Shown here piece after piece: positions 1 to 64,000 of a stretch of 64,000 nt of DNA; position 1 is the stretch's first letter, and each line of letters opens with the position of its first letter. The notes beneath the pieces are model-generated. The model saw only the letters and a program-made list of their open reading frames with translations, searched no databases and was not told the origin of the DNA. Origin of the DNA: Paracoccaceae bacterium (lineage in GTDB: Bacteria > Pseudomonadota > Alphaproteobacteria > Rhodobacterales > Rhodobacteraceae); NCBI GenBank assembly GCA_020832655.1, contig JAFIEF010000011.1, forward strand, positions 1 to 64,000, read 5' to 3'. A program made the position numbers and the translations under genes.

Positions 1-90
1 CCCCCCCCCCGGCGGGGGGGGTGTTTTTTGTTGGGGGGGGGGGGGGCGCCCCCCCCGGGGCCCCGGGGGGGGGGGCCCCCCCCGCTCCCC
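1..90. other. Homopolymer-rich, probably artefactual sequence
   Basis: The first 90 bases are almost only long runs of C and G with one T-rich patch. Normal sequence starts abruptly at about position 91. Runs of this kind are not seen in the coding backbone and resemble failed base calling or a bad contig end next to a GC-rich hairpin. No gene should be called here, although a frame stays open across it. A similar run of G occurs at 23731-23780. Confidence 0.75.
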
Positions 91-113
91 CAGGATATTT
101 CTGCAAGGATGAA
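91..113 (-). repeat. Dispersed 3'-end motif, copy 1
   Basis: The plus-strand text CAGGATATTTCTGCAAGGAT plus GAA is a variant of the family motif. Read on the minus strand it lies 10 bases past the stop of the gene ending at 124, so it would sit in that gene's 3' untranslated region. Other copies are at 8353, 8524, 13931, 15879 and 39929. Confidence 0.6.
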
Positions 114-123
114 GCGGCCGCGA

Positions 124-1158
124 TCAGCTATCGCAGATATTCTGAAGGCTGACCCATTGCCCGTCGGTCAAGGCCGCGGTTGGGGTGTCCGGGCGCGCGG
201 CCGGGGCGAGCGTGGCGAGCATCTCGGTCAGCGCCGGATCATGCAGCGCGGCGTTTGCCTGCAGTGCCGCGAGCAGGCCGACCCGTCCGTGAAACGCCGC
301 GGCAAGATCACCCCCCGACAGATCGGGCAACGGGCGCGACAGCGCGATGCGGGCATAGCCGCGCGCGGCGCCGGGGCGCAGACTGCCGGTGGTCAAGAGC
401 CGGAAGGTGGTGATGACCCCGACATGATACAGCAGCGGGCGCAGCGGATCCTGCGCCTGGGCGTGAAGCCGCGCCATGACCAGCGCGCCCGCCAGGCTGT
501 CGACATTATCGGCAAGGTACAGCACCCCCGCATCAACCAGCAGCACCGCACCGGGCAAAGGCTGAATGCGCGGGGGCGCGGCTGGCAGGTCGCGCATCAC
601 CACCACCCGCACCGGCACATCGAATAATACCCGCGACAGCATGGCCAGCGCCGCAGCGCCCTGTGCCCCCTGACAGAGTTGCGCCCCGGATTGTTGCAGA
701 TCGGCCAGAATACGTTCGCCGATCTCGGCGCGCTTGGCCATCGGCACGATGGCGGCAGTGTGATCGACCAGCGCGGGCGGCAACAGCAGCGCCCCCAGCC
801 CGAGCGCGGCCGCGCTAAGCGCCAGCATCACCGGCAGGCGCAGCCGTTCGAACCAGCCCGGCTGCGTGATCAGCGCCGCGCGCACTTCTTCCAGCGCCTC
901 GATCAGCAGGGTATCGTCAAGTTCTAGCACTTCTTCTGCCCCGCCATCGGGGCTGAAAAGCGCCGGATGCGCGCCGGGGTTGAGGCGTTCCACTGCCGCC
1001 AGCGACCAATGCGACAGCACATGCAGGCTGCGGCTGTCGCTGATCACCAGCGTCGCCTCGCCAAAGGACACGATGACGTCACGGCGCTGATCCGCGACCG
1101 CGCCGGACCATAATCCCGGCCCTTCAAGTTTGCTGTATTTCTTCAGCGCGGTCGTCAT
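124..1158 (-). CDS. Conserved hypothetical single-pass membrane protein
   Basis: The 344-residue product has a soluble N-terminal part, one clear hydrophobic segment at about residues 108-130 and a long Ala/Leu-rich C-terminal part that is probably periplasmic or membrane-associated. There is no N-terminal signal peptide. I recognise no catalytic motif or named domain. It is separated from the acyl-CoA synthetase gene by about 65 bases and lies on the same strand, but nothing ties the functions together. The start at 1158 is the only reasonable ATG. Its coding bias matches its neighbours, so the gene is real, but the function is unknown. Confidence 0.7.
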   Translation of the reverse strand: MTTALKKYSKLEGPGLWSGAVADQRRDVIVSFGEATLVISDSRSLHVLSHWSLAAVERLNPGAHPALFSPDGGAEEVLELDDTLLIEALEEVRAALITQPGWFERLRLPVMLALSAAALGLGALLLPPALVDHTAAIVPMAKRAEIGERILADLQQSGAQLCQGAQGAAALAMLSRVLFDVPVRVVVMRDLPAAPPRIQPLPGAVLLVDAGVLYLADNVDSLAGALVMARLHAQAQDPLRPLLYHVGVITTFRLLTTGSLRPGAARGYARIALSRPLPDLSGGDLAAAFHGRVGLLAALQANAALHDPALTEMLATLAPAARPDTPTAALTDGQWVSLQNICDS

Positions 1159-1224
1159 GCCCGCTTGCCTGCTCTGGTCGTTATCGGCCCATCCTAGCCT
1201 GCAGACCGCACCATTGCCAGCGCT

Positions 1225-2853
1225 TCAAAGCGCGCGCACCACCGCGCGCAGTTCAAACTTCTGTATCTTGCCGGTCGAGGTCTTGGGCAACTCCATGAAC
1301 ACCACGCGCTTGGGCGTCTTGAAGCCCGCCAGCCTTTCGCGGCAAAAGGCAATGAGTTCGGCCTCGGTAACTTGCGCACCCGATTTCAATTCGATGCAGG
1401 CGCAGGGCACCTCGCCCCATTTCGGGTCGGGCTTGGCCACCACCGAGGCCAGACCGACCGCGGGGTGTTTCATCAACACGCCCTCGACCTCTACTGACGA
1501 GACATTCTCACCGCCCGAGATGATGATATCCTTGGCGCGATCGGCGATCTTGATATAGCCGTCAGGGTGCTGAAAGGCGATATCGCCGGAATGGAAATAG
1601 CCATCCCGGAATGCCTCGGCGGTGGCGGCGGGGTTCTTCAGATAGCCTTTCATCACGCAATTGCCGCGATGCATGATCTCTCCCAATGCGGTGGCATCGC
1701 GCGGCACGGGCTGCATGGTTTCGGGGTCGCAGACAGTGATGTCTTCCATCATCGGCATCAGCACGCCGGTGCGGGCCTTGATCGCGTAGCGCGCCTCATC
1801 ATCCAGCCCGTCCCAGTCTTCGGCGCGCCAGATGCATTCGGTGACATGACCATAGGTTTCGGTCAGGCCATAGACCTGGGTGACATGAAAGCCCAGCGGT
1901 TCGATCGCGGCCAGAATTGCGGCCGGGGGCGGGGCGCCGGCGGTATAGACCTGCACGATATGGTCGAAACTGCGCCGGTCCTGATCAGGGGCATTGATCA
2001 GCGTGTTGAGCACAATCGGCGCACCGCCGAAATGGCTGACCTGCTCATCGGCAATCAGATCATACATGGCCCTAGCGGTGATGTCGCGGCAGCAGATGAC
2101 CGTGCCCCCCAGCATCGGGATCATCCATGTATGGTTCCAGCCATTGCAGTGAAACAGCGGCACGATGGTCATGTAACGCGGGTGCAGCGCCATCTGCCAC
2201 GCAATCGCCGTGCCCATCGTCATCAGATAGGCACCGCGATGCGAATAGACCACGCCCTTGGGCCTCCCGGTGGTGCCCGAGGTGTAATTCAGCGCAAGGC
2301 TTTCCCATTCATCTTCAGGCAGATGCCACGCGAAACCCGGATCGCCCGAAGCAAGAAAGCTTTCATATTCGGCATGCCGCCCGGAGGGGGTGAAACCGGC
2401 CTGGGTATCGGCGATTTCGATGATGCGGGGCGGCGTATCAAGGGCTGCGCAGGCGGCTTCCACCAGATCAAGCACCGCAGCATCGGCCAGCACCAGCTTC
2501 GCGCCGCCATGATCCAGAATATAGCGTACAGTGTCCAGATCGAGCCGCGTGTTGATGGTGTTGAGCACCCCGCCACAGGCGGGCACCGCAAAAGATGCCT
2601 CGGCATGGGGGGCGATATTGGGCAGCAGCGTTGCCACCACATCGCCCGGTGCCACCCCGGCCCCGGCCAGCGCCGAGGCCAGCCGCGTGACGCGCTCGGC
2701 ATATTCGGCATAGCTGCGCCGGATCGTGCCATAGACCAGCGCCTCGCGGGTCGCAAAGACATCCGCGGCGCGGCGCAGATGCGAAAGCGGTGTCAATGGC
2801 ACGAAATTCGCCTTGCAGCGTTCCAGCCCGGTTTCATCAGCCAGCCAGCCCAT
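1225..2853 (-). CDS. Acyl-CoA synthetase (AMP-dependent, medium/long-chain type)
   Basis: Activates a carboxylic acid to its acyl-CoA through an acyl-adenylate, using ATP and CoA in the cytoplasm. The 542-residue protein has the family P-loop (YTSGTTGRPKG, about residue 190), the YGLTET adenine-binding motif, YFHSGDIA and the hinge around DRAKDIIISGGENVSSVE, and the catalytic lysine region TSTGKIQKFELR near the C-terminus. The start at 2853 is chosen because GGGAGGA lies a few bases upstream; an upstream in-frame codon at 2907 has no such site. The neighbouring beta-oxidation genes suggest fatty or branched acids as substrate. Exact chain length is not visible in the sequence. Confidence 0.9.
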   Translation of the reverse strand: MGWLADETGLERCKANFVPLTPLSHLRRAADVFATREALVYGTIRRSYAEYAERVTRLASALAGAGVAPGDVVATLLPNIAPHAEASFAVPACGGVLNTINTRLDLDTVRYILDHGGAKLVLADAAVLDLVEAACAALDTPPRIIEIADTQAGFTPSGRHAEYESFLASGDPGFAWHLPEDEWESLALNYTSGTTGRPKGVVYSHRGAYLMTMGTAIAWQMALHPRYMTIVPLFHCNGWNHTWMIPMLGGTVICCRDITARAMYDLIADEQVSHFGGAPIVLNTLINAPDQDRRSFDHIVQVYTAGAPPPAAILAAIEPLGFHVTQVYGLTETYGHVTECIWRAEDWDGLDDEARYAIKARTGVLMPMMEDITVCDPETMQPVPRDATALGEIMHRGNCVMKGYLKNPAATAEAFRDGYFHSGDIAFQHPDGYIKIADRAKDIIISGGENVSSVEVEGVLMKHPAVGLASVVAKPDPKWGEVPCACIELKSGAQVTEAELIAFCRERLAGFKTPKRVVFMELPKTSTGKIQKFELRAVVRAL

Positions 2854-3055
2854 GCAATCCTCCCTGATTATGGTCTGCTTCGCTCGGCGTGTGACCCTTG
2901 TGGCCAAGGGTCCGAACGCCCCTCTCCCATCGGATATTCTAGAATGCCTTGCCCTGAAAAAGTCCAGTTTTTTCCGTGATGCCGCCGCTTACGCCCGGTT
3001 AACTACAACAGAGAATCCGAAATCCACCGTGGTTCGATTGTAAAGGGGATCACAG

Positions 3056-3745
3056 ATGCCTGACACTGCACTGAACAGCACCGGTCACACCCCCACGCCA
3101 TCAGAGGGCGCGCATGCGATTTCGCTGGCGATGTACAAGGATGCCAGGCTTTATGACTTCGCCCTGCGCGAGGACGGGCTGTTGCCCGACAGCCTGATTG
3201 CCACCAATACCGGCTGGCGACCTGTTCATGCCATCGAACCGGGTGACATGATCATGACCTTCGATAGTGGCATGCAACCCCTGGTCAACAATCACTGCCT
3301 GACCCTGTCCCTTGACACGGTGCCATCGCATAAGCGCTTCTTGATGGATGTGCCTGCGGGCGCGCTGGGCAACCGCAACCCCATGCGATTGCTGCCCTGT
3401 CAGGAAGTGATCATCGAATCCGACATGGCAGAGGATCATTTCGGCGACCCCTTCGTGCTGATTCAGGCGCTGATGCTGGAAGGTTTCAACGGCGTGCGCC
3501 GCCAGCCTATCGCGCAGGATCTGACGATTCACATGCTGACCTTCGCCCAAGAGCAGGTCATTCATTGCTCGGGCGCGACGCTTGTCAGCGCGCGCGCGGA
3601 AAGCGATTTCTCGCCGCTGTGGTCGGCGGCGATGGCCACGGCACCGGGCCAGCCCCGGCTGAGCTTTGGCCAGTTGCGCCGGGTGGCAGATGCGCTTAAC
3701 GGCGCGGCGACAGGCCACACCGCCAAAGCGGCGCTGCCTGTCTGA
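3056..3745 (+). CDS. Hint-domain (Hedgehog/intein-type) protein
   Basis: The 229-residue protein has the start of a bacterial Hint fold at about residues 48-75 (LIATNTGWRPVHAIEPGDMI followed by MTFDSG), the pattern of the Hint_2-type domains common in rhodobacters. Those domains are related to inteins and Hedgehog autoprocessing modules, but residue 1 of the domain region here has no obvious Cys at the expected splice position, so autoprocessing is doubtful. There is no signal peptide or RTX repeat. It faces the acyl-CoA synthetase gene divergently and its AAAGGGGAT ribosome site supports the ATG at 3056. Its role is unknown. Confidence 0.7.
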   Translation: MPDTALNSTGHTPTPSEGAHAISLAMYKDARLYDFALREDGLLPDSLIATNTGWRPVHAIEPGDMIMTFDSGMQPLVNNHCLTLSLDTVPSHKRFLMDVPAGALGNRNPMRLLPCQEVIIESDMAEDHFGDPFVLIQALMLEGFNGVRRQPIAQDLTIHMLTFAQEQVIHCSGATLVSARAESDFSPLWSAAMATAPGQPRLSFGQLRRVADALNGAATGHTAKAALPV

Positions 3746-3753
3746 GCATTCCT

Positions 3754-5949
3754 TCAGGCCGCCTTTGATGCGCGGCTGTCATAAAAGCCCCGCCCGCTTT
3801 CGGCCATGTCGCGCAGCATCTGCGGCGCCTTGAAACGCGGGCCGAACCGGGCTTCAAGATCATCGCAGACCGACACGGCAAAGGGCGCGCCCAGCATGTC
3901 CAGCCACGAAAACGGCCCGCCCGACCAAGGCGCAAAGCCCCAGCCCAGAATCGCCCCGACATCGCCTTCGCGGATATCGGTCAGCACGCCTTCTTCCAGC
4001 GCGCGCACCGCTTCCAGCGCCTGAGCGAACATCAGCCGGTGCTGCACTGTGATCAGGTCAGGCTGATCTGCGGCGGGCGGGAAATACCCGGCCAGCCCCG
4101 CCCACAAGCCCAGACGCTTGCCCTTCTCGTCATAGTCATAAAAGCCCGCCTGCGCCTTGCGCCCCAGCCGCCCCTGATCGACCATGCCGAAGACAACCTC
4201 GTCGACATCGCCATCGGGGTAGGCATCGCCCATTGCCGCGCGGGTTGCGCGCGCGATCTTCGCGCCCAGATCAAGGCTGGTTTCATCGACCAGTTGCAGC
4301 GGTCCCAGCGGCATGCCCATCAGCTTGGCGGCGTTTTCGATCAGCGCCGGGCGCACCCCTTCGCGCAGCATCCGCATACCTTCATTCAGATAGGGGATGA
4401 TGCAGCGATTGGCGTAGAAGAAACGCGCATCATTGACGACAATCGGCGTCTTGCGGATCTGGCGGACGAAATCCAGCGCCTTGGCCACGGCACGTTCGCC
4501 GGTTTCGCGCCCCTTGATGATCTCGACCAGCAGCATCTTGTCGACGGGGCTGAAGAAATGAATGCCGATGAACTGATCAGGCCGCGCGCTGGCCTTAGCC
4601 AGATCAGAGATTGGCAGGGTAGAAGTGTTGGTGGCAAAGATCGCGTCCTTTGGGATCACCGCCTCGGCCCTGGCCGTCACCTCTGCCTTCACTTTCGGGT
4701 CTTCGAACACGGCTTCGATGATCAGGTCGCAGCCTTCCAGCGCGGCGTAATCCGTGGTGGGCAGGATGCGCCCCAGCACCTCGGACTTTTTTGCTTCGCT
4801 GACCTTGCCGCGCTTCATGCCCTTGTCAAGCACCCCCTCGGCATAGCCCTTGCCGCGTTCCGCCGCGGCCTGTTCGGCATCGATCAGCACAACGTCAATC
4901 CCGGCATTGGCGGCGACATAGGCAATCCCGGCCCCCATCATGCCCGCACCCAGAACGCCAAGCTTCACCACCTTTTCGTCGCCGATAGCAGGGCGGTTCG
5001 CGCCTTTTTCCAGCGCTTCCTTGTTGATGAAAAGCGAGCGGATCATCGCGGTCGCGGACGGGTTCATCAAAACATGCGTAAACCAGCGCGTCTCGATCTT
5101 CAGCGCGGTGTCAAAGGGCACCAGCGCACCTTCATATACCGCCGACAAAAGCGCCTTTGCCGCGGGATAAACCCCATTGGTCTTGCCATTGATCATGGCA
5201 GATGCACCCACAAAGGTCATGAAACCCGCCGGGTGATAGGGCGCGCCGCCGGGCATCTTGAAGCCCTTGGCGTCCCAGGGCTTGACCAGATCGGCATCCT
5301 TGGCGCTCAGCACCCACTCTTTCGCGCGGGCCAGCAAGTCTGCGGCTGGCACCACCTCGTCAATCAACCCCGCCGATTTGGCCTTTTTCGGGTCGCTCAG
5401 CTTGCCTTCCAGCAGGAAGGGGGCCGCCCCCATCGCGCCCATCTTGCGCGACAGCCGCGTGGTGCCGCCTGCACCGGGGAAGATGCCAACCATGATCTCG
5501 GGCAGGCCGATCTTGGCCTTTTGGTTGTCAGCGGCAAAGATGCGATGGCAGGCAAGCGGCAATTCCAGCCCGATGCCCAGCGCGGTGCCCGGCAGCGCTG
5601 CCACAATCGGCTTGCCCCCTTTCAGTGTCTTGGGGTCCATGCCCGCGCGTTCGATCTTGCGCAGCACCGAATGGATATAGCTGATCGCAGTGAACACATC
5701 ACCCGCAGGGTCGTCACTGGCCGCGCCACTGGCCGAGGCCAGCACATTCAGATCCATGCCGCCCGCGAAATCGGGCTTGCCGCTGGTGATGATCACACCC
5801 TTCACGCCGTCATCGGCAAGGGCAGTGTCGATATGCGCCTCCAGCTCCTGCAAGCCTTCAATAGTCATCACATTCATCGATTTCTTGGCAACGTCCCAAA
5901 TGATGGTGGCGACACCATCCGGATCGACGGAATAGTGGAAATCGGTCAT
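3754..5949 (-). CDS. fadJ: Fatty acid oxidation alpha subunit (enoyl-CoA hydratase/3-hydroxyacyl-CoA dehydrogenase)
   Basis: Multifunctional beta-oxidation enzyme of 731 residues. The N-terminal crotonase part (about 1-190) has both glutamate motifs, GLELPLACHRIF and GLPEIMVGIFPGAGGTTRL. A Rossmann NAD site (LGVLGAGMMGAGIAYVAANA) starts near residue 330, followed by the dehydrogenase His motif (GIHFFSPVDKMLLVE) and two C-terminal 3-hydroxyacyl-CoA dehydrogenase domains. The start at 5949 follows GGGAGAG at good distance. It begins 1 base after the cupin stop, which follows thiolase, so fadA-cupin-fadJ is one translationally coupled run. Whether to call it fadB or fadJ cannot be settled by sequence alone. 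Confidence 0.93.
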   Translation of the reverse strand: MTDFHYSVDPDGVATIIWDVAKKSMNVMTIEGLQELEAHIDTALADDGVKGVIITSGKPDFAGGMDLNVLASASGAASDDPAGDVFTAISYIHSVLRKIERAGMDPKTLKGGKPIVAALPGTALGIGLELPLACHRIFAADNQKAKIGLPEIMVGIFPGAGGTTRLSRKMGAMGAAPFLLEGKLSDPKKAKSAGLIDEVVPAADLLARAKEWVLSAKDADLVKPWDAKGFKMPGGAPYHPAGFMTFVGASAMINGKTNGVYPAAKALLSAVYEGALVPFDTALKIETRWFTHVLMNPSATAMIRSLFINKEALEKGANRPAIGDEKVVKLGVLGAGMMGAGIAYVAANAGIDVVLIDAEQAAAERGKGYAEGVLDKGMKRGKVSEAKKSEVLGRILPTTDYAALEGCDLIIEAVFEDPKVKAEVTARAEAVIPKDAIFATNTSTLPISDLAKASARPDQFIGIHFFSPVDKMLLVEIIKGRETGERAVAKALDFVRQIRKTPIVVNDARFFYANRCIIPYLNEGMRMLREGVRPALIENAAKLMGMPLGPLQLVDETSLDLGAKIARATRAAMGDAYPDGDVDEVVFGMVDQGRLGRKAQAGFYDYDEKGKRLGLWAGLAGYFPPAADQPDLITVQHRLMFAQALEAVRALEEGVLTDIREGDVGAILGWGFAPWSGGPFSWLDMLGAPFAVSVCDDLEARFGPRFKAPQMLRDMAESGRGFYDSRASKAA

Positions 5950-5950
5950 C

Positions 5951-6442
5951 TCAACTCTCTCCCTTCGGCAGATTACGGGGTCCGTCCCAGTCGCTGCCAT
6001 CATGATATGTAAACCTGTTGCCCGCCCCAGAGATGTGCACCTTCATATCCACATCGACATAGGTGCAGACATCTTCATCCACCTTGGTGCCGACCACCAG
6101 AAAACGGGCGGGCGCTTCAGACCGGTTGACGAAGCGGTGCCCATTGGGCACGCCCGCCTTCCAGGCGGCGAAGTCGCCCGGATGCATCGTGATCTCGCCA
6201 TCATCCTCGACCAGCACCAGTACCCCGTCCAGCACCATCGCGAATTCATCCTCGCGCAGATGCCAATGGCGCAGCGACGCCACTGCACCGGGGTCCAGCG
6301 TCACGATATTGACGCCGAATTGCGTCAACCCCGCCAGGCTGCCCAGAAGCTGCGCCGAGCGCCCGGCCATCTGGCTGGCATAGGGTTCAGGATAGGACGA
6401 GCCGGTTCTGACCGGCGCAAGGGCTGGGTCCAGCTTCGGCAT
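5951..6442 (-). CDS. Cupin-domain protein within the beta-oxidation operon
   Basis: The 163-residue protein has a single conserved cupin barrel with the metal motif HWHLREDEFAMVLDG (about residue 58 on) and the second motif PNGHRFVNRS. The ATG at 6442 overlaps the thiolase stop in a TGATG arrangement, and the fadJ start follows its stop almost directly, so expression is coupled with both. Cupins of this kind can be enzymes or ligand sensors; the substrate is unknown. A GTG at 6445 is an alternative start. Confidence 0.85.
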   Translation of the reverse strand: MPKLDPALAPVRTGSSYPEPYASQMAGRSAQLLGSLAGLTQFGVNIVTLDPGAVASLRHWHLREDEFAMVLDGVLVLVEDDGEITMHPGDFAAWKAGVPNGHRFVNRSEAPARFLVVGTKVDEDVCTYVDVDMKVHISGAGNRFTYHDGSDWDGPRNLPKGES

Positions 6443-7653
6443 CACACCCTCTCGATGATGGTGGCAGCGCCCATGCCCGAGGCCACACAGAGCGTGGCCA
6501 GCCCGGTGCTTTTGCCGCTGCGTTCCAACTCGTCCAGAAGCGTGCCGATGATGATCGCGCCCGTGGCCCCCAGCGGGTGGCCCATCGCAATCGCACCGCC
6601 ATTGACATTGACGCGCTCGCTGCCGACGTCAAACGCCTGCATGAAGCGCAGCACCACCGAGGCAAAGGCCTCATTGACCTCGAACAGATCGATATCCGAG
6701 ATCTGCATGCCCGCGTCTTGCAGGATCTTCTCGGTCACGGGCACCGGGCCGGTCAGCATGATGGTGGGGTCGGTGCCGATCTTGGCGGTCGCGCGGATCC
6801 GCGCGCGCGGCTTCAGACCATATTTCTCGCCGAATTCCTTGTCGCCGACCAGCACCCCCGCCGCGCCATCGACAATCCCAGAGGAATTGCCCGCATGGTG
6901 GATATGCGCGATGCGCTCCAGATGCGGGTATTTCATCAGCGCGACCTTGTCGAAACCCGGCATCACCTCGCCCATATCCTTGAAGGCGGGTTTGAGCGCG
7001 CCAAGGCTCTGCATGTCGGTGCCGGGGCGGATATATTCGTCGCGCTCCAGAACGGGCAGCCCGTTGATGTCGGTCACAGGCACGACCGAAGCCGCAAAGC
7101 GCCCCGCTTCCCACGCCGCCGCCGCGCGCTTCTGGCTTTCAACCGCCAGCGCATCGGCCATTTCGCGGGTGAAGCCGTATTCGGTGGCGATGATATCAGC
7201 GGCAATGCCCTGTGGCACGAAATGGCTGTTCATCGCGACCGAAGGGTCAACCGCCACGGCCGCACCATCCGAGCCCATCGCCACGCGGCTCATCATCTCG
7301 ACCCCGCCTGCGACATAGGCCATGCCTGCCCCGCCGCGAACCTGATTGGCGGCCAGATTGACCGCCTCCATGCCACTGGCACAGAACCGGTTGATCGCCA
7401 GCCCCGGCACCTGTTCATCGAAATCCGAGGCCATCACCGCCGTGCGCGCAAGGCAACCGCCCTGTTCGCCCACCTGGGTGACATTGCCCCAGATCACATC
7501 CTCGATCGCGCGCGTGTCCAGATCATTGCGCGATTTCAGCGCATTCAGCACCAGTGCAGACAGCCGCACAGAGGTCACTTCATGCAGGCTGCCATCGGCG
7601 CGCCCCTTGCCCCGCGGTGTGCGGATGGCATCATAGATATAGGCGTCGGTCAT
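6442..7653 (-). CDS. fadA: Acetyl-CoA acyltransferase (3-ketoacyl-CoA thiolase)
   Basis: Thiolytic cleavage of 3-ketoacyl-CoA, the last step of beta-oxidation. The 403-residue protein has the nucleophilic Cys in NRFCASGMEAVN (about residue 90), the GNSSGIVDGAA loop, NEAFA, the His motif NVNGGAIAMGHPLGATGA and the second catalytic Cys in CVASGMGAAT, all in family order. GGAGGAGAG sits just before the ATG at 7653. It heads the coupled fadA-cupin-fadJ run and lies 13 bases after a GST gene that probably shares the transcript. Confidence 0.95.
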   Translation of the reverse strand: MTDAYIYDAIRTPRGKGRADGSLHEVTSVRLSALVLNALKSRNDLDTRAIEDVIWGNVTQVGEQGGCLARTAVMASDFDEQVPGLAINRFCASGMEAVNLAANQVRGGAGMAYVAGGVEMMSRVAMGSDGAAVAVDPSVAMNSHFVPQGIAADIIATEYGFTREMADALAVESQKRAAAAWEAGRFAASVVPVTDINGLPVLERDEYIRPGTDMQSLGALKPAFKDMGEVMPGFDKVALMKYPHLERIAHIHHAGNSSGIVDGAAGVLVGDKEFGEKYGLKPRARIRATAKIGTDPTIMLTGPVPVTEKILQDAGMQISDIDLFEVNEAFASVVLRFMQAFDVGSERVNVNGGAIAMGHPLGATGAIIIGTLLDELERSGKSTGLATLCVASGMGAATIIERV

Positions 7654-7666
7654 ACTCTCCTCCGGT

Positions 7667-8308
7667 TCAGGATGTCGGTTTGGCCCGGTCGGCAGGCGAT
7701 CCGGGCATCAGCTCATAAGGATGTTTCCAGCCGGGCAGCCCTGCGATGCGCTCAAGCCAGCGGTCGATCTGCGGCCAGTCGGCGCGCGCAAACCCGAACG
7801 GTTCGGGGTAATACAGATAGCCGCAAGCGGCGAAATCGGCGATGGTCGGGCTATCCCCCACGATCCAGTCGCGCCCGTCCAAATGCGCATTCAGCACTTT
7901 CAGCGCATCGCGCAACCGCGCGGTCTGAAAAGCAATCACCGGGCCGGGGCGCTTGGCCTCTGGCAGAAAATTCGACAGAAATCGCACCGAGGACGCATTG
8001 GCGGTCAGCTTGTGATTGTCCCAAAACAGCCAGCGCAGCAGCTCGTCCTGTTCCTGCTGGTCCGCACCCAGAAACTTCCCGGCCTTGCGCGCGACATGCA
8101 GCTGGATCACCGCAGACTGGGTCAGCACCCGCGCGCCATCTTCCAGCACCGGCACCTCGCCCATCGGGTTGAGCGCGCGAAAGGCGGGGCTGCGCGTGGC
8201 CCCGGCAAAGAAATCGACCCGGACCGGCGTCCACTCAAACCCGGCCAGTTCCAATGTCAGCGCCGCCTTGTAGGCATTGCCGCTTTCCCCGAAACAATGC
8301 AGCTTCAT
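7667..8308 (-). CDS. Glutathione S-transferase family protein
   Basis: The 213-residue protein has an N-terminal thioredoxin-like GST domain (about 1-75), including the cis-Pro and SNAIL-like region PMGEVPVLEDGARVLTQSAVI, and an alpha-helical C-terminal domain with GDSPTIADFAACGYLYY. It probably binds glutathione and conjugates or reduces small electrophiles; the substrate is unknown. It is 13 bases upstream of fadA on the same strand, so it may be the first gene of that operon. Confidence 0.88.
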   Translation of the reverse strand: MKLHCFGESGNAYKAALTLELAGFEWTPVRVDFFAGATRSPAFRALNPMGEVPVLEDGARVLTQSAVIQLHVARKAGKFLGADQQEQDELLRWLFWDNHKLTANASSVRFLSNFLPEAKRPGPVIAFQTARLRDALKVLNAHLDGRDWIVGDSPTIADFAACGYLYYPEPFGFARADWPQIDRWLERIAGLPGWKHPYELMPGSPADRAKPTS

Positions 8309-8352
8309 GCGCGCGCCTTCCCTGTCTGCCAGAACCCGTGAGCGGATAATTT

Positions 8353-8374
8353 GAGTATTTTGGGCAAGATGAAG
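8353..8374 (-). repeat. Dispersed 3'-end motif, copy 2
   Basis: Plus-strand text GAGTATTTTGGGCAAGATGA plus AG. This copy does not directly follow a stop codon. It faces copy 3 at 8524-8543 in inverted orientation, with about 150 bases of non-coding sequence between them. Confidence 0.7.
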
Positions 8375-8523
8375 CCAGCAGCCTGATCATAGTAACCGCG
8401 CGTTAAGGTTAATGCGCGATGGTTGCAGGCGCGGTACAGGCTGGAGAGCCGATGACCGCGCAAGGTGAAGCCGCCCCGTCCCGTTGACGCCACAAGCCGA
8501 GGGGCGGGGCGCATTGCATGGGT

Positions 8524-8543
8524 TTCATCTTGCCCAAAATACT
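8524..8543 (+). repeat. Dispersed 3'-end motif, copy 3 (inverted)
   Basis: The plus strand reads TTCATCTTGCCCAAAATACT, the exact reverse complement of the core of copy 2. The pair could fold into a long stem around 8375-8523, a stretch in which I find no gene. Confidence 0.7.
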
Positions 8544-8573
8544 CTCGCCGAAGGCAGCGGGGTTTCATCGGTT

Positions 8574-8786
8574 TCATCGCTTGCGCTCCTCCAGTTCCGA
8601 ATTGAACAGGCGCAGCCGGTGGCGCAGGTTTTCGTCATGGGTGACAGAGTCGAAATTCTCGAACAGGAAGGACAGCGCCTCGCCTTCATCCAGCCCGGCC
8701 TCTTGCGCGAAGCGTTTCAGGCGGCGATAGCCGTCTTCGGTCATCGCCGCGTTGAAGCGCCGTGTCAGGCGAAAGCGTTTGGGCAT
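8574..8786 (-). CDS. Small conserved hypothetical protein, basic N-terminus
   Basis: A 70-residue protein, rich in Arg, Glu and Phe and probably all helical, with no cysteine and no membrane segment. The ATG at 8786 is preceded by AAAGGGGGGA, a strong ribosome site, and the gene lies 31 bases after the acyl-CoA dehydrogenase stop, so it is probably co-transcribed. The shape (ALSFLFENFDSVTHDENLRH) is reminiscent of small regulatory or ribosome-associated proteins but I recognise no family. Confidence 0.65.
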   Translation of the reverse strand: MPKRFRLTRRFNAAMTEDGYRRLKRFAQEAGLDEGEALSFLFENFDSVTHDENLRHRLRLFNSELEERKR

Positions 8787-8817
8787 CTGTCCCCCCTTTG
8801 ATCACGATGCAGGCACA

Positions 8818-10593
8818 TCAGAACTGTTCGGCCTGAAGCGCCATCACGGGTTCTGCCCCGCTCTGGATGCGGGCCAGATGCATCGCCGTGGCGGGAAGTT
8901 GGCGGGCCATGTAGTAGCGCCCGGTGGCCAGTTTCGTGTGGTAGAAATCGGCATCGGACGCCCCGGCATCCAGCGCGGCATGGGCGGCCCTGGCCATCTG
9001 CGCCCAGACCAGCCCCAGACAGACATGCCCGAAAAGATGCAGGAAATCCGTCGACCCGGCCAGCGCGTCATTGGGGTTCTTCATGCCGCGTTCCATGAAG
9101 AACATACCCGCCGCCTGCAAATCCTTCGACGCAGCTTTCAGCGGTTTCAGGAAGGCGTCGAGCCGCTCATCGCCGTCATTGTCCTTGATGAAGCCCTTGA
9201 CCAGATCGAAGAAGGCCATGACATGCTTGCCGCCATCTGCGGCCAGCTTGCGCCCCACCAGATCAAGCGCCTGCACCCCATTCGCGCCTTCATAGATCAT
9301 CGCGATGCGCGCATCGCGGGCGAATTGGGACATGCCCCATTCCTCGATATAGCCATGCCCGCCATAGACCTGCTGGGCCTGAACGCACATCTCGAACCCC
9401 TTATCGGTCAAAAAGCCCTTGATCACCGGCGTCAGCAGCGAAATCAGCCCATCCGCGTCCTTGTCGCCCATGCGATGTGCGCGGTCGATCAGGCTTGCCC
9501 CCCACAGGGTGAAGGCACGCGCGCCTTCGACAAAGCTTTTCTGATCCATCAGCATGCGGCGCACATCGGGATGCACGATCAGCGGGTCAGCCGGGCCGTC
9601 AGGGTTCTGCACGCCCGTGACATCGCGGCCTTGCAGCCGTTCCAGCGCATAGGCGCGCGCATTTTCATAGGCCACGACCGCCTGGGCATAGCCTTGCAGG
9701 CCGACACCGATGCGGGCTTCGTTCATCATGGTGAACATCGCGCGCATGCCCTTGTGCAGATCGCCGATCAGATAGCCGGTCGCGCCATCATAATTCATCA
9801 CGCAGGTGGCATTGCCGTGAATGCCCATCTTCTTTTCGATATTGCCAACCGACACGCCATTGCGCGCACCAAGGCTGCCTTCTTCCCCCACAAGAAATTT
9901 CGGCACGATGAAAAGCGAGATGCCCCTGGTGCCTTCGCCCCCGCCCGGTGCCTTGGCCAGCACCAGATGGATGACATTTTCTGCCATGTCGTGATCGCCC
10001 GCAGAGATGAAGATCTTCTGGCCCGTGATCCTGTAGCTGCCATCCTCCTGCGGTTCTGCCTTGGTGCGCATCAGCCCCAGATCGGTGCCGCAATGCGGTT
10101 CGGTCAGGTTCATGGTGCCGGTCCAGTCCATGCTGACCATCTTGGGCAGGAACCTGGCTTTCTGTTCATCCGAGCCATGTGCCAGAATCGCCGAGATCGC
10201 ACCATGCGTCAGACCCTGATACATGTTCAGCGCCATATTGGACGAAACGAAGATCTCTCCCACGGCAGAGCCGATCACATAGGGCAGGTTCTGACCGCCG
10301 AATTCCTCGGGCAGGTCCAGCCCGTTCCAGCCGCCCTGCTTGATCTGCTCGAACGCGGGTTTGAAGCCTTCGGGCGTGTAGACGACGCCATTTTCCAGCC
10401 GGCAGCCCTGCTGGTCGCCGATCTGGTTGAGCGGCGCGAGCACGCCTTCGGCAAGCCTGGCGGCCTCTTCCACAATCGCCGAAGTGAAATCGGCCTCTAG
10501 ATCAGCATAGCCCGGAATCTCGGACTGGCTGATCTGCAACAGATCATGCAGAACGAAATTCAAATCCTTGGTGGGCGCTGTGTAGCTGGGCAT
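8818..10593 (-). CDS. Acyl-CoA dehydrogenase, long DmdC-like type
   Basis: FAD-dependent alpha,beta-dehydrogenation of an acyl-CoA. At 591 residues it belongs to the long subgroup with an extra C-terminal domain, which includes 3-methylmercaptopropionyl-CoA dehydrogenase (DmdC). Visible motifs are the FAD/substrate site [36 protein letters not shown], and the C-terminal [21 protein letters not shown] and [12 protein letters not shown]. It lies 51 bases downstream of a MerR regulator on the same strand. Whether the substrate is a methylmercaptopropionyl or a branched/fatty acyl-CoA cannot be decided, and no dmdA is in the window. Confidence 0.9.
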
Positions 10594-10644
10594 GAAGGCT
10601 CTCCTGTGCGTCGTCAGAGTTGCGCCTTGGGCGCAAATTCGGGG

Positions 10645-11043
10645 TTATTCGGCGGCGTTGGGGCGGTCTTGCTGGCGCAGCACGGCCTCGCCCCAGGCCA
10701 GATCCTTTTTCAGATCTGCGATGGCATCGGTCAACTCGTCGCGCTGGCGTTCCATATCGGCCAGACGTTCCAGCGCAATCTCATAGGTCTTGCGCAATTG
10801 CTTCAACTCGCTGTCATCGCGGTCATACATGTTCAGAAGCTGGCGAATCTCTTCCAGGCTGAAGCCGAAGCGCTTGCCGCGCAGGATCAGCTTCAGACGC
10901 GCCTGATCGCGGCGCGTGAAAAGGCGGTGCTGGCCCTGCCGCAGGGGCGAGAGCAGCTCTTTCGCCTCGTAGAAGCGCAATGTGCGCGGGGTGACGCTGA
11001 AGGCGTCACACATCTGTCTGATGGTCTTGGTATCGTCCGACAT
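10645..11043 (-). CDS. MerR-family regulator of acyl-CoA metabolism (LiuR-like)
   Basis: A 132-residue DNA-binding protein with the MerR helix-turn-helix and wing at the N-terminus (TVTPRTLRFYE-type text at about 15-27, then RRDQARLKLILRGKRFGFSLEEI) and a coiled-coil dimer helix after residue 70. It lacks the metal-binding cysteines of MerR/CueR. It lies directly upstream of the acyl-CoA dehydrogenase gene and downstream of a LiuR-like operator at 11095-11110, so it probably autoregulates and controls that gene. LiuR-type MerR proteins regulate branched-chain amino acid and fatty acid degradation in Proteobacteria. Confidence 0.85.
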   Translation of the reverse strand: MSDDTKTIRQMCDAFSVTPRTLRFYEAKELLSPLRQGQHRLFTRRDQARLKLILRGKRFGFSLEEIRQLLNMYDRDDSELKQLRKTYEIALERLADMERQRDELTDAIADLKKDLAWGEAVLRQQDRPNAAE

Positions 11044-11094
11044 GGCCCCTCCGGCATATCAACACGCTGGTGATATGACGACAAGATAGAGCAG

Positions 11095-11110
11095 TTGACG
11101 TAAACGTAAA
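11095..11110. promoter_or_regulatory. LiuR-like MerR operator
   Basis: TTGACGTAAACGTAAA is an imperfect palindrome centred on the TAAACG/CGT steps, very close to the motif I recall for LiuR (TTTACGTTTACGTAAA type). It lies about 52 bases before the start of the MerR gene at 11043. A weaker 7-bp inverted repeat (CATATCA, TGATATG) lies at 11055-11077 between it and that start. Confidence 0.6.
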
Positions 11111-11141
11111 GCAAAACGCGGCGTCACAGGGTTTTCTGACG

Positions 11142-11522
11142 TTACGTTTGATAACGCTTGATCAGCGCTGCCGCATCCGCGCGCAGCTTGCGCAGATCCT
11201 CGATTGTATGGGCCAGTTCCTCTTGCTGCCGGTGCAGCGCATCAAGCTGCCGGTCAGCCATTTCAAGCCAGGCGCGCAATTGTGGAACCGTGCCCTCTTT
11301 TTCATATATTTCCAGCCATTGGCGGATTTCTTCCAGGCTGAAACCAAACCGCCGCCCGCGCATGATCAGGGTCATGCGGGCAATCTCGCGCGGGGTATAG
11401 AAGCGGTTGCGACCTTCCTTCTCGGGGCTGAGAAGTTCGATATATTCATAATAGCGCAGCGTGCGCGGGGTCACGTCGAACCTCGCACACATTTCCTTGA
11501 AGCTGATCTTGGTCTCGCTCAA
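11142..11522 (-). CDS. Second MerR-family regulator, TTG start
   Basis: A 126-residue paralogue of the neighbouring MerR protein. The N-terminal part (SETKISFKEMCARFDVTPRT followed by LRYYE) aligns residue for residue with the start of the other one, which fixes the start at a TTG at 11522. A longer frame reaching back to 11741 would overlap the divergent thioesterase gene and is rejected. It has the same wing motif (RMTLIMRGRRFGFSLEEIRQ) and a C-terminal coiled coil. It lacks sensor cysteines. The tandem pair suggests heterodimers or two related regulons. Confidence 0.85.
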   Translation of the reverse strand: MSETKISFKEMCARFDVTPRTLRYYEYIELLSPEKEGRNRFYTPREIARMTLIMRGRRFGFSLEEIRQWLEIYEKEGTVPQLRAWLEMADRQLDALHRQQEELAHTIEDLRKLRADAAALIKRYQT

Positions 11523-11658
11523 GCGCCCTACCCCAACTGCCTGCTCTTGGCACCATGCTACGCATCGCCGCTGCGGGTTGCAATGGCGCAGGCGGGGCTT
11601 GCCATTTCGGCGCGGCCCAAGCACAGATAGGGCAATGCGTTTTCCGACAGGAGGCTCC

Positions 11659-12081
11659 ATGCCCACGCAAGACCCGCAAGCCTTCATCAACGCCCTGCCC
11701 TTTGCCCGCGCGCTGGCAATGCGGGTCGAGGCGCTGGGCAATGGCCGCGCCGAAATCTCGATGCCCTGGGATCCCCGCTTTGTCGGCGACCCGGCGACCG
11801 GGGTGATACATGGCGGGGCGGTGTCGGCGCTGATGGATACATGCGGGGGTGCGGCAGTTTTGTCCTATCCCGGTGCCAGCACCACCGCGACGATCGATCT
11901 GCGCATCGACTATATGCGCGCGGCCACCCCCGGCCAGCGCATCACCGCGCGCGCCGAATGCTATCATGTCACGCGCAATGTGGCCTTTGTGCGCGCCACC
12001 GCCCATGATGAAGATGCCGCCAACCCTGTCGCCACGGCCTCGGGCGCGTTCACCTTCGACCGGCAAGGGGGGGCGGCATGA
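11659..12081 (+). CDS. PaaI-type hotdog thioesterase 1
   Basis: A 140-residue hotdog-fold protein that hydrolyses acyl- or aryl-CoA thioesters. The motif GVIHGGAVSALMDTCGGAA (about residues 50-68) contains the HGG signature of the PaaI/YdiI group. The ATG at 11659 follows ACAGGAGG. The stop overlaps the next start in an ATGA arrangement, so the two thioesterases are translated together. They are divergent from the two MerR genes and are plausible members of the same regulon. Confidence 0.88.
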   Translation: MPTQDPQAFINALPFARALAMRVEALGNGRAEISMPWDPRFVGDPATGVIHGGAVSALMDTCGGAAVLSYPGASTTATIDLRIDYMRAATPGQRITARAECYHVTRNVAFVRATAHDEDAANPVATASGAFTFDRQGGAA

Positions 12082-12581
12082 AACATCCAGAACCTGTCCA
12101 GCGCATCAAGCACCGGCGCGATTCGGCGTTGCAGACGCTGGTGGGCGCAATCCCCTATGCGCAGTTTCTGGGCATCAGCTTCGAACGCCACGGGGATGAG
12201 CTGACCGGCGTGCTAAGCTATGATGACAGCCTGATCGGCAATCCGATCCTGCCCGCGCTGCATGGGGGCGTGATTGCGTCCTTCCTTGAAGTCACGGCCA
12301 TTGTCGAGCTGAGCTGGGCGATGCTGTGGGATGATCTGGAAACCGGGCGGCTGACACCCGAAAGCATGGCCCAGAACCTGCCGCGCCTGCCCAAGACGAT
12401 TGATTTCACGGTCGATTACCTGCGCACGGGCCTGCCGCGCGACGCCTATGCGCGCGCGCGCGTCAACCGTTCGGGGCGGCGCTATGCCAGCGTGCATGTC
12501 GAAGCCTGGCAGGATAATCGCGCGCGGCTTTTCGCGCAGGCCACCGGCCATTTCCTGATGCCCCAGCGGCGTGATGGCTGA
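12078..12581 (+). CDS. PaaI-type hotdog thioesterase 2
   Basis: A 167-residue second hotdog protein with the HGG signature in LPALHGGVIASFLEVTAIVE and the DFTVDYLRTG strand common in the family. It overlaps the first thioesterase by 4 bases and the MATE gene by a few bases. The two thioesterases are diverged enough to have different substrates or to form a heteromer. Substrate unknown. Confidence 0.85.
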   Translation: MKHPEPVQRIKHRRDSALQTLVGAIPYAQFLGISFERHGDELTGVLSYDDSLIGNPILPALHGGVIASFLEVTAIVELSWAMLWDDLETGRLTPESMAQNLPRLPKTIDFTVDYLRTGLPRDAYARARVNRSGRRYASVHVEAWQDNRARLFAQATGHFLMPQRRDG

Positions 12582-13890
12582 GAAGCTGAGCGACCGGCGC
12601 ATCCTGAAGATCGCCGTTCCGATCATTCTGGCCAATCTTTCCGTGCCGATCCTGGGCGCGGTCGATACCGGCGTGGTCGGCCAGATGGGCCAAGCGGCCC
12701 CGATCGGCGCGGTCGGGATCGGGGCGATCATCCTGGCCTCGATCTACTGGATTTTCGGCTTTCTGCGCATGGGCACCACCGGGCTGGTGGCACAGGCCAC
12801 GGGCGCGGGTGATCTGGCCGAAAGCGGCGCGATCCTGACGCGCGGCATCATGATCGGGCTGGCGGCTGGTGCGGTGATGGTGCTGGGGCAGGCGCTGATC
12901 ATCTGGGCTGCGTTTCGTATCGCACCCGCCAGCGCCGAGGTCGAAGCGCTGGCACGCGATTATCTGGCCATCCGCATCTGGGGCGCACCTGCTACCATCG
13001 CGCTTTATGCCGTCAATGGCTGGCTGATCGCGACTGAACGCACGCGCGGGGTGCTGGTGCTGCAACTATGGATGAACGGGCTGAACATTGCCCTTGATCT
13101 GTGGTTCGTGCTGGGCCTGGGCTGGGGGGTGCAGGGGGTGGCGATTGCCACGCTGATTTCCGAGATCAGCGCGCTGGCCCTGGGGCTGTATCTGTGCCGC
13201 GCGGCATTTGCAGGCGCGCAATGGCGCGACCGGGCGCGGGTATTCGACCGCGCAAGGCTGCAACGCATGTGGGTGGTCAATTCCGATATCATGGCGCGCA
13301 CCATCGCGCTTCAGGCCGCGATGACGGGGTTTTTGTTCGTCTCGGCCGGGTTTGGCGATGTCGAACTCGCCGCCAATCAGATCTTGTGGCAGTTCCTGAT
13401 GATCACCGCCTATGCGCTGGACGGGTTCGCCTTTGCCGCCGAAGCGCTGGTGGGGCAGGCTGTGGGGGCGAAATCCGTTATGTTGATGCGCCATGCGGGG
13501 CTGCGCGCCTCGGTCTGGGCAGTGGCCGGATCGGTCATCATGGCGGCAGTGTTCTGGGCGGCAGGGCCGTTTGTCATCGATCTGATGGCCACGGATACGC
13601 AGGTGCGCGAAGTGGCGCGCGCCTTCCTGCCCTTCATTGTGGTGCTGTGCGTGCTGGGGGTGGGTGCCTATATGCTGGATGGCATCTTCATCGGCGCGAC
13701 CGGCACCCGCGAGATGCGCAACACTGTTATTCTGGCCGTCGCGATCTATGCCGCGCTGATCTGGGTGTTCGTGCCGCAATATGGCAATACCGCGCTGTGG
13801 TCGGCGCTGATCGTGCTGAACCTGCTGCGCGGGGTGTTTCTGGGGGCATTTTATCCGCGGCTGGAACGGCGCGTGGCCGCCGCGCTCTGA
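12574..13890 (+). CDS. MATE-family efflux transporter (DinF-like)
   Basis: A 438-residue integral membrane protein with about 12 hydrophobic helices in two similar halves and the MATE N-terminal text RRILKIAVPIILANLSVPIL and GAVDTGVVGQMG. It probably exports small molecules against a Na+ or H+ gradient in the inner membrane. The start at 12574 (ATG) is preferred over a GTG at 12571. It overlaps the second thioesterase by 8 bases and so is coupled with it; a link between the thioesterases and export is only inferred. Confidence 0.9.
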   Translation: MAEKLSDRRILKIAVPIILANLSVPILGAVDTGVVGQMGQAAPIGAVGIGAIILASIYWIFGFLRMGTTGLVAQATGAGDLAESGAILTRGIMIGLAAGAVMVLGQALIIWAAFRIAPASAEVEALARDYLAIRIWGAPATIALYAVNGWLIATERTRGVLVLQLWMNGLNIALDLWFVLGLGWGVQGVAIATLISEISALALGLYLCRAAFAGAQWRDRARVFDRARLQRMWVVNSDIMARTIALQAAMTGFLFVSAGFGDVELAANQILWQFLMITAYALDGFAFAAEALVGQAVGAKSVMLMRHAGLRASVWAVAGSVIMAAVFWAAGPFVIDLMATDTQVREVARAFLPFIVVLCVLGVGAYMLDGIFIGATGTREMRNTVILAVAIYAALIWVFVPQYGNTALWSALIVLNLLRGVFLGAFYPRLERRVAAAL

Positions 13891-13922
13891 GGGGCGTTGC
13901 CCCTCTTGGGCCTGCGGCCCAA
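13889..13922. terminator. Two adjacent hairpins between convergent genes
   Basis: Stem 13889-13905 (GAGGGGC, loop GTT, GCCCCTC) is followed directly by stem 13906-13922 (TTGGGCC, loop TGC, GGCCCAA). There is no T run, so these may be Rho-dependent or hairpin-stabilised 3' ends for the MATE gene and for pyrD, whose stop is at 13955. Confidence 0.6.
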
Positions 13923-13930
13923 TTCACCCC

Positions 13931-13952
13931 AGGATATTTTGGCAAGGATGAA
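13931..13952 (-). repeat. Dispersed 3'-end motif, copy 4
   Basis: Plus-strand text AGGATATTTTGGCAAGGATG plus AA. On the minus strand it begins within two bases after the pyrD stop codon and is followed by GC hairpins, the same arrangement as copies 5 and 6. Confidence 0.7.
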
Positions 13953-13954
13953 AG

Positions 13955-15013
13955 TCACAGCCAGTTTTCGCGCCCGGTGCCGACCGCATCGGCCAGCGTG
14001 TCGAAACCGTCGCGGTCGAGCAACTCAAGCAGCCCCTGATTGATAAGGGGCACCAGCGACAGCCCTTCATAGACCAGCGCTGAATAAAGCTGCACCGCAG
14101 AGGCGCCTGCGCGGATCTTGGCATAGGCCTGTTCGGCCGAGCCAACGCCCCCCACCCCGATCAGCGGCATCCTGCCATCGGTCAATTGCGACAGCCGCGC
14201 AAGGATGCGCGTGGACAGGCTGAAAAGCGGCGCGCCCGACAGCCCGCCCTTCTGGCCCGCATCAGGGCTTTTGAGGGGGGGGCGGGTGATGGTGGTATTG
14301 GTGGCGATGATCGCATCCACCCCCGCCTTGCAGGCGACATCGGCCAGTTCCGAGAGTTCCTGATCGCTTAGATCCGGGGCGATTTTCAGAAACACCGGCA
14401 GCGCGCGCGGCCGGGCTGCGCGCGCGGCCATCACGCCATCAAGAAGTGCTGCCAGCGCGTCGGCCCCTTGCAGATCGCGCAGCGCTTCGGTGTTGGGCGA
14501 GGAGACATTGACCGTGGCGAAATCCAGATGCGCGCCGCAAATGCGCAGCACTTGGGCAAAGTCATCGGCGCGATCCGCGCTGTCCTTGTTGGCACCCAGA
14601 TTGAGGCCCAGCACCATGTCTGCGGGGCGCTTTGCCAGCCGCGCGGCAATCGCCTGCGCGCCGTCATTATTGAAGCCGAAGCGGTTGATCACGGCGCGAT
14701 CCGCGCTGAGCCGAAACAGCCGCGGGCGCGGATTTCCGGGTTGCGGGCGGGGCGTGGCAGCCCCGACCTCGACAAAGCCGAACCCTGCCCGCGCAAGCCC
14801 CGACAGTGCGACTGCATTCTTGTCGAACCCCGCCGCCAGCCCCACCGGATTGGGCAGATCCAGCCCCGCCAGCCGCATCCACAGGCGCGGGCTGGTCACA
14901 GGGCGCGACAATGGCGCCAGCCCGCGGCCCAGCGCGGCGATGGCCATGCCATGCGCGGTTTCGGGATCGAAGCTGCGCAACAGCGCCATGCCGGTCTTCT
15001 CGATCAGGCTCAT
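13955..15013 (-). CDS. pyrD: Dihydroorotate dehydrogenase (quinone), class 2
   Basis: Oxidises dihydroorotate to orotate in pyrimidine synthesis with quinone as acceptor at the inner membrane. The 352-residue protein has the class 2 N-terminal helix ([14 protein letters not shown]), the FMN-binding [13 protein letters not shown], the NRFGFNNDG motif, the catalytic-loop [14 protein letters not shown] with Ser as class 2 base, and IGVGGV near the end. The start at 15013 overlaps the DUF952 stop in an ATGA arrangement. An upstream extension to 15139 lies inside DUF952 and is not credible. Confidence 0.95.
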
Positions 15014-15348
15014 ATCAGCGCCTCTGGAAAGATATGCCCCGTGGCCCCAAGCGGCAGCGAGGTGTCCCAGCTCACATCCTCGATGCGCAGGGAACGGTAG
15101 AGATGCGGGAACAGATCGCCCCCGCGCGAGGCTTCCCATTTCAGCGCAGCGCCCAGCCGCAAGGCATCACAGGCGACAAGCACCAGATCGCTTTCGCGCG
15201 CGAAATGACGCGCGGCAGTGTCCATCACCTGCTGCGCGGTGGAAAAATGGATATAGCCATCGGCCAGATCAACCGGCGCGCCCAGGGTTTCGCCCTGCGC
15301 CACCAAAGCGTCCCATTCGGGACGGCGGAAGATCTTGTAGATCAGCAT
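15010..15348 (-). CDS. DUF952 family protein
   Basis: A 112-residue cytoplasmic protein with the DUF952 signature: IYKI near the start, [12 protein letters not shown] around residue 35, and [12 protein letters not shown]. The fold resembles that of glutathione S-transferase-like or ADP-ribosyl-binding small proteins, but the activity is not known. AAAGGACAG precedes the ATG at 15348. It is coupled to pyrD by a 4-base overlap, which is common in rhodobacters. Confidence 0.85.
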
Positions 15349-15388
15349 GATCTGTCCTTTGCCCAAAGCGCCCGCAAAGGTCAATCAT

Positions 15389-15844
15389 TCAAAGCGGACC
15401 GGGCAGGCGTTCTTCGCTGAGCAGCACATTGGCATCGACCGCCCCCACGCCGGGCAGGGTCATGATGCGCCGGCGCAACACGCGCTCGAAATCAGAGAGG
15501 TCGCGCGCCACCACGCGCAGGCGGTAATCATAAAGCCCCAGCACATGCTGCACGGTCTGCACTTCGGGGATGGCGCTGACCGCGCGCTCGAAATCGGTCA
15601 GGCTGACGCGGCCCTTCGCCGCCAGGCTGATCCCGAGGAAGACCGTGACACCCAGGCCCAGCGCAGGCAGGTCCAGATCGACCTGCCGCCTTGCAATCGC
15701 GCCCGCATCGCGCAACCGCTTCAGCCTGCGCCATGTTGCGGGCTGGCTGAGGCCAAGCTGGCGGCCCAGCGCGCCCGCGCTTTGCGTGGCATCCTGTGCC
15801 AATGCGCGCAGAAGCGCGCGGTCGGTGGCATCGAGTTCGATCAT
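15389..15844 (-). CDS. Lrp/AsnC-family transcription regulator 1
   Basis: A 151-residue protein with an N-terminal helix-turn-helix (ALLRALAQDATQSAGALGRQ then LGLSQPATWRRLKRL) and a C-terminal RAM/ligand domain (VQHVLGLYDYRLRVVARDLS). Start at 15844 chosen since an upstream open frame runs through the dispersed repeat. It is tandem with a second Lrp gene upstream and divergent from ilvC, so leucine- or branched-chain-responsive control is likely. Note that the usual GWRC-like LSQPATWRRLKRL replaces the common STVSRRIKRL. Confidence 0.9.
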   Translation of the reverse strand: MIELDATDRALLRALAQDATQSAGALGRQLGLSQPATWRRLKRLRDAGAIARRQVDLDLPALGLGVTVFLGISLAAKGRVSLTDFERAVSAIPEVQTVQHVLGLYDYRLRVVARDLSDFERVLRRRIMTLPGVGAVDANVLLSEERLPGPL

Positions 15845-15856
15845 CGAGCCAGCCCT

Positions 15857-15873
15857 CCGGGGCTCTGCCCCGG
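15857..15873. terminator. GC hairpin after an Lrp gene
   Basis: Perfect 7-bp stem CCGGGGC, loop TCT, GCCCCGG between the two Lrp genes. It follows the dispersed motif of copy 5 on the minus strand, so the transcript of the upstream Lrp gene would carry motif then hairpin. No T run. Confidence 0.5.
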
Positions 15874-15878
15874 ACCCC

Positions 15879-15901
15879 GGAGTATTTGCAGCAAGATGAA
15901 A
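15879..15901 (-). repeat. Dispersed 3'-end motif, copy 5
   Basis: Plus-strand text GGAGTATTTGCAGCAAGATG plus AAA. On the minus strand it begins one base after the stop codon (15903-15905) of the upstream Lrp gene and is followed by the hairpin at 15857-15873. Confidence 0.75.
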
Positions 15902-15902
15902 C

Positions 15903-16361
15903 TCATATCGGCAGGCTTTCGGCATGCTTGATATCGGACAGATGCATCAGCGCTTCGAGATCGGCGATATGGGGCAAGGTCAGGATGCGGTCGCGATAGA
16001 TCTGCTGATAATGCGCCATGTCGCGGGCAATGACATTGAGCCGCAGATCGACGCGGCCCAGAAAGGTCTGGATTTCCAGCACCTCTGGCACCTGGCGCGC
16101 GGCGGCAAGGAATTCGTCGAAGGCGCGCGGATTGGTCTTGTCAAGCGTGATGCGCAGGCTGACCTCGACCTGCCAGCCCAGCGCGCGCCAGTTGATCACC
16201 GCGCGCTGGCCGCGCAGCACGCCGGCCTTGCGCAGCTTTTCCAGCCTGCGCCAGCAGGTGGCTTCGGTCAGATTGGCCGCACGGGCCAGTTCAGTGGTGC
16301 TGGCCTCTGGCTGGGCACAAAGCTGGCGCAGCAAACGGCGGTCGGTGTCATCAACAAGCAT
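15903..16361 (-). CDS. Lrp/AsnC-family transcription regulator 2
   Basis: A 152-residue Lrp protein with helix-turn-helix text TTELARAANLTEATCWRRLE and a C-terminal ligand domain (IQTFLGRVDLRLNVIARDMA). It is divergent from ilvC across a 132-base gap that contains both promoters, an arrangement suggesting control of branched-chain amino acid synthesis. It is related to, but clearly different from, the neighbouring Lrp protein, so the pair probably arose by old duplication. Confidence 0.9.
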   Translation of the reverse strand: MLVDDTDRRLLRQLCAQPEASTTELARAANLTEATCWRRLEKLRKAGVLRGQRAVINWRALGWQVEVSLRITLDKTNPRAFDEFLAAARQVPEVLEIQTFLGRVDLRLNVIARDMAHYQQIYRDRILTLPHIADLEALMHLSDIKHAESLPI

Positions 16362-16469
16362 GATTATTTCGATCTAAGGCATTCTACGAATGATTCCCAT
16401 CCTATTTTGCAGAAGCTTGCGAGAAATGAAACAACATACCCGCTGATTTCCTGTAGATACATGCCATGA

Positions 16470-17516
<1,047 letters not shown>

Positions 17517-17543
17517 CGCCGCTTTCTGACTGCCTGACACTGG

Positions 17544-17570
17544 CCCCTTCCCTGCCGGGAGGGGGCTTTT
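17544..17570 (+). terminator. Rho-independent terminator of ilvC
   Basis: Stem CCCCTTCCC, loop TGCC, GGGAGGGG followed by GCTTTT, 28 bases after the ilvC stop. GC-rich stem plus short T run. Confidence 0.85.
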
Positions 17571-17653
17571 CATTTGCCGCGCTTGCGGGCACTGGACATC
17601 CGCGCACCGCCACGGCATTACTGCACAAGTTCACGAAAATTGGCACCGCAAAC

Positions 17654-18553
17654 ATGCCCACCCCGCCAACCCCCGGAAACTGGATCGCGCTGATCACGCT
17701 TGGCCTGATCTGGGGGGCGTCATTTCTGGGCATCGCCATCGCGCTGGAAGGGTTTGCGCCCGCATGGGTGGCGGCGGGGCGCATTGTCATCGGCGCAATG
17801 ACGCTGTCGGTGATCGCGGCCATGATGGGCGTCACGCTGCCGCGCCAGCCGGCAGTGTGGGGGTTTGCCGCCGCGATGGGGGTGTTTTCGAACGCCCTGC
17901 CCTTCTTCCTGCTAAGCTGGTCGCAGCAACATGTCACCAGCGGCTTTGCCGGGATCAGCATGGCGGCGATCCCGCTATTCGTGATCGGATTTGCGCATTT
18001 TCTGGTTCCCGGCGAGGCGCTGACGCGGCTGAAGGCGGGCGGCTTTGCGCTGGGGTTGCTGGGGGTGGCGGTGCTGATCGGGCCGGGGGTGCTGGCGCGC
18101 AGCGGGGCGGCGCTGGAAAGCGTGGCGATGCTGGGCTGTATTGGCGCGGCGCTTAGCTATTCGGTGGGCGCGATCATAACGCGGCGCTGCCCCGATGTGC
18201 ACCCGGTGGGGTTTGGGGTGCTGGCACTGTGGGTGGCCAGCGCGATCATGCTGCCCGCCAGCGCGATCAGTGACGGGCTGCCCGGATGGCCCGATGCCCG
18301 TGCAGGGCTGGCGCTTCTGTATCTGGGGCTGTTGCCCACCGGCATTGCCACGCTGCTTCTGGTGGGGATCATTCGCAGCGCGGGGCCAAGCTTCCTGTCA
18401 CAGGTGAATTACCATGTGCCGGTCTGGTCGGTGCTGCTGGGGGTGGTGGTGCTGGCCGAAGATCTGCCCGGCCGCTTCCTGCTGGCGCTTGCGATCATCA
18501 TCGCCGGGCTGATGCTGAGCCGCAGGAAAACGACCTATGCACGCGCGACCTGA
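17654..18553 (+). CDS. DMT-superfamily (EamA) transporter
   Basis: A 299-residue inner-membrane protein with ten hydrophobic segments forming two EamA repeats; [19 protein letters not shown] marks the first. Members move amino acids, nucleotide sugars or other metabolites; the substrate cannot be told. Its 3' end overlaps that of the convergent msrB gene by 19 bases, so the two mRNAs are complementary there. Confidence 0.88.
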
Positions 18554-18981
18554 CCGACCAGATCGCCATAGCCTTCGGCCTCCATCTCCTGCAGCGGGAT
18601 GAAGCGCAGCGCGGCGGAATTGATGCAATAGCGCAGCCCGCCCCTGTCGGGCGGGCCATCGGGGAAGACATGCCCCAGATGGCTGTCACCGTGGCGCGAG
18701 CGCACTTCGGTGCGCAGCATGCCGAGGCTGGTGTCATGGTGTTCGGTGACATGGTCATCCACCAAAGGGCGGGTGAAGCTGGGCCAGCCACAGCCCGCGT
18801 CAAACTTGTCGCCCGAGGCAAAAAGCGGCTCGCCCGAGACGATATCGACATAGATGCCGGGGCGTGTGTTGTCGGCATATTCGCCGGTAAAGGGGCGTTC
18901 GGTGCCGTTTTCCTGCGTGACATGATACTGGATCGGGCTTAGCGCCTGAATGATTTCGGCACGGCGTTCATAGCGGGGCAT
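18535..18981 (-). CDS. msrB: Peptide-methionine (R)-S-oxide reductase
   Basis: Reduces methionine-R-sulfoxide in proteins. The 148-residue protein has [17 protein letters not shown] and the active-site [11 protein letters not shown] with the catalytic Cys. The two CxxC pairs that hold zinc in E. coli MsrB are absent ([12 protein letters not shown] and [12 protein letters not shown] occupy those places), so this is the zinc-free form. The start at 18981 is supported by AAAGGATCACC. It overlaps the DMT gene tail-to-tail. Confidence 0.93.
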
Positions 18982-19124
18982 GGTGATCCTTTGGTCAGGG
19001 CAAGTTACCCCAAAATCTAGCCAGCGCGCTTGTGAAGGCAAGCCCTCCGCTTGGCTCTGGATTTCCCGCTCGGGCTGGTGCATAAGGGCGCCATATCCGC
19101 ACACGCCCAGCCGACAGGTGGCCC

Positions 19125-19499
19125 ATGAAATTCCTGCTTCGTTTCCTGACATGGTGGAACTACTCGACGCTCAACACTGCCTTCTTCACATGGCGCAACG
19201 GCGTGCGTGTGGGCGAGGATGATCAGGGCAATGTGTTCTACCGCTCGCGCGATGGCAAGAAGCGCTGGGTGATCTATAACGGCGAATCCGAGGCAAGCCG
19301 CATCGCGCCGGACTGGCATGGCTGGCTGCACCACACATGGGATGAACCGCCCAGCGACAAGCCGCTGGTGCACAAGGACTGGGAAAAGCCGCATCAGGAA
19401 AACCTGACCGGCACCATGCTGGCCTATGCGCCGCAAGGCTCGATCCGGCGCAAGAACCCCGAACCGCGCCGCGATTACGAAGCCTGGACCCCGGAATAA
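19125..19499 (+). CDS. NADH:ubiquinone oxidoreductase accessory subunit, NDUFA12 type
   Basis: A 124-residue homologue of the mitochondrial complex I subunit B17.2, found in Alphaproteobacteria. Diagnostic text includes [53 protein letters not shown] and the C-terminal [10 protein letters not shown]. It is peripheral, on the matrix/cytoplasmic arm, with no membrane segment. It sits just upstream of a DUF2155 gene, an arrangement common in the family, although the nuo operon itself is not here. Confidence 0.92.
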
Positions 19500-19558
19500 G
19501 GACCGCACGGCCCATAGCGCCCGACATCCGCGCGATGGCCCGCTGATCACAGGTGACA

Positions 19559-19957
19559 ATGACACGCATCTTGCGACATATCCTGCTGGGCGCAGCGACG
19601 GCGCTGTGGGCCACAAGCGCCGGGGCGCAGGAAATCACCCTGCCCGAAGTGTCAGAGCGCATCCTGTCCAGCGACACGGCCATTCTGCGCGGGCTGGATC
19701 GCGTCGCGGGCAGCGCGGTCGATATCACCATCAGCCCCGAAAACGACGCGACCCTGGGACCTCTGGTGGTGATGATGCGCGAATGCCGCTACCCGGCCGA
19801 CAACCCGATGGGCGAGGCCTATGCCTGGATCGATGTCTTTGACAGCCGCGCGGATGAGATGATCTTTTCGGGATGGATGGTCGCTTCCAGCCCCGCGCTG
19901 AACGCGCTTGATCACCGCCGCTATGATCTTTGGGTTCTTAGCTGCAAGACCTCTTGA
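19559..19957 (+). CDS. DUF2155 family secreted protein
   Basis: A 132-residue protein with a signal peptide (LRHILLGAATALWATSAGAQ, cleavage predicted after AGA), then a mature domain with DUF2155 hallmarks: ILRGLDRVAGSAVDITI, RECRYPADNPMGEAYAWIDV and YDLWVLSCKTS with two conserved Cys that may pair in the periplasm. ATG at 19559 is preferred over an upstream GTG at 19553. The 3' end overlaps aat (opposite strand) by 37 bases. Function unknown. Confidence 0.87.
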   Translation: MTRILRHILLGAATALWATSAGAQEITLPEVSERILSSDTAILRGLDRVAGSAVDITISPENDATLGPLVVMMRECRYPADNPMGEAYAWIDVFDSRADEMIFSGWMVASSPALNALDHRRYDLWVLSCKTS

Positions 19958-20574
19958 ATGCCCGGCAAGGGGTGGCGGGTGATATCGGCATCCTGTCGCA
20001 GGGCAAATTCCAGCCGCGCATGATACTGCGCGCGCGGGATTTCCGCCCCGCCAAGGCTGGCCAGATGATCCGTCAGATATTGCGTGTCAAACAGCGAAAA
20101 TCCGCAGCGGCGCAGATGCACCACCAGAAAGGCCAGCGCGATCTTTGACGCGTCGGGGCGATGCGAAAACATGCTTTCGCCGCAAAACAGCCCGCCAATC
20201 GCCAGCCCGTAAACCCCGCCCGCCAGCCGCTCGCCATCCCAGATTTCCACCGAATGCGCATGTCCCTGGCGGTGCAACTGCCCGAAGGCCCGCGCGATGG
20301 GCGCATTGATCCACGTCTTGTCGCGCGCCGCACAGCCCGCGACCACCGCGTCAAAGGCGCGGTTCAGCGTCACCTGAAAGGCGGTGGTGCGTATGCGCCG
20401 CGCCAGTGAACGCGACATGCGAAACCCGTCCAGCGGCAGGATGCCGCGCATCACCGGGTCGAACCAGTAAAGCTGGTCATCATGCTGATCCGCAGCCATC
20501 GGAAAGACGCCCTGACGATAGGCGTATAGCAGAAGTTCCGCGCTCAGTTCCGGGGGCATGGGCGTGTCAGTCAT
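19921..20574 (-). CDS. aat: Leucyl/phenylalanyl-tRNA-protein transferase
   Basis: N-end rule enzyme that attaches Leu or Phe from tRNA to proteins with N-terminal Arg or Lys, marking them for ClpS/ClpAP. The 217-residue protein has the family text LLYAYRQGVFPMAA, YWFDPVMRGILPLDGF, TWINAPIARAFGQLHRQGHA and GGVYGLAIGGLFCGESMFS. Start at 20574. It overlaps the 3' end of the convergent DUF2155 gene and lies upstream of nothing coupled; nusB follows on the same strand 38 bases upstream. Confidence 0.95.
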   Translation of the reverse strand: MTDTPMPPELSAELLLYAYRQGVFPMAADQHDDQLYWFDPVMRGILPLDGFRMSRSLARRIRTTAFQVTLNRAFDAVVAGCAARDKTWINAPIARAFGQLHRQGHAHSVEIWDGERLAGGVYGLAIGGLFCGESMFSHRPDASKIALAFLVVHLRRCGFSLFDTQYLTDHLASLGGAEIPRAQYHARLEFALRQDADITRHPLPGIQEVLQLRTQRS

Positions 20575-20612
20575 GCGCGGGGGCACTGCCTGACACCGAC
20601 CTGATGCGCATA

Positions 20613-21095
20613 TCAGAACTCTGCGGCGCGCGCTTCATGCGCCATATGATCCAGCACGGCATTGACGAATTTCTGCTCGCGCGAGTCAGGGAAGAAATCG
20701 CCCGCCAGCCCGACAAATTCGCTGATCACCACCTTGGGCGGCGTCTGGATGGTCACAAGCTCTGCCCCGGCGGCACGAAACAGCGCGCGCAAGGTGGGAT
20801 CGATACGGTTGATGGGCCATTTCGCCACCAGCGCGCGGTCGGTCAGCTGATCAACCGCGGCCTGACGATTCACCGCGCCTTCGACAAGGCGGCGGAAGAA
20901 GTTGACATCTGCCTCTGCCCAGCTTTCATCAGGGGTTTGCGCCCCGATGCGGTGGGTTTCGAACTCTGCCAGCGTTTCGGCAATGCCGCGTTCCGAGGCT
21001 TCCATCTGAAACAGCGCCTGCACGGCATAGAAGCGCGCGGCCCGACGCAGGCTGCGCTTTTCTTCCATCGAGGGTTTGCCTTTGCCACTGCTCAT
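20613..21095 (-). CDS. nusB: Transcription antitermination protein NusB
   Basis: Binds boxA RNA with NusE (S10) to prevent premature termination of rRNA transcription. The 160-residue all-helical protein has the family text RRAARFYAVQALFQMEAS, INRIDPTLRALFRAAGAEL and the C-terminal FVNAVLDHMAHEARA. It starts in an ATGA overlap with ribH, giving the widespread ribH-nusB coupling. Confidence 0.95.
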   Translation of the reverse strand: MSSGKGKPSMEEKRSLRRAARFYAVQALFQMEASERGIAETLAEFETHRIGAQTPDESWAEADVNFFRRLVEGAVNRQAAVDQLTDRALVAKWPINRIDPTLRALFRAAGAELVTIQTPPKVVISEFVGLAGDFFPDSREQKFVNAVLDHMAHEARAAEF

Positions 21096-21640
21096 GCGAC
21101 CGGGTTCCCGCCTTGATCTGCGATGTCAAACTCCTCGCGTTCGGGCAGAAAGCCCACATTGCGCCGCGCGCCGCCCCAGCGGCGGGCCAGCGCGATCAGG
21201 TGCAGCGCCGCCGCCGCTGCCCCGCCGCCCTTGTTCTGGCCCTGGGCATCGGCGCGCATTTCTGCCTGGGCGCGGTTTTCCACCGTCAGGATGCCATTGC
21301 CGATGCACGCCCCCTGCAACCCCAGAAGCTGGATCGCGCGCGAGCTGTCATTGCAGACCGTGTCATAATGCGTGGTCTCGCCGCGAATGACGCAGCCCAG
21401 CGCGACGAACCCGTCGAAATTCGACATCCGCCATGCCTGCCCGATGGCAGTGGGCACTTCCAGCGCGCCGGGAACCTCTATCAGTTCGTGGCTGCCGCCC
21501 ACCTTCTCTATCTCGGCGCGCGCGCCGGACACAAGCTGATCGGCGATATCCTTGTAATAGGGCGCGACCACGATCAGCAGCTTGACCGGCTTGTCGAAGC
21601 CGGGCAGCGGCAGGGTGTAATGGGTTTCTGATCCGGCCAT
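21092..21640 (-). CDS. ribH: 6,7-dimethyl-8-ribityllumazine synthase
   Basis: Condenses 3,4-dihydroxybutanone phosphate with the ribitylamino-uracil intermediate of riboflavin synthesis. The 182-residue protein shows the motifs LIEVPGALEVPTAI, ALGCVIRGETTHYDTVCNDS and GILTVENRAQAEMRA (substrate and phosphate loops). Start at 21640, 2 bases before the stop of ribBX at 21642-21644, so translation is coupled. The C-terminal residues 140-182 are Gly/Ala-rich. Confidence 0.96.
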   Translation of the reverse strand: MAGSETHYTLPLPGFDKPVKLLIVVAPYYKDIADQLVSGARAEIEKVGGSHELIEVPGALEVPTAIGQAWRMSNFDGFVALGCVIRGETTHYDTVCNDSSRAIQLLGLQGACIGNGILTVENRAQAEMRADAQGQNKGGGAAAAALHLIALARRWGGARRNVGFLPEREEFDIADQGGNPVA

Positions 21641-21641
21641 C

Positions 21642-22778
21642 TCAGCTTTCCTTCTCCGCACTATCCGCCATGATCCGGCGCGTGCCGGTGATCGACAGGC
21701 CGTAACCGTCCAGCCCGACCACCTTGGGTGTGGCGGAATTGGTCAGCAGGATCAGCTCATGCAGCCCCAGCGAGGACAGGATCTGCGCCCCCAGCCCGTA
21801 TTGGCGCAATGTCTGGGGCGAGGCCTGCGCGGTGGTCATCTTCATATGCGTGTCGCGCAGCAGCACCACCACGCCGCGCCCTTCCTCGGCGATCAGGCGC
21901 ATGGCGTCGCTGAATTCGCTGGCGCGCCCCGGCACGCCCGTGCCGACCATATCCTGCAACGGGTCAAAGGCGTGCATTCGCACCATCACCGGGTCCGGGG
22001 TGGTGATATCGCCCTTGATCAACACAATATGATCAGCCCCCTGCGTGGTGTCGGAATAGACGCGCATGGTCCAGTCGCCGCCGAATTCAGACGTGATCGG
22101 GCGTTCTTCCGTCACCCGCACCAGATTGTCATGGCGGCGGCGATAGGCGATCAGATCCGAAATCGTGCCGATCTTCAGCCCGTGACGCTGCGCAAAACCC
22201 ACCAGATCGGGCAGCCGCGCCATTGTACCGTCTTCCTTCATGATCTCGCAGATCACTCCAGAGGCATTCAGCCCTGCCAGCCGTGCAATATCCACTGCCG
22301 CCTCGGTATGGCCCGCGCGCACCAGCACGCCGCCATCGCGCGCGCGCAGTGGAAACACATGCCCCGGTGTGGCGATATCGGCCGCCCCCTTGGCCGGATC
22401 GATCGCCACCGCGATAGTGCGCGCGCGGTCATGGGCGGAAATCCCGGTCGACACCCCCTCGCGCGCCTCGATCGAGACGGTAAAGGCGGTTTCATGGCGC
22501 GACGAATTGGCCGAGGCCATCAGCGGCAGGCCAAGCTGGTCGATGCGCTCGCCCGGCAGGGTCAGGCAGATCAGCCCCTTGCCATGCGTGGCCATGAAAT
22601 TGATCACTTCGGGCGTCGCCATCTGGGCGGGGATCACAAGATCACCCTCATTCTCGCGATCCTCGTGATCAACCAGAATGAACAGGCGGCCCTTGCGCGC
22701 CTCTTCAATGATTTCCTCGGTGCTGGCAATCGCATCGCGCCAGCTTTGCTCAACCTCGCCGGGCTGTTCATATGTCAT
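21642..22778 (-). CDS. ribB: 3,4-dihydroxy-2-butanone 4-phosphate synthase with degenerate RibA-like half (RibBX type)
   Basis: The first step of one riboflavin branch: ribulose 5-phosphate to dihydroxybutanone phosphate and formate. The N-terminal half (about 1-210) is intact, with LVDHEDRENEGDLVIPAQMA, GHVFPLRARDGGVLVRAGHT and GVICEIMKEDGTMAR. The C-terminal half looks like GTP cyclohydrolase II but lacks the three zinc cysteines: the usual CxxRCDCG region reads HAFDPLQDMVGTG. This matches the RibBX variant known in Proteobacteria, so GTP cyclohydrolase II activity must come from elsewhere. Length 378. Confidence 0.93.
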   Translation of the reverse strand: MTYEQPGEVEQSWRDAIASTEEIIEEARKGRLFILVDHEDRENEGDLVIPAQMATPEVINFMATHGKGLICLTLPGERIDQLGLPLMASANSSRHETAFTVSIEAREGVSTGISAHDRARTIAVAIDPAKGAADIATPGHVFPLRARDGGVLVRAGHTEAAVDIARLAGLNASGVICEIMKEDGTMARLPDLVGFAQRHGLKIGTISDLIAYRRRHDNLVRVTEERPITSEFGGDWTMRVYSDTTQGADHIVLIKGDITTPDPVMVRMHAFDPLQDMVGTGVPGRASEFSDAMRLIAEEGRGVVVLLRDTHMKMTTAQASPQTLRQYGLGAQILSSLGLHELILLTNSATPKVVGLDGYGLSITGTRRIMADSAEKES

Positions 22779-22944
22779 CGCGCATCATCCCTTTCATCGC
22801 CTTTGGCAGATAGCCCAAAGGGCGCGGCGGGAAAAGGGGCAAAGCCGCGCAAGGGGCAGATGTGCAGCGCACGCTGGCTTAGCATGATCTTCGCCGCCTG
22901 CCGGCACAATGGCTTCGATGACAGCTTGCCACAGGTGCCCCAGC

Positions 22945-23544
22945 ATGAAGACAGTCCGCCAACTGGCCAAGGAAATCGTCGCGCGTGAAGGGGGCTTCGT
23001 CAATGACCCCGATGATCCCGGCGGGGCCACGAATTTCGGGGTGACAATCCACACGCTGCGCCGGTTACGCCCGGGCCAGCGCGTGACCGAGGACGATATC
23101 CGCGCGCTGACGCGCGAAGATGCGCTCGAAATCTATGTCGAGCATTACTTCAACCGCCCCCGCATCGCCGAACTGCCCGAACCGCTCTGGGCGACAATGT
23201 TCGACATGTATGTCAATGCCGGGGCGAATGCGGTGCGTATCCTGCAACGGCTTTTGGGTGAAATGGGGCTGGAGGTCGCAGCGGATGGCGTGATCGGCCC
23301 AAAGACGATTGCGGCGGCCCACCGCGCCTATGACATGGCCCCCGCGCATCTGGTCGATGCCTATGGGATTGCGCGGCGCGACTATTACTACCGCATCGCC
23401 GATCGCCGCCCCGCCAGCCGCAAATTCGCGCGCCGGCGCGATGGCGGCAAGGGCGGCTGGATCACCCGCGCAGAGGAGTTTATCAACCCCCGCTTTCACC
23501 TGACCGAAGCACAACACCGCGCGCGCGTGGCGGGCTGGGGTTGA
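22945..23544 (+). CDS. Gene transfer agent-type endolysin (N-acetylmuramidase, GH108)
   Basis: Peptidoglycan hydrolase of 199 residues. The catalytic Glu is in VAREGGFVNDPDDPGGATNF (about residue 15), the signature of glycoside hydrolase family 108, and the C-terminal half is a peptidoglycan-binding fold (ADGVIGPKTIAAAH and following). There is no signal peptide, as expected for a holin-dependent lysin. The holin follows at 23841. The pair matches the R. capsulatus GTA lysis genes outside the main structural cluster. Start at 22945 chosen over an upstream ATG at 22909 which has no ribosome site. Confidence 0.9.
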   Translation: MKTVRQLAKEIVAREGGFVNDPDDPGGATNFGVTIHTLRRLRPGQRVTEDDIRALTREDALEIYVEHYFNRPRIAELPEPLWATMFDMYVNAGANAVRILQRLLGEMGLEVAADGVIGPKTIAAAHRAYDMAPAHLVDAYGIARRDYYYRIADRRPASRKFARRRDGGKGGWITRAEEFINPRFHLTEAQHRARVAGWG

Positions 23545-23572
23545 TGCGCCTGACCGCAGATGAATTCCCCAT

Positions 23573-23597
23573 GCCTGATGCGCCTGGCGCATCAGGC
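23573..23597. terminator. Strong hairpin downstream of the endolysin gene
   Basis: Near-perfect 12-bp inverted repeat (GCCTGATGCGCC, one base, GGCGCATCAGGC) 28 bases after the endolysin stop. No T run. Such a strong stem next to a GC run may explain the sequencing failure that follows. Confidence 0.6.
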
Positions 23598-23632
23598 GCG
23601 CCCGCGCGCGCGACATGGGCGGGCGGGTGGGT

Positions 23633-23780
23633 CGCGGGCGCGGGGGCCTTTTTTTTGGCCCCAACCCCCGATTTAAATACAAAGACACAGCCATTATACG
23701 GTACGGTTTAGGCTTTATGTTAGGCGGCGGGCCCCCCCCCCGGGGGGCGCGGGGGGGGCGGGGGGGGGGGGGGGGGGGGG
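23633..23780. other. Error-ridden duplicate of the holin gene start; probable assembly artefact
   Basis: 23633-23730 repeats 23781-23878 at an offset of 148 bases, with many substitutions and gaps, then runs into a stretch of C and about 30 G. The shared landmark GACACAGCCAT is at 23684 and again at 23832. The changes (for example GCGCATTTTATTGCGCC becoming a T-run) look like base-calling noise and not evolution. The true distance between endolysin and holin is probably shorter. Confidence 0.8.
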
Positions 23781-23840
23781 CGCGGGCGCGGGCGCATTTT
23801 ATTGCGCCACAACCCCGGATTTCATGACAAGGACACAGCC

Positions 23841-24362
23841 ATGATCCGTTCCGTTTTCGGCTTTCTGTTCGGCGGCGCGCACCAGGCGCGCGCGCTGGGC
23901 CAGACTGTTACCTCGGTCGCCGAGGTGTTTCGCCCCAATGCCACCCGTGCGCTGGAACTGGGCCATGACGCCTACAAGGCCGCCCATGCCAGCCACGCCA
24001 CCGAATTTCAGTATGGGCGCGGCGGCTGGTTCGACAGCGCCGTCAACGGGCTGAACCGCCTGCCCCGGCCTCTGCTGGCACTGGGCACGCTGGGGCTGTT
24101 CGCCTATGCAATGGCCGACCCGGACGGCTTTGCCACCCGCATGGATGCGCTCGGGGCCGTGCCAGAGCCGCTCTGGTGGCTGTTGGGGGCTGTGGTGGCG
24201 TTCTATTTCGGCGCGCGCGAGGCCCATCATCTGCGCTGCACCAAAGGCGGAGTTCCGCGCATCGCGCCCGCGCAGCAGCATGACGCGCCTGCCCCGCAGC
24301 AACATGGCGACGCTGCGCGGGTCAACCCCGCCCTTGCCGAATGGCAGGGCCGGAATTCATGA
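23841..24362 (+). CDS. Gene transfer agent-type holin, 3TM
   Basis: A 173-residue membrane protein whose central part has hydrophobic segments at about residues 74-92 (PLLALGTLGLFAYAMAD) and 110-128 (EPLWWLLGAVVAFYFGAREA). The FGAREAHH ending is typical of the GTA_holin_3TM family. It makes the inner-membrane lesions that let the endolysin act, releasing GTA particles. AAGGAC precedes the ATG at 23841. Its 3' end overlaps the convergent DUF3775 gene by 6 bases. Confidence 0.85.
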   Translation: MIRSVFGFLFGGAHQARALGQTVTSVAEVFRPNATRALELGHDAYKAAHASHATEFQYGRGGWFDSAVNGLNRLPRPLLALGTLGLFAYAMADPDGFATRMDALGAVPEPLWWLLGAVVAFYFGAREAHHLRCTKGGVPRIAPAQQHDAPAPQQHGDAARVNPALAEWQGRNS

Positions 24363-24686
24363 TCCCTGTTTCAGGAATTCCTCTTCCTCGCCGGAAACAT
24401 CGATGCCCAGCTCTTCCAGCCCGCTTTCCAGATTCTCGGCCAGATGCGGCATTCCCAGCAGGTAATCGGCCGTGGGCGTGGTGGCCTCTGCCATCGCCGT
24501 GGCAACGGCTTCATCATAATCCTCGGCCTCGAACGCGCCGCGCCCGATCCAAGCTACCGCCGTCAGGCTGGCCTGTTCATCCTCGTTCAGCGCATCGATA
24601 AAGGCATGCACTTCGGCATCGCCGACACTGCCCTCGCGCGCCAGATAGATGATATGGACGATCTTGCGCAGGCTGATTGCCAGCAT
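24357..24686 (-). CDS. DUF3775 family protein
   Basis: A 109-residue acidic protein, helical, with a C-terminal run of glutamates (GIDVSGEEEEFLKQGS). The DUF3775 pattern is visible: ISLRKIVHIIYLAREGSVGD and YLLGMPHLAENLESGLEELG. AGAAGGAGG precedes the ATG at 24686. Function unknown. It ends tail-to-tail with the holin gene; a link between the two is not supported. Confidence 0.85.
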   Translation of the reverse strand: MLAISLRKIVHIIYLAREGSVGDAEVHAFIDALNEDEQASLTAVAWIGRGAFEAEDYDEAVATAMAEATTPTADYLLGMPHLAENLESGLEELGIDVSGEEEEFLKQGS

Positions 24687-24777
24687 GATGAGCCTCCTTC
24701 TGCCGTGGCTCAACTGTCGCGCAAAGCCCGGGCCGTTGCAACAGCTTTCGCGCAGGCGGTCGGCGGCGGCGCTTGCC

Positions 24778-25515
24778 TCAGCGCCCTGCAAACAGCCGGT
24801 AATAGGCCCAGTCAGGCAGGAAATTGGCGCCCCGGAACAGCCATGAAAACAGCCGCGGAAAGGCGCGCTGAAAGCGCGTGCTGCGCATCAGTTTGAGCAT
24901 TTCATCAGCCGCCTGTTCGGGGATCATCAGAAAGGGCATGTGAAAGCGGTTCTTGTCAGTCAGCCGGGTCTTGATGAAACCGGGATTTGCAAGTTGCACA
25001 TCCACCCCCGAGCCGCGCAGATCGGCATGCATTGATTCGGCCAGATGCATCAGCCCGGCCTTGCTGGAGCTGTAGCCGATCGATCCCGGAAGGCCGCGAT
25101 AACCCGACAGCGAGCCAGTGATGACAATATGCCCGCCCCCGCGCGCCACCATTGCAGGGACCACCTGCCCCAGCACCCGCGCCGCGCCCGTCAGATTAAT
25201 GTCGAACATCGCCTCGGCCTGATCGGCATTCCATTCGGTCGCCGCAAAGGGCCAATAGACCCCGGCCAGATAAACCAGCCCGTCGATCTGGCCTGCCTGC
25301 ACGGCGGCGACTTCGACCGAGGCGCGCTCGGACACATCACAGGCCACAACCCGCGCCGGTCCCGGCAGGCTGTCTGCCAGTTCCCGCAGCGGGGCTTCAT
25401 TGCGCGCGCTCAGCACCAGTTCACAGCCCGCCTGCGACAGCTTTTGCGCCAGCGCGCGCCCCAGCCCTTCCGACGCCCCGACCAGCCAGTAGCGTTTGCC
25501 CGAAAGCTGCCTCAT
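24778..25515 (-). CDS. Short-chain dehydrogenase/reductase, last gene of the RpoE-type operon
   Basis: A 245-residue SDR with the NAD(P) motif GASEGLGRALAQKL (about residues 13-26), the NAG-like motif replaced by YLAGVY, the catalytic Ser in ITGSLSG and YSSSKAG with Tyr-x3-Lys. The C-terminal tail (LFSWLFRGANFLPDWAYYR) is hydrophobic and could associate with the membrane. ATGA overlap with the DUF3833 gene places it fifth in a coupled operon. The homologous R. sphaeroides gene is an RpoE target; substrate unknown. Confidence 0.88.
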   Translation of the reverse strand: MRQLSGKRYWLVGASEGLGRALAQKLSQAGCELVLSARNEAPLRELADSLPGPARVVACDVSERASVEVAAVQAGQIDGLVYLAGVYWPFAATEWNADQAEAMFDINLTGAARVLGQVVPAMVARGGGHIVITGSLSGYRGLPGSIGYSSSKAGLMHLAESMHADLRGSGVDVQLANPGFIKTRLTDKNRFHMPFLMIPEQAADEMLKLMRSTRFQRAFPRLFSWLFRGANFLPDWAYYRLFAGR

Positions 25516-26072
25516 GCCTCGACCCGGCGCATGGTTGCGACCAGTTCGGCCACCTTGATGCCGAATTTGCGAAACTGGCTGCGGTTGATGATGGTGCGCT
25601 CATCGACCAGATACATCCAGTCAGTGACCTGCAGCACATGCCCGCCCGCGCTTTCGGGCAGGCGGATGGTATAGCTCAGTCGCACGGCTGCACCTTCCTG
25701 CTGGCCCTGCCCCTGCCCGACCAGATCATCAGCCTCGGCCAGAATACGCCCGTCATTGCCAAGGCTCAGCCGCCATTCACGGCTTTGCCGCGTGCCGCTG
25801 TCATAGGTGAAATCCTCGGCCAACACGCCGCGATTGCCGTCCCAGTGCCCCAGCATATCGGCCGTAAAGCGCGAACTGACGCGCCCGGTCGGGCCATAGA
25901 TCACGCCCTCGCAGCGGATCGGGCCGGACAGATGCTTGCGAATATCCATCGGCGGGGAAAGCTGCGCGTAATCGCGCGGGCGCTGCGCCTGAAACCCGAT
26001 ATGGCGCTGCACGACCCGATAAATCGCCGCCAGCAGCAAAAGGGTGGTCGCGACGCTCAGCAAGGCTGTCAT
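25512..26072 (-). CDS. DUF3833 family protein
   Basis: A 186-residue protein with an N-terminal membrane anchor (LLSVATTLLLLAAIYRVVQ) and the DUF3833 fold with HLSGPIRCEGVIYGPTGRVS, AEDFTYDSGTRQSREW and DWMYLVDERTIINRS. It is probably lipid- or membrane-related and periplasmic, without known activity. Overlaps both neighbours by 4 bases. The start at 26072 is used because a longer frame to 26861 is antisense-like noise inside the MFS gene. Confidence 0.88.
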   Translation of the reverse strand: MTALLSVATTLLLLAAIYRVVQRHIGFQAQRPRDYAQLSPPMDIRKHLSGPIRCEGVIYGPTGRVSSRFTADMLGHWDGNRGVLAEDFTYDSGTRQSREWRLSLGNDGRILAEADDLVGQGQGQQEGAAVRLSYTIRLPESAGGHVLQVTDWMYLVDERTIINRSQFRKFGIKVAELVATMRRVEA

Positions 26073-27340
26073 GATGATGTCTCTTTCAAAGGGGTCAGCG
26101 CCAGTAATGTCAGCGCGACAAGTTTCAATGCCGATGGCAGGGCCGCGTAAAGCAGAATCAGCGCTGACAGCGCGCCTTCGGGATTGGCGCTGCCTGCCTC
26201 GAACCCCGCCAGATTGAGCGCGGGGAACACGATCACCGCCGCAATTGCCAGCGTGGCTTTGGTGACAAAGGCCCACAGGCCGAAACCCTGCGCGGCCTCG
26301 GGCGAGATTTGCGCCATGCGGCGGGCGAAAATCGCGGGCAGAAGCGTCATATCCGCGCCGATCCCGGCACCAGAGATCACGCAAATCAGCGCGAAAAGCG
26401 CGATATCGCCCGCCCCCAGGGTCAGCACGAACAGGAAGCTTCCCGCCGCCAACGCCATGCCCGCCAGCAAGGCCGGTTTTGGCCCCACCGCCCGCGCCAG
26501 ACGCGCCCAGAGCGGGGCAGAGGCCGCCGCCGACAGAAACAGCAGGATCAGAAGCGCCCCTTCCCAGCCATCGGCGTGCAACACGGCTTCGGCATAGAAC
26601 AGGAACAGGGTCGAGGTAATGGCCACCGGCAGCGCATTGACCAGCGCGATCAGCAGCAAGCGGCGCGCGGCCGCGTCGCGCAGTATCTGGCGCATCGAGG
26701 GCGCGGCGGCCAGTTCGGCTGGCGCTGCCGCGAAGCGCAACCATTCGGCGCCCATCGCCCAAAGCCCCAGCGCCACGATCAGCGCAAAGCCAAGGGCGAA
26801 GCCCGCGAATGGTGCGCCCAGCACGCCCGCCAGCGCCACAGGGGCCGCCGCAGCGATACACACCCCGACCAGCGCGCCGGTTTCACGCCATGCGGCCAGA
26901 TAGACATGCCCACCATCGCCCAGAACCGCCCCGCGCGCAGTGCCGGTGGCATAAAAGCAGATGGTCAGGAAGGAATAGCACGAAAACAGCACCGTCAGCG
27001 CCAGTGCGAACCACAATAGCGGGTTGAACATCGGCGGGATTGCAAAAAGCGCCAGCATCGCCAGCGCCATCAGCACGCCCGCAACCGCCACCGCCTGCGC
27101 GCGCACGGCACGCAGCCGTGCTGCCAGCCAGCCCAGCGCCGGGTCTTGCACGAAATCCAGCCCGCGCAGCGCAAACAGCACCACCCCCAGCGCGCCCAGC
27201 GACACGGCGTAGCTGTCAACATAATGGTAGGGCGCGTGGATATAGATCGGCAGCCCCGCCATCGCCAGCAGCCCGCCAAACAACGCATAGCCCCAAAGCC
27301 GCGGCGCCGGGGCGGACAGGGTCGCGGCATGGGTCATCAT
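26069..27340 (-). CDS. MFS transporter (GPH/sugar-cation type) in the RpoE-type operon
   Basis: A 423-residue inner-membrane protein with 12 hydrophobic helices. LWGYALFGGLLAMAGLPIYI starts the first and GLDFVQDPALGWLAARLR is the conserved inter-helix loop of the GPH (glycoside-pentoside-hexuronide) group. Start at 27340 overlaps the DUF1365 stop by ATGA. Substrate unknown; its place between lipid-modifying genes hints at a lipid-linked or oxidant-stress role. Confidence 0.87.
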   Translation of the reverse strand: MMTHAATLSAPAPRLWGYALFGGLLAMAGLPIYIHAPYHYVDSYAVSLGALGVVLFALRGLDFVQDPALGWLAARLRAVRAQAVAVAGVLMALAMLALFAIPPMFNPLLWFALALTVLFSCYSFLTICFYATGTARGAVLGDGGHVYLAAWRETGALVGVCIAAAAPVALAGVLGAPFAGFALGFALIVALGLWAMGAEWLRFAAAPAELAAAPSMRQILRDAAARRLLLIALVNALPVAITSTLFLFYAEAVLHADGWEGALLILLFLSAAASAPLWARLARAVGPKPALLAGMALAAGSFLFVLTLGAGDIALFALICVISGAGIGADMTLLPAIFARRMAQISPEAAQGFGLWAFVTKATLAIAAVIVFPALNLAGFEAGSANPEGALSALILLYAALPSALKLVALTLLALTPLKETSS

Positions 27341-28107
27341 CGGCTGACCTCTGACGCGGGCGGGGTCGGAGGGTCGCGAAACGGCGCGCCGCGCCACCAC
27401 AGCTTCAGCGCCTGCCAGTGGATCAGCCCCAGCACCCGGCGTGACCCCATGCGCCGGATCATCGCGCCCAGAATGGCGCGGTTGGTCAGGGGCGCGCGCG
27501 CGCCCGTCAGCGTGGCCACCAGCCCCGCGCGCGGTGCCTCGGCATCCTGCCGGTAGTCGATGCGGATGCTGATGCGGTCGGGCTGGATATCAAAGACGAA
27601 CTCATACTCCCCCGCCACCGGCTGGAAGGGCGAGACATGAAACACCTTCTGCGCGCGCAGCCGGTCCCTGGCCGTGATGACACCCGCATCCGGGGCCATG
27701 CACAGATAGGAATGGCGGTCGCCATAGGTGTTGTTGACCTCTGCAATCACGGCACGCAGCGCCATCCGGTCATCATGGCACAGCCAGAAGCTGACCGGGT
27801 TGAACAGATGACCCAGAATGCGCGGCTGGGTCAGCAACTGCACCGGGCCGTTGACAATATCACCCACCCCATGCGCTGCCAGCACGTCGCGCACCCATGC
27901 AGCGCCCCTGCCCTGCCCCGGCGCGCCACCATGATCGGCACTACGCAGCGCCGCCAGCCCCGCACGATCCCGCCGCATCAGCGCGGGCAGTCGCAGTTCG
28001 GCCTCGGCATCGAACAGCACATAATCCACCGCATAAGTGAAACGGTTGCTGACCGGCCCGCGCCGCGCGTGAAAGGTCTGGCCCGCGATATGTTCGACCC
28101 CGCTCAT
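27337..28107 (-). CDS. DUF1365 family protein
   Basis: A 256-residue soluble protein with the DUF1365 hallmarks: HIAGQTFHARRGPVSNRFTY, ILGHLFNPVSFWLCHD and AEVNNTYGDRHSYL. Proteins of this family sit next to amine-oxidase and cyclopropane-fatty-acid-synthase-like genes in many bacteria. The R. sphaeroides homologue is part of the RpoE regulon and affects the singlet oxygen response. ATGA overlap with the FAD gene upstream. Confidence 0.9.
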   Translation of the reverse strand: MSGVEHIAGQTFHARRGPVSNRFTYAVDYVLFDAEAELRLPALMRRDRAGLAALRSADHGGAPGQGRGAAWVRDVLAAHGVGDIVNGPVQLLTQPRILGHLFNPVSFWLCHDDRMALRAVIAEVNNTYGDRHSYLCMAPDAGVITARDRLRAQKVFHVSPFQPVAGEYEFVFDIQPDRISIRIDYRQDAEAPRAGLVATLTGARAPLTNRAILGAMIRRMGSRRVLGLIHWQALKLWWRGAPFRDPPTPPASEVSR

Positions 28108-29399
28108 GCCACGGCCAGCCTGCGCGCGTCATCCATCGCGCGCACCACATCCAGCGCCGAGGCAAAGCCATCCTCATGAAAGCCATTGCGCATCCACGCG
28201 CCGCAGAACCAAGTCCGGTTGGTGCCGTTGAAGCCGCGAATATCCGTCTGTGCCTGCAAGGCGGCTGCGTCATAGACCGGATGGTCGAAGCTGGTGATGT
28301 CATAGATGCAGTCGTCGCGCACCGGATGGTTGGCGTTCAGCGTCACGAATATCGGGTCATCCTGCGGAATGGGTTGCAGCGAATTCATCCAGTAGCTCAG
28401 CGAAATGCGGTCGCGATCCTGCGGCCCCCTTTCGCGGTAGACCCAGCTTGACCAGCATTTGCGCCGACGCGGCATGACGCTTGCATCGCAATGCAGCAAC
28501 GCATCATTGCGCTGGAAGCGGATCGCCGACAGCGCGGCGCATTCGCGTGGCGAGGGGTCGGCCAGCAGCCGCAAGGCGATATCGGAATGGGTGGCAAACA
28601 CCACCTCGTCAAACAGCTCTGGCGTGGCGCCTTCGACCTTGACGCTGACCCCCAGCGGGCCACGCGTCACGCTTTGCACCGGGCTGGCGGGGCGCAGCCG
28701 GACACCGGCGCGCGTCAGATACTGCGATAGACGGCGGACATATTCGACCGATCCGCCCTGCACAGTGTACCATTGATGCTGTCCCTCATAGCCCAGCAGC
28801 GCATGATTGCGGAAAAACTGCATCATTGCATGGGCCGGGAAGTCGAGGATTTTCGCGGTCGGGGTGGACCAGATCGCGCCGGAAAAGGGCAGCAGGTAGC
28901 GCTCGCGGAACCAATCACCCAAGCGCAGATGCGCCAGCAGATCGCCGATGCTGTAGTCTGGATTGGCCTGCGCCACATCGGGCGCATGTTTGTTGAAATG
29001 CACGATGTCGCGGATCATCCGCCAGTAGCGCGGATCTGCAAGATTACGGCGGGTGGCGAAGATCTGGTCAATACCGGACAGGCTGTATTCAAAGCGGCCC
29101 GCATCGAAGGACGCCCCGAAACTCATATTCGATTTTGTCACAGGCACGCCCAGCCGGTCGAACATCTGTGTCAGATTGGGATAATTGGCGTAGTTGAACA
29201 CGATGAAGCCCGTATCCACCGGCTGCTCGCCGCGCTTGCCCGCCAGCACAGTGCGCGCATGGCCGCCCAGGCGCGGCTCTGCCTCATAAAGCGTGACCCT
29301 ATGGCGCTGCGACATCGCCCATGCGGCCGACAGCCCCGATACGCCCCCCCCGATGATTGCGATGCGGCGGGCGGGGGTGTCGATCATCTCAAATGGCAT
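28104..29399 (-). CDS. FAD-dependent amine-oxidase-like protein, first gene of the RpoE-type operon
   Basis: A 431-residue flavoprotein with the FAD-binding IAIIGGGVSGLSAAWAMSQ (residues 13-31), ARTVLAGKRGEQPVDTGFIV and C-terminal FCGAWMRNGFHEDG. It resembles phytoene-desaturase/cyclopropane-linked oxidoreductases and not classical monoamine oxidases. GGAGC lies 9 bases before the ATG at 29399, and a predicted sigma-E promoter starts about 28 bases further upstream. It is divergent from rpoE. The substrate is probably a membrane fatty acid, but that is an inference from homologous loci. Confidence 0.9.
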   Translation of the reverse strand: MPFEMIDTPARRIAIIGGGVSGLSAAWAMSQRHRVTLYEAEPRLGGHARTVLAGKRGEQPVDTGFIVFNYANYPNLTQMFDRLGVPVTKSNMSFGASFDAGRFEYSLSGIDQIFATRRNLADPRYWRMIRDIVHFNKHAPDVAQANPDYSIGDLLAHLRLGDWFRERYLLPFSGAIWSTPTAKILDFPAHAMMQFFRNHALLGYEGQHQWYTVQGGSVEYVRRLSQYLTRAGVRLRPASPVQSVTRGPLGVSVKVEGATPELFDEVVFATHSDIALRLLADPSPRECAALSAIRFQRNDALLHCDASVMPRRRKCWSSWVYRERGPQDRDRISLSYWMNSLQPIPQDDPIFVTLNANHPVRDDCIYDITSFDHPVYDAAALQAQTDIRGFNGTNRTWFCGAWMRNGFHEDGFASALDVVRAMDDARRLAVA

Positions 29400-29435
29400 G
29401 GGCAGATGCTCCGTTCGTGTTTTTTTGTTGTCAGT

Positions 29436-29463
29436 ACTACGGATGGGGTCGCACTATGGATCA
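29436..29463 (-). promoter_or_regulatory. Predicted RpoE (ChrR-group, ECF11) promoter of the FAD gene operon
   Basis: On the minus strand TGATCC (29458-29463) is followed by 16 bases and CGTAGT (29436-29441). The TGATCC then CGTA pattern fits the sigma consensus I recall for RpoE/ChrR of rhodobacters. It lies so that transcription would begin about 28 bases before the ATG at 29399. Confidence 0.65.
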
Positions 29464-29498
29464 GCCCGACACCCCTGATATCTTTTTCGCCGGACTTT

Positions 29499-29526
29499 TG
29501 ATCTGCGGGCCTGCCAGCCGCGTATC
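29499..29526 (+). promoter_or_regulatory. Predicted RpoE (ChrR-group, ECF11) promoter of rpoE
   Basis: TGATCT (29499-29504), 16 bases, then CGTATC (29521-29526). The -35/-10 pair and the 16-base spacer match the divergent copy on the other strand. It would start transcription about 110 bases before the preferred rpoE start (29644), or 60 bases before an ATG at 29593. Confidence 0.62.
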
Positions 29527-29643
29527 ACAGGCATGTTCGATCAGGCCGATGCCCTTCTTGCACCCACTCGACACTCTGGTGTTCCGTCAGTAATGCTGAC
29601 GGGGCGAAAGCGCAGTGCAGGCAGAAGGTCGGGGCAGACGGCA

Positions 29644-30186
29644 GTGGCAGACAGACAAGCTGATGACTGGGCCGAACTGGTGGCGCGCGTGGCCGCGCAT
29701 CAGGACGCCGATGCCTTCACCGCCCTGTTCGAGCATTTCGCCCCGCGGGTGAAGGCGTTTCTGATCAAATCGGGCGCCGAGCACACGCTGGCAGAGGAAT
29801 GCGCCCAGGATGTGATGGTCACAGTCTGGAACAAGGCCGCGCAATTCGATGCCGCGCGCGCCAGCGTGGCGACATGGGTGTTCACGATCGCCCGCAACCG
29901 GCGCATCGACATGCTGCGGCGCGACCGGCGCCCGGAACCCGAACAGCTTGACTGGGGACCAAGCGCCGACGCCGATCAGCATGACGCGCTTGCCCTGCAA
30001 CAGGAAACCGAAAAACTGGCCCGCGCCATTCGCGCGCTGCCGGAAAAACAGCGTATCGTGGTCGAGCGCGCCTATCTGGGCGAACTGACCCATAACGAAA
30101 TTGCCGAAGAAACCGGCCTGCCCCTTGGCACGATCAAATCGCGCATCAGATTGGCGCTGGAGCGGCTGCGCCACGCCATGAGCTAG
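29644..30186 (+). CDS. rpoE: ECF sigma factor RpoE (ChrR-controlled)
   Basis: Alternative sigma factor of 180 residues that directs the singlet oxygen response. Region 2 is FEHFAPRVKAFLIKSGAE to WVFTIARNRRIDMLRRDRRP, and region 4 ends in LPLGTIKSRIRLALERLRH. The GTG at 29644 is preferred because its N-terminus aligns with the length of R. sphaeroides RpoE; an ATG at 29593 would add a basic, unconserved stretch of 17 residues. 18 bases before chrR, so co-transcribed. The FAD-gene operon lies divergently upstream and should be its target. Confidence 0.88.
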   Translation: MADRQADDWAELVARVAAHQDADAFTALFEHFAPRVKAFLIKSGAEHTLAEECAQDVMVTVWNKAAQFDAARASVATWVFTIARNRRIDMLRRDRRPEPEQLDWGPSADADQHDALALQQETEKLARAIRALPEKQRIVVERAYLGELTHNEIAEETGLPLGTIKSRIRLALERLRHAMS

Positions 30187-30204
30187 ACGAAAGACGACGA
30201 GCGA

Positions 30205-30858
30205 ATGATTACGCATCATCTGAATGACAAATTGCTGATGGCCTATGCGGCGGGCACGCTGCCCGAAGCCTTCAATCTGGTCGTGGCGACGCATATCTCG
30301 CTATGCGACACCTGCCGTGCGCGGCTTGGTGCGTTCGAGGCTGTGGGCGGCGCGGTGCTGGAGCGCAATATCGGCGCCGTGCCGATGGCAGCCGATGCGC
30401 TGAGCGCGACCCTTGCCCGGATCAAGGCCGAGACGGCGCCGCCCGCCGCGGCATCGCGCCCCGCCGCGCCGCGCGACGCGGTGCTGCCGGCACCGCTTCG
30501 CGACTATGTTGGCGGCGGGGTCGATCAGGTCAGATGGCGCAATGTCGGCGGTGGGGTGCGTCAGGCGATTCTGCCGACCTCGCGCCATGCCAGCGCGCGG
30601 CTTCTTTATATTCCCGCCGGGGTGGCCGTGCCCGATCACGGGCATGGCGGGCTGGAACTGACACTGGTGCTGCAAGGTGCCTTTGCCGATGAGCATGACC
30701 GCTTCGCGCGCGGCGATATCGAAATTGCCGATGAAACCGTTGAGCACACCCCCATCGCCGAAGCGGGTGCGGATTGCATCTGTCTGGCCGCGACCGACGC
30801 GCCGCTGCGTTTCAAGGGGCTGATGCCGCGGCTGGCGCAACCTTTCCTGCGGATTTGA
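30205..30858 (+). CDS. chrR: Zinc-binding anti-sigma factor ChrR
   Basis: Holds RpoE inactive until singlet oxygen causes release. The 217-residue protein has the N-terminal zinc anti-sigma domain with ligands His5, His30, Cys34 and Cys37 (THISLCDTCRARLG) and a C-terminal cupin domain (VPDHGHGGLELTLVLQGAF, then GDIEIADETVEHTPIAE). The C-terminal CICLAATDAPLRF matches the pair of Cys in R. sphaeroides ChrR. The whole length aligns with that protein. rpoE is immediately upstream. Confidence 0.95.
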   Translation: MITHHLNDKLLMAYAAGTLPEAFNLVVATHISLCDTCRARLGAFEAVGGAVLERNIGAVPMAADALSATLARIKAETAPPAAASRPAAPRDAVLPAPLRDYVGGGVDQVRWRNVGGGVRQAILPTSRHASARLLYIPAGVAVPDHGHGGLELTLVLQGAFADEHDRFARGDIEIADETVEHTPIAEAGADCICLAATDAPLRFKGLMPRLAQPFLRI

Positions 30859-30926
30859 TCTGGATCATCGTGGCCACAGGCTCATGCTGATAGCTCACAT
30901 GCAAACACTGCAATATGAGGTATCAG

Positions 30927-31265
30927 ATGGACTACAAGGCCTTCATTTCCGAAACCCGCGACAAGTCGCGCAATCTTGCCAAAGCCATGCCCGACACGAT
31001 GAAGGGCTTTGGCGGGCTGTCGATGGCGGTGAAATCGGGCGGCGCTCTGGGCGTCAGGGAAAAGGAATTCGTGGCGCTGGGCATCGCTGTTGCGGTGCGT
31101 TGCGAACCCTGCATCGCCTTCCATGTCGAAGCGCTGATGAAGGCCGGGGCCAGCCGCGAGGAGATGGTCGATGTGCTGTCGATGTGCATCCAGATGGGCG
31201 GCGGCCCGGCGGTGATGTATGCCGGCAAGGCGCTGGAGTGCTGGGACCAGCTTGCGGCCGCCTGA
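30927..31265 (+). CDS. Carboxymuconolactone decarboxylase/AhpD-like protein
   Basis: A 112-residue helical protein of the AhpD fold with the redox motif RCEPCIAFHVEALMKAGAS (CxxC plus His, about residues 55-60), which suggests peroxidase or thiol-reductase activity. Start at 30927 follows ATGAGGTATCAG. It lies 68 bases after chrR on the same strand and may be co-transcribed. Whether it takes part in the oxidative stress response is unproven; a TGATCT at 30856 has no matching -10 element at the required distance. Confidence 0.85.
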   Translation: MDYKAFISETRDKSRNLAKAMPDTMKGFGGLSMAVKSGGALGVREKEFVALGIAVAVRCEPCIAFHVEALMKAGASREEMVDVLSMCIQMGGGPAVMYAGKALECWDQLAAA

Positions 31266-31285
31266 ACTGACCGAAATGGTTTGAC

Positions 31286-31345
31286 CTTGCGGAGCGGCTG
31301 CGCCGCAAGATTATCTGTCAGCCCCGGCCCGTGCGGGCCGGGGCT
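31286..31345. terminator. Two hairpins after the AhpD-like gene
   Basis: A 7-bp stem at 31286-31309 (CTTGCGG, ten-base loop, CCGCAAG) is followed by a perfect 11-bp stem at 31320-31345 (AGCCCCGGCCC, loop GTGC, GGGCCGGGGCT). No long T run follows, so they probably mark a Rho-assisted end for the chrR transcript. Confidence 0.65.
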
Positions 31346-31384
31346 TCCGGTTTGACGCCAAACAGCAAACAGGACCAACGCCAC

Positions 31385-31412
31385 AAAAAAAACCCCGCCA
31401 TTGCAGGCGGGG
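31385..31412 (-). terminator. Rho-independent terminator of ccrM
   Basis: Stem CCCCGCC, loop ATTGCA, GGCGGGG, preceded by eight A on the plus strand, so the minus-strand transcript of ccrM ends in a stem followed by a U run. It lies 59 bases past the ccrM stop. Confidence 0.85.
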
Positions 31413-31470
31413 TCAGTGGGTGCCCTGGCGGGTTTCCAGAGGCACCGGCGGTAGCTGTGAATTTACTGGA

Positions 31471-32666
<1,196 letters not shown>

Positions 32667-32695
32667 TTGAAAAACTTTCTTCAAGCGGCATCCAC

Positions 32696-33310
32696 TTACA
32701 ATATATTGCGTATGGGCTTGAAGGAACGCCTATGCTCTGGGGTCAGCCCCAAATCTGCTATGGCATTTATGTGACGCTTCGTCGGATAACCTGCATTCTG
32801 TTCCCAGCCATAGCCGGGATAGCGGCGCGCCAGATCGGCCATGATCGCATCGCGCGTGACCTTGGCGATGATCGAGGCGGCGGCAATCGACAGCACCCGC
32901 GCATCGCCCTTCACCACGGCCCGTGCCGCGCAAGGCAGATCAGGCGGCAGGCGGTTGCCGTCGATCAGCGCGAAATCGGGCGGCAATGCCAGCGCCGCTA
33001 TGGCGCGGCGCATCGCCAGATAGCTTGCCTGCAGGATGTTGAGCGCGTCGATTTCGGCGACGCTGGCATGGCCGATGCCGATATCGGCCATGCCCTGCAA
33101 CTGCGCAAACAGCACCGCGCGCCGCGCCGCGCTCAGACGCTTGGAATCCCCCAGACCCGGCGGGATGGTATCGGGGTCAAGCCAGACCGCCGCCGCCGTC
33201 ACTGGCCCGCATAAAGGGCCGCGCCCGACCTCATCCACCCCGACAATGCGGCGCGCGCCTTGCAGGGCTGCAAGGCGCTCCTGGTCATAATCGGGGCAAG
33301 AACCGCTCAT
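32696..33310 (-). CDS. rnhB: Ribonuclease HII
   Basis: Removes ribonucleotides from DNA and cleaves RNA-DNA hybrids. The 204-residue protein has the acidic active site [20 protein letters not shown] (Asp-Glu at about 25-27), [15 protein letters not shown] and the last Asp in [20 protein letters not shown]. It lies on the same strand as ccrM, with 121 bases and the GANTC cluster between; the order rnhB-ccrM is common in Rhodobacterales and Rhizobiales. Confidence 0.95.
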
Positions 33311-33355
33311 GGCGCATCTTCTGCCCCGGCAGGCATGGACACCGCAAGGGCAAAC

Positions 33356-34012
33356 TCAGCGCCGACGATATCCCGCATCGCGCAGGCATTGGGCACCATA
33401 GATGTCGCCGCCCGAACCACGCACCACGCAGTTCTGCGGCAGGTTGCGCAGCCCGTTGCGACGCAGGCAGGCCGCGTCAAAGCCCCGATGGCGTGTGCCG
33501 CGATAGGAATAGGTGATCGCACATTGGCGCGGCAACACCGTTGGTTGCGGCTGATGGCGCGGGGCGGCGTGGCGCGGAGGTCCGCGGCGTGGCTCGGCCT
33601 CTGGCTGAAAGCCCGCGCGGGTCAGGCAACGGGCACGATAAACCCCGCGCTGGCCACGATTGGTGCGCACAGTCTCCAGGCATTGCTGGGGCAGGTGGCG
33701 CAACCCGGCGCGGCTCAGACAGCGCGCGTTATAGACCTCTATATCGCGATTGCGAATGCGCAATGTCTCGCGGCACTGCGCTGGTAGGGTGCGTGATCCG
33801 GGGCGCTGGCGGGGCACATGGACAGTCTGCGCATCGCCCGATTTCAGACTGTGGACAACCACCGCCACAGCCGCCGCGCCAAGCAGAAACTTGATCAGCG
33901 CGTCATCGGCGCGCGCGGGCGTCGGGGCGGTTCCGATGACCCCAAGGGTCAGGGCCGCTGCGGCAATCCCCCCGGTCAGGCGGGCACGAAGGTTAGGAAA
34001 TATGGCAGTCAT
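33356..34012 (-). CDS. Secreted protein with four cysteine-pair repeats
   Basis: A 218-residue protein with a signal peptide (cleavage expected after ARA at about residue 34) and a hydrophobic stretch just after it (LIKFLLGAAAVAVVVHSL) that could anchor it. The rest holds four repeats, each beginning with an LP-xx-C or equivalent and closing with a Cys: three with exactly 17 residues between the cysteines (for example CLETVRTNRGQRGVYRARC) and the last with 13. The repeats are Arg-rich and probably disulfide-bonded hairpins in the periplasm. I recognise no family. The start at 34012 has GGAACGCGCC upstream, which is weak. Confidence 0.75.
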   Translation of the reverse strand: MTAIFPNLRARLTGGIAAAALTLGVIGTAPTPARADDALIKFLLGAAAVAVVVHSLKSGDAQTVHVPRQRPGSRTLPAQCRETLRIRNRDIEVYNARCLSRAGLRHLPQQCLETVRTNRGQRGVYRARCLTRAGFQPEAEPRRGPPRHAAPRHQPQPTVLPRQCAITYSYRGTRHRGFDAACLRRNGLRNLPQNCVVRGSGGDIYGAQCLRDAGYRRR

Positions 34013-34194
34013 GGCGCGTTCCTTTCTGGCAGCCGGACAACAAGTAACCTGGTCCCCCGAGCCTGCGCGCACCCCAGCCTGACAAGCAATATCGCGGCCC
34101 TGCTATCGGATAACAGGCGCTTTAAGGCGGGTTGATATTGAATAGCGCGGCCTGCGCTGCCAGTGTTGACATAACCTTTGGGAAAGGAAGCCAG

Positions 34195-34482
34195 ATGATC
34201 CGCTTTGGGATGATCCTTGCCGCAGCGCTTGCGCTGGCCGCACCTGCCGCCGGACAGTGCTATGCCGATTACAAGGCCAAGCAGGACAATCCGCTGCGCC
34301 TGCAATACGGGATTGTCGAATTGCCCGACAATGCCTGCACCGACCGCGCGCGCGCGCAGGCGCATGTCGCGCAGGTGGTGGCACGCAGTGGCTGGACTTT
34401 GCTGCAACTCGAGTCGATCTTTGGTCCAGCAGAGTTTCAAGCGAGGCAATCCAATGCCGGGGTTATCCATCTTCGCCGCTGA
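34195..34482 (+). CDS. Small secreted hypothetical protein
   Basis: A 95-residue protein with a signal peptide (MIRFGMILAAALALAAPAAG, then QCYADYKAKQ). The mature part has two cysteines (QCYADY and DNACTDRA) that could pair. GGGAAAGGAAG precedes the ATG at 34195. It overlaps the following wHTH gene by 29 bases in another frame, so the two are probably co-expressed. Function unknown. Confidence 0.75.
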   Translation: MIRFGMILAAALALAAPAAGQCYADYKAKQDNPLRLQYGIVELPDNACTDRARAQAHVAQVVARSGWTLLQLESIFGPAEFQARQSNAGVIHLRR

Positions 34483-35158
34483 TCTGGCGCGCCTTAGCCA
34501 GCGCGTGGTCATCTGGGGCATTGCCGCGATCATCGGCATTCTGGCGCTGACGGCGGTGGGGCTGTTCCTGTCGCTGCCCGACGCCAATGCCTTCAATGCG
34601 CGGGTCGAACGTGTCTTTGTCGAAAATGCCGATCTGACCGGCCAGGCCGAGCTGCGCCTGCTGGAGATACTGGCCCAATCGGGCACCGCGTTTTCCGAGA
34701 CACTCGTGTCCTACCGCGTGGTGATCTTCGTGCTTCTGGTCTTTGCCACCGGGCTTCTGGTGACATCGCTGGTGATGATCATGATGCTTATCTCGCTTAA
34801 CCGCCGTCTGGCGCTGGTGGAAAAGAAGGGGCTGGAGGTCTCGCAGCTGATCATCGACCGGGGCACCAATTCGGTGACGCTCAATGACATGGAATTCAAG
34901 CTGACCCCGGCGGCGGTGGAAACGCTTGCGGTGCTGGCCGAGGCGCGGATTGATGATGAGGTGATGACCGGCGCAGCGATCGAGGCGGTGATTTCAGGCC
35001 GCGCCGCGCCCGATTGCGACGAGGCCGCAGGCGCCACCCGCATCAAACGCCTGCGCGACAGCCTGGGCAACCAGCTGATCAGCGAGGTTCTGGTCAAGAA
35101 CATCGCGCGGCAAGGCTATATGCTGGCGATTGACCGCAAGGTGATCGTGCTGCGATGA
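34454..35158 (+). CDS. Membrane protein with C-terminal winged-helix (OmpR-like) domain
   Basis: A 234-residue protein with hydrophobic segments at about residues 17-40 (VVIWGIAAIIGILALTAVGL) and 90-115 (VIFVLLVFATGLLVTSLVM), a periplasmic loop between them, a short coiled linker and a C-terminal domain (about 140-234) resembling a winged helix: LTPAAVETLAVLAEARIDDE, GATRIKRLRDSLGNQLISEV, ARQGYMLAIDRK. This is the reverse of the ToxR arrangement, in which the DNA-binding domain is N-terminal. The overlap with the secreted small protein suggests that the pair works together. Confidence 0.75.
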   Translation: MPGLSIFAADLARLSQRVVIWGIAAIIGILALTAVGLFLSLPDANAFNARVERVFVENADLTGQAELRLLEILAQSGTAFSETLVSYRVVIFVLLVFATGLLVTSLVMIMMLISLNRRLALVEKKGLEVSQLIIDRGTNSVTLNDMEFKLTPAAVETLAVLAEARIDDEVMTGAAIEAVISGRAAPDCDEAAGATRIKRLRDSLGNQLISEVLVKNIARQGYMLAIDRKVIVLR

Positions 35159-35263
35159 GGGGGGTGATCCTCTGTAGCCGGGCCAGATTCAATATCAGAA
35201 CCCGGATGCAGTTCGCACAATGAAGCGCTTTGCCACCATCGTCGCCAAAGGACCGGCACCCCC

Positions 35264-36016
35264 CTACCCCCGCCGCGCAAGCTGGCGCAGCATGCCGTGC
35301 AGGGTTTGCACATCGGCGCGGGTCAGGGCCAGCCTTGTCCACATATTGCGCAGATTGAGCCGCATCCGCGCGGCTTTTTCAGGCGGGTGAAAGAAACCGG
35401 CCTCGCCCAGCCTTGCCTCGAAATGATCGCCCAGCTTCTCGCGTTCCTGGGCCGTGGCGAAATCGGTTCCGGCCATTGCCATGACCTCCGGCGGGGCGGC
35501 GTGGCCCTGACGCGCGAATTCATAGGCCACCAGCAGCACGCATTGCGCCAGGTTCAGCGAATAGAAGGCCGGGTTCACCGGCACGGTGATGATGGCATTG
35601 GCGCGCGCAACATCGTCATTTTCCAGCCCCGCGCGTTCCGGCCCGAACAGCACCGCGACACGCTTGCCCGCCTCGTTTAGCGCGCGGGCCTGTTCCATTG
35701 CATGGGCGGGTGTCAGCACCGGTTTGGTCAGCCCGCGCCCCCGCGCAGTGGTGGCAAAGACATAGTCGCAATCGGCCACGGCCCCGGCCACGCTGTCAAA
35801 CACGCCCGCGCGGTCCAGCACGCCGGACGCCCCCGAGGCCAGTGCCGTCGCCTTGGGGTTGGGCCAGCCATCGCGCGGGGCCACCAGCCGCATCCGCGCG
35901 CAACCGAAATTCAGCATCGCGCGCGCGCTCGCGCCGATATTCTCGCCCATCTGGGGGCGCACCAGCACCATCAGCGGCGTGGGGGCATCGAAAAGCGGAT
36001 CATCAAGCGGGGTCAT
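35264..36016 (-). CDS. trmJ: tRNA (cytidine/uridine-2'-O-)-methyltransferase, TrmJ type
   Basis: A SPOUT (SpoU) family methyltransferase of 250 residues, probably acting on position 32 of certain tRNAs. Motif 1 is VRPQMGENIGASARAMLNFG, motif 2 LFGPERAGLENDDVARANAI and motif 3 ITVPVNPAFYSLNLAQCVLL, the SAM-binding knot. The C-terminal helices (residues 175-250) include the RMRLNLRNMWTRLALTRADV text of TrmJ. Start at 36016. Confidence 0.9.
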   Translation of the reverse strand: MTPLDDPLFDAPTPLMVLVRPQMGENIGASARAMLNFGCARMRLVAPRDGWPNPKATALASGASGVLDRAGVFDSVAGAVADCDYVFATTARGRGLTKPVLTPAHAMEQARALNEAGKRVAVLFGPERAGLENDDVARANAIITVPVNPAFYSLNLAQCVLLVAYEFARQGHAAPPEVMAMAGTDFATAQEREKLGDHFEARLGEAGFFHPPEKAARMRLNLRNMWTRLALTRADVQTLHGMLRQLARRG

Positions 36017-36108
36017 CGGGCTATGGCATGTGTTGGGACAGGGCTGGCCCGTGCCATAGCGGGGCGGGCGGGGCGCTGCAAGCCGTGTGAAGCCTGTATC
36101 CGACCCGG

Positions 36109-38562
36109 TCAGAACCGGTCCAGAAGCCTTCGCAGATAGTCTAGTTCCGCCTCTGGCCGGTCAAGTTCGGCCGAGCGGCGGCGCAGCTCTTCCAGCAGAT
36201 CCTGCGCGCGGCGATAGACATCCTGCCCCTGAAGCAGGCTGTCCTCGGTGCCGACCTGCCCGCTCTGGTTGCGCTCGCGTCCCAGCGGATCGCGGCTGCC
36301 GGTTTCGCTGCCTTCGGTGGCGGCCCCGCCCTGACGCTCGCGCGCCTCTTGCGCCTGCGCGTCAGTCATCGCGCGCAAGCCCTCGCGCATGGCTTCCATT
36401 GCATCGGCCTGACGGCCCAGCGCCTCGCCGCTATCGCCGCGTTCCAGCGCCTCGGCCGCATCTTCCATCGCGCGCTGCGCGCGTTCCAGCGCCTCCAGCG
36501 CGGCATCGCCTTCGGGGGTGCCGTCGCCGGGCAGGGGTTGCAATTGCTGATCGCGCAGCTGATCTGCCAGCCCGCGCTGACGATCTGCCAGATCATCGGT
36601 GCCCTCGCCGTCCTCGCCGTCCTCGTCCACGCCATTGCGGAACTGGTCCTGAAAATCGCTGAACGTGTCATCGGCCAGATCCTGCTGCTGGCGCAGCGTG
36701 TCGCCCAACCCTTCCATCGCCTGATCACCCGGCATGGGTTCACCGCCCTGCCCTTCAGCCATTTGCAGGTTCTGCAACAACTGATCAAGCTGCGCCAGAA
36801 GCTCGGCCGCCTCATCCATGCGGCCTTCTTCCATCAGTTCCTGAATGCGGTCCAGAAGCTCCTGTATCTGGTCTTGCGTGATCTCCATGCGCTCGCCATC
36901 AGGCGGGGCATCGCCGCGTTCGCGCGGCTGTTCGGCAAGCTGGCGCATATAGTCGCGCATCGCCTCGCGCAATTCATCCACCAATTCGGCGATCTCGGAC
37001 GGGTCGGCCCCGCTGCGCACGGCCTCGTCCAGCCTTTCCTGCGCGCGGCGCAGCCTTTCGCGCGCATCGGCAAGTTCGCCTTCTTCCAGCAGCACTGCCA
37101 GATCCCACATGCGCTGCGCCAGATCATCGCGGATATCGCCCTCCAGCCCGCCATCGCCAAGGCTGGCCAACAGCAGATCGCGGGTTTCGGTGAAGCGGAT
37201 GCGCGCCTCTGGCCCGCGAAACGCGGTTTCTGGCCGGTGGCCAATGGCACGCATCAACTGCCCCACGCGGCGCGCATTCTCGCGCGACCACAGCAGATCG
37301 CGGCGCAACTCGATCACCGCCGCAGCCATCGGATCAAAAAAGCGCCGCCCCGGCAGGATCATTGCCTGCGCCTGGGTCTGATCAGACTGCCCGCGCGCGT
37401 CTTCCACCGACAACGCCACGCGCACCGGCAGATTGGCCCAGGGGTGCTGCGAGAAATCCTCGACAAAGGCATCCTCGAAATCGGTGCGCGAACCGGAAAG
37501 CGGCATCGGCAAGGCCACGGAAACGCTGTCGCGCGCTTCGGGTTCCGGGGTCAGCCCGTAGCGGCGTTCGACAGCATCAAGGTCAAGTGCGATATGCGCC
37601 TGCCCCGCAACCACGCCATAATCATCCGAGGCCGCAAAGCCCTGCCGCATCAGCCCGCCGCGTTCGCGTTCGGCCACCCCGATCAGCGCGACCTCGGGCG
37701 GCTGGTCGACCAGCGCCATCACCTCCCAGTCGCGGCCAGCGGGGCCACGGATGCTCAGCCGGCCAGAGCGTTCGACCTCGAAATCCTGCGCCATCTCGGC
37801 GGGTTCGGCCTCGCGGCCCTCTGACAGGCTTTCATGCAGCGACATCACGCCTTGCTGGCCGTAGAACCGCACTGTCACACGGCTGCCTTGCGGCAATTCC
37901 AGCCGCGCGCGGGTGACTTCGTTCAGATAGAGGCTCGGGCGCCCGGTATAGGCGGGCGGCTGCACCCAGGCTTCCCAGGACGGGCCAAGCGCCACGGCTT
38001 CGGCGCGCCCTGCGGCCTGTGTGATCTCGGCAATCTCGGTCACGCGCGCGGGCGCCCCGAACAACAACGCCACCACGCAGCCGGTCAGCGCAATATAACG
38101 CAAGCCATAGCGGTCATGACGCGCAAGGCGCAGATCGCCCTTTACAGGGCGCGCCAGCGCCAGCCGCGCCTGCATCCGCGCCAGATGGGTGGCCCAGACC
38201 AGACGCGAGGCCGCATCCGCCGCCCCGATCGCCTGCTGATCGGCCAGCGCGCGCAAGGGCTGTCCGGGCAAGGTGGCGTCAAGCCTGCGCGCGGCGTCAG
38301 CCCGGCCGGGCAGTTCAAAGCGCCACAGCCCGACCGCCAGCGCGACCAGAAGCGCGCCAAGTGCTGCCAGCCCGCCCCACATCGCGGCATTGGCCGAGAC
38401 ATGATCCTGCGCCCCGAAGGCCAGTGCTGCAAACAGCGCCAGAAGCAGCGTCGTGAAGGGCCAGAAGGCGCGCGCCAGACGTTCGACCCACAGCCCCGCC
38501 AGCGTGCCGCGCAAAGCGCGGGTCAGGGCGGGGTGGTGGGGCGGGCGTTTGCGGCGGAACAT
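36109..38562 (-). CDS. TIGR02302/DUF4175 family membrane protein, low-complexity C-terminus
   Basis: An 817-residue alphaproteobacterial protein. Three hydrophobic segments lie in the first 190 residues (FTTLLLALFAALAFGA, LAALGALLVALAVGLW and IALTGCVVALLFGA). A folded middle part (about 200-440) is followed by a long Glu/Gln/Asp/Arg-rich helical stretch (about 460-800) of probable coiled coils. TIGR02302 members have this low-complexity region and unknown function. The ATG at 38562 is preferred to 38565. The gene lies just downstream of lysA on the same strand. Confidence 0.87.
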   Translation of the reverse strand: MFRRKRPPHHPALTRALRGTLAGLWVERLARAFWPFTTLLLALFAALAFGAQDHVSANAAMWGGLAALGALLVALAVGLWRFELPGRADAARRLDATLPGQPLRALADQQAIGAADAASRLVWATHLARMQARLALARPVKGDLRLARHDRYGLRYIALTGCVVALLFGAPARVTEIAEITQAAGRAEAVALGPSWEAWVQPPAYTGRPSLYLNEVTRARLELPQGSRVTVRFYGQQGVMSLHESLSEGREAEPAEMAQDFEVERSGRLSIRGPAGRDWEVMALVDQPPEVALIGVAERERGGLMRQGFAASDDYGVVAGQAHIALDLDAVERRYGLTPEPEARDSVSVALPMPLSGSRTDFEDAFVEDFSQHPWANLPVRVALSVEDARGQSDQTQAQAMILPGRRFFDPMAAAVIELRRDLLWSRENARRVGQLMRAIGHRPETAFRGPEARIRFTETRDLLLASLGDGGLEGDIRDDLAQRMWDLAVLLEEGELADARERLRRAQERLDEAVRSGADPSEIAELVDELREAMRDYMRQLAEQPRERGDAPPDGERMEITQDQIQELLDRIQELMEEGRMDEAAELLAQLDQLLQNLQMAEGQGGEPMPGDQAMEGLGDTLRQQQDLADDTFSDFQDQFRNGVDEDGEDGEGTDDLADRQRGLADQLRDQQLQPLPGDGTPEGDAALEALERAQRAMEDAAEALERGDSGEALGRQADAMEAMREGLRAMTDAQAQEARERQGGAATEGSETGSRDPLGRERNQSGQVGTEDSLLQGQDVYRRAQDLLEELRRRSAELDRPEAELDYLRRLLDRF

Positions 38563-38602
38563 CATCCCTCTCGTTCAACACGCGCAGCAGATGCGCGGCT
38601 GA

Positions 38603-39871
38603 TCATTCTAGCCAGATGGGCAACCTATCGCGATTTATGATCTCGTCAAAGTCGGGGCGCGGGCGGATGACAGCATATTGATCCCCCTTGACCAGAACTT
38701 CGGGGATCATGGGGCGGGTGTTGTATTCCGACGACATCACCGCACCATAAGCCCCGGCAGAGCGGAACGCCACCAGATCGCCCGCCGCCAGCGGCGGCAT
38801 CTGGCGCTGTTTGGCGAATGTGTCGCCCGATTCGCAGACCGGCCCGACAATATCGACCGGATGCTGTTCAACCCCGGCCTGCGGTTCGATCACCGGGATG
38901 ATATCATGATGCGCGCCATACATGGCCGGGCGGATCAGATCGTTCATTGCCGCATCAAGGATCAGGAAATCGCGCCCCTCGCCCTGCTTGAGGTAAATCA
39001 CCGAAGCCAGCAATATCCCGGCATTCCCGGCAATCAGGCGGCCCGGTTCGATCTCTACCTCGACCTCCAGATCGCCGAAGATGCGCTGGATCATCGCGCC
39101 ATATTCCAGCGGCAGGGGCGGGGTTTCATTCGACCGTGTATAGGGAATGCCCAAGCCCCCCCCCAGATCCACCCGCCGGATGGCATGGCCATCGGCGCGC
39201 AGATCGCGTGTCAGGTCGGCCACCTTCTGAAACGCGGCCTCGAACGGGGCCAGATCGGTCAGTTGGCTGCCGATATGCACATCAACCCCCACCACATCGA
39301 TCCCCGGCAGGCTTGCGGCTTCGGCATAGAATTCACGCGCGCGGGCAATCGGCACGCCGAACTTGTCTTCCTTGCGGCCGGTGGCGATTTTTTCATGGGT
39401 CCTGGCGTCGACATCGGGGTTCACGCGCAGGGTTATCGGCGCGGTCTTGCCCATCGCGCTGGCTACAGCAGAAAGCACGCGCAATTCCTCGACCGATTCG
39501 ACATTGAACTGGCGAAGCCCGTGTTCCAGCGCGAAACACATTTCCGCGCGGGTCTTGCCCACACCGGAAAAGACAATGCGATCAGGCGGGCAGCCAGCGG
39601 CCAGCGCACGGCGGTATTCACCGCCCGAAACCACATCCATCCCCGCCCCCAGATCAGCCAGCGTGCGCAAAATGGCCTGATTGGACAGCGATTTGATGGC
39701 AAAGCAAACCAGATGATCCAGCCCGTCCAGCGCTTCCTGAAACAGCTTGAAATGCCGTGTCAGCGTCGCGGTAGAGTAGCAATAGAAGGGCGTGCCCACA
39801 TCTTCGGCAATGCGCAGCAGCGGCACATCCTCGGCATGCAGGATACCGTCTTTATAGATGAAATGATCCAT
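38603..39871 (-). CDS. lysA: Diaminopimelate decarboxylase
   Basis: Last step of lysine synthesis: PLP-dependent decarboxylation of meso-diaminopimelate. The 422-residue protein has the PLP lysine in VCFAIKSLSNQAIL (about residue 60), the DVHIGSQLTD motif, VDLGGGLGIPYTRSNE, the phosphate-binding EPGRLIAGNAG, and the C-terminal PVCESGDTFAKQR with the subunit-shared Cys. It is followed by a TIGR02302 gene and preceded by a DUF2834 gene with a dispersed motif between. Confidence 0.96.
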   Translation of the reverse strand: MDHFIYKDGILHAEDVPLLRIAEDVGTPFYCYSTATLTRHFKLFQEALDGLDHLVCFAIKSLSNQAILRTLADLGAGMDVVSGGEYRRALAAGCPPDRIVFSGVGKTRAEMCFALEHGLRQFNVESVEELRVLSAVASAMGKTAPITLRVNPDVDARTHEKIATGRKEDKFGVPIARAREFYAEAASLPGIDVVGVDVHIGSQLTDLAPFEAAFQKVADLTRDLRADGHAIRRVDLGGGLGIPYTRSNETPPLPLEYGAMIQRIFGDLEVEVEIEPGRLIAGNAGILLASVIYLKQGEGRDFLILDAAMNDLIRPAMYGAHHDIIPVIEPQAGVEQHPVDIVGPVCESGDTFAKQRQMPPLAAGDLVAFRSAGAYGAVMSSEYNTRPMIPEVLVKGDQYAVIRPRPDFDEIINRDRLPIWLE

Positions 39872-39928
39872 TGGGCGGGTTCTCGGTCAACTGTGAATGT
39901 GCGGGGCAGAGGGCGGGTGCCTCCGGCG

Positions 39929-39951
39929 GGAGTATTTTGGGCAAGATGAAG
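39929..39951 (-). repeat. Dispersed 3'-end motif, copy 6
   Basis: Plus-strand text GGAGTATTTTGGGCAAGATG plus AAG. On the minus strand it starts directly after the stop codon (39952-39954) of the DUF2834 gene. It is the best-preserved copy, almost identical to copies 2 and 3. Confidence 0.8.
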
Positions 39952-40269
39952 TCAGCGTTCCGGGCGCGAACGCAGGAACAGGTATAGCGGCACGCCGCAG
40001 GACACACCGATACAGAAGGTGGCGGGGATTGCCCACAGCCCGATGAAACGGCGCCGCTGCCATGTCTCGACCAGAACGAAGACGGTTAAAGCGACCGCCG
40101 CAATGGTCAGATCCCATACCAGCCCGGATGTCGCGGCATTGGCGTGCCAGGCATCGAGCATTGCCAGAAGCGACCATTCATTCTGCACGAACCATGTGAT
40201 GAACCAATACATCGGATGAATTGTCCCCCAGATCGCCAGCGCCAGATACAGCATGCGCAGCGGGGTCAC
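39952..40269 (-). CDS. DUF2834 family membrane protein
   Basis: A 105-residue membrane protein with three hydrophobic stretches (LYLALAIWGTIHPMYWFITW, LVWDLTIAAVALTVFVLVE and ATFCIGVSCGVPLYLFL). DUF2834 proteins are small, uncharacterised inner-membrane proteins. The start is a GTG at 40269 that overlaps the stop of the upstream lipoprotein gene in a GTGA arrangement, so translation is coupled. Confidence 0.8.
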   Translation of the reverse strand: MTPLRMLYLALAIWGTIHPMYWFITWFVQNEWSLLAMLDAWHANAATSGLVWDLTIAAVALTVFVLVETWQRRRFIGLWAIPATFCIGVSCGVPLYLFLRSRPER

Positions 40270-40397
40270 AATTCAACCTTCACGCCAATTTGCACCTCGC
40301 CCCCAAGCGTGACGCCTGATGGCTGCGGTGGTTCCGGCGGGGCTTCGGCCCCGCATGCCGCCAGCAGGACCAATGCGGCCAAGGCTGCCCATCTCAT
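40266..40397 (-). CDS. 43-residue lipoprotein
   Basis: A very short open frame: [20 protein letters not shown] and then a Pro-rich tail. LLAAC is a lipobox, with the Cys at residue 15 as lipidation site, so the mature protein is a 29-residue lipid-anchored peptide. AAGAGGTG precedes the ATG, which overlaps the argH stop in an ATGA arrangement, while its stop overlaps the DUF2834 start. These overlaps and the lipobox make it a real gene. A small lipoprotein next to argH is seen in other Proteobacteria. Confidence 0.8.
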
Positions 40398-41791
40398 CCC
40401 AACACCTCTTTCCAGCGCGCGATCTGGGCGCGGACATTTGCGGGCGCGGTGCCACCATAGCTGATGCGGCTGGCGACCGAGTTCTGCACCCCCAGCACAG
40501 AATAGACCGCATCCGTGATTTCGCCATGCACTTTCTGCATTTCCGCCAGCGACAGATCGGGCAGATCGCAGCCCTTGTCCTCTGCCAGCTTGACCAGACT
40601 GCCAGTAACGTGATGCGCCTCGCGGAAGGGCAGGCCCAGTTCGCGCACCAGCCAGTCGGCCAGATCGGTCGCGGTGGAAAAGCCCGACGCGGCCGCCGCT
40701 TCCAGTGCTGCGCGATTGGCGCTGAGGTCGCGCACCATGCCTTCCATTGCCGCCAGGCCCAGCATCAGCGTATCGGCCGCGTCGAAGACCTGTTCCTTGT
40801 CTTCCTGCATATCCTTGGAATAGGCCAGCGGCAGCCCCTTCATCACCGTGAACAGCGCCACGGTCGCGCCCAGTATCCGCCCCAGCTTGGCGCGCAGCAA
40901 CTCGGCGGCATCGGGGTTGCGCTTTTGCGGCATGATGCTGGAGCCGGTCGAAAACTGATCCGACATGCGCACAAAGCGGAACTGCGCCGAGGACCAGATC
41001 ACCAGCTCTTCGGCAAAACGCGACAGATGCATCGCGCAGATCGAGGACGCGGCCAGAAATTCCAGCGCGAAATCGCGATCCGACACAGTGTCCAGCGAAT
41101 TGGCGGTGGGCCGCTCAAAGCCCAGCGCGTCAGCCGTCATCTGCCGGTCAATCGGGAAAGAGGTGCCCGCCAGCGCCGCAGCACCAAGGGGGCATTCATT
41201 CATCCGCGCGCGCGCATCCTCGAACCGGCCCTTGTCGCGGGCGAACATTTCGACATAGGCCAGCATGTGATGACCCCAGGTTACGGGTTGCGCGGTTTGC
41301 AGATGGGTGAAGCCCGGCATCACCCAATCCGCCCCTTCCTCTGCCTGCGCGAGATACGCGCGCATCAGCGCCTCCAGCCCTGCAATCGCGGCGTCGCATT
41401 GGTTGCGCACCCAGATGCGGAAATCCACCGCCACCTGATCATTGCGCGAGCGCGCGGTGTGCAACCGGCCTGCCGGGGCGCCGATGATCTGCTGCAGCCG
41501 CGCCTCGACATTCATGTGGATGTCTTCCAGCGCGGCAGAGAACTCGAAACGCCCGTTTTCGATTTCACCAAGAACCTGCGCCAGCCCGCCATCGATTGCC
41601 GCCGCGTCCTCGGCGCTGATGATACCCGTGGCCGCCAGCATCGCGGCATGCGCGCGCGAGCCGGTGATATCCTGTGGCGCAAGGCGCTGGTCAAAGCCGA
41701 TCGAGGCATTGATCGCTTCCATGATCGCCGACGGGCCAGCCGCGAACCGCCCGCCCCACATGCTATTTGCCGCGCCGTTATCCGAACTCAT
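40394..41791 (-). CDS. argH: Argininosuccinate lyase
   Basis: Splits argininosuccinate into arginine and fumarate. The 465-residue protein has the family signature [20 protein letters not shown] (about residue 290), the substrate loop [10 protein letters not shown] and [17 protein letters not shown]. The start at 41791 is chosen because the extension to 41911 enters the CtrA-linked promoter region and lacks conserved text; MWGGRF at residue 11 is an alternative. It is followed by a lipoprotein and a DUF2834 gene in a coupled run. Confidence 0.96.
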
Positions 41792-41912
41792 CGCCTGTGC
41801 CCCATCGCTGTTCTCGGGCGCGGATATACGCGCAAGGGCGCTTGAACGCAATCGGCCCCGACACACCGGGCAGAGGAACGAACTGCAAAGCATTTTAGAA
41901 ATCGGCATCAAT

Positions 41913-41927
41913 TTAACGCCCAGTTAA
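41913..41927. promoter_or_regulatory. CtrA binding site (TTAA-N7-TTAA)
   Basis: TTAA at 41913-41916, seven bases, TTAA at 41924-41927: the full CtrA consensus. It lies 43 bases upstream of the EAL gene start at 41970, in the usual place for an activator or overlapping a -35 region, and also upstream of argH on the other strand. Confidence 0.7.
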
Positions 41928-41969
41928 GCGCCGTGGGGCACCGTCTAACAAAGCTCTTGGAGTGGACCG

Positions 41970-42815
41970 ATGAAACAACACATGCCAACCACATACTATG
42001 ACGACCACGCGGCGCATGCCTCGCCTGTTTCGGCTGCGGCAGAACAGGTTCGGCAGGACGCCATTGAACTGGTGGATCAGGGGTTGCGGCAGCGGCGCGC
42101 CTTGCTTGCCTTCCAGCCAGTGGTTCAGGCCCGGATGCCCGGACGCGCGGCCTTCTATGAAGGCTTGATCCGCATCATGGACCCGGCAGGGCGGATCATT
42201 CCTGCCGCCGATTTCATCGGCGCGGTCGAGACAATGGAACTCGGGCGCCGGATTGATGCGCTGGCGCTGGAAATGGGGCTGGCAACGCTGGCCGCCGAAC
42301 CTTCGATACGGCTGTCCATCAACATGTCGGCACGCTCCATCGGCTACCCCGGCTGGCTGAGTACGCTGGAAAACGGGCTGCGCCGCGACCCCAGCATCGC
42401 GGAACGGCTGATTCTGGAAATCACCGAATCCTCGGCCATCGTGATGCCCGATCTGGTCACCGCGTTCATGGAAGAAATGCAGGAACGCGGCGTGTGCTTT
42501 GCGATGGACGATTTCGGCGCGGGATACACGGCCTTCCGCTATCTGAAGGATTTCTATTTCGACATCGTCAAGATCGATGGCGATTTCATCCGCGGCATCA
42601 GCCACAACCCGGACAATCAGGTGCTGACACAGGCACTGGTGTCAATTGCACGCCATTTCGACATGTTCACAGTGGCCGAGTCGGTCGAGACCGCCGAAGA
42701 TGCGCGGCTGCTGGTAGATATGGGGGTGGATTGCCTGCAAGGCTATTATTTCGGCGCGCCGCAGACCAAAGCGCCCTGGACACGCGCGCAGCATGAAAAA
42801 GTGCATTCGGGCTGA
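41970..42815 (+). CDS. EAL-domain c-di-GMP phosphodiesterase-like protein
   Basis: A 281-residue protein made of one EAL domain and no GGDEF, PAS or membrane segment. The signature is FYEGLIRI (EGL for EAL), followed by LSINMSARSIG, LILEITESSAIVM, FAMDDFGAGYTAFRYL, VKIDGDFI, AESVETAEDA and LQGYYFG, so most catalytic residues are in place. It could hydrolyse c-di-GMP or act as a sensor. A CtrA site 43 bases upstream suggests cell-cycle, motility or GTA control. GGAGTGGACCG precedes the ATG. Confidence 0.9.
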   Translation: MKQHMPTTYYDDHAAHASPVSAAAEQVRQDAIELVDQGLRQRRALLAFQPVVQARMPGRAAFYEGLIRIMDPAGRIIPAADFIGAVETMELGRRIDALALEMGLATLAAEPSIRLSINMSARSIGYPGWLSTLENGLRRDPSIAERLILEITESSAIVMPDLVTAFMEEMQERGVCFAMDDFGAGYTAFRYLKDFYFDIVKIDGDFIRGISHNPDNQVLTQALVSIARHFDMFTVAESVETAEDARLLVDMGVDCLQGYYFGAPQTKAPWTRAQHEKVHSG

Positions 42816-43040
42816 TCCGCGGCGACAGGCAGGCCGCAGGCGCGGCAGACCGCCGCGCAGATCTGCCGATTGCGCTGCCGCATCCGCATCCGAACTGACG
42901 CGAATCGACCACGGGCTTGCCACGCTATGCGGCCAGTCCGGCGTGCGGGCAGGAAATGCGCGCGCGGGGTCGGACGCCACGCGCACCATCACAATATGCA
43001 CGACCACTCGGCAATCGGGTCACGTGGAACCGACGCCAGA

Positions 43041-45485
43041 TCAACCCCGACGGCGCGGCTTGGCACGCAAGGTGGGGGCGGCCTGAAGCGGGTCTTCGGG
43101 CCAGGGATGCTTGGGATACTGGCCACGCATTTCCTTGCGCAGCTCCGCATAGCTGCTGGCCCAGAAGCCCGGCAAATCCATCGTCACCTGTATCGGTCTG
43201 CGCGCCGGTGACAGCAGGATCATCCGCAAGGGCAGGCGCTGCGGGCCGATCACGGGATGTTCAGCCACCCCGAACACCTCTTGCAGGCGCAGGGCGATTT
43301 CCGGTGTCTCGCCGCTATAGTCAATCGGCAGCTTGTTGCCCAGGGGTGTCACGAAATGCGCGGGCATCATCTGATCCAGCCGCTGCGCCTGCTGCCAGTC
43401 CAGCATCGCGCGCAAAGCGGGCAGCAGGTCAAGATTGCGCAGATCATCGGCGCTGCGAACCCGGTGCAGATAGGGCGCAGCCCAGTCTTCCAGCCCTGCC
43501 AGCAGCGCGTCATCCGACATTTCGGGCAGATCATCGCCCTGCGCGCGCAGTTTCATGACCCGCGCGATGAAGCGCCGCGCCGCCGCACCCAGCGGCAGGC
43601 CGATATCGCGCAAGCCGTCGCAGGCGGCCTGCGCCAGTCTTTCCGGCGGCACATCCTGCCAGCGCCGTTCGGCCAGCACCAGCGCGCCGAAGCATTCCTG
43701 TTCGCGCGCCTCGGTGCGTTGATGCTGGCGTGACCAGATGCAGCGCTGGCGCCAGACCAGACGATCTGCAAAGACCTGTCGCAAGCTTCGTTCCGAAATC
43801 TCGATGGCCTGCCGGATCCGCGCCTCTGTCGGGTGGCCATCAGTGTCGCTGACCACGATCAGCCGGGCCGGGGCCAGCGGGTCATCATCCGCCAGCACGG
43901 CGCCCTTGCCGCCCGACAGCAGAAAGCGTGGCGCATCGCCCTTCCGGCGCAGCCCGATGCGGTCAGGATAGGCCAGCGCCACCATCTCTGAAGCATTCAG
44001 CCCCGTGCGCGTGGGTTTGGGCGCAAGACGTGCCAGACGCCGGGCCTCTTGCGCGACACGCTCCAGCGCGGGCTGGTTCAGCCGGTAAGGCCGGTTGCGC
44101 GCAAAACTGCGCGGGTCTTTCAGCGCCTCCAGCCGCAAGGACAGATCCGCCGGGGCCGATTGCAATATGTCGCGCTCTGACAGCAGCGCGGCCAGCCCCG
44201 CCGCGCCTTTGCCGGCCGCGACCAGCATATGTGCCAGCCGGGGATGCAGCGGCAACGCGGACAGCGCACGGCCATGAGCAGTGATGCGCCCTGCCCCATC
44301 CAGCGCGCCAAGTTCTGCCAGCAGCGCGCGCGCCTCTGCCAGCGCGGCAGCGGGTGGCGGGGTAAGGAATTTCAGCCCCTCTGCCCCGCCCCATGCCGCC
44401 AGTTCCAGCGCGAAACCGGCCAGATCGGCGCGCGCGATCTCTGGCGGGGCGAAGGGCTGCAGCGCCCCGTCCTCGGCGCGCGCCCAAAGCCGGTAGCAGA
44501 TGCCATCGGCGACCCGGCCCGCGCGCCCGCGGCGCTGCTCTGCCTCGGCGCGGGTGACGCGCTCGGTCACCAGCCGCGACATGCCGCTGCCGGGGTCAAA
44601 CCGCGCGCGGCGCGCCAGCCCGCAATCCACCACCACGCGGATGTCTTCAATCGTCAGCGAGGTTTCGGCAATCGATGTGGCCAGCACCAGCTTGCGCCCG
44701 CTGGCGGCTGGCTGGATCGCCGCGCGCTGCCTTGCGAAGGGCAGCGCACCATAAAGCGGGTGCAGACCCGTGTCATCGGGCAGATCAGGGGCAAGCGCCG
44801 CCGCCACGCGCCGGATCTCGCCCTCGCCGGGCAGGAAGACCAGAACCGAGCCGCTGGTTTCCGTCAGCGCGCGGCGCACCAGATCCGCCGCAGCATGTTC
44901 AAAGCGCTGCTGGCTGCGCAAGGGGCGGTCCAGCCAGCGGGTCTCGACCGGGTAGGCGCGCCCCTGCGCGCTCAGCACGGGTGCGCCGCCCAGCAATTGG
45001 GCCACCGGCGCTGCATCCAGCGTCGCCGACATCACCACCAGCGCCAGATCCGGGCGAAGCGCGGCGCGCACCTCTATCGCCAGCGCCAACCCCAGATCGG
45101 CCTGCAGGGATCGTTCATGGAATTCATCGAAGATCAGCGCGCCGATGCCCGTCAGCTCCGGGTCGGATTGCAGCATCCGCGTCAGGATGCCTTCGGTCAC
45201 GACCTCGATGCGGGTGTGGCGCGAGGTGACAGCCTCGCCGCGGATACGGTAGCCGACATTTTGCCCGACCTCTTCGTCCAGCAGGCGGGCCATCTGTTCG
45301 GCGGCGCCGCGCGCGGCCAGCCTGCGCGGCTCCAGCATCACGATGCGCCCTGACACCTGACCCAACAACGCCAACGGCACGCGCGTGGTCTTGCCCGCCC
45401 CCGGCGGGGCTTGCAGCACCAGCCGCCCCGACGCGGCAAGCGTCGAGCAGATTTCCGGCAGGATATCGTCGATGGGCAAACGCAT
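43041..45485 (-). CDS. hrpB: ATP-dependent helicase HrpB
   Basis: A DExH-box helicase of 814 residues. Walker A is QAPPGAGKTTRVPLALLGQ near residue 25, motif II is DEFHER, motif III VMSATLDAAPV, motif VI AEQRRGRAGRV. The C-terminal region (from about residue 350) with an HrpB C-terminal domain ends in PGFWASSYAELRKEMRGQYP. RNA or DNA unwinding is expected; its cell role is not well known. The ATG at 45485 is chosen, and the longer frame to 46235 overlaps meaB antisense. Confidence 0.93.
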   Translation of the reverse strand: MRLPIDDILPEICSTLAASGRLVLQAPPGAGKTTRVPLALLGQVSGRIVMLEPRRLAARGAAEQMARLLDEEVGQNVGYRIRGEAVTSRHTRIEVVTEGILTRMLQSDPELTGIGALIFDEFHERSLQADLGLALAIEVRAALRPDLALVVMSATLDAAPVAQLLGGAPVLSAQGRAYPVETRWLDRPLRSQQRFEHAAADLVRRALTETSGSVLVFLPGEGEIRRVAAALAPDLPDDTGLHPLYGALPFARQRAAIQPAASGRKLVLATSIAETSLTIEDIRVVVDCGLARRARFDPGSGMSRLVTERVTRAEAEQRRGRAGRVADGICYRLWARAEDGALQPFAPPEIARADLAGFALELAAWGGAEGLKFLTPPPAAALAEARALLAELGALDGAGRITAHGRALSALPLHPRLAHMLVAAGKGAAGLAALLSERDILQSAPADLSLRLEALKDPRSFARNRPYRLNQPALERVAQEARRLARLAPKPTRTGLNASEMVALAYPDRIGLRRKGDAPRFLLSGGKGAVLADDDPLAPARLIVVSDTDGHPTEARIRQAIEISERSLRQVFADRLVWRQRCIWSRQHQRTEAREQECFGALVLAERRWQDVPPERLAQAACDGLRDIGLPLGAAARRFIARVMKLRAQGDDLPEMSDDALLAGLEDWAAPYLHRVRSADDLRNLDLLPALRAMLDWQQAQRLDQMMPAHFVTPLGNKLPIDYSGETPEIALRLQEVFGVAEHPVIGPQRLPLRMILLSPARRPIQVTMDLPGFWASSYAELRKEMRGQYPKHPWPEDPLQAAPTLRAKPRRRG

Positions 45486-45609
45486 GAGCGCGTTATGGCG
45501 CGAAATGCCCTGCCCCTGCAATGGCGCGCCCGACAAAGCCGCCACTGGACAAACCCGCCCCCGGCGGGGCATGTGGGGCGGGATGACCAAGGAACGGACC
45601 GGGGCAAGG

Positions 45610-46638
45610 ATGGATATCGATAGTCTGGCGCAGTCAATCATCGCAGGCGAAAGGCGCGCGCTGGCCCGCGCGATCACATTGGTCGAAAGCACCCATCCCG
45701 ACCATCGGCAGGCGGCCACCGATCTGTTGCAAAAGCTGACCGGCTGCGGGCGCGAGGCGATCCGCATCGGGCTGTCGGGCACACCGGGGGTAGGCAAATC
45801 CACCTTCATCGAAAGTTTCGGGCTAATGCTGGTGGAACAGGGGCTGCGGGTCGCGGTTCTGGCGGTCGACCCGTCCAGCCAGCGCACCGGCGGGTCAATC
45901 CTTGGCGACAAGACAAGGATGGAGCAGCTTTCACGCAGCCCTGCCGCCTTCATCCGCCCCAGCCCCAGCAAATCGCATCTGGGCGGGGTTGCGCGGCGCA
46001 CGCGCGAAGCCGTGGCACTTTGCGAAGCCGCCGGTTTCGATGTCGTGCTGATCGAAACGGTGGGGGTCGGGCAATCGGAAACCGTGGTCGCCGAATTGTC
46101 CGATATCTTCCTTCTGCTGCTGGCTCCGGCGGGCGGGGATGAATTGCAGGGCGTCAAGCGCGGCATCATGGAAGTGGCCGATATCATTCTTGTCAACAAG
46201 GCCGATGGCGAGTTGAAGGCCGCGGCAACGCGCACCTGCGCCGATTATGCCGGCGCGCTGCGCCTGCTGCGCCGCCGTCCGCAGGATCCCTCGGGCTTTC
46301 CCAAGGCGATGACCGTTTCGGCGCTGGATCATTCGGGGCTGGAACAGACCTGGGCCGAGATCACGACACTGGTCGACTGGCGGCGCGATCAGGGGCACTG
46401 GGCGGCGCGGCGTGCAGCACAGGCCCGCCACTGGTTCGAAGAGGAAGTGCGCCAGACCTTGCTGGCCCGGCTGGCCCAGCCTGCCATTCGCGCCGCCATG
46501 TCCGAACTGTCGGATCAGGCGGCCAGCGGCCAGATCACCGCCACGCGCGCAGCACAGGATCTGTTCGCGCGGCTATGGCCCGAAATCACCACTGCGGCGG
46601 CGCCGGAATCGCTTGACGACACAGCCGATACCCCCTAA
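45610..46638 (+). CDS. meaB: Methylmalonyl-CoA mutase-associated GTPase MeaB
   Basis: G3E-type GTPase chaperone that protects and reloads adenosylcobalamin in methylmalonyl-CoA mutase. The 342-residue protein has Walker A (GLSGTPGVGKSTFIES, about residue 54), VAVLAVDPSSQRTGGSILGD, ETVGVGQSE and NKAD motifs in G-protein order. The start at 45610 follows AAGG; 45583 is a less likely alternative. Divergent from hrpB. The mutase gene is not in the window. Confidence 0.92.
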   Translation: MDIDSLAQSIIAGERRALARAITLVESTHPDHRQAATDLLQKLTGCGREAIRIGLSGTPGVGKSTFIESFGLMLVEQGLRVAVLAVDPSSQRTGGSILGDKTRMEQLSRSPAAFIRPSPSKSHLGGVARRTREAVALCEAAGFDVVLIETVGVGQSETVVAELSDIFLLLLAPAGGDELQGVKRGIMEVADIILVNKADGELKAAATRTCADYAGALRLLRRRPQDPSGFPKAMTVSALDHSGLEQTWAEITTLVDWRRDQGHWAARRAAQARHWFEEEVRQTLLARLAQPAIRAAMSELSDQAASGQITATRAAQDLFARLWPEITTAAAPESLDDTADTP

Positions 46639-46742
46639 GAGCGCACAACGAGTTTAACGGCGCTGCGTTGCAGTGCCTCTGCTGATATGGCGGCATGGTA
46701 TAGTCAACGCCTCCGCCCCCATGACAAGACGAGGATGAACCG

Positions 46743-47030
46743 ATGTCGCGCCGCTGCGAACTGACCGGAAAAGGCCCGATCACGGGCAATAATGTAAGCC
46801 ACGCCAACAACAAGACCCGGCGTCGTTTCCTGCCCAACCTGCAGGATGTTTCGCTGCAATCCGAAGCGCTGGGCCGCAGCTTCAAGCTGCGCGTGTCGGC
46901 CAATGCGCTGCGCTCGGTTGATCATCGCGGCGGTCTGGACGCCTATCTGGCACGCGCCAAGGATGTCGAGCTGTCGGCCAATGCGCTGAAGATCAAGCGC
47001 GACATCGCAAAGGCGCAAAGCCCGGCCTGA
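46743..47030 (+). CDS. rpmB: 50S ribosomal protein L28
   Basis: A 95-residue large-subunit protein with the start [20 protein letters not shown] and the [20 protein letters not shown] stretch of the family. The length is at the upper end for L28, as is usual in Alphaproteobacteria. GAGGATGAACCG lies before the ATG. Monocistronic, with a clear terminator at 47055. Confidence 0.97.
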
Positions 47031-47054
47031 GCAGCGCTATCTTGAATGATGACA

Positions 47055-47080
47055 CCCCCGGCCCTGTCCGGGGGTTTTTT
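47055..47080 (+). terminator. Rho-independent terminator of rpmB
   Basis: Stem CCCCCGG, loop CCCTGT, CCGGGGG followed by six T, 24 bases after the rpmB stop. Confidence 0.92.
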
Positions 47081-47141
47081 CGATCTGCGATCCGCCTTCC
47101 CGGTTGCAATCATCCGCATCTGCGCATTAAACGAAGCTGCC

Positions 47142-47218
47142 GGTCCCGTAGCTCAACTGGATAGAGCAGCCGACTTCTAATCGGCAGGTTGGGGGTTCGA
47201 GTCCTCCCGGGATCGCCA
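47142..47218 (+). tRNA. tRNA-Arg (anticodon TCT)
   Basis: 77 bases with encoded CCA. The acceptor stem GGTCCCG pairs with CGGGATC, the D stem is GCTC/GAGC, the anticodon stem GCCGA/TCGGC holds the loop CTTCTAA with TCT at 47176-47178, and the T arm is GGGGG TTCGAGT CCTCC. TCT reads AGA, and AGG by wobble. Confidence 0.95.
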
Positions 47219-47363
47219 CAGGTTTGCGGGTCACAAGCGCCCAAATTCGGGATCACCCGCTGCATCGCAGGGGTGTGAGGTGTTTTTTCCCGGCCGCACC
47301 TAGCCAGCACCAATTGCAGGCGTTATCACATTCCAGACAGGCAATAATTCGAGATCGCCGCAT

Positions 47364-49061
47364 ATGGATGCAAATTTCGCCTCTATCTTCTATGAAATCG
47401 CACTTCTGGTGCTGCTGGCGGCGGGGGTGGGCTTTATCGGCTTGTTGCTGCGCCAGCCGCTGGTCGTGGCCTTCATCGCCGTGGGCGTTTTGGCAGGGCC
47501 GGATGCGCTGGGGCTGGTCAGTTCGGTCGATTTCATCGAAACGCTCAGCCAGATTTCCATCGCGGTGCTGCTGTTTCTGGTCGGGCTGAAGCTTGATGTC
47601 AGCCTTGTGCGCAATCTGGGCAAGGTGGCGGTGGCCACGGGCCTGGGGCAGGTCACATTCACCGCGTTTTTCGGTTTCCTGATCTGTCTGGCGCTGGGGA
47701 TCGACGCTGTCACATCGCTTTACATATCGGTCGCGCTGACTTTTTCCTCGACCATCATCATCGTCAAGCTGTTGTCGGACAAGCAGGAAATCGGCGCGCT
47801 GCATGGCAAGATCGCGCTGGGTTTCCTGATTGTGCAGGACATCTTCGTGGTGCTGGCAATGGTCACGCTTTCGGCCATCGGCGTGGGTCTGGGCGACGAC
47901 ACGGGCGGTGTTTGGGATGTCGTGCAGGTCTTTCTGGGCGGGGCCGTGATGATAGGGGCCGTGATCCTGTTCATCCGCTATGTGGCCGACCCGCTTCTGT
48001 CGCGGGTGGCGCGCTCGCCCGAATTGATGGTGATCTTCGCCGTGGGCTGGGCCGCCAGCCTTGCCGCGCTGGGCGATTTTCTGGGCTTCGGCAAGGAATT
48101 GGGCGGGCTGCTGGCCGGGGTCTCGCTGGCCTCGACCGAGTTTCGCGAGGCGATCAGTTCGCGGCTTGCCAGTTTGCGCGATTTCCTGCTGCTGTTCTTC
48201 TTCATCAATCTGGGCGCGGGGTTGCAGCTTTCAACGCTGGGCGACCAGATCGGCCCGGCCATCGTGCTGTCGCTGTTTGTGCTGATCGGCAACCCGCTGA
48301 TCGTTCTGGCGATCATGGGGTATATGGGCTACCGCAAGCGCACCGGCTTTCTGGCCGGGTTGACGGTGGCGCAGATCTCGGAGTTCAGCCTGATCTTCAT
48401 GGCAATGGGCATCACCATCGGCCATATCAGCGGCGAGGCGATGGGGCTGGTGACGCTGGTGGGGCTGGTGACAATCGCGCTGTCGGTCTACATGATCACA
48501 TGGTCGCACAAGCTGTTCGAGATCTGCGAGCCTTACCTGGGCCTGTTCGAACGCCCCAACGCCTATCGCGAAACCGAAGATACCGAAGGCAGCGACAGCA
48601 TTCGCGGCCATGACTATGTCATCTTCGGGCTGGGCCGCTATGGCTGCCGCATCGGCGCAAAGCTGCACGAAAAGGGGTACCGCGTTCTGGGCATCGATTT
48701 CGACCCCGAGGCATTGACCAACTGGCGCCGCATGGGGCTGGATGCCACCTATGGCGACGCGACCGACCCGGAATTTGTCGCGCATATGGATCTGTCGGGC
48801 GTCAAGGCGGTGGTATCGGCAGTGCCGCGTGACCGGGGCGCGCTGTCAGAGGCCGACCCGCAGCTTGCCCTGCTGCACGGGTTGCACAGCGCAAATTATC
48901 GGGGCCGGGTTTTCCTGTCCGTGCAGAAGGTCGCCGAAGCCGATGAGTTGCTGGGCCAGGGCGCCAGCGTGGTGCTGAAACCCTTCGACGACGCCGCCGA
49001 TTACGCGGTGCGCCAGCTTATCGCCTCAGCAGAAGAAGACGCCGCCGCGACACCCGGCTAG
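47364..49061 (+). CDS. CPA2-family monovalent cation:proton antiporter with TrkA-N domain (KefB/YbaL-like)
   Basis: A 565-residue protein with an N-terminal Na+/H+ exchanger domain of 12-13 hydrophobic helices (residues 1-400, starting ALLVLLAAGVGFIGLLLRQP, with VGLKLDVS and SSTIIIVKLLSDKQ) and a cytoplasmic TrkA-N domain with the Rossmann GLGRYGCRIGAKLHEKGYRV (about residue 415). Probably exchanges K+ for H+ under nucleotide or ligand control. Preceded by tRNA-Arg and a spacer of 145 bases; monocistronic. Confidence 0.9.
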   Translation: MDANFASIFYEIALLVLLAAGVGFIGLLLRQPLVVAFIAVGVLAGPDALGLVSSVDFIETLSQISIAVLLFLVGLKLDVSLVRNLGKVAVATGLGQVTFTAFFGFLICLALGIDAVTSLYISVALTFSSTIIIVKLLSDKQEIGALHGKIALGFLIVQDIFVVLAMVTLSAIGVGLGDDTGGVWDVVQVFLGGAVMIGAVILFIRYVADPLLSRVARSPELMVIFAVGWAASLAALGDFLGFGKELGGLLAGVSLASTEFREAISSRLASLRDFLLLFFFINLGAGLQLSTLGDQIGPAIVLSLFVLIGNPLIVLAIMGYMGYRKRTGFLAGLTVAQISEFSLIFMAMGITIGHISGEAMGLVTLVGLVTIALSVYMITWSHKLFEICEPYLGLFERPNAYRETEDTEGSDSIRGHDYVIFGLGRYGCRIGAKLHEKGYRVLGIDFDPEALTNWRRMGLDATYGDATDPEFVAHMDLSGVKAVVSAVPRDRGALSEADPQLALLHGLHSANYRGRVFLSVQKVAEADELLGQGASVVLKPFDDAADYAVRQLIASAEEDAAATPG

Positions 49062-49143
49062 CCAAACGCGCGCAGTTGGGGCGTTGGGGGGCGTTTTGCC
49101 CTTGATATCGCGGCCATGACCGGCTAAGCCCCGCGCATCTTTC

Positions 49144-49172
49144 CGCGAGCTATGAAACCGGTGCAGCTCTCG
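49144..49172 (+). promoter_or_regulatory. Candidate S6:S18-binding hairpin in the rpsF leader
   Basis: CGCGAGCT and AGCTCTCG form an eight-base stem with one mismatch, enclosing ATGAAACCGGTGC, which contains CCG as in known S6:S18 leader RNAs. It lies about 65 bases upstream of the rpsF start, where autogenous control by the S6-S18 complex has been described in bacteria. No covariation was checked. Confidence 0.4.
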
Positions 49173-49237
49173 TAGGGCGGGGCGGAAAGATTTTCCCGGC
49201 CTTTTGAAATGCACCAGAACACATGATTGGAGATCAC

Positions 49238-49591
49238 ATGCCGCTTTATGAGCATGTCATGATCGCGCGCCAGGATCTGTCGAATGCGCAGGCCGAAGCG
49301 CTGATCGAACATTTTGGCGCTGTTCTTGCCGATAATGGCGGAAAGCTTGTGGATCACGAGTATTGGGGCGTCAAGACGATGGCCTACAAGATCAACAAGA
49401 ACCGCAAGGGGCATTATGCCTTTCTGCGCAGCGACGCACCTGCCGAAGCCGTGCAGGAAATGGAACGCCTGATGCGCCTGCATGATGATGTGATGCGCGT
49501 GCTGACCGTCAAGGTCGAAGCACATGAAGACGGGCCGTCGGTCCAGATGCAGAAACGTGACGAGCGCGAACCGCGCCGCCGCGCATCCTGA
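49238..49591 (+). CDS. rpsF: 30S ribosomal protein S6
   Basis: A 117-residue small-subunit protein that pairs with S18. It starts with [20 protein letters not shown], and the family text [20 protein letters not shown] and [13 protein letters not shown] is clear. The Arg-rich tail ([12 protein letters not shown]) is typical of the group. Start at 49238 follows GGAGATCAC. First gene of rpsF-rpsR-rplI. Confidence 0.96.
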
Positions 49592-49605
49592 AGGAGGGTC
49601 TGATC

Positions 49606-49833
49606 ATGGCCGCAAAACCGTTTTTCCGTCGTCGCAAGGTCTGCCCCTTTTCAGGCGACAATGCCCCCAGGATCGACTACAAGGACACGCGCCTGCTGCA
49701 ACGCTACATTTCCGAGCGTGGCAAGATCGTGCCTTCGCGCATCACCGCCGTATCGGCCAAGAAGCAGCGTGAACTGGCCCGCGCCATCAAGCGCGCGCGG
49801 TTCCTGGCGCTGCTTCCCTACGCCGTGAAATAA
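49606..49833 (+). CDS. rpsR: 30S ribosomal protein S18
   Basis: A 75-residue protein binding S6 and 16S rRNA. Text [20 protein letters not shown] and [20 protein letters not shown] is diagnostic. It begins 14 bases after rpsF with AAGGAGGG. Confidence 0.97.
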
Positions 49834-49845
49834 GGAGAACGAGAT

Positions 49846-50460
49846 ATGCAAGTGATCCTTCTTGAACGCGTGGCCAAGCTTGGCCAGATGGGCGATGTGG
49901 TCAATGTCAAACCCGGCTATGCCCGCAACTATCTGCTGCCGCAGGGCAAGGCGCTGCGCGCCTCGGATGACAACATCAAAAGCTTCGAGGCCCGCAAAGC
50001 CGAACTGGAAGCGCGCAATCTGGAAACCTGCAAGGAAGCCCAGGATGTCGCCACCCGGATCGATGGCGAAACCTATGTCGTGATCCGTCAGGCTTCTGAT
50101 GGCGGGGCGCTTTACGGCTCTGTCTCGACGCGCGATGTCACCGATCTGCTGGCCGAAGCCGGGATTCAGGTCGAACGCCGTCAGGTCGTGATCGGTGCGC
50201 CGATCAAGACGCTGGGTCTGCACAAGGTCAGCATCACCCTGCACCCCGAAGTCGAGGCAGAGGTGTCGCTGAATGTGGCGCGCTCGACCGAAGAGGCAGA
50301 GTTGCAGGCCTCGGGCAAGTCGATTCAGGAACTGGCGGCTGAAGAGGAAGCCGCCGCTGAATTCGAAATCGCCGAACTGTTCGACGATATCGGTGCAGCA
50401 GGCATGGATGACGACGATCCGCGCGCACAGGGCGAAAGCGAAGACCCGCGCGACGCCTGA
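49846..50460 (+). CDS. rplI: 50S ribosomal protein L9
   Basis: A 204-residue large-subunit protein. The N-terminal rRNA-binding domain reads [20 protein letters not shown] and [18 protein letters not shown]; the C-terminal domain starts near [20 protein letters not shown]. The tail (about 150-204) is an acidic extension ([19 protein letters not shown]) longer than in E. coli L9, common in Alphaproteobacteria. AAGGAGAACGAG precedes the ATG. Confidence 0.97.
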
Positions 50461-50481
50461 GCGTCATACTGAACAATACGC

Positions 50482-50516
50482 GACGCCCGCCACCCTGTCT
50501 GGCGGGCGTCTGTCTT
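50482..50516 (+). terminator. Terminator of the rpsF-rpsR-rplI operon
   Basis: Perfect 11-bp stem GACGCCCGCCA, loop CCCTGTC, TGGCGGGCGTC, followed by TGTCTTT. It starts 21 bases past the rplI stop. Confidence 0.85.
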
Positions 50517-50637
50517 TCCGGCCTGCGTCCGATTGGCGGGCAGATATTCGCGCATTTTGCCCATAAGCGCCACGTTTTCCCTAAGCTGCCTTGTGTTTCA
50601 TGCAGATTGCTTGCATTTCCTGTCACCAATGATACAT

Positions 50638-50653
50638 ATTCAGTATCTTGAAG
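50638..50653. promoter_or_regulatory. Candidate SqrR/BigR-like operator
   Basis: ATTC, eight bases, GAAG: one base from the ATTC-N8-GAAT pattern I recall for SqrR. It lies about 58 bases upstream of the ArsR-family gene, next to TATATT-like text, so autorepression is plausible. Confidence 0.4.
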
Positions 50654-50710
50654 CTGTTTCTGTCAGCAACCGTGTCGCTGGTAAGGTGGATTGCGAAGAG
50701 AGGGAACGCC

Positions 50711-51088
50711 ATGAATTCGATGAACGCGCTTGCGCAGGACGTGCTGGAAGCCGAGGACGACCCGAACAAGGAATGTGGCGGCCTGCCCGCATCGGAAATG
50801 AACGCGCGCGCGCAGGATGCGGCGAATTTCCTCAAGGCGCTTGCGCATGAAGGGCGGCTGATGATCCTGTGCCATCTGTCATCAGGCGAAAAATCCGTCA
50901 CCGAGCTGGAAAACCTGCTGCATTCACGTCAGGCCGCGGTCAGCCAGCAACTGGCGCGCTTGCGGCTGGACGGGCTGGTATCGTGCCGCCGCGACGGCAA
51001 GACCATGTTTTACGCGCTCAAGGACCCCAAGGCCGCGCGGATCATCGGCGTGGTCTATGACATGTTCTGCGCCGCACCTGCGCGCTGA
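50711..51088 (+). CDS. ArsR-family persulfide-sensing repressor (SqrR/BigR-like)
   Basis: A 125-residue winged-helix repressor with the ArsR fold: LKALAHEGRLMILCHLSSGE, recognition helix RQAAVSQQLARLRLDGLVSC, wing RRDGKTMFYALKD. Cys54 and Cys120 correspond to the pair that forms a tetrasulfide bridge in SqrR/BigR, and Cys22 matches the extra N-terminal Cys of SqrR. It is next to a YeeE/YedE sulfur transporter. It would derepress sulfide-detoxification genes when persulfides rise. AGAGAGGGAACGCC lies before the ATG at 50711. Confidence 0.85.
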   Translation: MNSMNALAQDVLEAEDDPNKECGGLPASEMNARAQDAANFLKALAHEGRLMILCHLSSGEKSVTELENLLHSRQAAVSQQLARLRLDGLVSCRRDGKTMFYALKDPKAARIIGVVYDMFCAAPAR

Positions 51089-51182
51089 TATCATTTGGCC
51101 GGTTTTTTCGTGACGCTACAGGGGCATCCCCCTATAGTCGCGCTATCTGGTGCATTCTGTACGCACCCAGCGGGAGGAAATC

Positions 51183-52229
51183 ATGTGGGATCTCTCTGCC
51201 CCGGTTCTGACGGGCAGCACTGGTCTGGTTCTGGGGCTGGTGCTGGGTTATGCCGCCAGAATGGGGGATTTCTGCACCCTCGGCGCAATCGAAAGCGCGG
51301 CCTATGGCAATGACCAGCGCCGCGCGCGGCTATGGGGCGTGGTGGTCGGGGTTGCGATCCTGCTGTTGTTCGTCGCCGAAGCGCTGGGCGTGGCGCAGAT
51401 CACCAGCACGATCTACCACCAGACTGTCTTCAACCCGTTCTCTGCGGTCATTGGCGGGTTGCTGTTCGGCTATGGCATGGCATTGGCGGGAAATTGCGGC
51501 TTTGGCGCGCTGATCCGCATGGGCGGCGGCGATTTGCGGTCCTTCCTGATCGTGATGATCATGGCGATTGCCGGCTTTATCACCCTGTCTGGGCCGCTTT
51601 CACCGCTGCGCGTTGCCCTGTTTGCCGAAACCCCGACCGACACGCCACAGGGCTTTGCACATGCGCTGTCGGCCCTGTCAGGCTTGCCGCCCCTGACCTT
51701 TGCGGCCCCTGTGGCGCTGATCCTGATCGTGATCGCAGTCTCGCATCCGCATCTGCGCCACGCCCGCGCCACCATCGGCTGGAGTGTGGTGGTGGGCGTG
51801 ACAATCGCGGCAGCGCTTATCCTGACCTCTGTGCTGCATGTCGAAACGCTGGAGGCCGTGCCGGTCGAAGGCTTCACCTTCACTGTGCCGCTGGGGCGCG
51901 CGATCATGTATCTGATGACCTCCAGCGGGGGGGGGCTGACCTTTGCTGTCGGCTCTGTCGTGGGGGTGGTGCTGGGGGCCGCATTTGCCGCAACATGGCG
52001 ACGCCGCTTTCGCTGGGAAGCCTGCGAAGACCCGCGCGAACTGGGTCGTCAGGTCGCCGGTGCCTGCCTGATGGGCGTGGGCGGGGTGGTGGCAATCGGC
52101 TGCTCGGTCGGGCAAGGGGCCACGGCAATGGCCACGCTGGCCTATTCCGCCCCGGTGGTCGCGATCAGCATCATCGCCGGGGCATTGCTGGGGCTGCGCC
52201 AGCTTTTGCGCGGCTTCGAGGCCGTCTGA
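51183..52229 (+). CDS. YeeE/YedE-family sulfur (thiosulfate-type) transporter
   Basis: A 348-residue polytopic membrane protein with about nine hydrophobic helices. The conserved Cys motifs are GDFCTLGAIESAAYG, AGNCGFGALIRMGGGDLR and AIGCSVGQGATAMA, as in thiosulfate/sulfur-transport YeeE proteins. GGGAGGAAATC precedes the ATG at 51183. It is preceded by an ArsR-type sensor, and the two suggest a persulfide-controlled sulfur uptake or exchange unit. The exact substrate is not known. Confidence 0.9.
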   Translation: MWDLSAPVLTGSTGLVLGLVLGYAARMGDFCTLGAIESAAYGNDQRRARLWGVVVGVAILLLFVAEALGVAQITSTIYHQTVFNPFSAVIGGLLFGYGMALAGNCGFGALIRMGGGDLRSFLIVMIMAIAGFITLSGPLSPLRVALFAETPTDTPQGFAHALSALSGLPPLTFAAPVALILIVIAVSHPHLRHARATIGWSVVVGVTIAAALILTSVLHVETLEAVPVEGFTFTVPLGRAIMYLMTSSGGGLTFAVGSVVGVVLGAAFAATWRRRFRWEACEDPRELGRQVAGACLMGVGGVVAIGCSVGQGATAMATLAYSAPVVAISIIAGALLGLRQLLRGFEAV

Positions 52230-52334
52230 CCGCAACGCCCGCGCGCATATCAAGCACCTCTGGCACGTTCCGCGCTTGCACATGATGCGCGACCGTTGCA
52301 TCAAAAGGCGTTCGCGTTCCTAGAAAGAGGCACC

Positions 52335-52814
52335 ATGAGCCGCATCTGTCAGATCGAAATAGATGATAGCGGTCTTCCCACCCCGACACCCGAGGTCGAG
52401 CAAGAGCGCAAGGTTGCCGTGTTCGACCTGCTGGAAGACAACAGTTTCACCCTGATCGCGCGCGAAGGCCAGCCAGCCCCGTCCGGCCCTTTTGCCGTGA
52501 CACTGGCCATTCGCGACCGTCGCCTTGTTCTGGACATCCGTGACAAGGCGGGCGCGCCGGTGGGGGAAATTCTGCTGTCGCTTGGGCCGTTCCGGCAGGT
52601 GGTCAAGGATTACTACCAGATCTGCGGCAGCTATTTCGATGCCGTCAAGCGCCTGCCCCCCAGCCAGATAGAGGCCATCGACATGGCCCGGCGCGGCATT
52701 CACAATGAAGGCGCGCGCATCCTGCAGGAACGGCTGGAAGGCAAGGCCGAAATGGATATCGACACGGCGCGGCGACTGTTCACACTGGTCTGCGTATTGC
52801 ATTTCGGGGGTTGA
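52335..52814 (+). CDS. UPF0262 family protein
   Basis: A 159-residue cytoplasmic protein of unknown function found in Alphaproteobacteria. Family text includes FAVTLAIRDRRLVLDIRDKA, LSLGPFRQVVKDYYQICGSY and AIDMARRGIHNEGA. GAGGCACC lies before the ATG at 52335. It is directly followed by the phosphatase-like gene with a shared start/stop region, so they are coupled. Confidence 0.88.
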   Translation: MSRICQIEIDDSGLPTPTPEVEQERKVAVFDLLEDNSFTLIAREGQPAPSGPFAVTLAIRDRRLVLDIRDKAGAPVGEILLSLGPFRQVVKDYYQICGSYFDAVKRLPPSQIEAIDMARRGIHNEGARILQERLEGKAEMDIDTARRLFTLVCVLHFGG

Positions 52815-53273
52815 ATGGCCGCGCACTTCCCGTCTTCGGTGTTGTTCTGCTGCGACCATAATTCGGTGCGCTCGCCGATGGCAGAGGGGTTCATGAAGAA
52901 ATTCTACGGCCAGCGCGTCTATGTGCAATCCGCCGGTGTGCGCAATGACCGAGAGATTGACGGCTTTTCCATCGCCGTCAGCGCCGAAGACGGGGTGGAA
53001 TTGTCGCGCCACCGCACGCGCTCTTTCGAAGAGATGATAGATTGGGGCGACGACCTGTCGGGCTTCGATCTGATCATCGCCTTGTCGCCTGCGAGCCAGA
53101 GACAGGCGCTGGAGCTCACCCGCTACGCCCATATCGAGGTAGAATACTGGCCAATCATGGACCCGTCGGGCCTGGGCGAATCGCGCATGGCGAAGCTTGA
53201 TGCCTATCGCCAGGCGCGTGAGCAGATCAAGGAACGATTGCTGGCCCGGTTCGGGCCACCGACAGAAAGCTAG
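52815..53273 (+). CDS. Low-molecular-weight protein-tyrosine-phosphatase-like protein
   Basis: A 152-residue protein with the P-loop CDHNSVRS (Cys13 to Arg19, CX5R), the SAGV motif after it and a general-acid Asp in WPIMDPSG. This fold serves as LMW tyrosine phosphatase or as arsenate reductase; the arsenate-type extra Cys pair is not evident. It begins one base after the UPF0262 stop and 4 bases before the NTF2-like gene, so it lies in a short operon. Confidence 0.85.
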   Translation: MAAHFPSSVLFCCDHNSVRSPMAEGFMKKFYGQRVYVQSAGVRNDREIDGFSIAVSAEDGVELSRHRTRSFEEMIDWGDDLSGFDLIIALSPASQRQALELTRYAHIEVEYWPIMDPSGLGESRMAKLDAYRQAREQIKERLLARFGPPTES

Positions 53274-53276
53274 GAT

Positions 53277-53678
53277 ATGAGCGCAGACACCATCATCACC
53301 CGCTATTTCACGGCCTTCAATGCAGGCGATACGCAGACCATGCTGGCGCTGGTCAGCGACGATGTGGAACATTTCGTCAATCAGGGCGGGATGCGCAGGG
53401 GCCGCGCAAAATTCGCCGAATTCTGCGCCCATATGGGCGTCAGCTACCGCGAGGAATTGCGCGATCTGGTGATCTTCGCCAATGATGACAGCACCCGCGC
53501 TGCCGCCGAATTCACTGTGCATGGCGAATATCTGCAAACCGATCCAGGCCTGCCACAGGCGCGCGGGCAGCGCTATGTCCTGCCCGCCGGGTCGTTCTTC
53601 ACGCTGGATGGCGACAAGATCACCCGCATCACCACCTATTACAATCTTCAGGACTGGATCGATCAGGTGTCGCAATGA
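53277..53678 (+). CDS. NTF2/SnoaL-like protein
   Basis: A 133-residue protein with the cone-shaped NTF2-like fold: ITRYFTAFNAGDTQTMLALV, then GGMRRGRAKFAEFCAHM and the C-terminal FFTLDGDKITRITTYYNLQD. Members act as ketosteroid isomerases, polyketide cyclases or have no known activity. ATGA-type overlap with the following GNAT gene. Confidence 0.82.
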   Translation: MSADTIITRYFTAFNAGDTQTMLALVSDDVEHFVNQGGMRRGRAKFAEFCAHMGVSYREELRDLVIFANDDSTRAAAEFTVHGEYLQTDPGLPQARGQRYVLPAGSFFTLDGDKITRITTYYNLQDWIDQVSQ

Positions 53679-54262
53679 GCTTGCGCTTTGAAGCGCTGGT
53701 CGGGGCAGATGCCGCGCCCGTGCTGGATGATCTGGCCGCGCTGCGCATCGCGGTGTTTCGCGACTGGCCCTATCTTTATGATGGCGATCTGGATTATGAG
53801 CGGCGCTATCTGGCCGCCTATCGCGACAATCCGCAAGCGATTGTCGCCGCCGCCTTTGACGGCGCGCGGCTGGTCGGCGCGGCAACCGGCACCCCGATGA
53901 CGGATCATGCCGATGATTTCGCCGCCGCCTTTGATGGCAGCGGATATGATCTGTCGCAGATTTTCTATTGCGCCGAATCCGTGCTGTTGCCCGAATATCG
54001 CGGCACGGGTGCGGGGCATCACTTCTTTGATCTGCGCGAAACCCATGCACGCAATCTGGGCGCGCACCATGTCGCCTTCTGCGCGGTTCAGCGCCCCACG
54101 GACCACCCTGCCCGCCCGGTCGATTATCGCCCGCTGGACGGGTTCTGGAAAAAGCGCGGCTATGCCCCCCTGCCCGGTGTTGTGGCCGAATTTGGCTGGA
54201 AGGATATCGGCGAGGCCGCGGAAAGCCGCAAGCCGCTGCAATTCTGGATACGCGCGCTATGA
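53675..54262 (+). CDS. GNAT-family N-acetyltransferase
   Basis: A 195-residue GNAT protein. The acetyl-CoA motif A region is ESVLLPEYRGTGAGHHFFDL (about residues 97-116), with the Q/RxxGxG/A loop present as YRGTGAG. It overlaps both neighbours by 4 bases. Together with the nitrilase-like gene downstream it resembles the GNAT-nitrilase pairs and fusions seen in other bacteria. Acceptor substrate unknown. Confidence 0.85.
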   Translation: MSLRFEALVGADAAPVLDDLAALRIAVFRDWPYLYDGDLDYERRYLAAYRDNPQAIVAAAFDGARLVGAATGTPMTDHADDFAAAFDGSGYDLSQIFYCAESVLLPEYRGTGAGHHFFDLRETHARNLGAHHVAFCAVQRPTDHPARPVDYRPLDGFWKKRGYAPLPGVVAEFGWKDIGEAAESRKPLQFWIRAL

Positions 54263-55155
54263 AGATCGCCGCCGCCGCCTATCCGCTGGATTTCCTGCCC
54301 GACTGGGCCGCCTATTGCGCCAAGCTGTCGGGCTGGGTCGCGCGTGCGGCGGCACAGGGCGCGGATCTGCTTGTCTTTCCCGAATATGGCGCGATGGAAC
54401 TTGCCAGCCTTGGCGGGGCAGAGGTGGCGGGAGATCTGGAAGCGGCGCTGCGCGAAGTCATGCGCCATGAAGACGCCGTCAGCGCGCTGCATTGCGACTT
54501 GGCGGCGCGTCATGGCGTCCATATCCTTGGCGCCAGCGCCCCGGCTGACGCCGAACAGCCCCGCCCGGTGAACCGCGCCACGCTTTACGGCCCCCAAGGG
54601 GTGATCGGGCATCAGGACAAGCAGATCATGACCCGGTTCGAGCGCGAGGAGTGGGACATCGCCCCCGCTCGCGGCCTGACCCTGTTCGACACCCCTTTGG
54701 GGCGGCTGGGGGTGATCATCTGCTATGATGCCGAGTTTCCGCTGCTGGCCCGCGCATTGGTCGAGGCCGGGGCAGAGATATTGCTCGCCCCGTCCTGCAC
54801 CGAAACCCTGGCGGGCTATAGCCGCGTCAAGGTGGGCGCAATGGCGCGCGCGCTGGAAAATCAATGCGTGGTGGTTCATGCGCCCACAATCGGCCCCGCC
54901 GAATGGTGCCCGGCGGTGGATATGAATACCGGCGCGGCCGCCATCTATGGCCCGCCCGATCTGGGCTTTCCGCCAACCGGCATTCTGGCCGAAACCGCCA
55001 TCAACACCCCCGGCTGGGCCGTGGCCGAAATTGACCGCGCAGCCATTGCCGATGTGCGTCGCAACGGGGCGGTTCTGAACCATTTACACTGGCCAGAGCA
55101 GGAAAACCGGCTAAGCGCCCCTGTGAAGCGCGCCCGCCCTGCACAAAGCGCTTGA
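54259..55155 (+). CDS. Carbon-nitrogen hydrolase (nitrilase superfamily)
   Basis: A 298-residue amidase-type enzyme with the catalytic triad Glu42 (FPEYGAMEL), Lys121 (GHQDKQIMTRFERE) and Cys155 (GVIICYDAEFP). The class (omega-amidase, carbamylputrescine hydrolase or other) cannot be fixed. Overlaps the GNAT gene by 4 bases. It ends 73 bases before infA. Confidence 0.9.
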   Translation: MKIAAAAYPLDFLPDWAAYCAKLSGWVARAAAQGADLLVFPEYGAMELASLGGAEVAGDLEAALREVMRHEDAVSALHCDLAARHGVHILGASAPADAEQPRPVNRATLYGPQGVIGHQDKQIMTRFEREEWDIAPARGLTLFDTPLGRLGVIICYDAEFPLLARALVEAGAEILLAPSCTETLAGYSRVKVGAMARALENQCVVVHAPTIGPAEWCPAVDMNTGAAAIYGPPDLGFPPTGILAETAINTPGWAVAEIDRAAIADVRRNGAVLNHLHWPEQENRLSAPVKRARPAQSA

Positions 55156-55227
55156 AAAATGCCTTAAATGCGCTCATCTATCGCGCGCGCGGGGTGCCTC
55201 GTGCATCCATTATGTGAAGGAGTGAAC

Positions 55228-55446
55228 ATGGCCAAGGAAGAACTGCTCGAATTCCCCGGCGTCGTGAAGGAACTCCTGCCCAATGCGACATTTCGGGTCG
55301 AGCTGGAAAACGGCCATGAGATCAACGCGCATATGGCAGGCAAGATGCGCAAGAACCGCATCCGCGTTCTGGTCGGCGACAAGGTGCAGGTCGAAATGAC
55401 CCCTTATGACCTGACCAAGGGTCGTATCAATTACCGCTTCAAATAA
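55228..55446 (+). CDS. infA: Translation initiation factor IF-1
   Basis: A 72-residue OB-fold protein that assists 30S initiation. Text [39 protein letters not shown] and [14 protein letters not shown] is diagnostic. AAGGAGTGAAC precedes the ATG at 55228. Three bases before maf, so infA-maf-RNase E/G form an operon. Confidence 0.97.
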
Positions 55447-55449
55447 GGC

Positions 55450-56025
55450 ATGCGCCTTGTTCTGGGATCGGCCAGCCCGCGCAGGCAGGAAATTCTGATG
55501 CAGCTTGGCGTCATCCCTGATGCCGTCATCGCTGCCGATATCGATGAAACCGCCCTTCCCGGCGAGTTGCCCCGCGCCTATTGCGCGCGCGTGACGCGGG
55601 CCAAGCTTGATGCCATCGCGGCAGGCGCAGATGACATCGTGCTATGTGCCGATACCACTGTTGCGCTGGGGCGGCGCATTCTGGGCAAGCCGCGCGATGC
55701 GGGTGAAGCCGCTGAGTTTCTGCTGAAGCTGGCTGGGCGGCGTCATTCGGTGATCACCTGTGTCGCGCTGCGCCGCGCTGGGCGACACTGGACGCGCACG
55801 CAAGTCAGCGCAGTAAAGATGAAGCGCCTGTCGGATGATGAACTCAATGGCTATCTCGCCAGTGGCGAATGGCAGGGCAAGGCGGGGGGCTACGCCATTC
55901 AGGGGCGCGCAGGGGCGTTCATCCCGTGGATGACCGGCTCATTCACCGGGGTGATGGGCCTGCCGGCTGCGGAAACCATGACCCTGCTGCGCACAGCAGG
56001 CTATTTTCAGGACCGGAACGCATGA
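55450..56025 (+). CDS. maf: Maf-family nucleoside triphosphate pyrophosphatase
   Basis: A 191-residue house-cleaning pyrophosphatase that hydrolyses non-canonical or excess NTPs (dTTP/UTP type). The start [28 protein letters not shown], the catalytic Asp, and [16 protein letters not shown] with the Gln of the YhdE/dTTP type are present. The stop overlaps the RNase E/G start by 4 bases. Confidence 0.93.
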
Positions 56026-57056
56026 AGGGTACAACCATCGCGCTGGACCATCTGCGCGGCAAGGAAGCGGCGGCCCATCTGGTCGATGGGCGGCTGGAAG
56101 ATGTGCTGATTGCCCCGTCTGATGATATCTGGCCGCCCGAAACCCTGCTGCGCGGGCGGCTGGGGCGCCCGGTCAAGGGTCTGGGCGGGGCGTTTGTCGA
56201 TCTGCCCGGCGGGGCCAGCGGCTTTCTGCGGCAGGTCAAGGGGCTGCGGCCCGGAATGCCGGTTGTGGTGCAGGTGTCGGGGCTGGCAGAGGATGGCAAG
56301 GCGATCCCCGTCACCACCCGGCTGCTTTTCAAAAGCCGCTATGCCATTGTCACGCCGGGGGCGCCGGGGCTGAATGTCTCGCGCCAGATCAGCGATGCCG
56401 GGATCCGCGCAGCACTGGAAGCGTTGGCGGGTTCCACCATGCAGGGGGCCGATCCGCAATTGGGGCTGATCCTGCGCTCTGCCTGCATGGGTCAGGATCA
56501 TGGCGCAATCGGCGAAGATATCGCCACCATGCGCAAGCTGGCCGAGCAGATACTGTCCGACAGCGACGGGCCGCCCGAATTCCTGCTTGCCGCCCCCGCC
56601 CCCCATCAGGCGGCATGGCGCGACTGGCCCACCCCCGACACGCTGGATGACCGGCCCGGAAGCTTTGCGCGCCATAATGTGATCGAGGCTGTAGAGGCGC
56701 TGCTCTCGCCGCGAGTCGCGCTGCCGGGGCGCGCGCATATGCGCATCGAACCAACAGCCGCGCTGGTGGCGGTCGATGTCAACACCGGCCCTGACACCAG
56801 CCCCGCCGCCGGGCTGAAGGCCAATATCGCCGCCTTGCGCGATCTGCCCCGCCAATTGCGGCTGCGCGGCCTTGGCGGGCAGGTGATCATCGACCTTGCC
56901 CCTTGCGCGAAAAAGGACCGCCCGGTTCTGGAACAGACGCTGCGCGCCGCCTTCCGGCATGACGGGCGCGACACGGTGCTTGCGGGCTGGACACCGCTGG
57001 GCAATTATGAGCTGACGCGCAAGCGCGACCGCATCGCGCTGGACAGGGTGATGTGA
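56022..57056 (+). CDS. Short ribonuclease E/G family protein
   Basis: A 344-residue relative of RNase E/G lacking the long C-terminal scaffold. It shows the S1-like/RNA-binding part ([20 protein letters not shown]) and the catalytic Mg2+ motif [19 protein letters not shown] (Asp-Asn-Thr). It lacks the Zn-link CxxC of RNase E. The organisation infA-maf-rng is typical of Alphaproteobacteria, but the usual yacG zinc-ribbon gene that follows was not found. A longer frame from 55869 includes the maf tail and is rejected. Confidence 0.88.
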
Positions 57057-57096
57057 TCCGCCCCGTCACCCGCAATTGACCGGACTGGACGCGCAG

Positions 57097-57897
57097 ATGA
57101 GCCTGCCTGTGTATTTTCATCGCAACAGCAAGATCCCCAATCTGGGGGATGAGTTGTCCCCCTATCTGGTGGGCAAACTTGCCAAGCGCGACGTCCAGCG
57201 CGCCGAGGCCGAAACCCACCCGTCTGCGCTGTTTGCCATCGGCTCGATCATCGGGCGGACGCGGTTTCCTTCCCAAGTGGTGTGGGGGTCGGGTTTCATC
57301 TCTGCCGTGGGCAAGCTGACGACGCAGCCCATCTGCACCGCGGTCAGGGGGCCGCTGACGCTGGACCGGCTGGGGCTGGAACATAACATCCCGGTCGGTG
57401 ACCCGGCCTTGCTGATGCCCGATATCTACCACCCCGCCGGGATCGCACAGGATATCGATATCGGGATCATTCCCCACCATATCGACCTTGCGGATTTCAA
57501 GGCGCGTTTTCTGCCCGATGACGGCGCCAGCCATCAGGTGCTGAACATCGCAACTTCAGATGTCGAAGGCTTCATCGACCAGCTGTTGCGCTGCCGCTTC
57601 GTGTTCAGCAGTTCGCTGCACGGGGTCATCCTGGCCCATGCTTACGGTATCCCGGCCTTGTGGATGGAACTGTCCGACAAGGTCATTGGCGGCGGCTACA
57701 AGTTTCGCGATTATTTCCTGTCGGTCAGCATTCCCCCTTATGACGCGGTCGATCTGCGGCGCGGACAGATACGCCTTGGCGCGTTGAGCGCGCTGCGCCA
57801 GAAGGCGGGCGCGCGCAGAGGGATAGTGAATTACGACAAATCCGGCCTGCTGGAAGCCTTCGACCATGCGCTGAACAGCCTCGACACCGTGTCATGA
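57097..57897 (+). CDS. Polysaccharide pyruvyl transferase family protein
   Basis: A 266-residue protein of the pyruvyl/CsaB-like family, which adds pyruvate ketals or acts on related glycans. Key text: NLGDELSPYLVGKLAKRDV near residue 14, AVRGPLTLDRLGLE, SSSLHGVILAHAYGIPALWM and the C-terminal FRDYFLSVS. It lies 40 bases after RNase E/G in the place where yacG normally occurs and is followed by tRNA-Phe 167 bases on. ATG at 57097 preferred. Confidence 0.87.
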   Translation: MSLPVYFHRNSKIPNLGDELSPYLVGKLAKRDVQRAEAETHPSALFAIGSIIGRTRFPSQVVWGSGFISAVGKLTTQPICTAVRGPLTLDRLGLEHNIPVGDPALLMPDIYHPAGIAQDIDIGIIPHHIDLADFKARFLPDDGASHQVLNIATSDVEGFIDQLLRCRFVFSSSLHGVILAHAYGIPALWMELSDKVIGGGYKFRDYFLSVSIPPYDAVDLRRGQIRLGALSALRQKAGARRGIVNYDKSGLLEAFDHALNSLDTVS

Positions 57898-58064
57898 TCG
57901 GGGTGAGCGCCACGCTCTGCAGCGCCGTGTTCGACCACGCACGAAGTGCCGGAACGCAGTGGTGCAGTTTTTTCCCCATGCCCTCTGGACAGCGCGAAGG
58001 CAGTGACATAAAGAACGCTCACCCGCCACAACAGGGTTGTGGCCCGCGTCACAGACGCACCCGT

Positions 58065-58139
58065 GCCCGGGTAGCTCAGGGGTAGAGCAGTGGATTGAAA
58101 ATCCTCGTGTCGGTGGTTCGATTCCGCCCCCGGGCACCA
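58065..58139 (+). tRNA. tRNA-Phe (anticodon GAA)
   Basis: 75 bases with CCA. The acceptor GCCCGGG pairs with CCCGGGC, the D stem is GCTC/GAGC, the anticodon loop TTGAAAA carries GAA at 58097-58099, and the T arm GGTGG TTCGATT CCGCC is intact. The 3' end borders accessory DNA, so it is a probable integration site. Confidence 0.95.
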
Positions 58140-58266
58140 CTTATATACATGATATGTAGAGATAAATTCACTTCGGCGGATTGCGATTGTTGTGGAACTC
58201 GTGGAGTGGGCAACGTATGGGCAACAGAATCCTCGGGCTTACGTAAATCACGAGCTTGTGATCTCC
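58140..58266. other. Non-coding region at a tRNA-Phe integration border
   Basis: From 58140 the sequence turns AT-richer (TTATATACATGATATGTAGA) and has no gene. It contains GGGCAACGTATGGGCAAC, a direct repeat of GGGCAAC at 11-base spacing, which recalls arm-type integrase sites or a decayed attachment region. No direct repeat of the tRNA 3' end was found at the other end of the window. Confidence 0.4.
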
Positions 58267-58476
58267 TTATTCTGACTCGGGGCCATTTGGCTCCGGTGTC
58301 CGCCCGTTGATGTAAGCGCTGATCTGATCGGCCCGCCAACGCACGCATCCGCGCGAAAGATGCAAAGGCTCGGGGAAGCGAGGATCGCGTTTCTGGATGC
58401 GATACAGGGTGGCGCGCGAAACGCTGAGCAGATCGGCGGTTTCTTTGACGGACATCAGTTTCGGCAAGTTCGGCAT
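58267..58476 (-). CDS. AlpA-family (excisionase-like) DNA-binding protein
   Basis: A 69-residue winged-helix protein: KLMSVKETADLLSVSRATLY is the AlpA/MerR-type helix-turn-helix and RWRADQISAYINGRTP the wing. AlpA proteins control phage P4-like integrase and excise islands. AAAAAGGAGTC precedes the ATG at 58476 (an ATG at 58509 is less likely). It is the first gene after tRNA-Phe, as is usual for integrative elements; it may control the next genes on its strand. Confidence 0.85.
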   Translation of the reverse strand: MPNLPKLMSVKETADLLSVSRATLYRIQKRDPRFPEPLHLSRGCVRWRADQISAYINGRTPEPNGPESE

Positions 58477-58548
58477 GGCAGACTCCTTTTTCTTGTCTGC
58501 TTCTACCACGTCAGAATGAAAACGCGTATCTTGATCGGTCCGCGAAGC

Positions 58549-60756
58549 TCAGATATATGTGCATAACCATGGACTTATGACGATACTCAGCCCGGTAGAA
58601 CGCTCTTCTTCGGAGCGTTCTCCTGTGAGCTTAAAAACGTGCTCAGAACTCAGCGTTGCGCGGTTTTCGATCAGGATCGCGGAGGCCATGGCCTCTGCTC
58701 GAGTCAGGTGACCCTGAGCCTTCTCGCGCAGGCCGGCATCGAAGCGCAGCCGGTCGGCGGCATCACCGGGCGGGCCGACCCACACAGTCCCGCTATCGCC
58801 CAAGCCGTACGACATTTCCAGACCCGTGGCACGCTGGGTGGCCTGCGCGAGGTCACATCCTTCGCGCCCACCCGCGCCACCGCTGGGGCGCCCCAGCACC
58901 AGGCGCTCTGCCGCCCGACCAGCGAGGAAGAACGCGATCTCGGCCTCGATATCGCTGCGACGCAATGCATTCGGCTGAGGGATCATCACAGCATGGCCGC
59001 CGCCGTCATAGATGGTCAGAAGTTTCGGGCGCGCGCGACCTGTCGCATGTGCGACGATGGCGTGCCCGCTTTCATGGACGGCGACAGCCCACGCCATCTC
59101 CGGCGCAATCGGCGGCCGGAGATGTTCAACAGACCGGATCAGATCATCCGGGTGCAGCGCACGCCTCGCGCGGCGCGCCGCGGCGCGCGCCGCCTTGACG
59201 GCCTGCGCCACTTGCGCACCCGAAAGCCCGGTCGCCTTTGCGCAAACCCCAGTAAGATCGGCCTCTCGAAGGTCATCCACCAGATGATAACGAAACGCGG
59301 TCGGCAGCAGGTCAGGCGTCGGATGTTCCATCCTGATCTGATGGTCGAAGCGACCGGGACGGATCAGCGCAGCATCGATTTTGTCCGCGTAATTCGTCGC
59401 GGCGATGACGACGATGCCCTCTCGTCCATCAAAACCATCAAGACATTCAAGCAGCCCCGCAACGATGCTCGCAGTCCACGAAGAACTCTGATCGTGCGGT
59501 CGGTTGCGATCACCAATTGCATCCAGTTCGTCAATGAACACAATCGCAGGGCTCGCTTGCATCGCCTTGTCGAAGAACGCCCGCATTTTCTGCAGCAGAT
59601 CGCTCGACCTCTCGCCTTCAGACTGCCACCTTGACAAGGATGCCGCAAATACGGGAAAGCCTGCATCCCGCGCAAGGAGCTTGGGAAGCTCGGTTTTCCC
59701 GCAGCCCGGAGGGCCCTCCAGCAGCAGGCCACAGGTGACATCAGCCCATTTGATCCGGCCTGCTTGCCAATCACGCAGATCAGCGAGGACTTGTTCAACC
59801 GGTGCGCGGACGTCATCAGATAACGGGAATTCTGCAAGCCCCGGTCCGGTCTTTCGCTGCACTGCCCCAGCCGCAGCCAATCGACCACCCGCAGCCCTTG
59901 GGCTGCCAGCGCGCGCGGCCATCGTCAATCTTGCAGGCGTCAGCGCGGCGATATTGCTATCTTTCAGCGATGCAGGGATATCCGCTGGCTCCACGGTTTG
60001 CCCAGGATAGAGATGCCCGAAGACCACACGCAGCATTTCACGATCCAGATCTGGCAAGATGATTTCTGTATCGACTGAATCCTGGAGAACCGTGGGAAGC
60101 TTCGACGGATTCGGGCCGACCAATATTAACGGACGTCCGTCCTCGATAAGGCTCCAGAAGCCCTCGGACATCCCTGAACGATCGGTACTTTTCGCAGGCC
60201 TTGAGCTATCGAACACTTCTGACACCCTTCTTGCGTCAGGCCGGTGCAATCCGGGGGAAAGCACGGTGTTTGCAAACAAGGCCCGCAGAATTTTCGTCAT
60301 CAGTTCTACCGAGTGATCTGCCGGGCAACGCAAGAATGCGATATGTCCCGGCTGACCAAAGGTATCGGCAAGCGCCTGTGGCGTCGGGAACCGCCTTGCG
60401 ATGCGTGCGACAGCCATCGCGATTTCGGCACGTGGTCGCTGGTGGTGTTCCGGGCACGGGGGCAGAACAGCGCCCATTGTCTTGTCCCAGTCCATCTCGA
60501 TCTCGTCGAGAATCGAGTCCACATCATCATAGTGATGCTCCGGGGCGGCCGGCGCCTTGGGTTTTGCCCGGGTTCCCACCGTTTTCTTGTCAGCCGAAGG
60601 CCGGGTGGCTTTCTTGATAGGGGGCGCTGCCATAGGCGCTCCGTACCAATCAGTATGCGACCAATTCTCATAGGAACTTTCTGAAAGAAGCTGAAGAATT
60701 TGTCCTGCGAAGGAAGGCCATGTCTGGTCGTGGTTCTCAATGTCTGAATGCATCAT
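58549..60756 (-). CDS. Soluble FtsH-like AAA+ ATPase with M41-type metalloprotease domain
   Basis: A 735-residue protein. N-terminal part (1-330) has no recognised domain and no hydrophobic anchor. An AAA+ module follows with Walker A (EGPPGCGKTELPKLLARDA, about 345), Walker B (IVFIDELDAIGDR, about 408) and RPGRFDHQIRMEHP. The C-terminal part has the zinc motif HESGH (about residue 557) and the third-ligand Asp region GCDLAQATQRAT (about 633), as in FtsH. Lack of FtsH's two N-terminal helices makes it cytoplasmic. It heads toward 58549; GGGAG precedes the ATG. It sits with AlpA and a nuclease-like gene in an island, so an accessory, perhaps defensive, role is plausible but unproven. Confidence 0.85.
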   Translation of the reverse strand: MMHSDIENHDQTWPSFAGQILQLLSESSYENWSHTDWYGAPMAAPPIKKATRPSADKKTVGTRAKPKAPAAPEHHYDDVDSILDEIEMDWDKTMGAVLPPCPEHHQRPRAEIAMAVARIARRFPTPQALADTFGQPGHIAFLRCPADHSVELMTKILRALFANTVLSPGLHRPDARRVSEVFDSSRPAKSTDRSGMSEGFWSLIEDGRPLILVGPNPSKLPTVLQDSVDTEIILPDLDREMLRVVFGHLYPGQTVEPADIPASLKDSNIAALTPARLTMAARAGSPRAAGGRLAAAGAVQRKTGPGLAEFPLSDDVRAPVEQVLADLRDWQAGRIKWADVTCGLLLEGPPGCGKTELPKLLARDAGFPVFAASLSRWQSEGERSSDLLQKMRAFFDKAMQASPAIVFIDELDAIGDRNRPHDQSSSWTASIVAGLLECLDGFDGREGIVVIAATNYADKIDAALIRPGRFDHQIRMEHPTPDLLPTAFRYHLVDDLREADLTGVCAKATGLSGAQVAQAVKAARAAARRARRALHPDDLIRSVEHLRPPIAPEMAWAVAVHESGHAIVAHATGRARPKLLTIYDGGGHAVMIPQPNALRRSDIEAEIAFFLAGRAAERLVLGRPSGGAGGREGCDLAQATQRATGLEMSYGLGDSGTVWVGPPGDAADRLRFDAGLREKAQGHLTRAEAMASAILIENRATLSSEHVFKLTGERSEEERSTGLSIVISPWLCTYI

Positions 60757-60812
60757 TGCATACTCCCGTTAGATGGGTTCGATGGCCGATTGGTGATTTG
60801 GGGGGTGGAGGG

Positions 60813-61820
60813 TCAGGACGATATGCGCGCTTGCGCTTCGATCTGGTCCATCAATTTGTTGATTTCTGGCAACAGCGCCGGGGCGTAGATCTCGGAGACA
60901 ACGTTGATATGGTTTCCATAGATATCCACGGGCACAACATGGCCCGGGAACCGCCGCACAAGGTCAGCATTTGCGCGCTTCTCGGCGGCACAAGCCGCAT
61001 GGCCGGTAGGCATCTGTAAAAGCCGCAAGAAAGTGACCTTCGCGGCCTTCGACAGCCCAAGCTGGTGCCGAAACCTGCGTTTCGGATTCGCGCTGTATCC
61101 GAACTTGACCACATCAAGCCCCTCAGAGGCGAGCCGAATTCGCGCGAGATAAATCACCGAGGGCTTTGATGACCAACTCTCACCACAGTTCGCGCAGTCG
61201 CACTGCCCGTTACGCATATTAACGCGCGCGATCCTTTGAAAGTGACCGCAGCGATGCCGGTACATGCGATAATTCGCCTTGGCTTCGGGGTCCGGGCCAA
61301 CCCGCTCCCATCCATGCGCGCGCGCCTCGGCTTGTTCGCGTTCGATCAGGCACATCCGGCATTTCACATTGACCTCGCCCTTCTCGACCCGTTTGATGAA
61401 CCCGAATTGACGCCGCACTTCATGCCCGCATGGCGCATGGAAGAAAGCGTATTTGTGATAACTATGATCACGCCGCAGAAACGTAAGCTTCGCCCCGTCG
61501 GCGCTATGGCGTTGCCTGGTTGTGGCGCAGCCACCACAGCGCGGCTGAGCCCCCCGCAAGGCGGACAGTTTCACTGCCGTATGTGCGCCACATGCCTTGC
61601 ATTCGAGCTTCAGGTGAAAGCGATCACGGATACGGCTAACAATGCGGAAGCCCTTTTGATGCGCCATGCCGTGCCACTCTGGGACGGTGGGGCCGTCAAA
61701 ATGGGACCATGCGCAGGCGGGAACATGGCGCGAACGGTGTGGGACCCAAAGACGTTTCTGCTGCGGGTTGACAGTGATCGGGTGAAGGAGGCTGTCCGAG
61801 GATTTGAAACGGTCGGGCAT
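60813..61820 (-). CDS. Zinc-ribbon protein with C-terminal GIY-YIG-like domain
   Basis: A 335-residue protein with three zinc-ribbon-like units: CKACGAH and CGGC, APCGHE and CRMC, HRCGHF and CDCANC. The C-terminal 115 residues (about 220-335) begin with VIYLARIRLASEGLDVVKFG and YSANPKRRFRHQLGLS, the layout of the GIY-YIG-like/T5orf172 domain, with Arg and a Glu (AAEKRANADLVRRFPG) as in nuclease cores. It could bind and cut DNA or RNA. It is 57 bases from the AAA+ gene on the same strand, so the two may be co-transcribed. The domain call is from pattern recognition only. Confidence 0.75.
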   Translation of the reverse strand: MPDRFKSSDSLLHPITVNPQQKRLWVPHRSRHVPACAWSHFDGPTVPEWHGMAHQKGFRIVSRIRDRFHLKLECKACGAHTAVKLSALRGAQPRCGGCATTRQRHSADGAKLTFLRRDHSYHKYAFFHAPCGHEVRRQFGFIKRVEKGEVNVKCRMCLIEREQAEARAHGWERVGPDPEAKANYRMYRHRCGHFQRIARVNMRNGQCDCANCGESWSSKPSVIYLARIRLASEGLDVVKFGYSANPKRRFRHQLGLSKAAKVTFLRLLQMPTGHAACAAEKRANADLVRRFPGHVVPVDIYGNHINVVSEIYAPALLPEINKLMDQIEAQARISS

Positions 61821-61883
61821 GGTGGCACCTGTAGCGCAAGGGGAATCAAGAGCGTTGGAAATACCGGGGGCAATCCAAGAGGA

Positions 61884-62393
61884 TCACGATGCCGGCGATG
61901 CGCCGCCCGGCCTGTGGCAGGCGGCGGCATCAGCGCTGACGTCAAACATGCCGTCATCCAGCGCGGCATAGCTTTCAAACAGGCCTAATCCCTGCAAAAT
62001 CATCTGGTTCAGCCGGAAATTCACCGGGTCACCCCAAGGCAGCAGGAAAACCTCTGTCTGCCGGGCACGATGCTGCAGATATGCCATCTGATCGGGCTCG
62101 CTGCTATTCATCGCGAACAGGAACAGCCGCGCGACCGTCTGCATGCGCAAATCTGCTTCGGTCTGGGCGGGCAGCGACATCACATTTGCAGCCTCTCCAA
62201 GCGCTGCCGCATAAGCGTGCTCGGCATCGCGGATCCAGACATCCACTGCCGGGTCCTGACCAGAGTAGCCTGCCAGATCCCGTTCTGCATCGACCAACGT
62301 ATTGACGATAGAGAGAAACGCAGAGAACCGGATGGCGATCGGAGTACGCAAACTGGACATATAGTAAGGCTTCGAGGGAGACGGATTCGACAT
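61884..62393 (-). CDS. Hypothetical protein of the island
   Basis: A 169-residue protein, mostly helical, with no cysteine pair, membrane segment or known motif. AAAAAGGATACTATC lies before the ATG at 62393, a strong ribosome site. It ends 64 bases before the zinc-ribbon gene on the same strand. Upstream is an AT-rich gap with an inverted repeat, then a divergent marR gene. Function unknown. Confidence 0.65.
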   Translation of the reverse strand: MSNPSPSKPYYMSSLRTPIAIRFSAFLSIVNTLVDAERDLAGYSGQDPAVDVWIRDAEHAYAAALGEAANVMSLPAQTEADLRMQTVARLFLFAMNSSEPDQMAYLQHRARQTEVFLLPWGDPVNFRLNQMILQGLGLFESYAALDDGMFDVSADAAACHRPGGASPAS

Positions 62394-62464
62394 GATAGTA
62401 TCCTTTTTCGTGAGGGCCGCTTGAGCTTGAAACCCGATAGCTAGCCGTGTAGGTAAAATTGAAA

Positions 62465-62500
62465 TAGATTGATATTTGCTACACGTCAAGCATCAATCTA
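62465..62500. promoter_or_regulatory. Inverted repeat between divergent island genes
   Basis: TAGATTGAT (62465-62473) and ATCAATCTA (62492-62500) are perfect 9-base arms with an 18-base spacer; inside them TGCT (62477) and AGCA (62489) extend the pairing. The gap is AT-rich, unlike its surroundings. It could be the operator of the MarR regulator or of the island operon. Confidence 0.5.
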
Positions 62501-62626
62501 ATATTTTTTCTGGAGAGGTCGATTTTTGCCAGAGCAGTTCACATCTTGAGCTAGGATGAGTAGACGTGTAGCTTTCTGCGGGGTAACTACTTGCAAAGAT
62601 CCCACCGCACCCCCCGAGGCATCAAG

Positions 62627-63046
62627 ATGACAGACTTCCCAGACCTGCGCGTGATAGACCCGCTGAACTCCGCTGCACGCGCGGTCAATCGTGCCCTTAC
62701 CGAAGCCCTACGCCCTTATGGGCTCAGCTTTGCCCAGTTTTGCATGATCGACCTGATCGACAGAGGCGGCCCGCATTACCCATCCAGCCTTGCGCGCAAA
62801 CTGGATATCGAGACCAGCACCATGGCCTCAACGCTGAAGCGTGCCGAGAATGCTGGCTTCATCATCCGCTCACCCGACCCGAACGACGCCCGTGGCGTCG
62901 TCGTTACCCTGACCGATCACTCCCGGCAGATATTGTCCGATGCCAGGGCTGCAGTGTTGGTGATTGAGGCGAAATGTGCAGATGGCCTCTCCGGAGAAGA
63001 GCGGGAAGGCGGGATAGGGTTTTTGAAGAAGATCTGGCGAAGTTGA
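62627..63046 (+). CDS. MarR-family transcription regulator
   Basis: A 139-residue winged-helix repressor. Recognition helix in YPSSLARKLDIETSTMASTL, wing RSPDPNDARGVVVTLTDHSR. MarR proteins usually bind small phenolic or oxidised ligands and repress a divergent operon, here the island genes. The start at 62627 is preferred; a frame from 62591 adds unconserved residues. Divergent from the hypothetical gene across the inverted repeat. Confidence 0.85.
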   Translation: MTDFPDLRVIDPLNSAARAVNRALTEALRPYGLSFAQFCMIDLIDRGGPHYPSSLARKLDIETSTMASTLKRAENAGFIIRSPDPNDARGVVVTLTDHSRQILSDARAAVLVIEAKCADGLSGEEREGGIGFLKKIWRS

Positions 63047-63322
63047 CAAACACGCAGGTCAGGTTTTGAACACATCTGAAAAACGTGGGGGATCAACCTT
63101 CCCCTTGGGTGTTGAGCCGAGTCGGGATCCGTCTCTGGTACCGCAAGAGTGGGGCATACGGGACTTTCTGCCGGTCGCGCACTCCACCTTGTGACCCCTT
63201 GCCGATTCGGCATGAACGACGTGGAGGGCGGATTGCGGCCTGTGAACTTGCAGCAATGCAGCTGCAAAGTTTTGTCAAAGCTGCCGGTTGGCCCGTCGTG
63301 CAGGCTTCACAACTGAGGCTAC
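63047..63322. other. No gene seen
   Basis: A stretch of 276 bases with no supportable open frame on either strand; the frames present are shadows of the marR gene or short. Together with 63323-63722 this makes a 676-base region between marR and the PEP-synthase-like gene that holds no confident gene. Confidence 0.5.
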
Positions 63323-63700
63323 TCACGCTCCGGAGTATTTGATGCCAGCGCGCTTTGCAACCTGCGACACGCTAACAGCATCAAACCCCTCCGCGCGGGC
63401 CATATCCGGCAACACCGACCGATTCGCCCGGAGAGTGGGCACAACGCGGGGATCAATCGCGATGCCGTTAGATTTTGCCGACGGAATGCCGGTATCTGTC
63501 GGGTTTCCAGCATCCGGGAGCGATGTGACTTTTGTCTGGTCCATATCGATAGAACAGGGGTTTCGCAGCAATCGGTCGAGCCGCGACACGCATTTGAGGC
63601 AGGTCAAGGCAATGGTTTGGGGTTTGTGCAAGGGTGCCATATCTCGAGGATCGACCGATGTTTCCGGTATGCAGGCCCCGCTCCGCTTTGCCTGTCCCAT
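63323..63700 (-). pseudogene. Possible remnant of a regulator
   Basis: An open frame of 125 codons whose last part reads ARAEGFDAVSVSQVAKRAGI, like the helix-turn-helix of TetR-type or transposase-type DNA-binding proteins, but it ends right after and the N-terminal text is not conserved-looking. No clear ribosome site. It may be a decayed gene or chance. Low confidence. Confidence 0.25.
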
Positions 63701-63722
63701 ATTTGATCTGGAGGTTCATGAT

Positions 63723-64000
63723 ATGGCTATTTCGCCGACCGATCTGACTGCAAACCTGAGCGCCATCGGCAGCGCCGATCTTGCACTAGCGGGCGGTAAG
63801 GGCGCGAGCCTTGGCGCGATGCTGGGGGCCGGATTGCCCGTGCCCGAGGGCTTTGCGGTGCTGACGCAGGCCTATCGCGACTTCGTGGCGCACAACGGGT
63901 TTGACGAGCCGGTGCGGCATTTGGTCGAGGATGTGCCCGCCGATGACCCCGAAGCCCTGGCAAAGGCCGCGCAGGCGCTGAAAGACCGGTTTCTGGTGGG
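63723..64000 (+). CDS. PEP synthase/PPDK-like ATP-grasp protein, 5' fragment
   Basis: An open frame from ATG 63723 runs past the end of the window (92 codons visible). The text LAGGKGASLGAMLGAGLPVP followed by EGFAVLTQAYRDF is the N-terminal ATP-grasp start of PEP/pyruvate-binding proteins such as PEP synthase (PpsA), pyruvate phosphate dikinase or rifampin phosphotransferase. GGAGGTTCATGAT lies before the ATG. Which of these it is cannot be told from the fragment. Confidence 0.85.
   Translation, partial: MAISPTDLTANLSAIGSADLALAGGKGASLGAMLGAGLPVPEGFAVLTQAYRDFVAHNGFDEPVRHLVEDVPADDPEALAKAAQALKDRFLV

Follow-up and report, generated by a model that had tools for sequence, protein, structure and literature searches.

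The question raised by this locus is whether the genes that follow a tRNA-Phe gene in the 64,000-nucleotide stretch of DNA analyzed here (the window) belong together, and what they might do. A first-pass annotation had read an AlpA-like regulator, an FtsH-like AAA+ protease, a zinc-ribbon/GIY-YIG-like protein and an unknown protein on one strand, with a divergent MarR gene, and had likened the operon to defence or stress systems.

A conserved cassette beside tRNA-Phe

The gene layout was confirmed (Table 1). The minus-strand genes run toward tRNA-Phe in the order unknown small protein, zinc-ribbon/GIY-YIG-like protein, AAA+/M41 protease and AlpA-like protein, with gaps of 56-72 bp. Start codons of AlpA (ATG at 58476) and MarR (ATG at 62627) were corrected by eye, and the small protein was given the ATG at 62393 because its M33 is invariant in the alignment of 21 relatives. 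A 125-aa frame at 63323-63700, which gave only a TetR_N match below cut-off and had no relative among the loci compared, is probably no gene. The window genes are real and look intact; they represent a cassette that is conserved in relatives, ordered as divergent repressor (MarR or ribbon-helix-helix, RHH), small helical protein, nuclease and AAA+/M41 protease.

Table 1. Features of the tRNA-Phe locus, in window coordinates
Feature	Position	Strand	Remarks
tRNA-Phe (GAA)	58065..58139	+	Likely attachment site
Spacer tRNA-Phe/AlpA	58140..58266		Common to other tRNA-Phe copies; inside an 86% block with G001 (L032) and a 74.5% block with Roseicyclus mahoneyensis (L175)
AlpA/excisionase-like HTH protein	58267..58476	-	PF05930, 25.7 bits (cut-off 21); phrog_66 excisionase, 7.6e-11; integration side
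Soluble AAA+ ATPase fused to M41 zinc protease	58549..60756	-	PF00004, PF01434
Zinc-ribbon (treble-clef-like) repeats and GIY-YIG-like nuclease domain	60813..61820	-	
Small protein	61884..62393	-	Upstream of either nuclease type; alignment of 21 relatives
Divergent control region	62394..62626		Between small protein and MarR gene
MarR-family regulator	62627..63046	+	PF01047, 43.3 bits (cut-off 24.6)

The region downstream of tRNA-Phe is variable across the genus, and the rng-like gene upstream of the tRNA is conserved. Sequence 3' of tRNA-Phe was unlike among most of the 18 regions fetched from relatives, five of which had the first tens of bases in common, and the PEP-synthase-like gene to the right of the island is accessory. 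The earlier view that the locus is accessory, occupies a tRNA hotspot and combines nuclease and AAA+ protease in a single operon is supported.

Exchange of the nuclease and movement of the cassette

When loci were fetched by nuclease profile alone, the protease lay within 400 bp downstream in 36 of 40 loci with the zinc-ribbon/GIY-YIG type and in 18 of 20 with a PD-(D/E)XK nuclease, another occupant of the same slot that is absent from the window locus; the seed profiles were drawn partly from loci first found via the protease. These neighbourhoods were taken by rank (40 of the 72 listed zinc-ribbon places, 20 of the 28 PD-(D/E)XK places), with one place per genome for the zinc-ribbon set and mostly so for the other, and genes were called with our own script. 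The helical protein stood upstream of the nuclease in 30/40 and 17/20 loci (47/60 together; a recognised copy was missing in 10/40 and 3/20), and the divergent regulator was present in 34/40 and 11/20. Because the same neighbours recur across the fetched loci, the arrangement is not due to chance, and the protease and zinc-ribbon genes do co-occur beyond the window.

The two nuclease types were never found in one locus (0/99). On a protease tree of the 73 rows with a nuclease label (the duplicates L176 and L178 are in none of the trees), nuclease type changed 11 times (10-12 in bootstrap trees), and at least eight of the changes are forced by well-supported (starred) branches; an 85-row tree that included rows without a label gave 12 changes. 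The nuclease slot thus accepts either type. Comparable exchanges of effectors are well known in defence systems. The protease is not strictly needed, since five loci (L066, L067, L068, L200 and L206) have a full-length nuclease but no protease.

Occurrence is patchy: with fragments counted, the zinc-ribbon profile matched in 53 and the PD-(D/E)XK profile in 23 of 390 Rhodobacterales genomes, some with several copies. A spread of the zinc-ribbon nuclease beyond the order was rejected, the single positive genome among 385 in a draw from the class being the window's own. A phage source of the nuclease was likewise rejected: just two distant phage records were found, and a single-protein query of viral contigs gave none.

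Movement was seen in a 4.5-kb block, spanning the cassette nearly exactly, that a tRNA-Met locus with a serine recombinase shares at 96% DNA identity with a tRNA-Phe locus with AlpA. As the other flanks are unrelated, the cassette moves as a unit. Near-identical recombinase blocks, in turn, carry different cassettes. The cassette border is the MarR stop codon, homology with L175 and L033 starting at it or within about 20 bp. AlpA was ruled out as a cassette part by these block borders and by its presence in 0 of 29 serine-recombinase loci; it goes with the tRNA-Phe integration side, and its relatives adjoin tRNA-Phe in L032, L175, L189, L191, L194 and L212. Cassettes occur next to tRNA-Met, tRNA-Phe and tRNA-Ser genes, and some plasmids carry them too.

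A serine recombinase lies within 6 kb downstream in 11/40 zinc-ribbon and 7/20 PD-(D/E)XK loci, and wherever both it and tRNA-Met were found (15 of 15 loci), its reading frame stops exactly 44 nt into the tRNA gene. In L212, tRNA-Phe, relaxase, NikA, AlpA, cassette and tyrosine integrase stand in a row, and relaxase, NikA-like or DUF927 genes lie near the copies in L212, L220 and L225. Such neighbours fit element biology as well as defence. Together, these integration features would suit a module whose protease and nuclease work for the integrative element, controlling its excision, replication or mobilisation or excluding a sister element at the same tRNA; metalloproteases serve some ICE repressors in such a way. 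We consider this reading unlikely, if worth keeping in mind. The integration parts differ between the two copies of the 96%-identical cassette, near-identical recombinase blocks carry unlike cassettes, and 29/40 and 12/20 loci had neither profiled recombinase type within 6 kb downstream, where the profiles may miss others. A core transfer function would hardly be expected to come apart from the integration parts in this way.

The first-pass annotation saw no integrase and suggested that the island may be decayed. Indeed, when the sequence between 56000 and the end of the contig at 69564 (L031) was scanned with profiles for both recombinase types that occur in relatives, there was no match, and no convincing att repeats were detected, the tRNA-Phe end not being repeated in L031. 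Decay thus fits the missing integration part, but not the cassette, whose genes are of full length, retain their catalytic residues and show a dN/dS of 0.06-0.20 versus relatives (a rough estimate, with dS of 0.7-2.7). The closest pair, L033/L175, gave a higher dN/dS of 0.19-0.51.

Catalytic domains, partner protein and control region

The window zinc-ribbon protein gave only chance-level Pfam matches, and its putative GIY-YIG membership is based on its motifs and on its relatives. All 14 aligned sequences share the Cys/His pairs, Y224, K239, G241, S243, R249 and E280, and Y224, K239, G241, R249 and E280 correspond to the residues of the GIY-YIG superfamily (Y, KxG, R, E). At E<=0.05, 4/14 relatives matched T5orf172 (best 1.6e-4) and 2/14 matched MUG113, both of which we take to be GIY-YIG families; some relatives matched DUF4379. 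An hhalign comparison with GIY-YIG fell on the expected columns (E 0.0021, probability just 13.6%), and of eight annotated plasmid copies, NCBI names four as GIY-YIG nuclease family protein and four as hypothetical. The structure model, from an alignment of two sequences, was poor (mean pLDDT 43.0).

For the PD-(D/E)XK nuclease, E71, D95, Q108 and K110 are kept in 14/14 members, 11/14 match PDDEXK_5 at E<=0.01 (best 6.5e-7; the first member is below the Pfam cut-off), and the profile matches PDB 2ost (E=5e-4), presumably the homing enzyme I-Ssp6803I. A third slot occupant, in L256, matched CoiA_nuc below cut-off (E=0.036) and gave no match to DUF6035. GIY-YIG is also a homing nuclease fold. 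With the PDDEXK_5 and 2ost matches, the sharp cassette borders and the exchange in place, a homing-like cassette could be imagined, in which relatives that lack the cassette or have another occupant are cut by the nuclease, repair copies the cassette in and the protease limits the nuclease. However, cassettes are spread over several tRNA sites and plasmids with no evident common target, and homing genes are, to our knowledge, rarely accompanied by a repressor, a helical partner and a protease; we regard homing as improbable.

The window protease scored 101.1 bits against AAA (cut-off 21.2) and 47.7 bits against M41 (cut-off 29.9) in Pfam and contains the motif HESGH. Among 76 relatives, the Walker A Lys, the Walker B Asp-Glu and both Arg fingers are kept in all, HExxH in 74 and the third ligand, D635, in 75. 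No domain was assigned to the N-terminal ~300 residues. Split or fragmentary copies occur in L041, L049, L058, L059, L207, L208 and L232. The protease resembles FtsH (TIGR01241) in joining AAA+ to M41 with HExxH and the third Asp ligand, but reached 175.3 bits against an NCBIfam cut-off of 600 and was ~31-37% identical to FtsH-like proteins of relatives across the catalytic part. These values rule out a duplicate of the housekeeping FtsH, from which it also differs in its own N-terminal region, its accessory, patchy occurrence and the lack of a visible membrane anchor. The earlier description of the protease as soluble thus holds for the window copy, which has no typical anchor stretch (maximum Kyte-Doolittle value 1.18 over 19 residues; 1.05 before the AAA part). 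By this crude measure the family is not uniform, since 21/76 relatives exceed 1.6.

The small protein had no Pfam match and was modelled as all-helical at low confidence (mean pLDDT 50.1; two sequences, a poor model). Another small family (cluster 15) takes its slot in six loci in all, and the MarR/PD-(D/E)XK/protease copies L034, L035 and L036 contain no recognised helical protein. Seven places were fetched with the helical protein that have no known nuclease beside it: one has the protease (L256), and L254, L257, L258 and L259 have neither nuclease nor protease by profile. For L255 and L260 the sequence breaks off too close by to tell.

MarR is not an obligatory part, being present in 9 of 99 loci versus 56 for RHH; a further small family (cluster 11) stands at the regulator place in eight loci. 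The control region contains two inverted CTACACGT/ACGTGTAG copies at 62479 and 62564, one of which overlaps a promoter-like TTGACG-17-TATTTC pair, read by eye, that faces the operon. The 8-mer occurs just twice in the 64-kb window, and both copies are kept in L033 and L175; no operator common to both MarR cassette types was found. The divergent repressor, the motif that overlaps the operon promoter, the small partner adjoining the nuclease in 47/60 loci and plasmid carriage would agree with an addiction module, in which the nuclease would be a toxin and the helical protein its antitoxin, degraded by the protease upon loss or stress, an arrangement that would maintain the island. This appears very improbable, given L034, L035 and L036 without a recognised helical protein and the nucleases found without the protease.

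Possible function and comparison with known systems

The defence context suggested by the first-pass annotation found partial support, in the surroundings of some copies. Close to the cassette of Roseicyclus mahoneyensis, at the same tRNA-Phe, lie DrmA and DrmB (DISARM), a Type II methyltransferase, Vsr and a Type II restriction enzyme; a Type IIG enzyme lies near that of G036, and Dsr1 and a type IV match near that of Rhodobacter sp. CZR27. The eight neighbour proteins behind these findings were picked by eye as defence-like. A Rhizobium protease relative stands near a KwaB-like gene and an S8 peptidase/ATP-binding pair, which we take to be IetAS-like. For the wider surroundings the suggestion fared less well. 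In PADLOC, 128 upstream neighbours matched 159 models versus 36 for 128 controls (96 proteins from relatives' tRNA-Phe regions and 32 from the window), overlapping models being counted, many for one methyltransferase, rather than proteins; of 10 large proteins among the 128 neighbours that were scanned singly at 1e-15, nine had no match and one had a match. The wider enrichment in defence genes around cassettes is weak.

The reading that we propose, and to which we give an even chance, is that the cassette may be a mobile, island-borne defence against DNA arriving from a phage, a plasmid or a rival element, in which the protease would gate an exchangeable nuclease. The divergent MarR or RHH protein would hold the operon low, here probably via the inverted motif over the promoter. 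The AAA+/M41 ring would be the conserved, ATP-driven gate: upon sensing an invasion cue or partner protein it would unfold or degrade it and so license the nuclease, the putative effector, which would be a zinc-ribbon/GIY-YIG enzyme here and a PD-(D/E)XK enzyme elsewhere. The small helical protein is probably an adaptor or inhibitor between the two. Our literature search found no such operon. Tentatively, the cassette could represent a new class of bacterial immunity: a single conserved proteolytic gate, a soluble M41 protease-ATPase, would license interchangeable nucleases, GIY-YIG and PD-(D/E)XK enzymes having been swapped at least eight times in one slot (possibly also a CoiA-like one, in one locus), with whole cassettes passing between islands at tRNA-Met and at tRNA-Phe. 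If it serves defence, the naturally swapped nucleases provide chimeras with which to test recognition by the gate; if not, it is still a widespread Rhodobacterales island cassette whose members have been annotated only piecemeal.

Among known systems, IetAS, a defence of AAA ATPase and S8 protease, shares the ATPase-protease logic and gave the best PADLOC match of the window AAA part (77.9 bits). However, the 79 bits to NF042959 are far below its cut-off of 510, the window protease is an M41 domain fused in one chain rather than a separate S8 protein, and the partner here is a nuclease; no adjacent S8 protease IetS was found among the five window proteins scanned. The mad1 model of MADS gave 18.4 bits versus a cut-off of 80. 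Related AAA/M41 genes on Rhizobium, Bosea and Methylorubrum plasmids also adjoin a predicted hydrolase, but this is a metallophosphoesterase; neither nuclease type is annotated there, and the product name is just 'AAA family ATPase'. The FtsH-containing MoxR-vWA ternary conflict systems, which combine MoxR and vWA proteins with a double ATPase module, likewise place an FtsH-type ATPase in a conflict operon (PMC7159879), but the window cassette has no MoxR or vWA genes. SNIPE, one membrane protein with DUF4041, uses a GIY-YIG nuclease as anti-phage effector, but no protease partner is described for it in the available part of that report (PMC13190303). Should the cassette act in defence, FtsH-like proteolytic gating would join the known ways of switching on DNA-cutting effectors.

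A conserved cassette and its window copy

The window genes are a copy of a conserved cassette. Relatives were gathered by protein search over 147 genomes, by plasmid searches and from eight annotated plasmid regions; the gene order regulator, small protein, nuclease recurs in them, and the protease directly follows the nuclease in five of the eight plasmid regions (L061-L065). Profiles for two nuclease types, zinc-ribbon/GIY-YIG (the window type) and PD-(D/E)XK, were run on 390 Rhodobacterales genomes (E<=0.001, some fragments counted) and matched in 53 and 23 genomes, respectively. Of the places listed, neighbourhoods were taken at 40 (out of 72) for the first type and at 20 (out of 28) for the second. 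The pairing of AAA+ protease and zinc-ribbon gene, proposed as a candidate system in the first-pass annotation, does recur elsewhere: a protease lay at most 400 bp downstream in 36 of the 40 loci, counting two split frames (L207, L208), and in 18 of the 20 PD-(D/E)XK loci, counting one fragment (L232). The six loci lacking it comprise three at contig ends (L187, L188, L227) and three that are not (L200, L206, L235). The helical protein was found upstream in 30/40 and 17/20 loci, and a divergent regulator in 34/40 and 11/20. The window's genome also carries a third helical-protein copy (L254), with no nuclease or protease detected nearby by profile.

Features of the window locus and of related loci
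Feature	Location	Description
tRNA-Phe	58065-58139	
Small unknown protein, zinc-ribbon/GIY-YIG-like protein, AAA+/M41 protease, AlpA-like protein		minus strand, in this order towards tRNA-Phe; gaps 56-72 bp
MarR		divergent from operon
PEP-synthase/PPDK-like gene	63724-64000 onward	beyond cassette
Third helical-protein copy	L254:7002-7520 (G000:C34)	
Second cassette of window's genome	L050 (G000:C75:18000-37999)	PD-(D/E)XK type
Candidate reverse transcriptase frame	L175:12062-13394	between protease and AlpA; seen by eye
Integration site of L033	G036	tRNA-Met with large serine recombinase
Integration site of L175	Roseicyclus mahoneyensis DSM 16097	tRNA-Phe with AlpA
Recombinase with tRNA-Met	L033, L035, L039, L042, L053, L065, L186, L195, L200, L209, L213, L214, L221, L222, L225	

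The tRNA-Phe gene, the closely spaced one-strand gene row and the divergent MarR described in the first-pass annotation proved real. Judged by motif, the protease is complete; of 76 full-length relatives, all have the Walker A Lys, the Walker B Asp-Glu pair and the two Arg fingers, 75 have the third zinc ligand and 74 have HExxH. A stretch typical of a membrane anchor was looked for in the window protease sequence and none was found. Within the 64 kb, CTACACGT occurs only as two inverted copies in the control region. Both are retained in matching positions in L033 and L175, and one of them overlaps what reads by eye as a promoter-like pair. The PEP-synthase/PPDK-like gene is accessory too, with close matches (at least 83%) in 6 of 37 genus genomes, counting its own genome and one fragment.

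Mobility and integration sites

Loci L033 and L175 share a single block of 4503 bp at 96.0% identity. One edge of it lies within 11 bp of the MarR stop codon and the other 79-100 bp short of the protease stop codon; nothing else in the two loci aligned at E 1e-10. Conversely, L033 and L035 have a recombinase/tRNA-Met block in common (2262 bp, 96.2%) and different cassettes. As these alignments show, the cassette moves and can be parted from the integration genes. This recombination of the two parts speaks against a pure transfer role. The main rival to a defence reading is that the cassette serves element maintenance.

A serine recombinase of the L033 type is present in 29 loci. Wherever a tRNA-Met was called as well (15 loci), the recombinase frame terminates exactly 44 nt into that tRNA gene, a precise and recurrent integration signature; of the other 14, 13 had no tRNA-Met call (some are contig-cut at the recombinase) and L064 was outside the tRNA scan. 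The order protease, AlpA, tRNA-Phe recurs in L032, L175, L189, L191, L194 and L212, interrupted in L175 by an insertion of ~2.3 kb and, in L212, with NikA-like and relaxase genes ahead of the tRNA. Relaxase, NikA-like and DUF927 genes lie close to some cassette copies and point to integrative mobilisable elements.

The AlpA/tRNA block of the window is common to G001 (86%) and Roseicyclus (74.5%), and the window and Roseicyclus cassettes are 71% identical in DNA over 4355 bp. The window cassette genes gave dN/dS of 0.06-0.20 against relatives (dS 0.7-2.7), and the closely related L033 and L175 gave 0.19-0.51. No integrase of profiled types was found by profile search from 56000 to the contig end, so the integration part was lost or is located elsewhere. 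The earlier suggestion of a decayed island holds to that extent, but the cassette itself looks functional.

Exchange of the nuclease

An invariant E, D, QxK motif marks the second nuclease type; 11 of 14 members match Pfam PDDEXK_5, and the type also matches PDB 2ost (E=5e-4). Among 99 loci with any hit, 56 had the first type, 34 the second and none both. Both types occur on separate contigs of the window's genome, whose second cassette (L050) is accompanied by a tyrosine integrase adjoining tRNA-Ser and has a protease 28% identical to that of the window. A tree of 73 protease domains with known nuclease type (45 first, 28 second) shows 11 changes of type, with a range of 10-12 across bootstrap trees and a mean of 22 after shuffling; 8 changes are forced by starred branches alone, and both types occur within each of seven genera. 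Read from this tree, the nuclease slot is evidently swapped. In L256, a different protein sits between helical protein and protease, its sole lead being CoiA_nuc at E=0.036, under the cut-off. A further GIY-YIG (MUG113/T5orf172) gene, in a 588-aa open frame, lies at L245 (G000:C54) in the window's genome.

Possible function and known systems

We judge the chances about even that the cassette is a defence system, a reading that draws on its patchy distribution, the effector-like exchange of nucleases, its mobility and the striking gene neighbourhoods of some copies. In Roseicyclus, the region upstream of MarR contains DrmA, DrmB, a Type II methyltransferase, Vsr and a Type II restriction enzyme, a Type IIG enzyme adjoins the G036 copy, and Dsr1 and a type IV hit lie near the cassette of Rhodobacter sp. 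CZR27; the eight neighbour proteins behind these identifications were chosen for their defence-like look. In a systematic sampling at E<=1e-15, 128 upstream neighbours (70 loci) matched 159 PADLOC models and 128 controls matched 36. These are counts of overlapping models and not of proteins, so this excess is weak support. Ten large sample neighbours scanned singly against PADLOC gave one match, a methyltransferase. A defence context, as read from the operon's design in the first-pass annotation, is partly supported. Full-length nucleases without a protease (L066, L067, L068, L200, L206) argue against strict dependence on the protease.

On three Hyphomicrobiales plasmids (L236, L237, L238), a related AAA/M41 gene is paired with a metallophosphoesterase, alongside DUF6634 in L237 and L238; S8-peptidase/ATPase and KwaB-like genes lie near it in L236 and a TIR protein in L238. 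This set is possibly a sister system.

No such operon appeared in literature searches that covered mainly open papers and PubMed Central preprints, nor in passages of PMC7159879, PMC13092281 and PMC13190303. PADLOC, NCBIfam, PHROGs and Pfam hold names for parts of the cassette only. ClpXP acting on HsdR is a known case of an AAA+ protease that restrains a restriction nuclease; by this analogy, the protease of the cassette might also serve as a safeguard.
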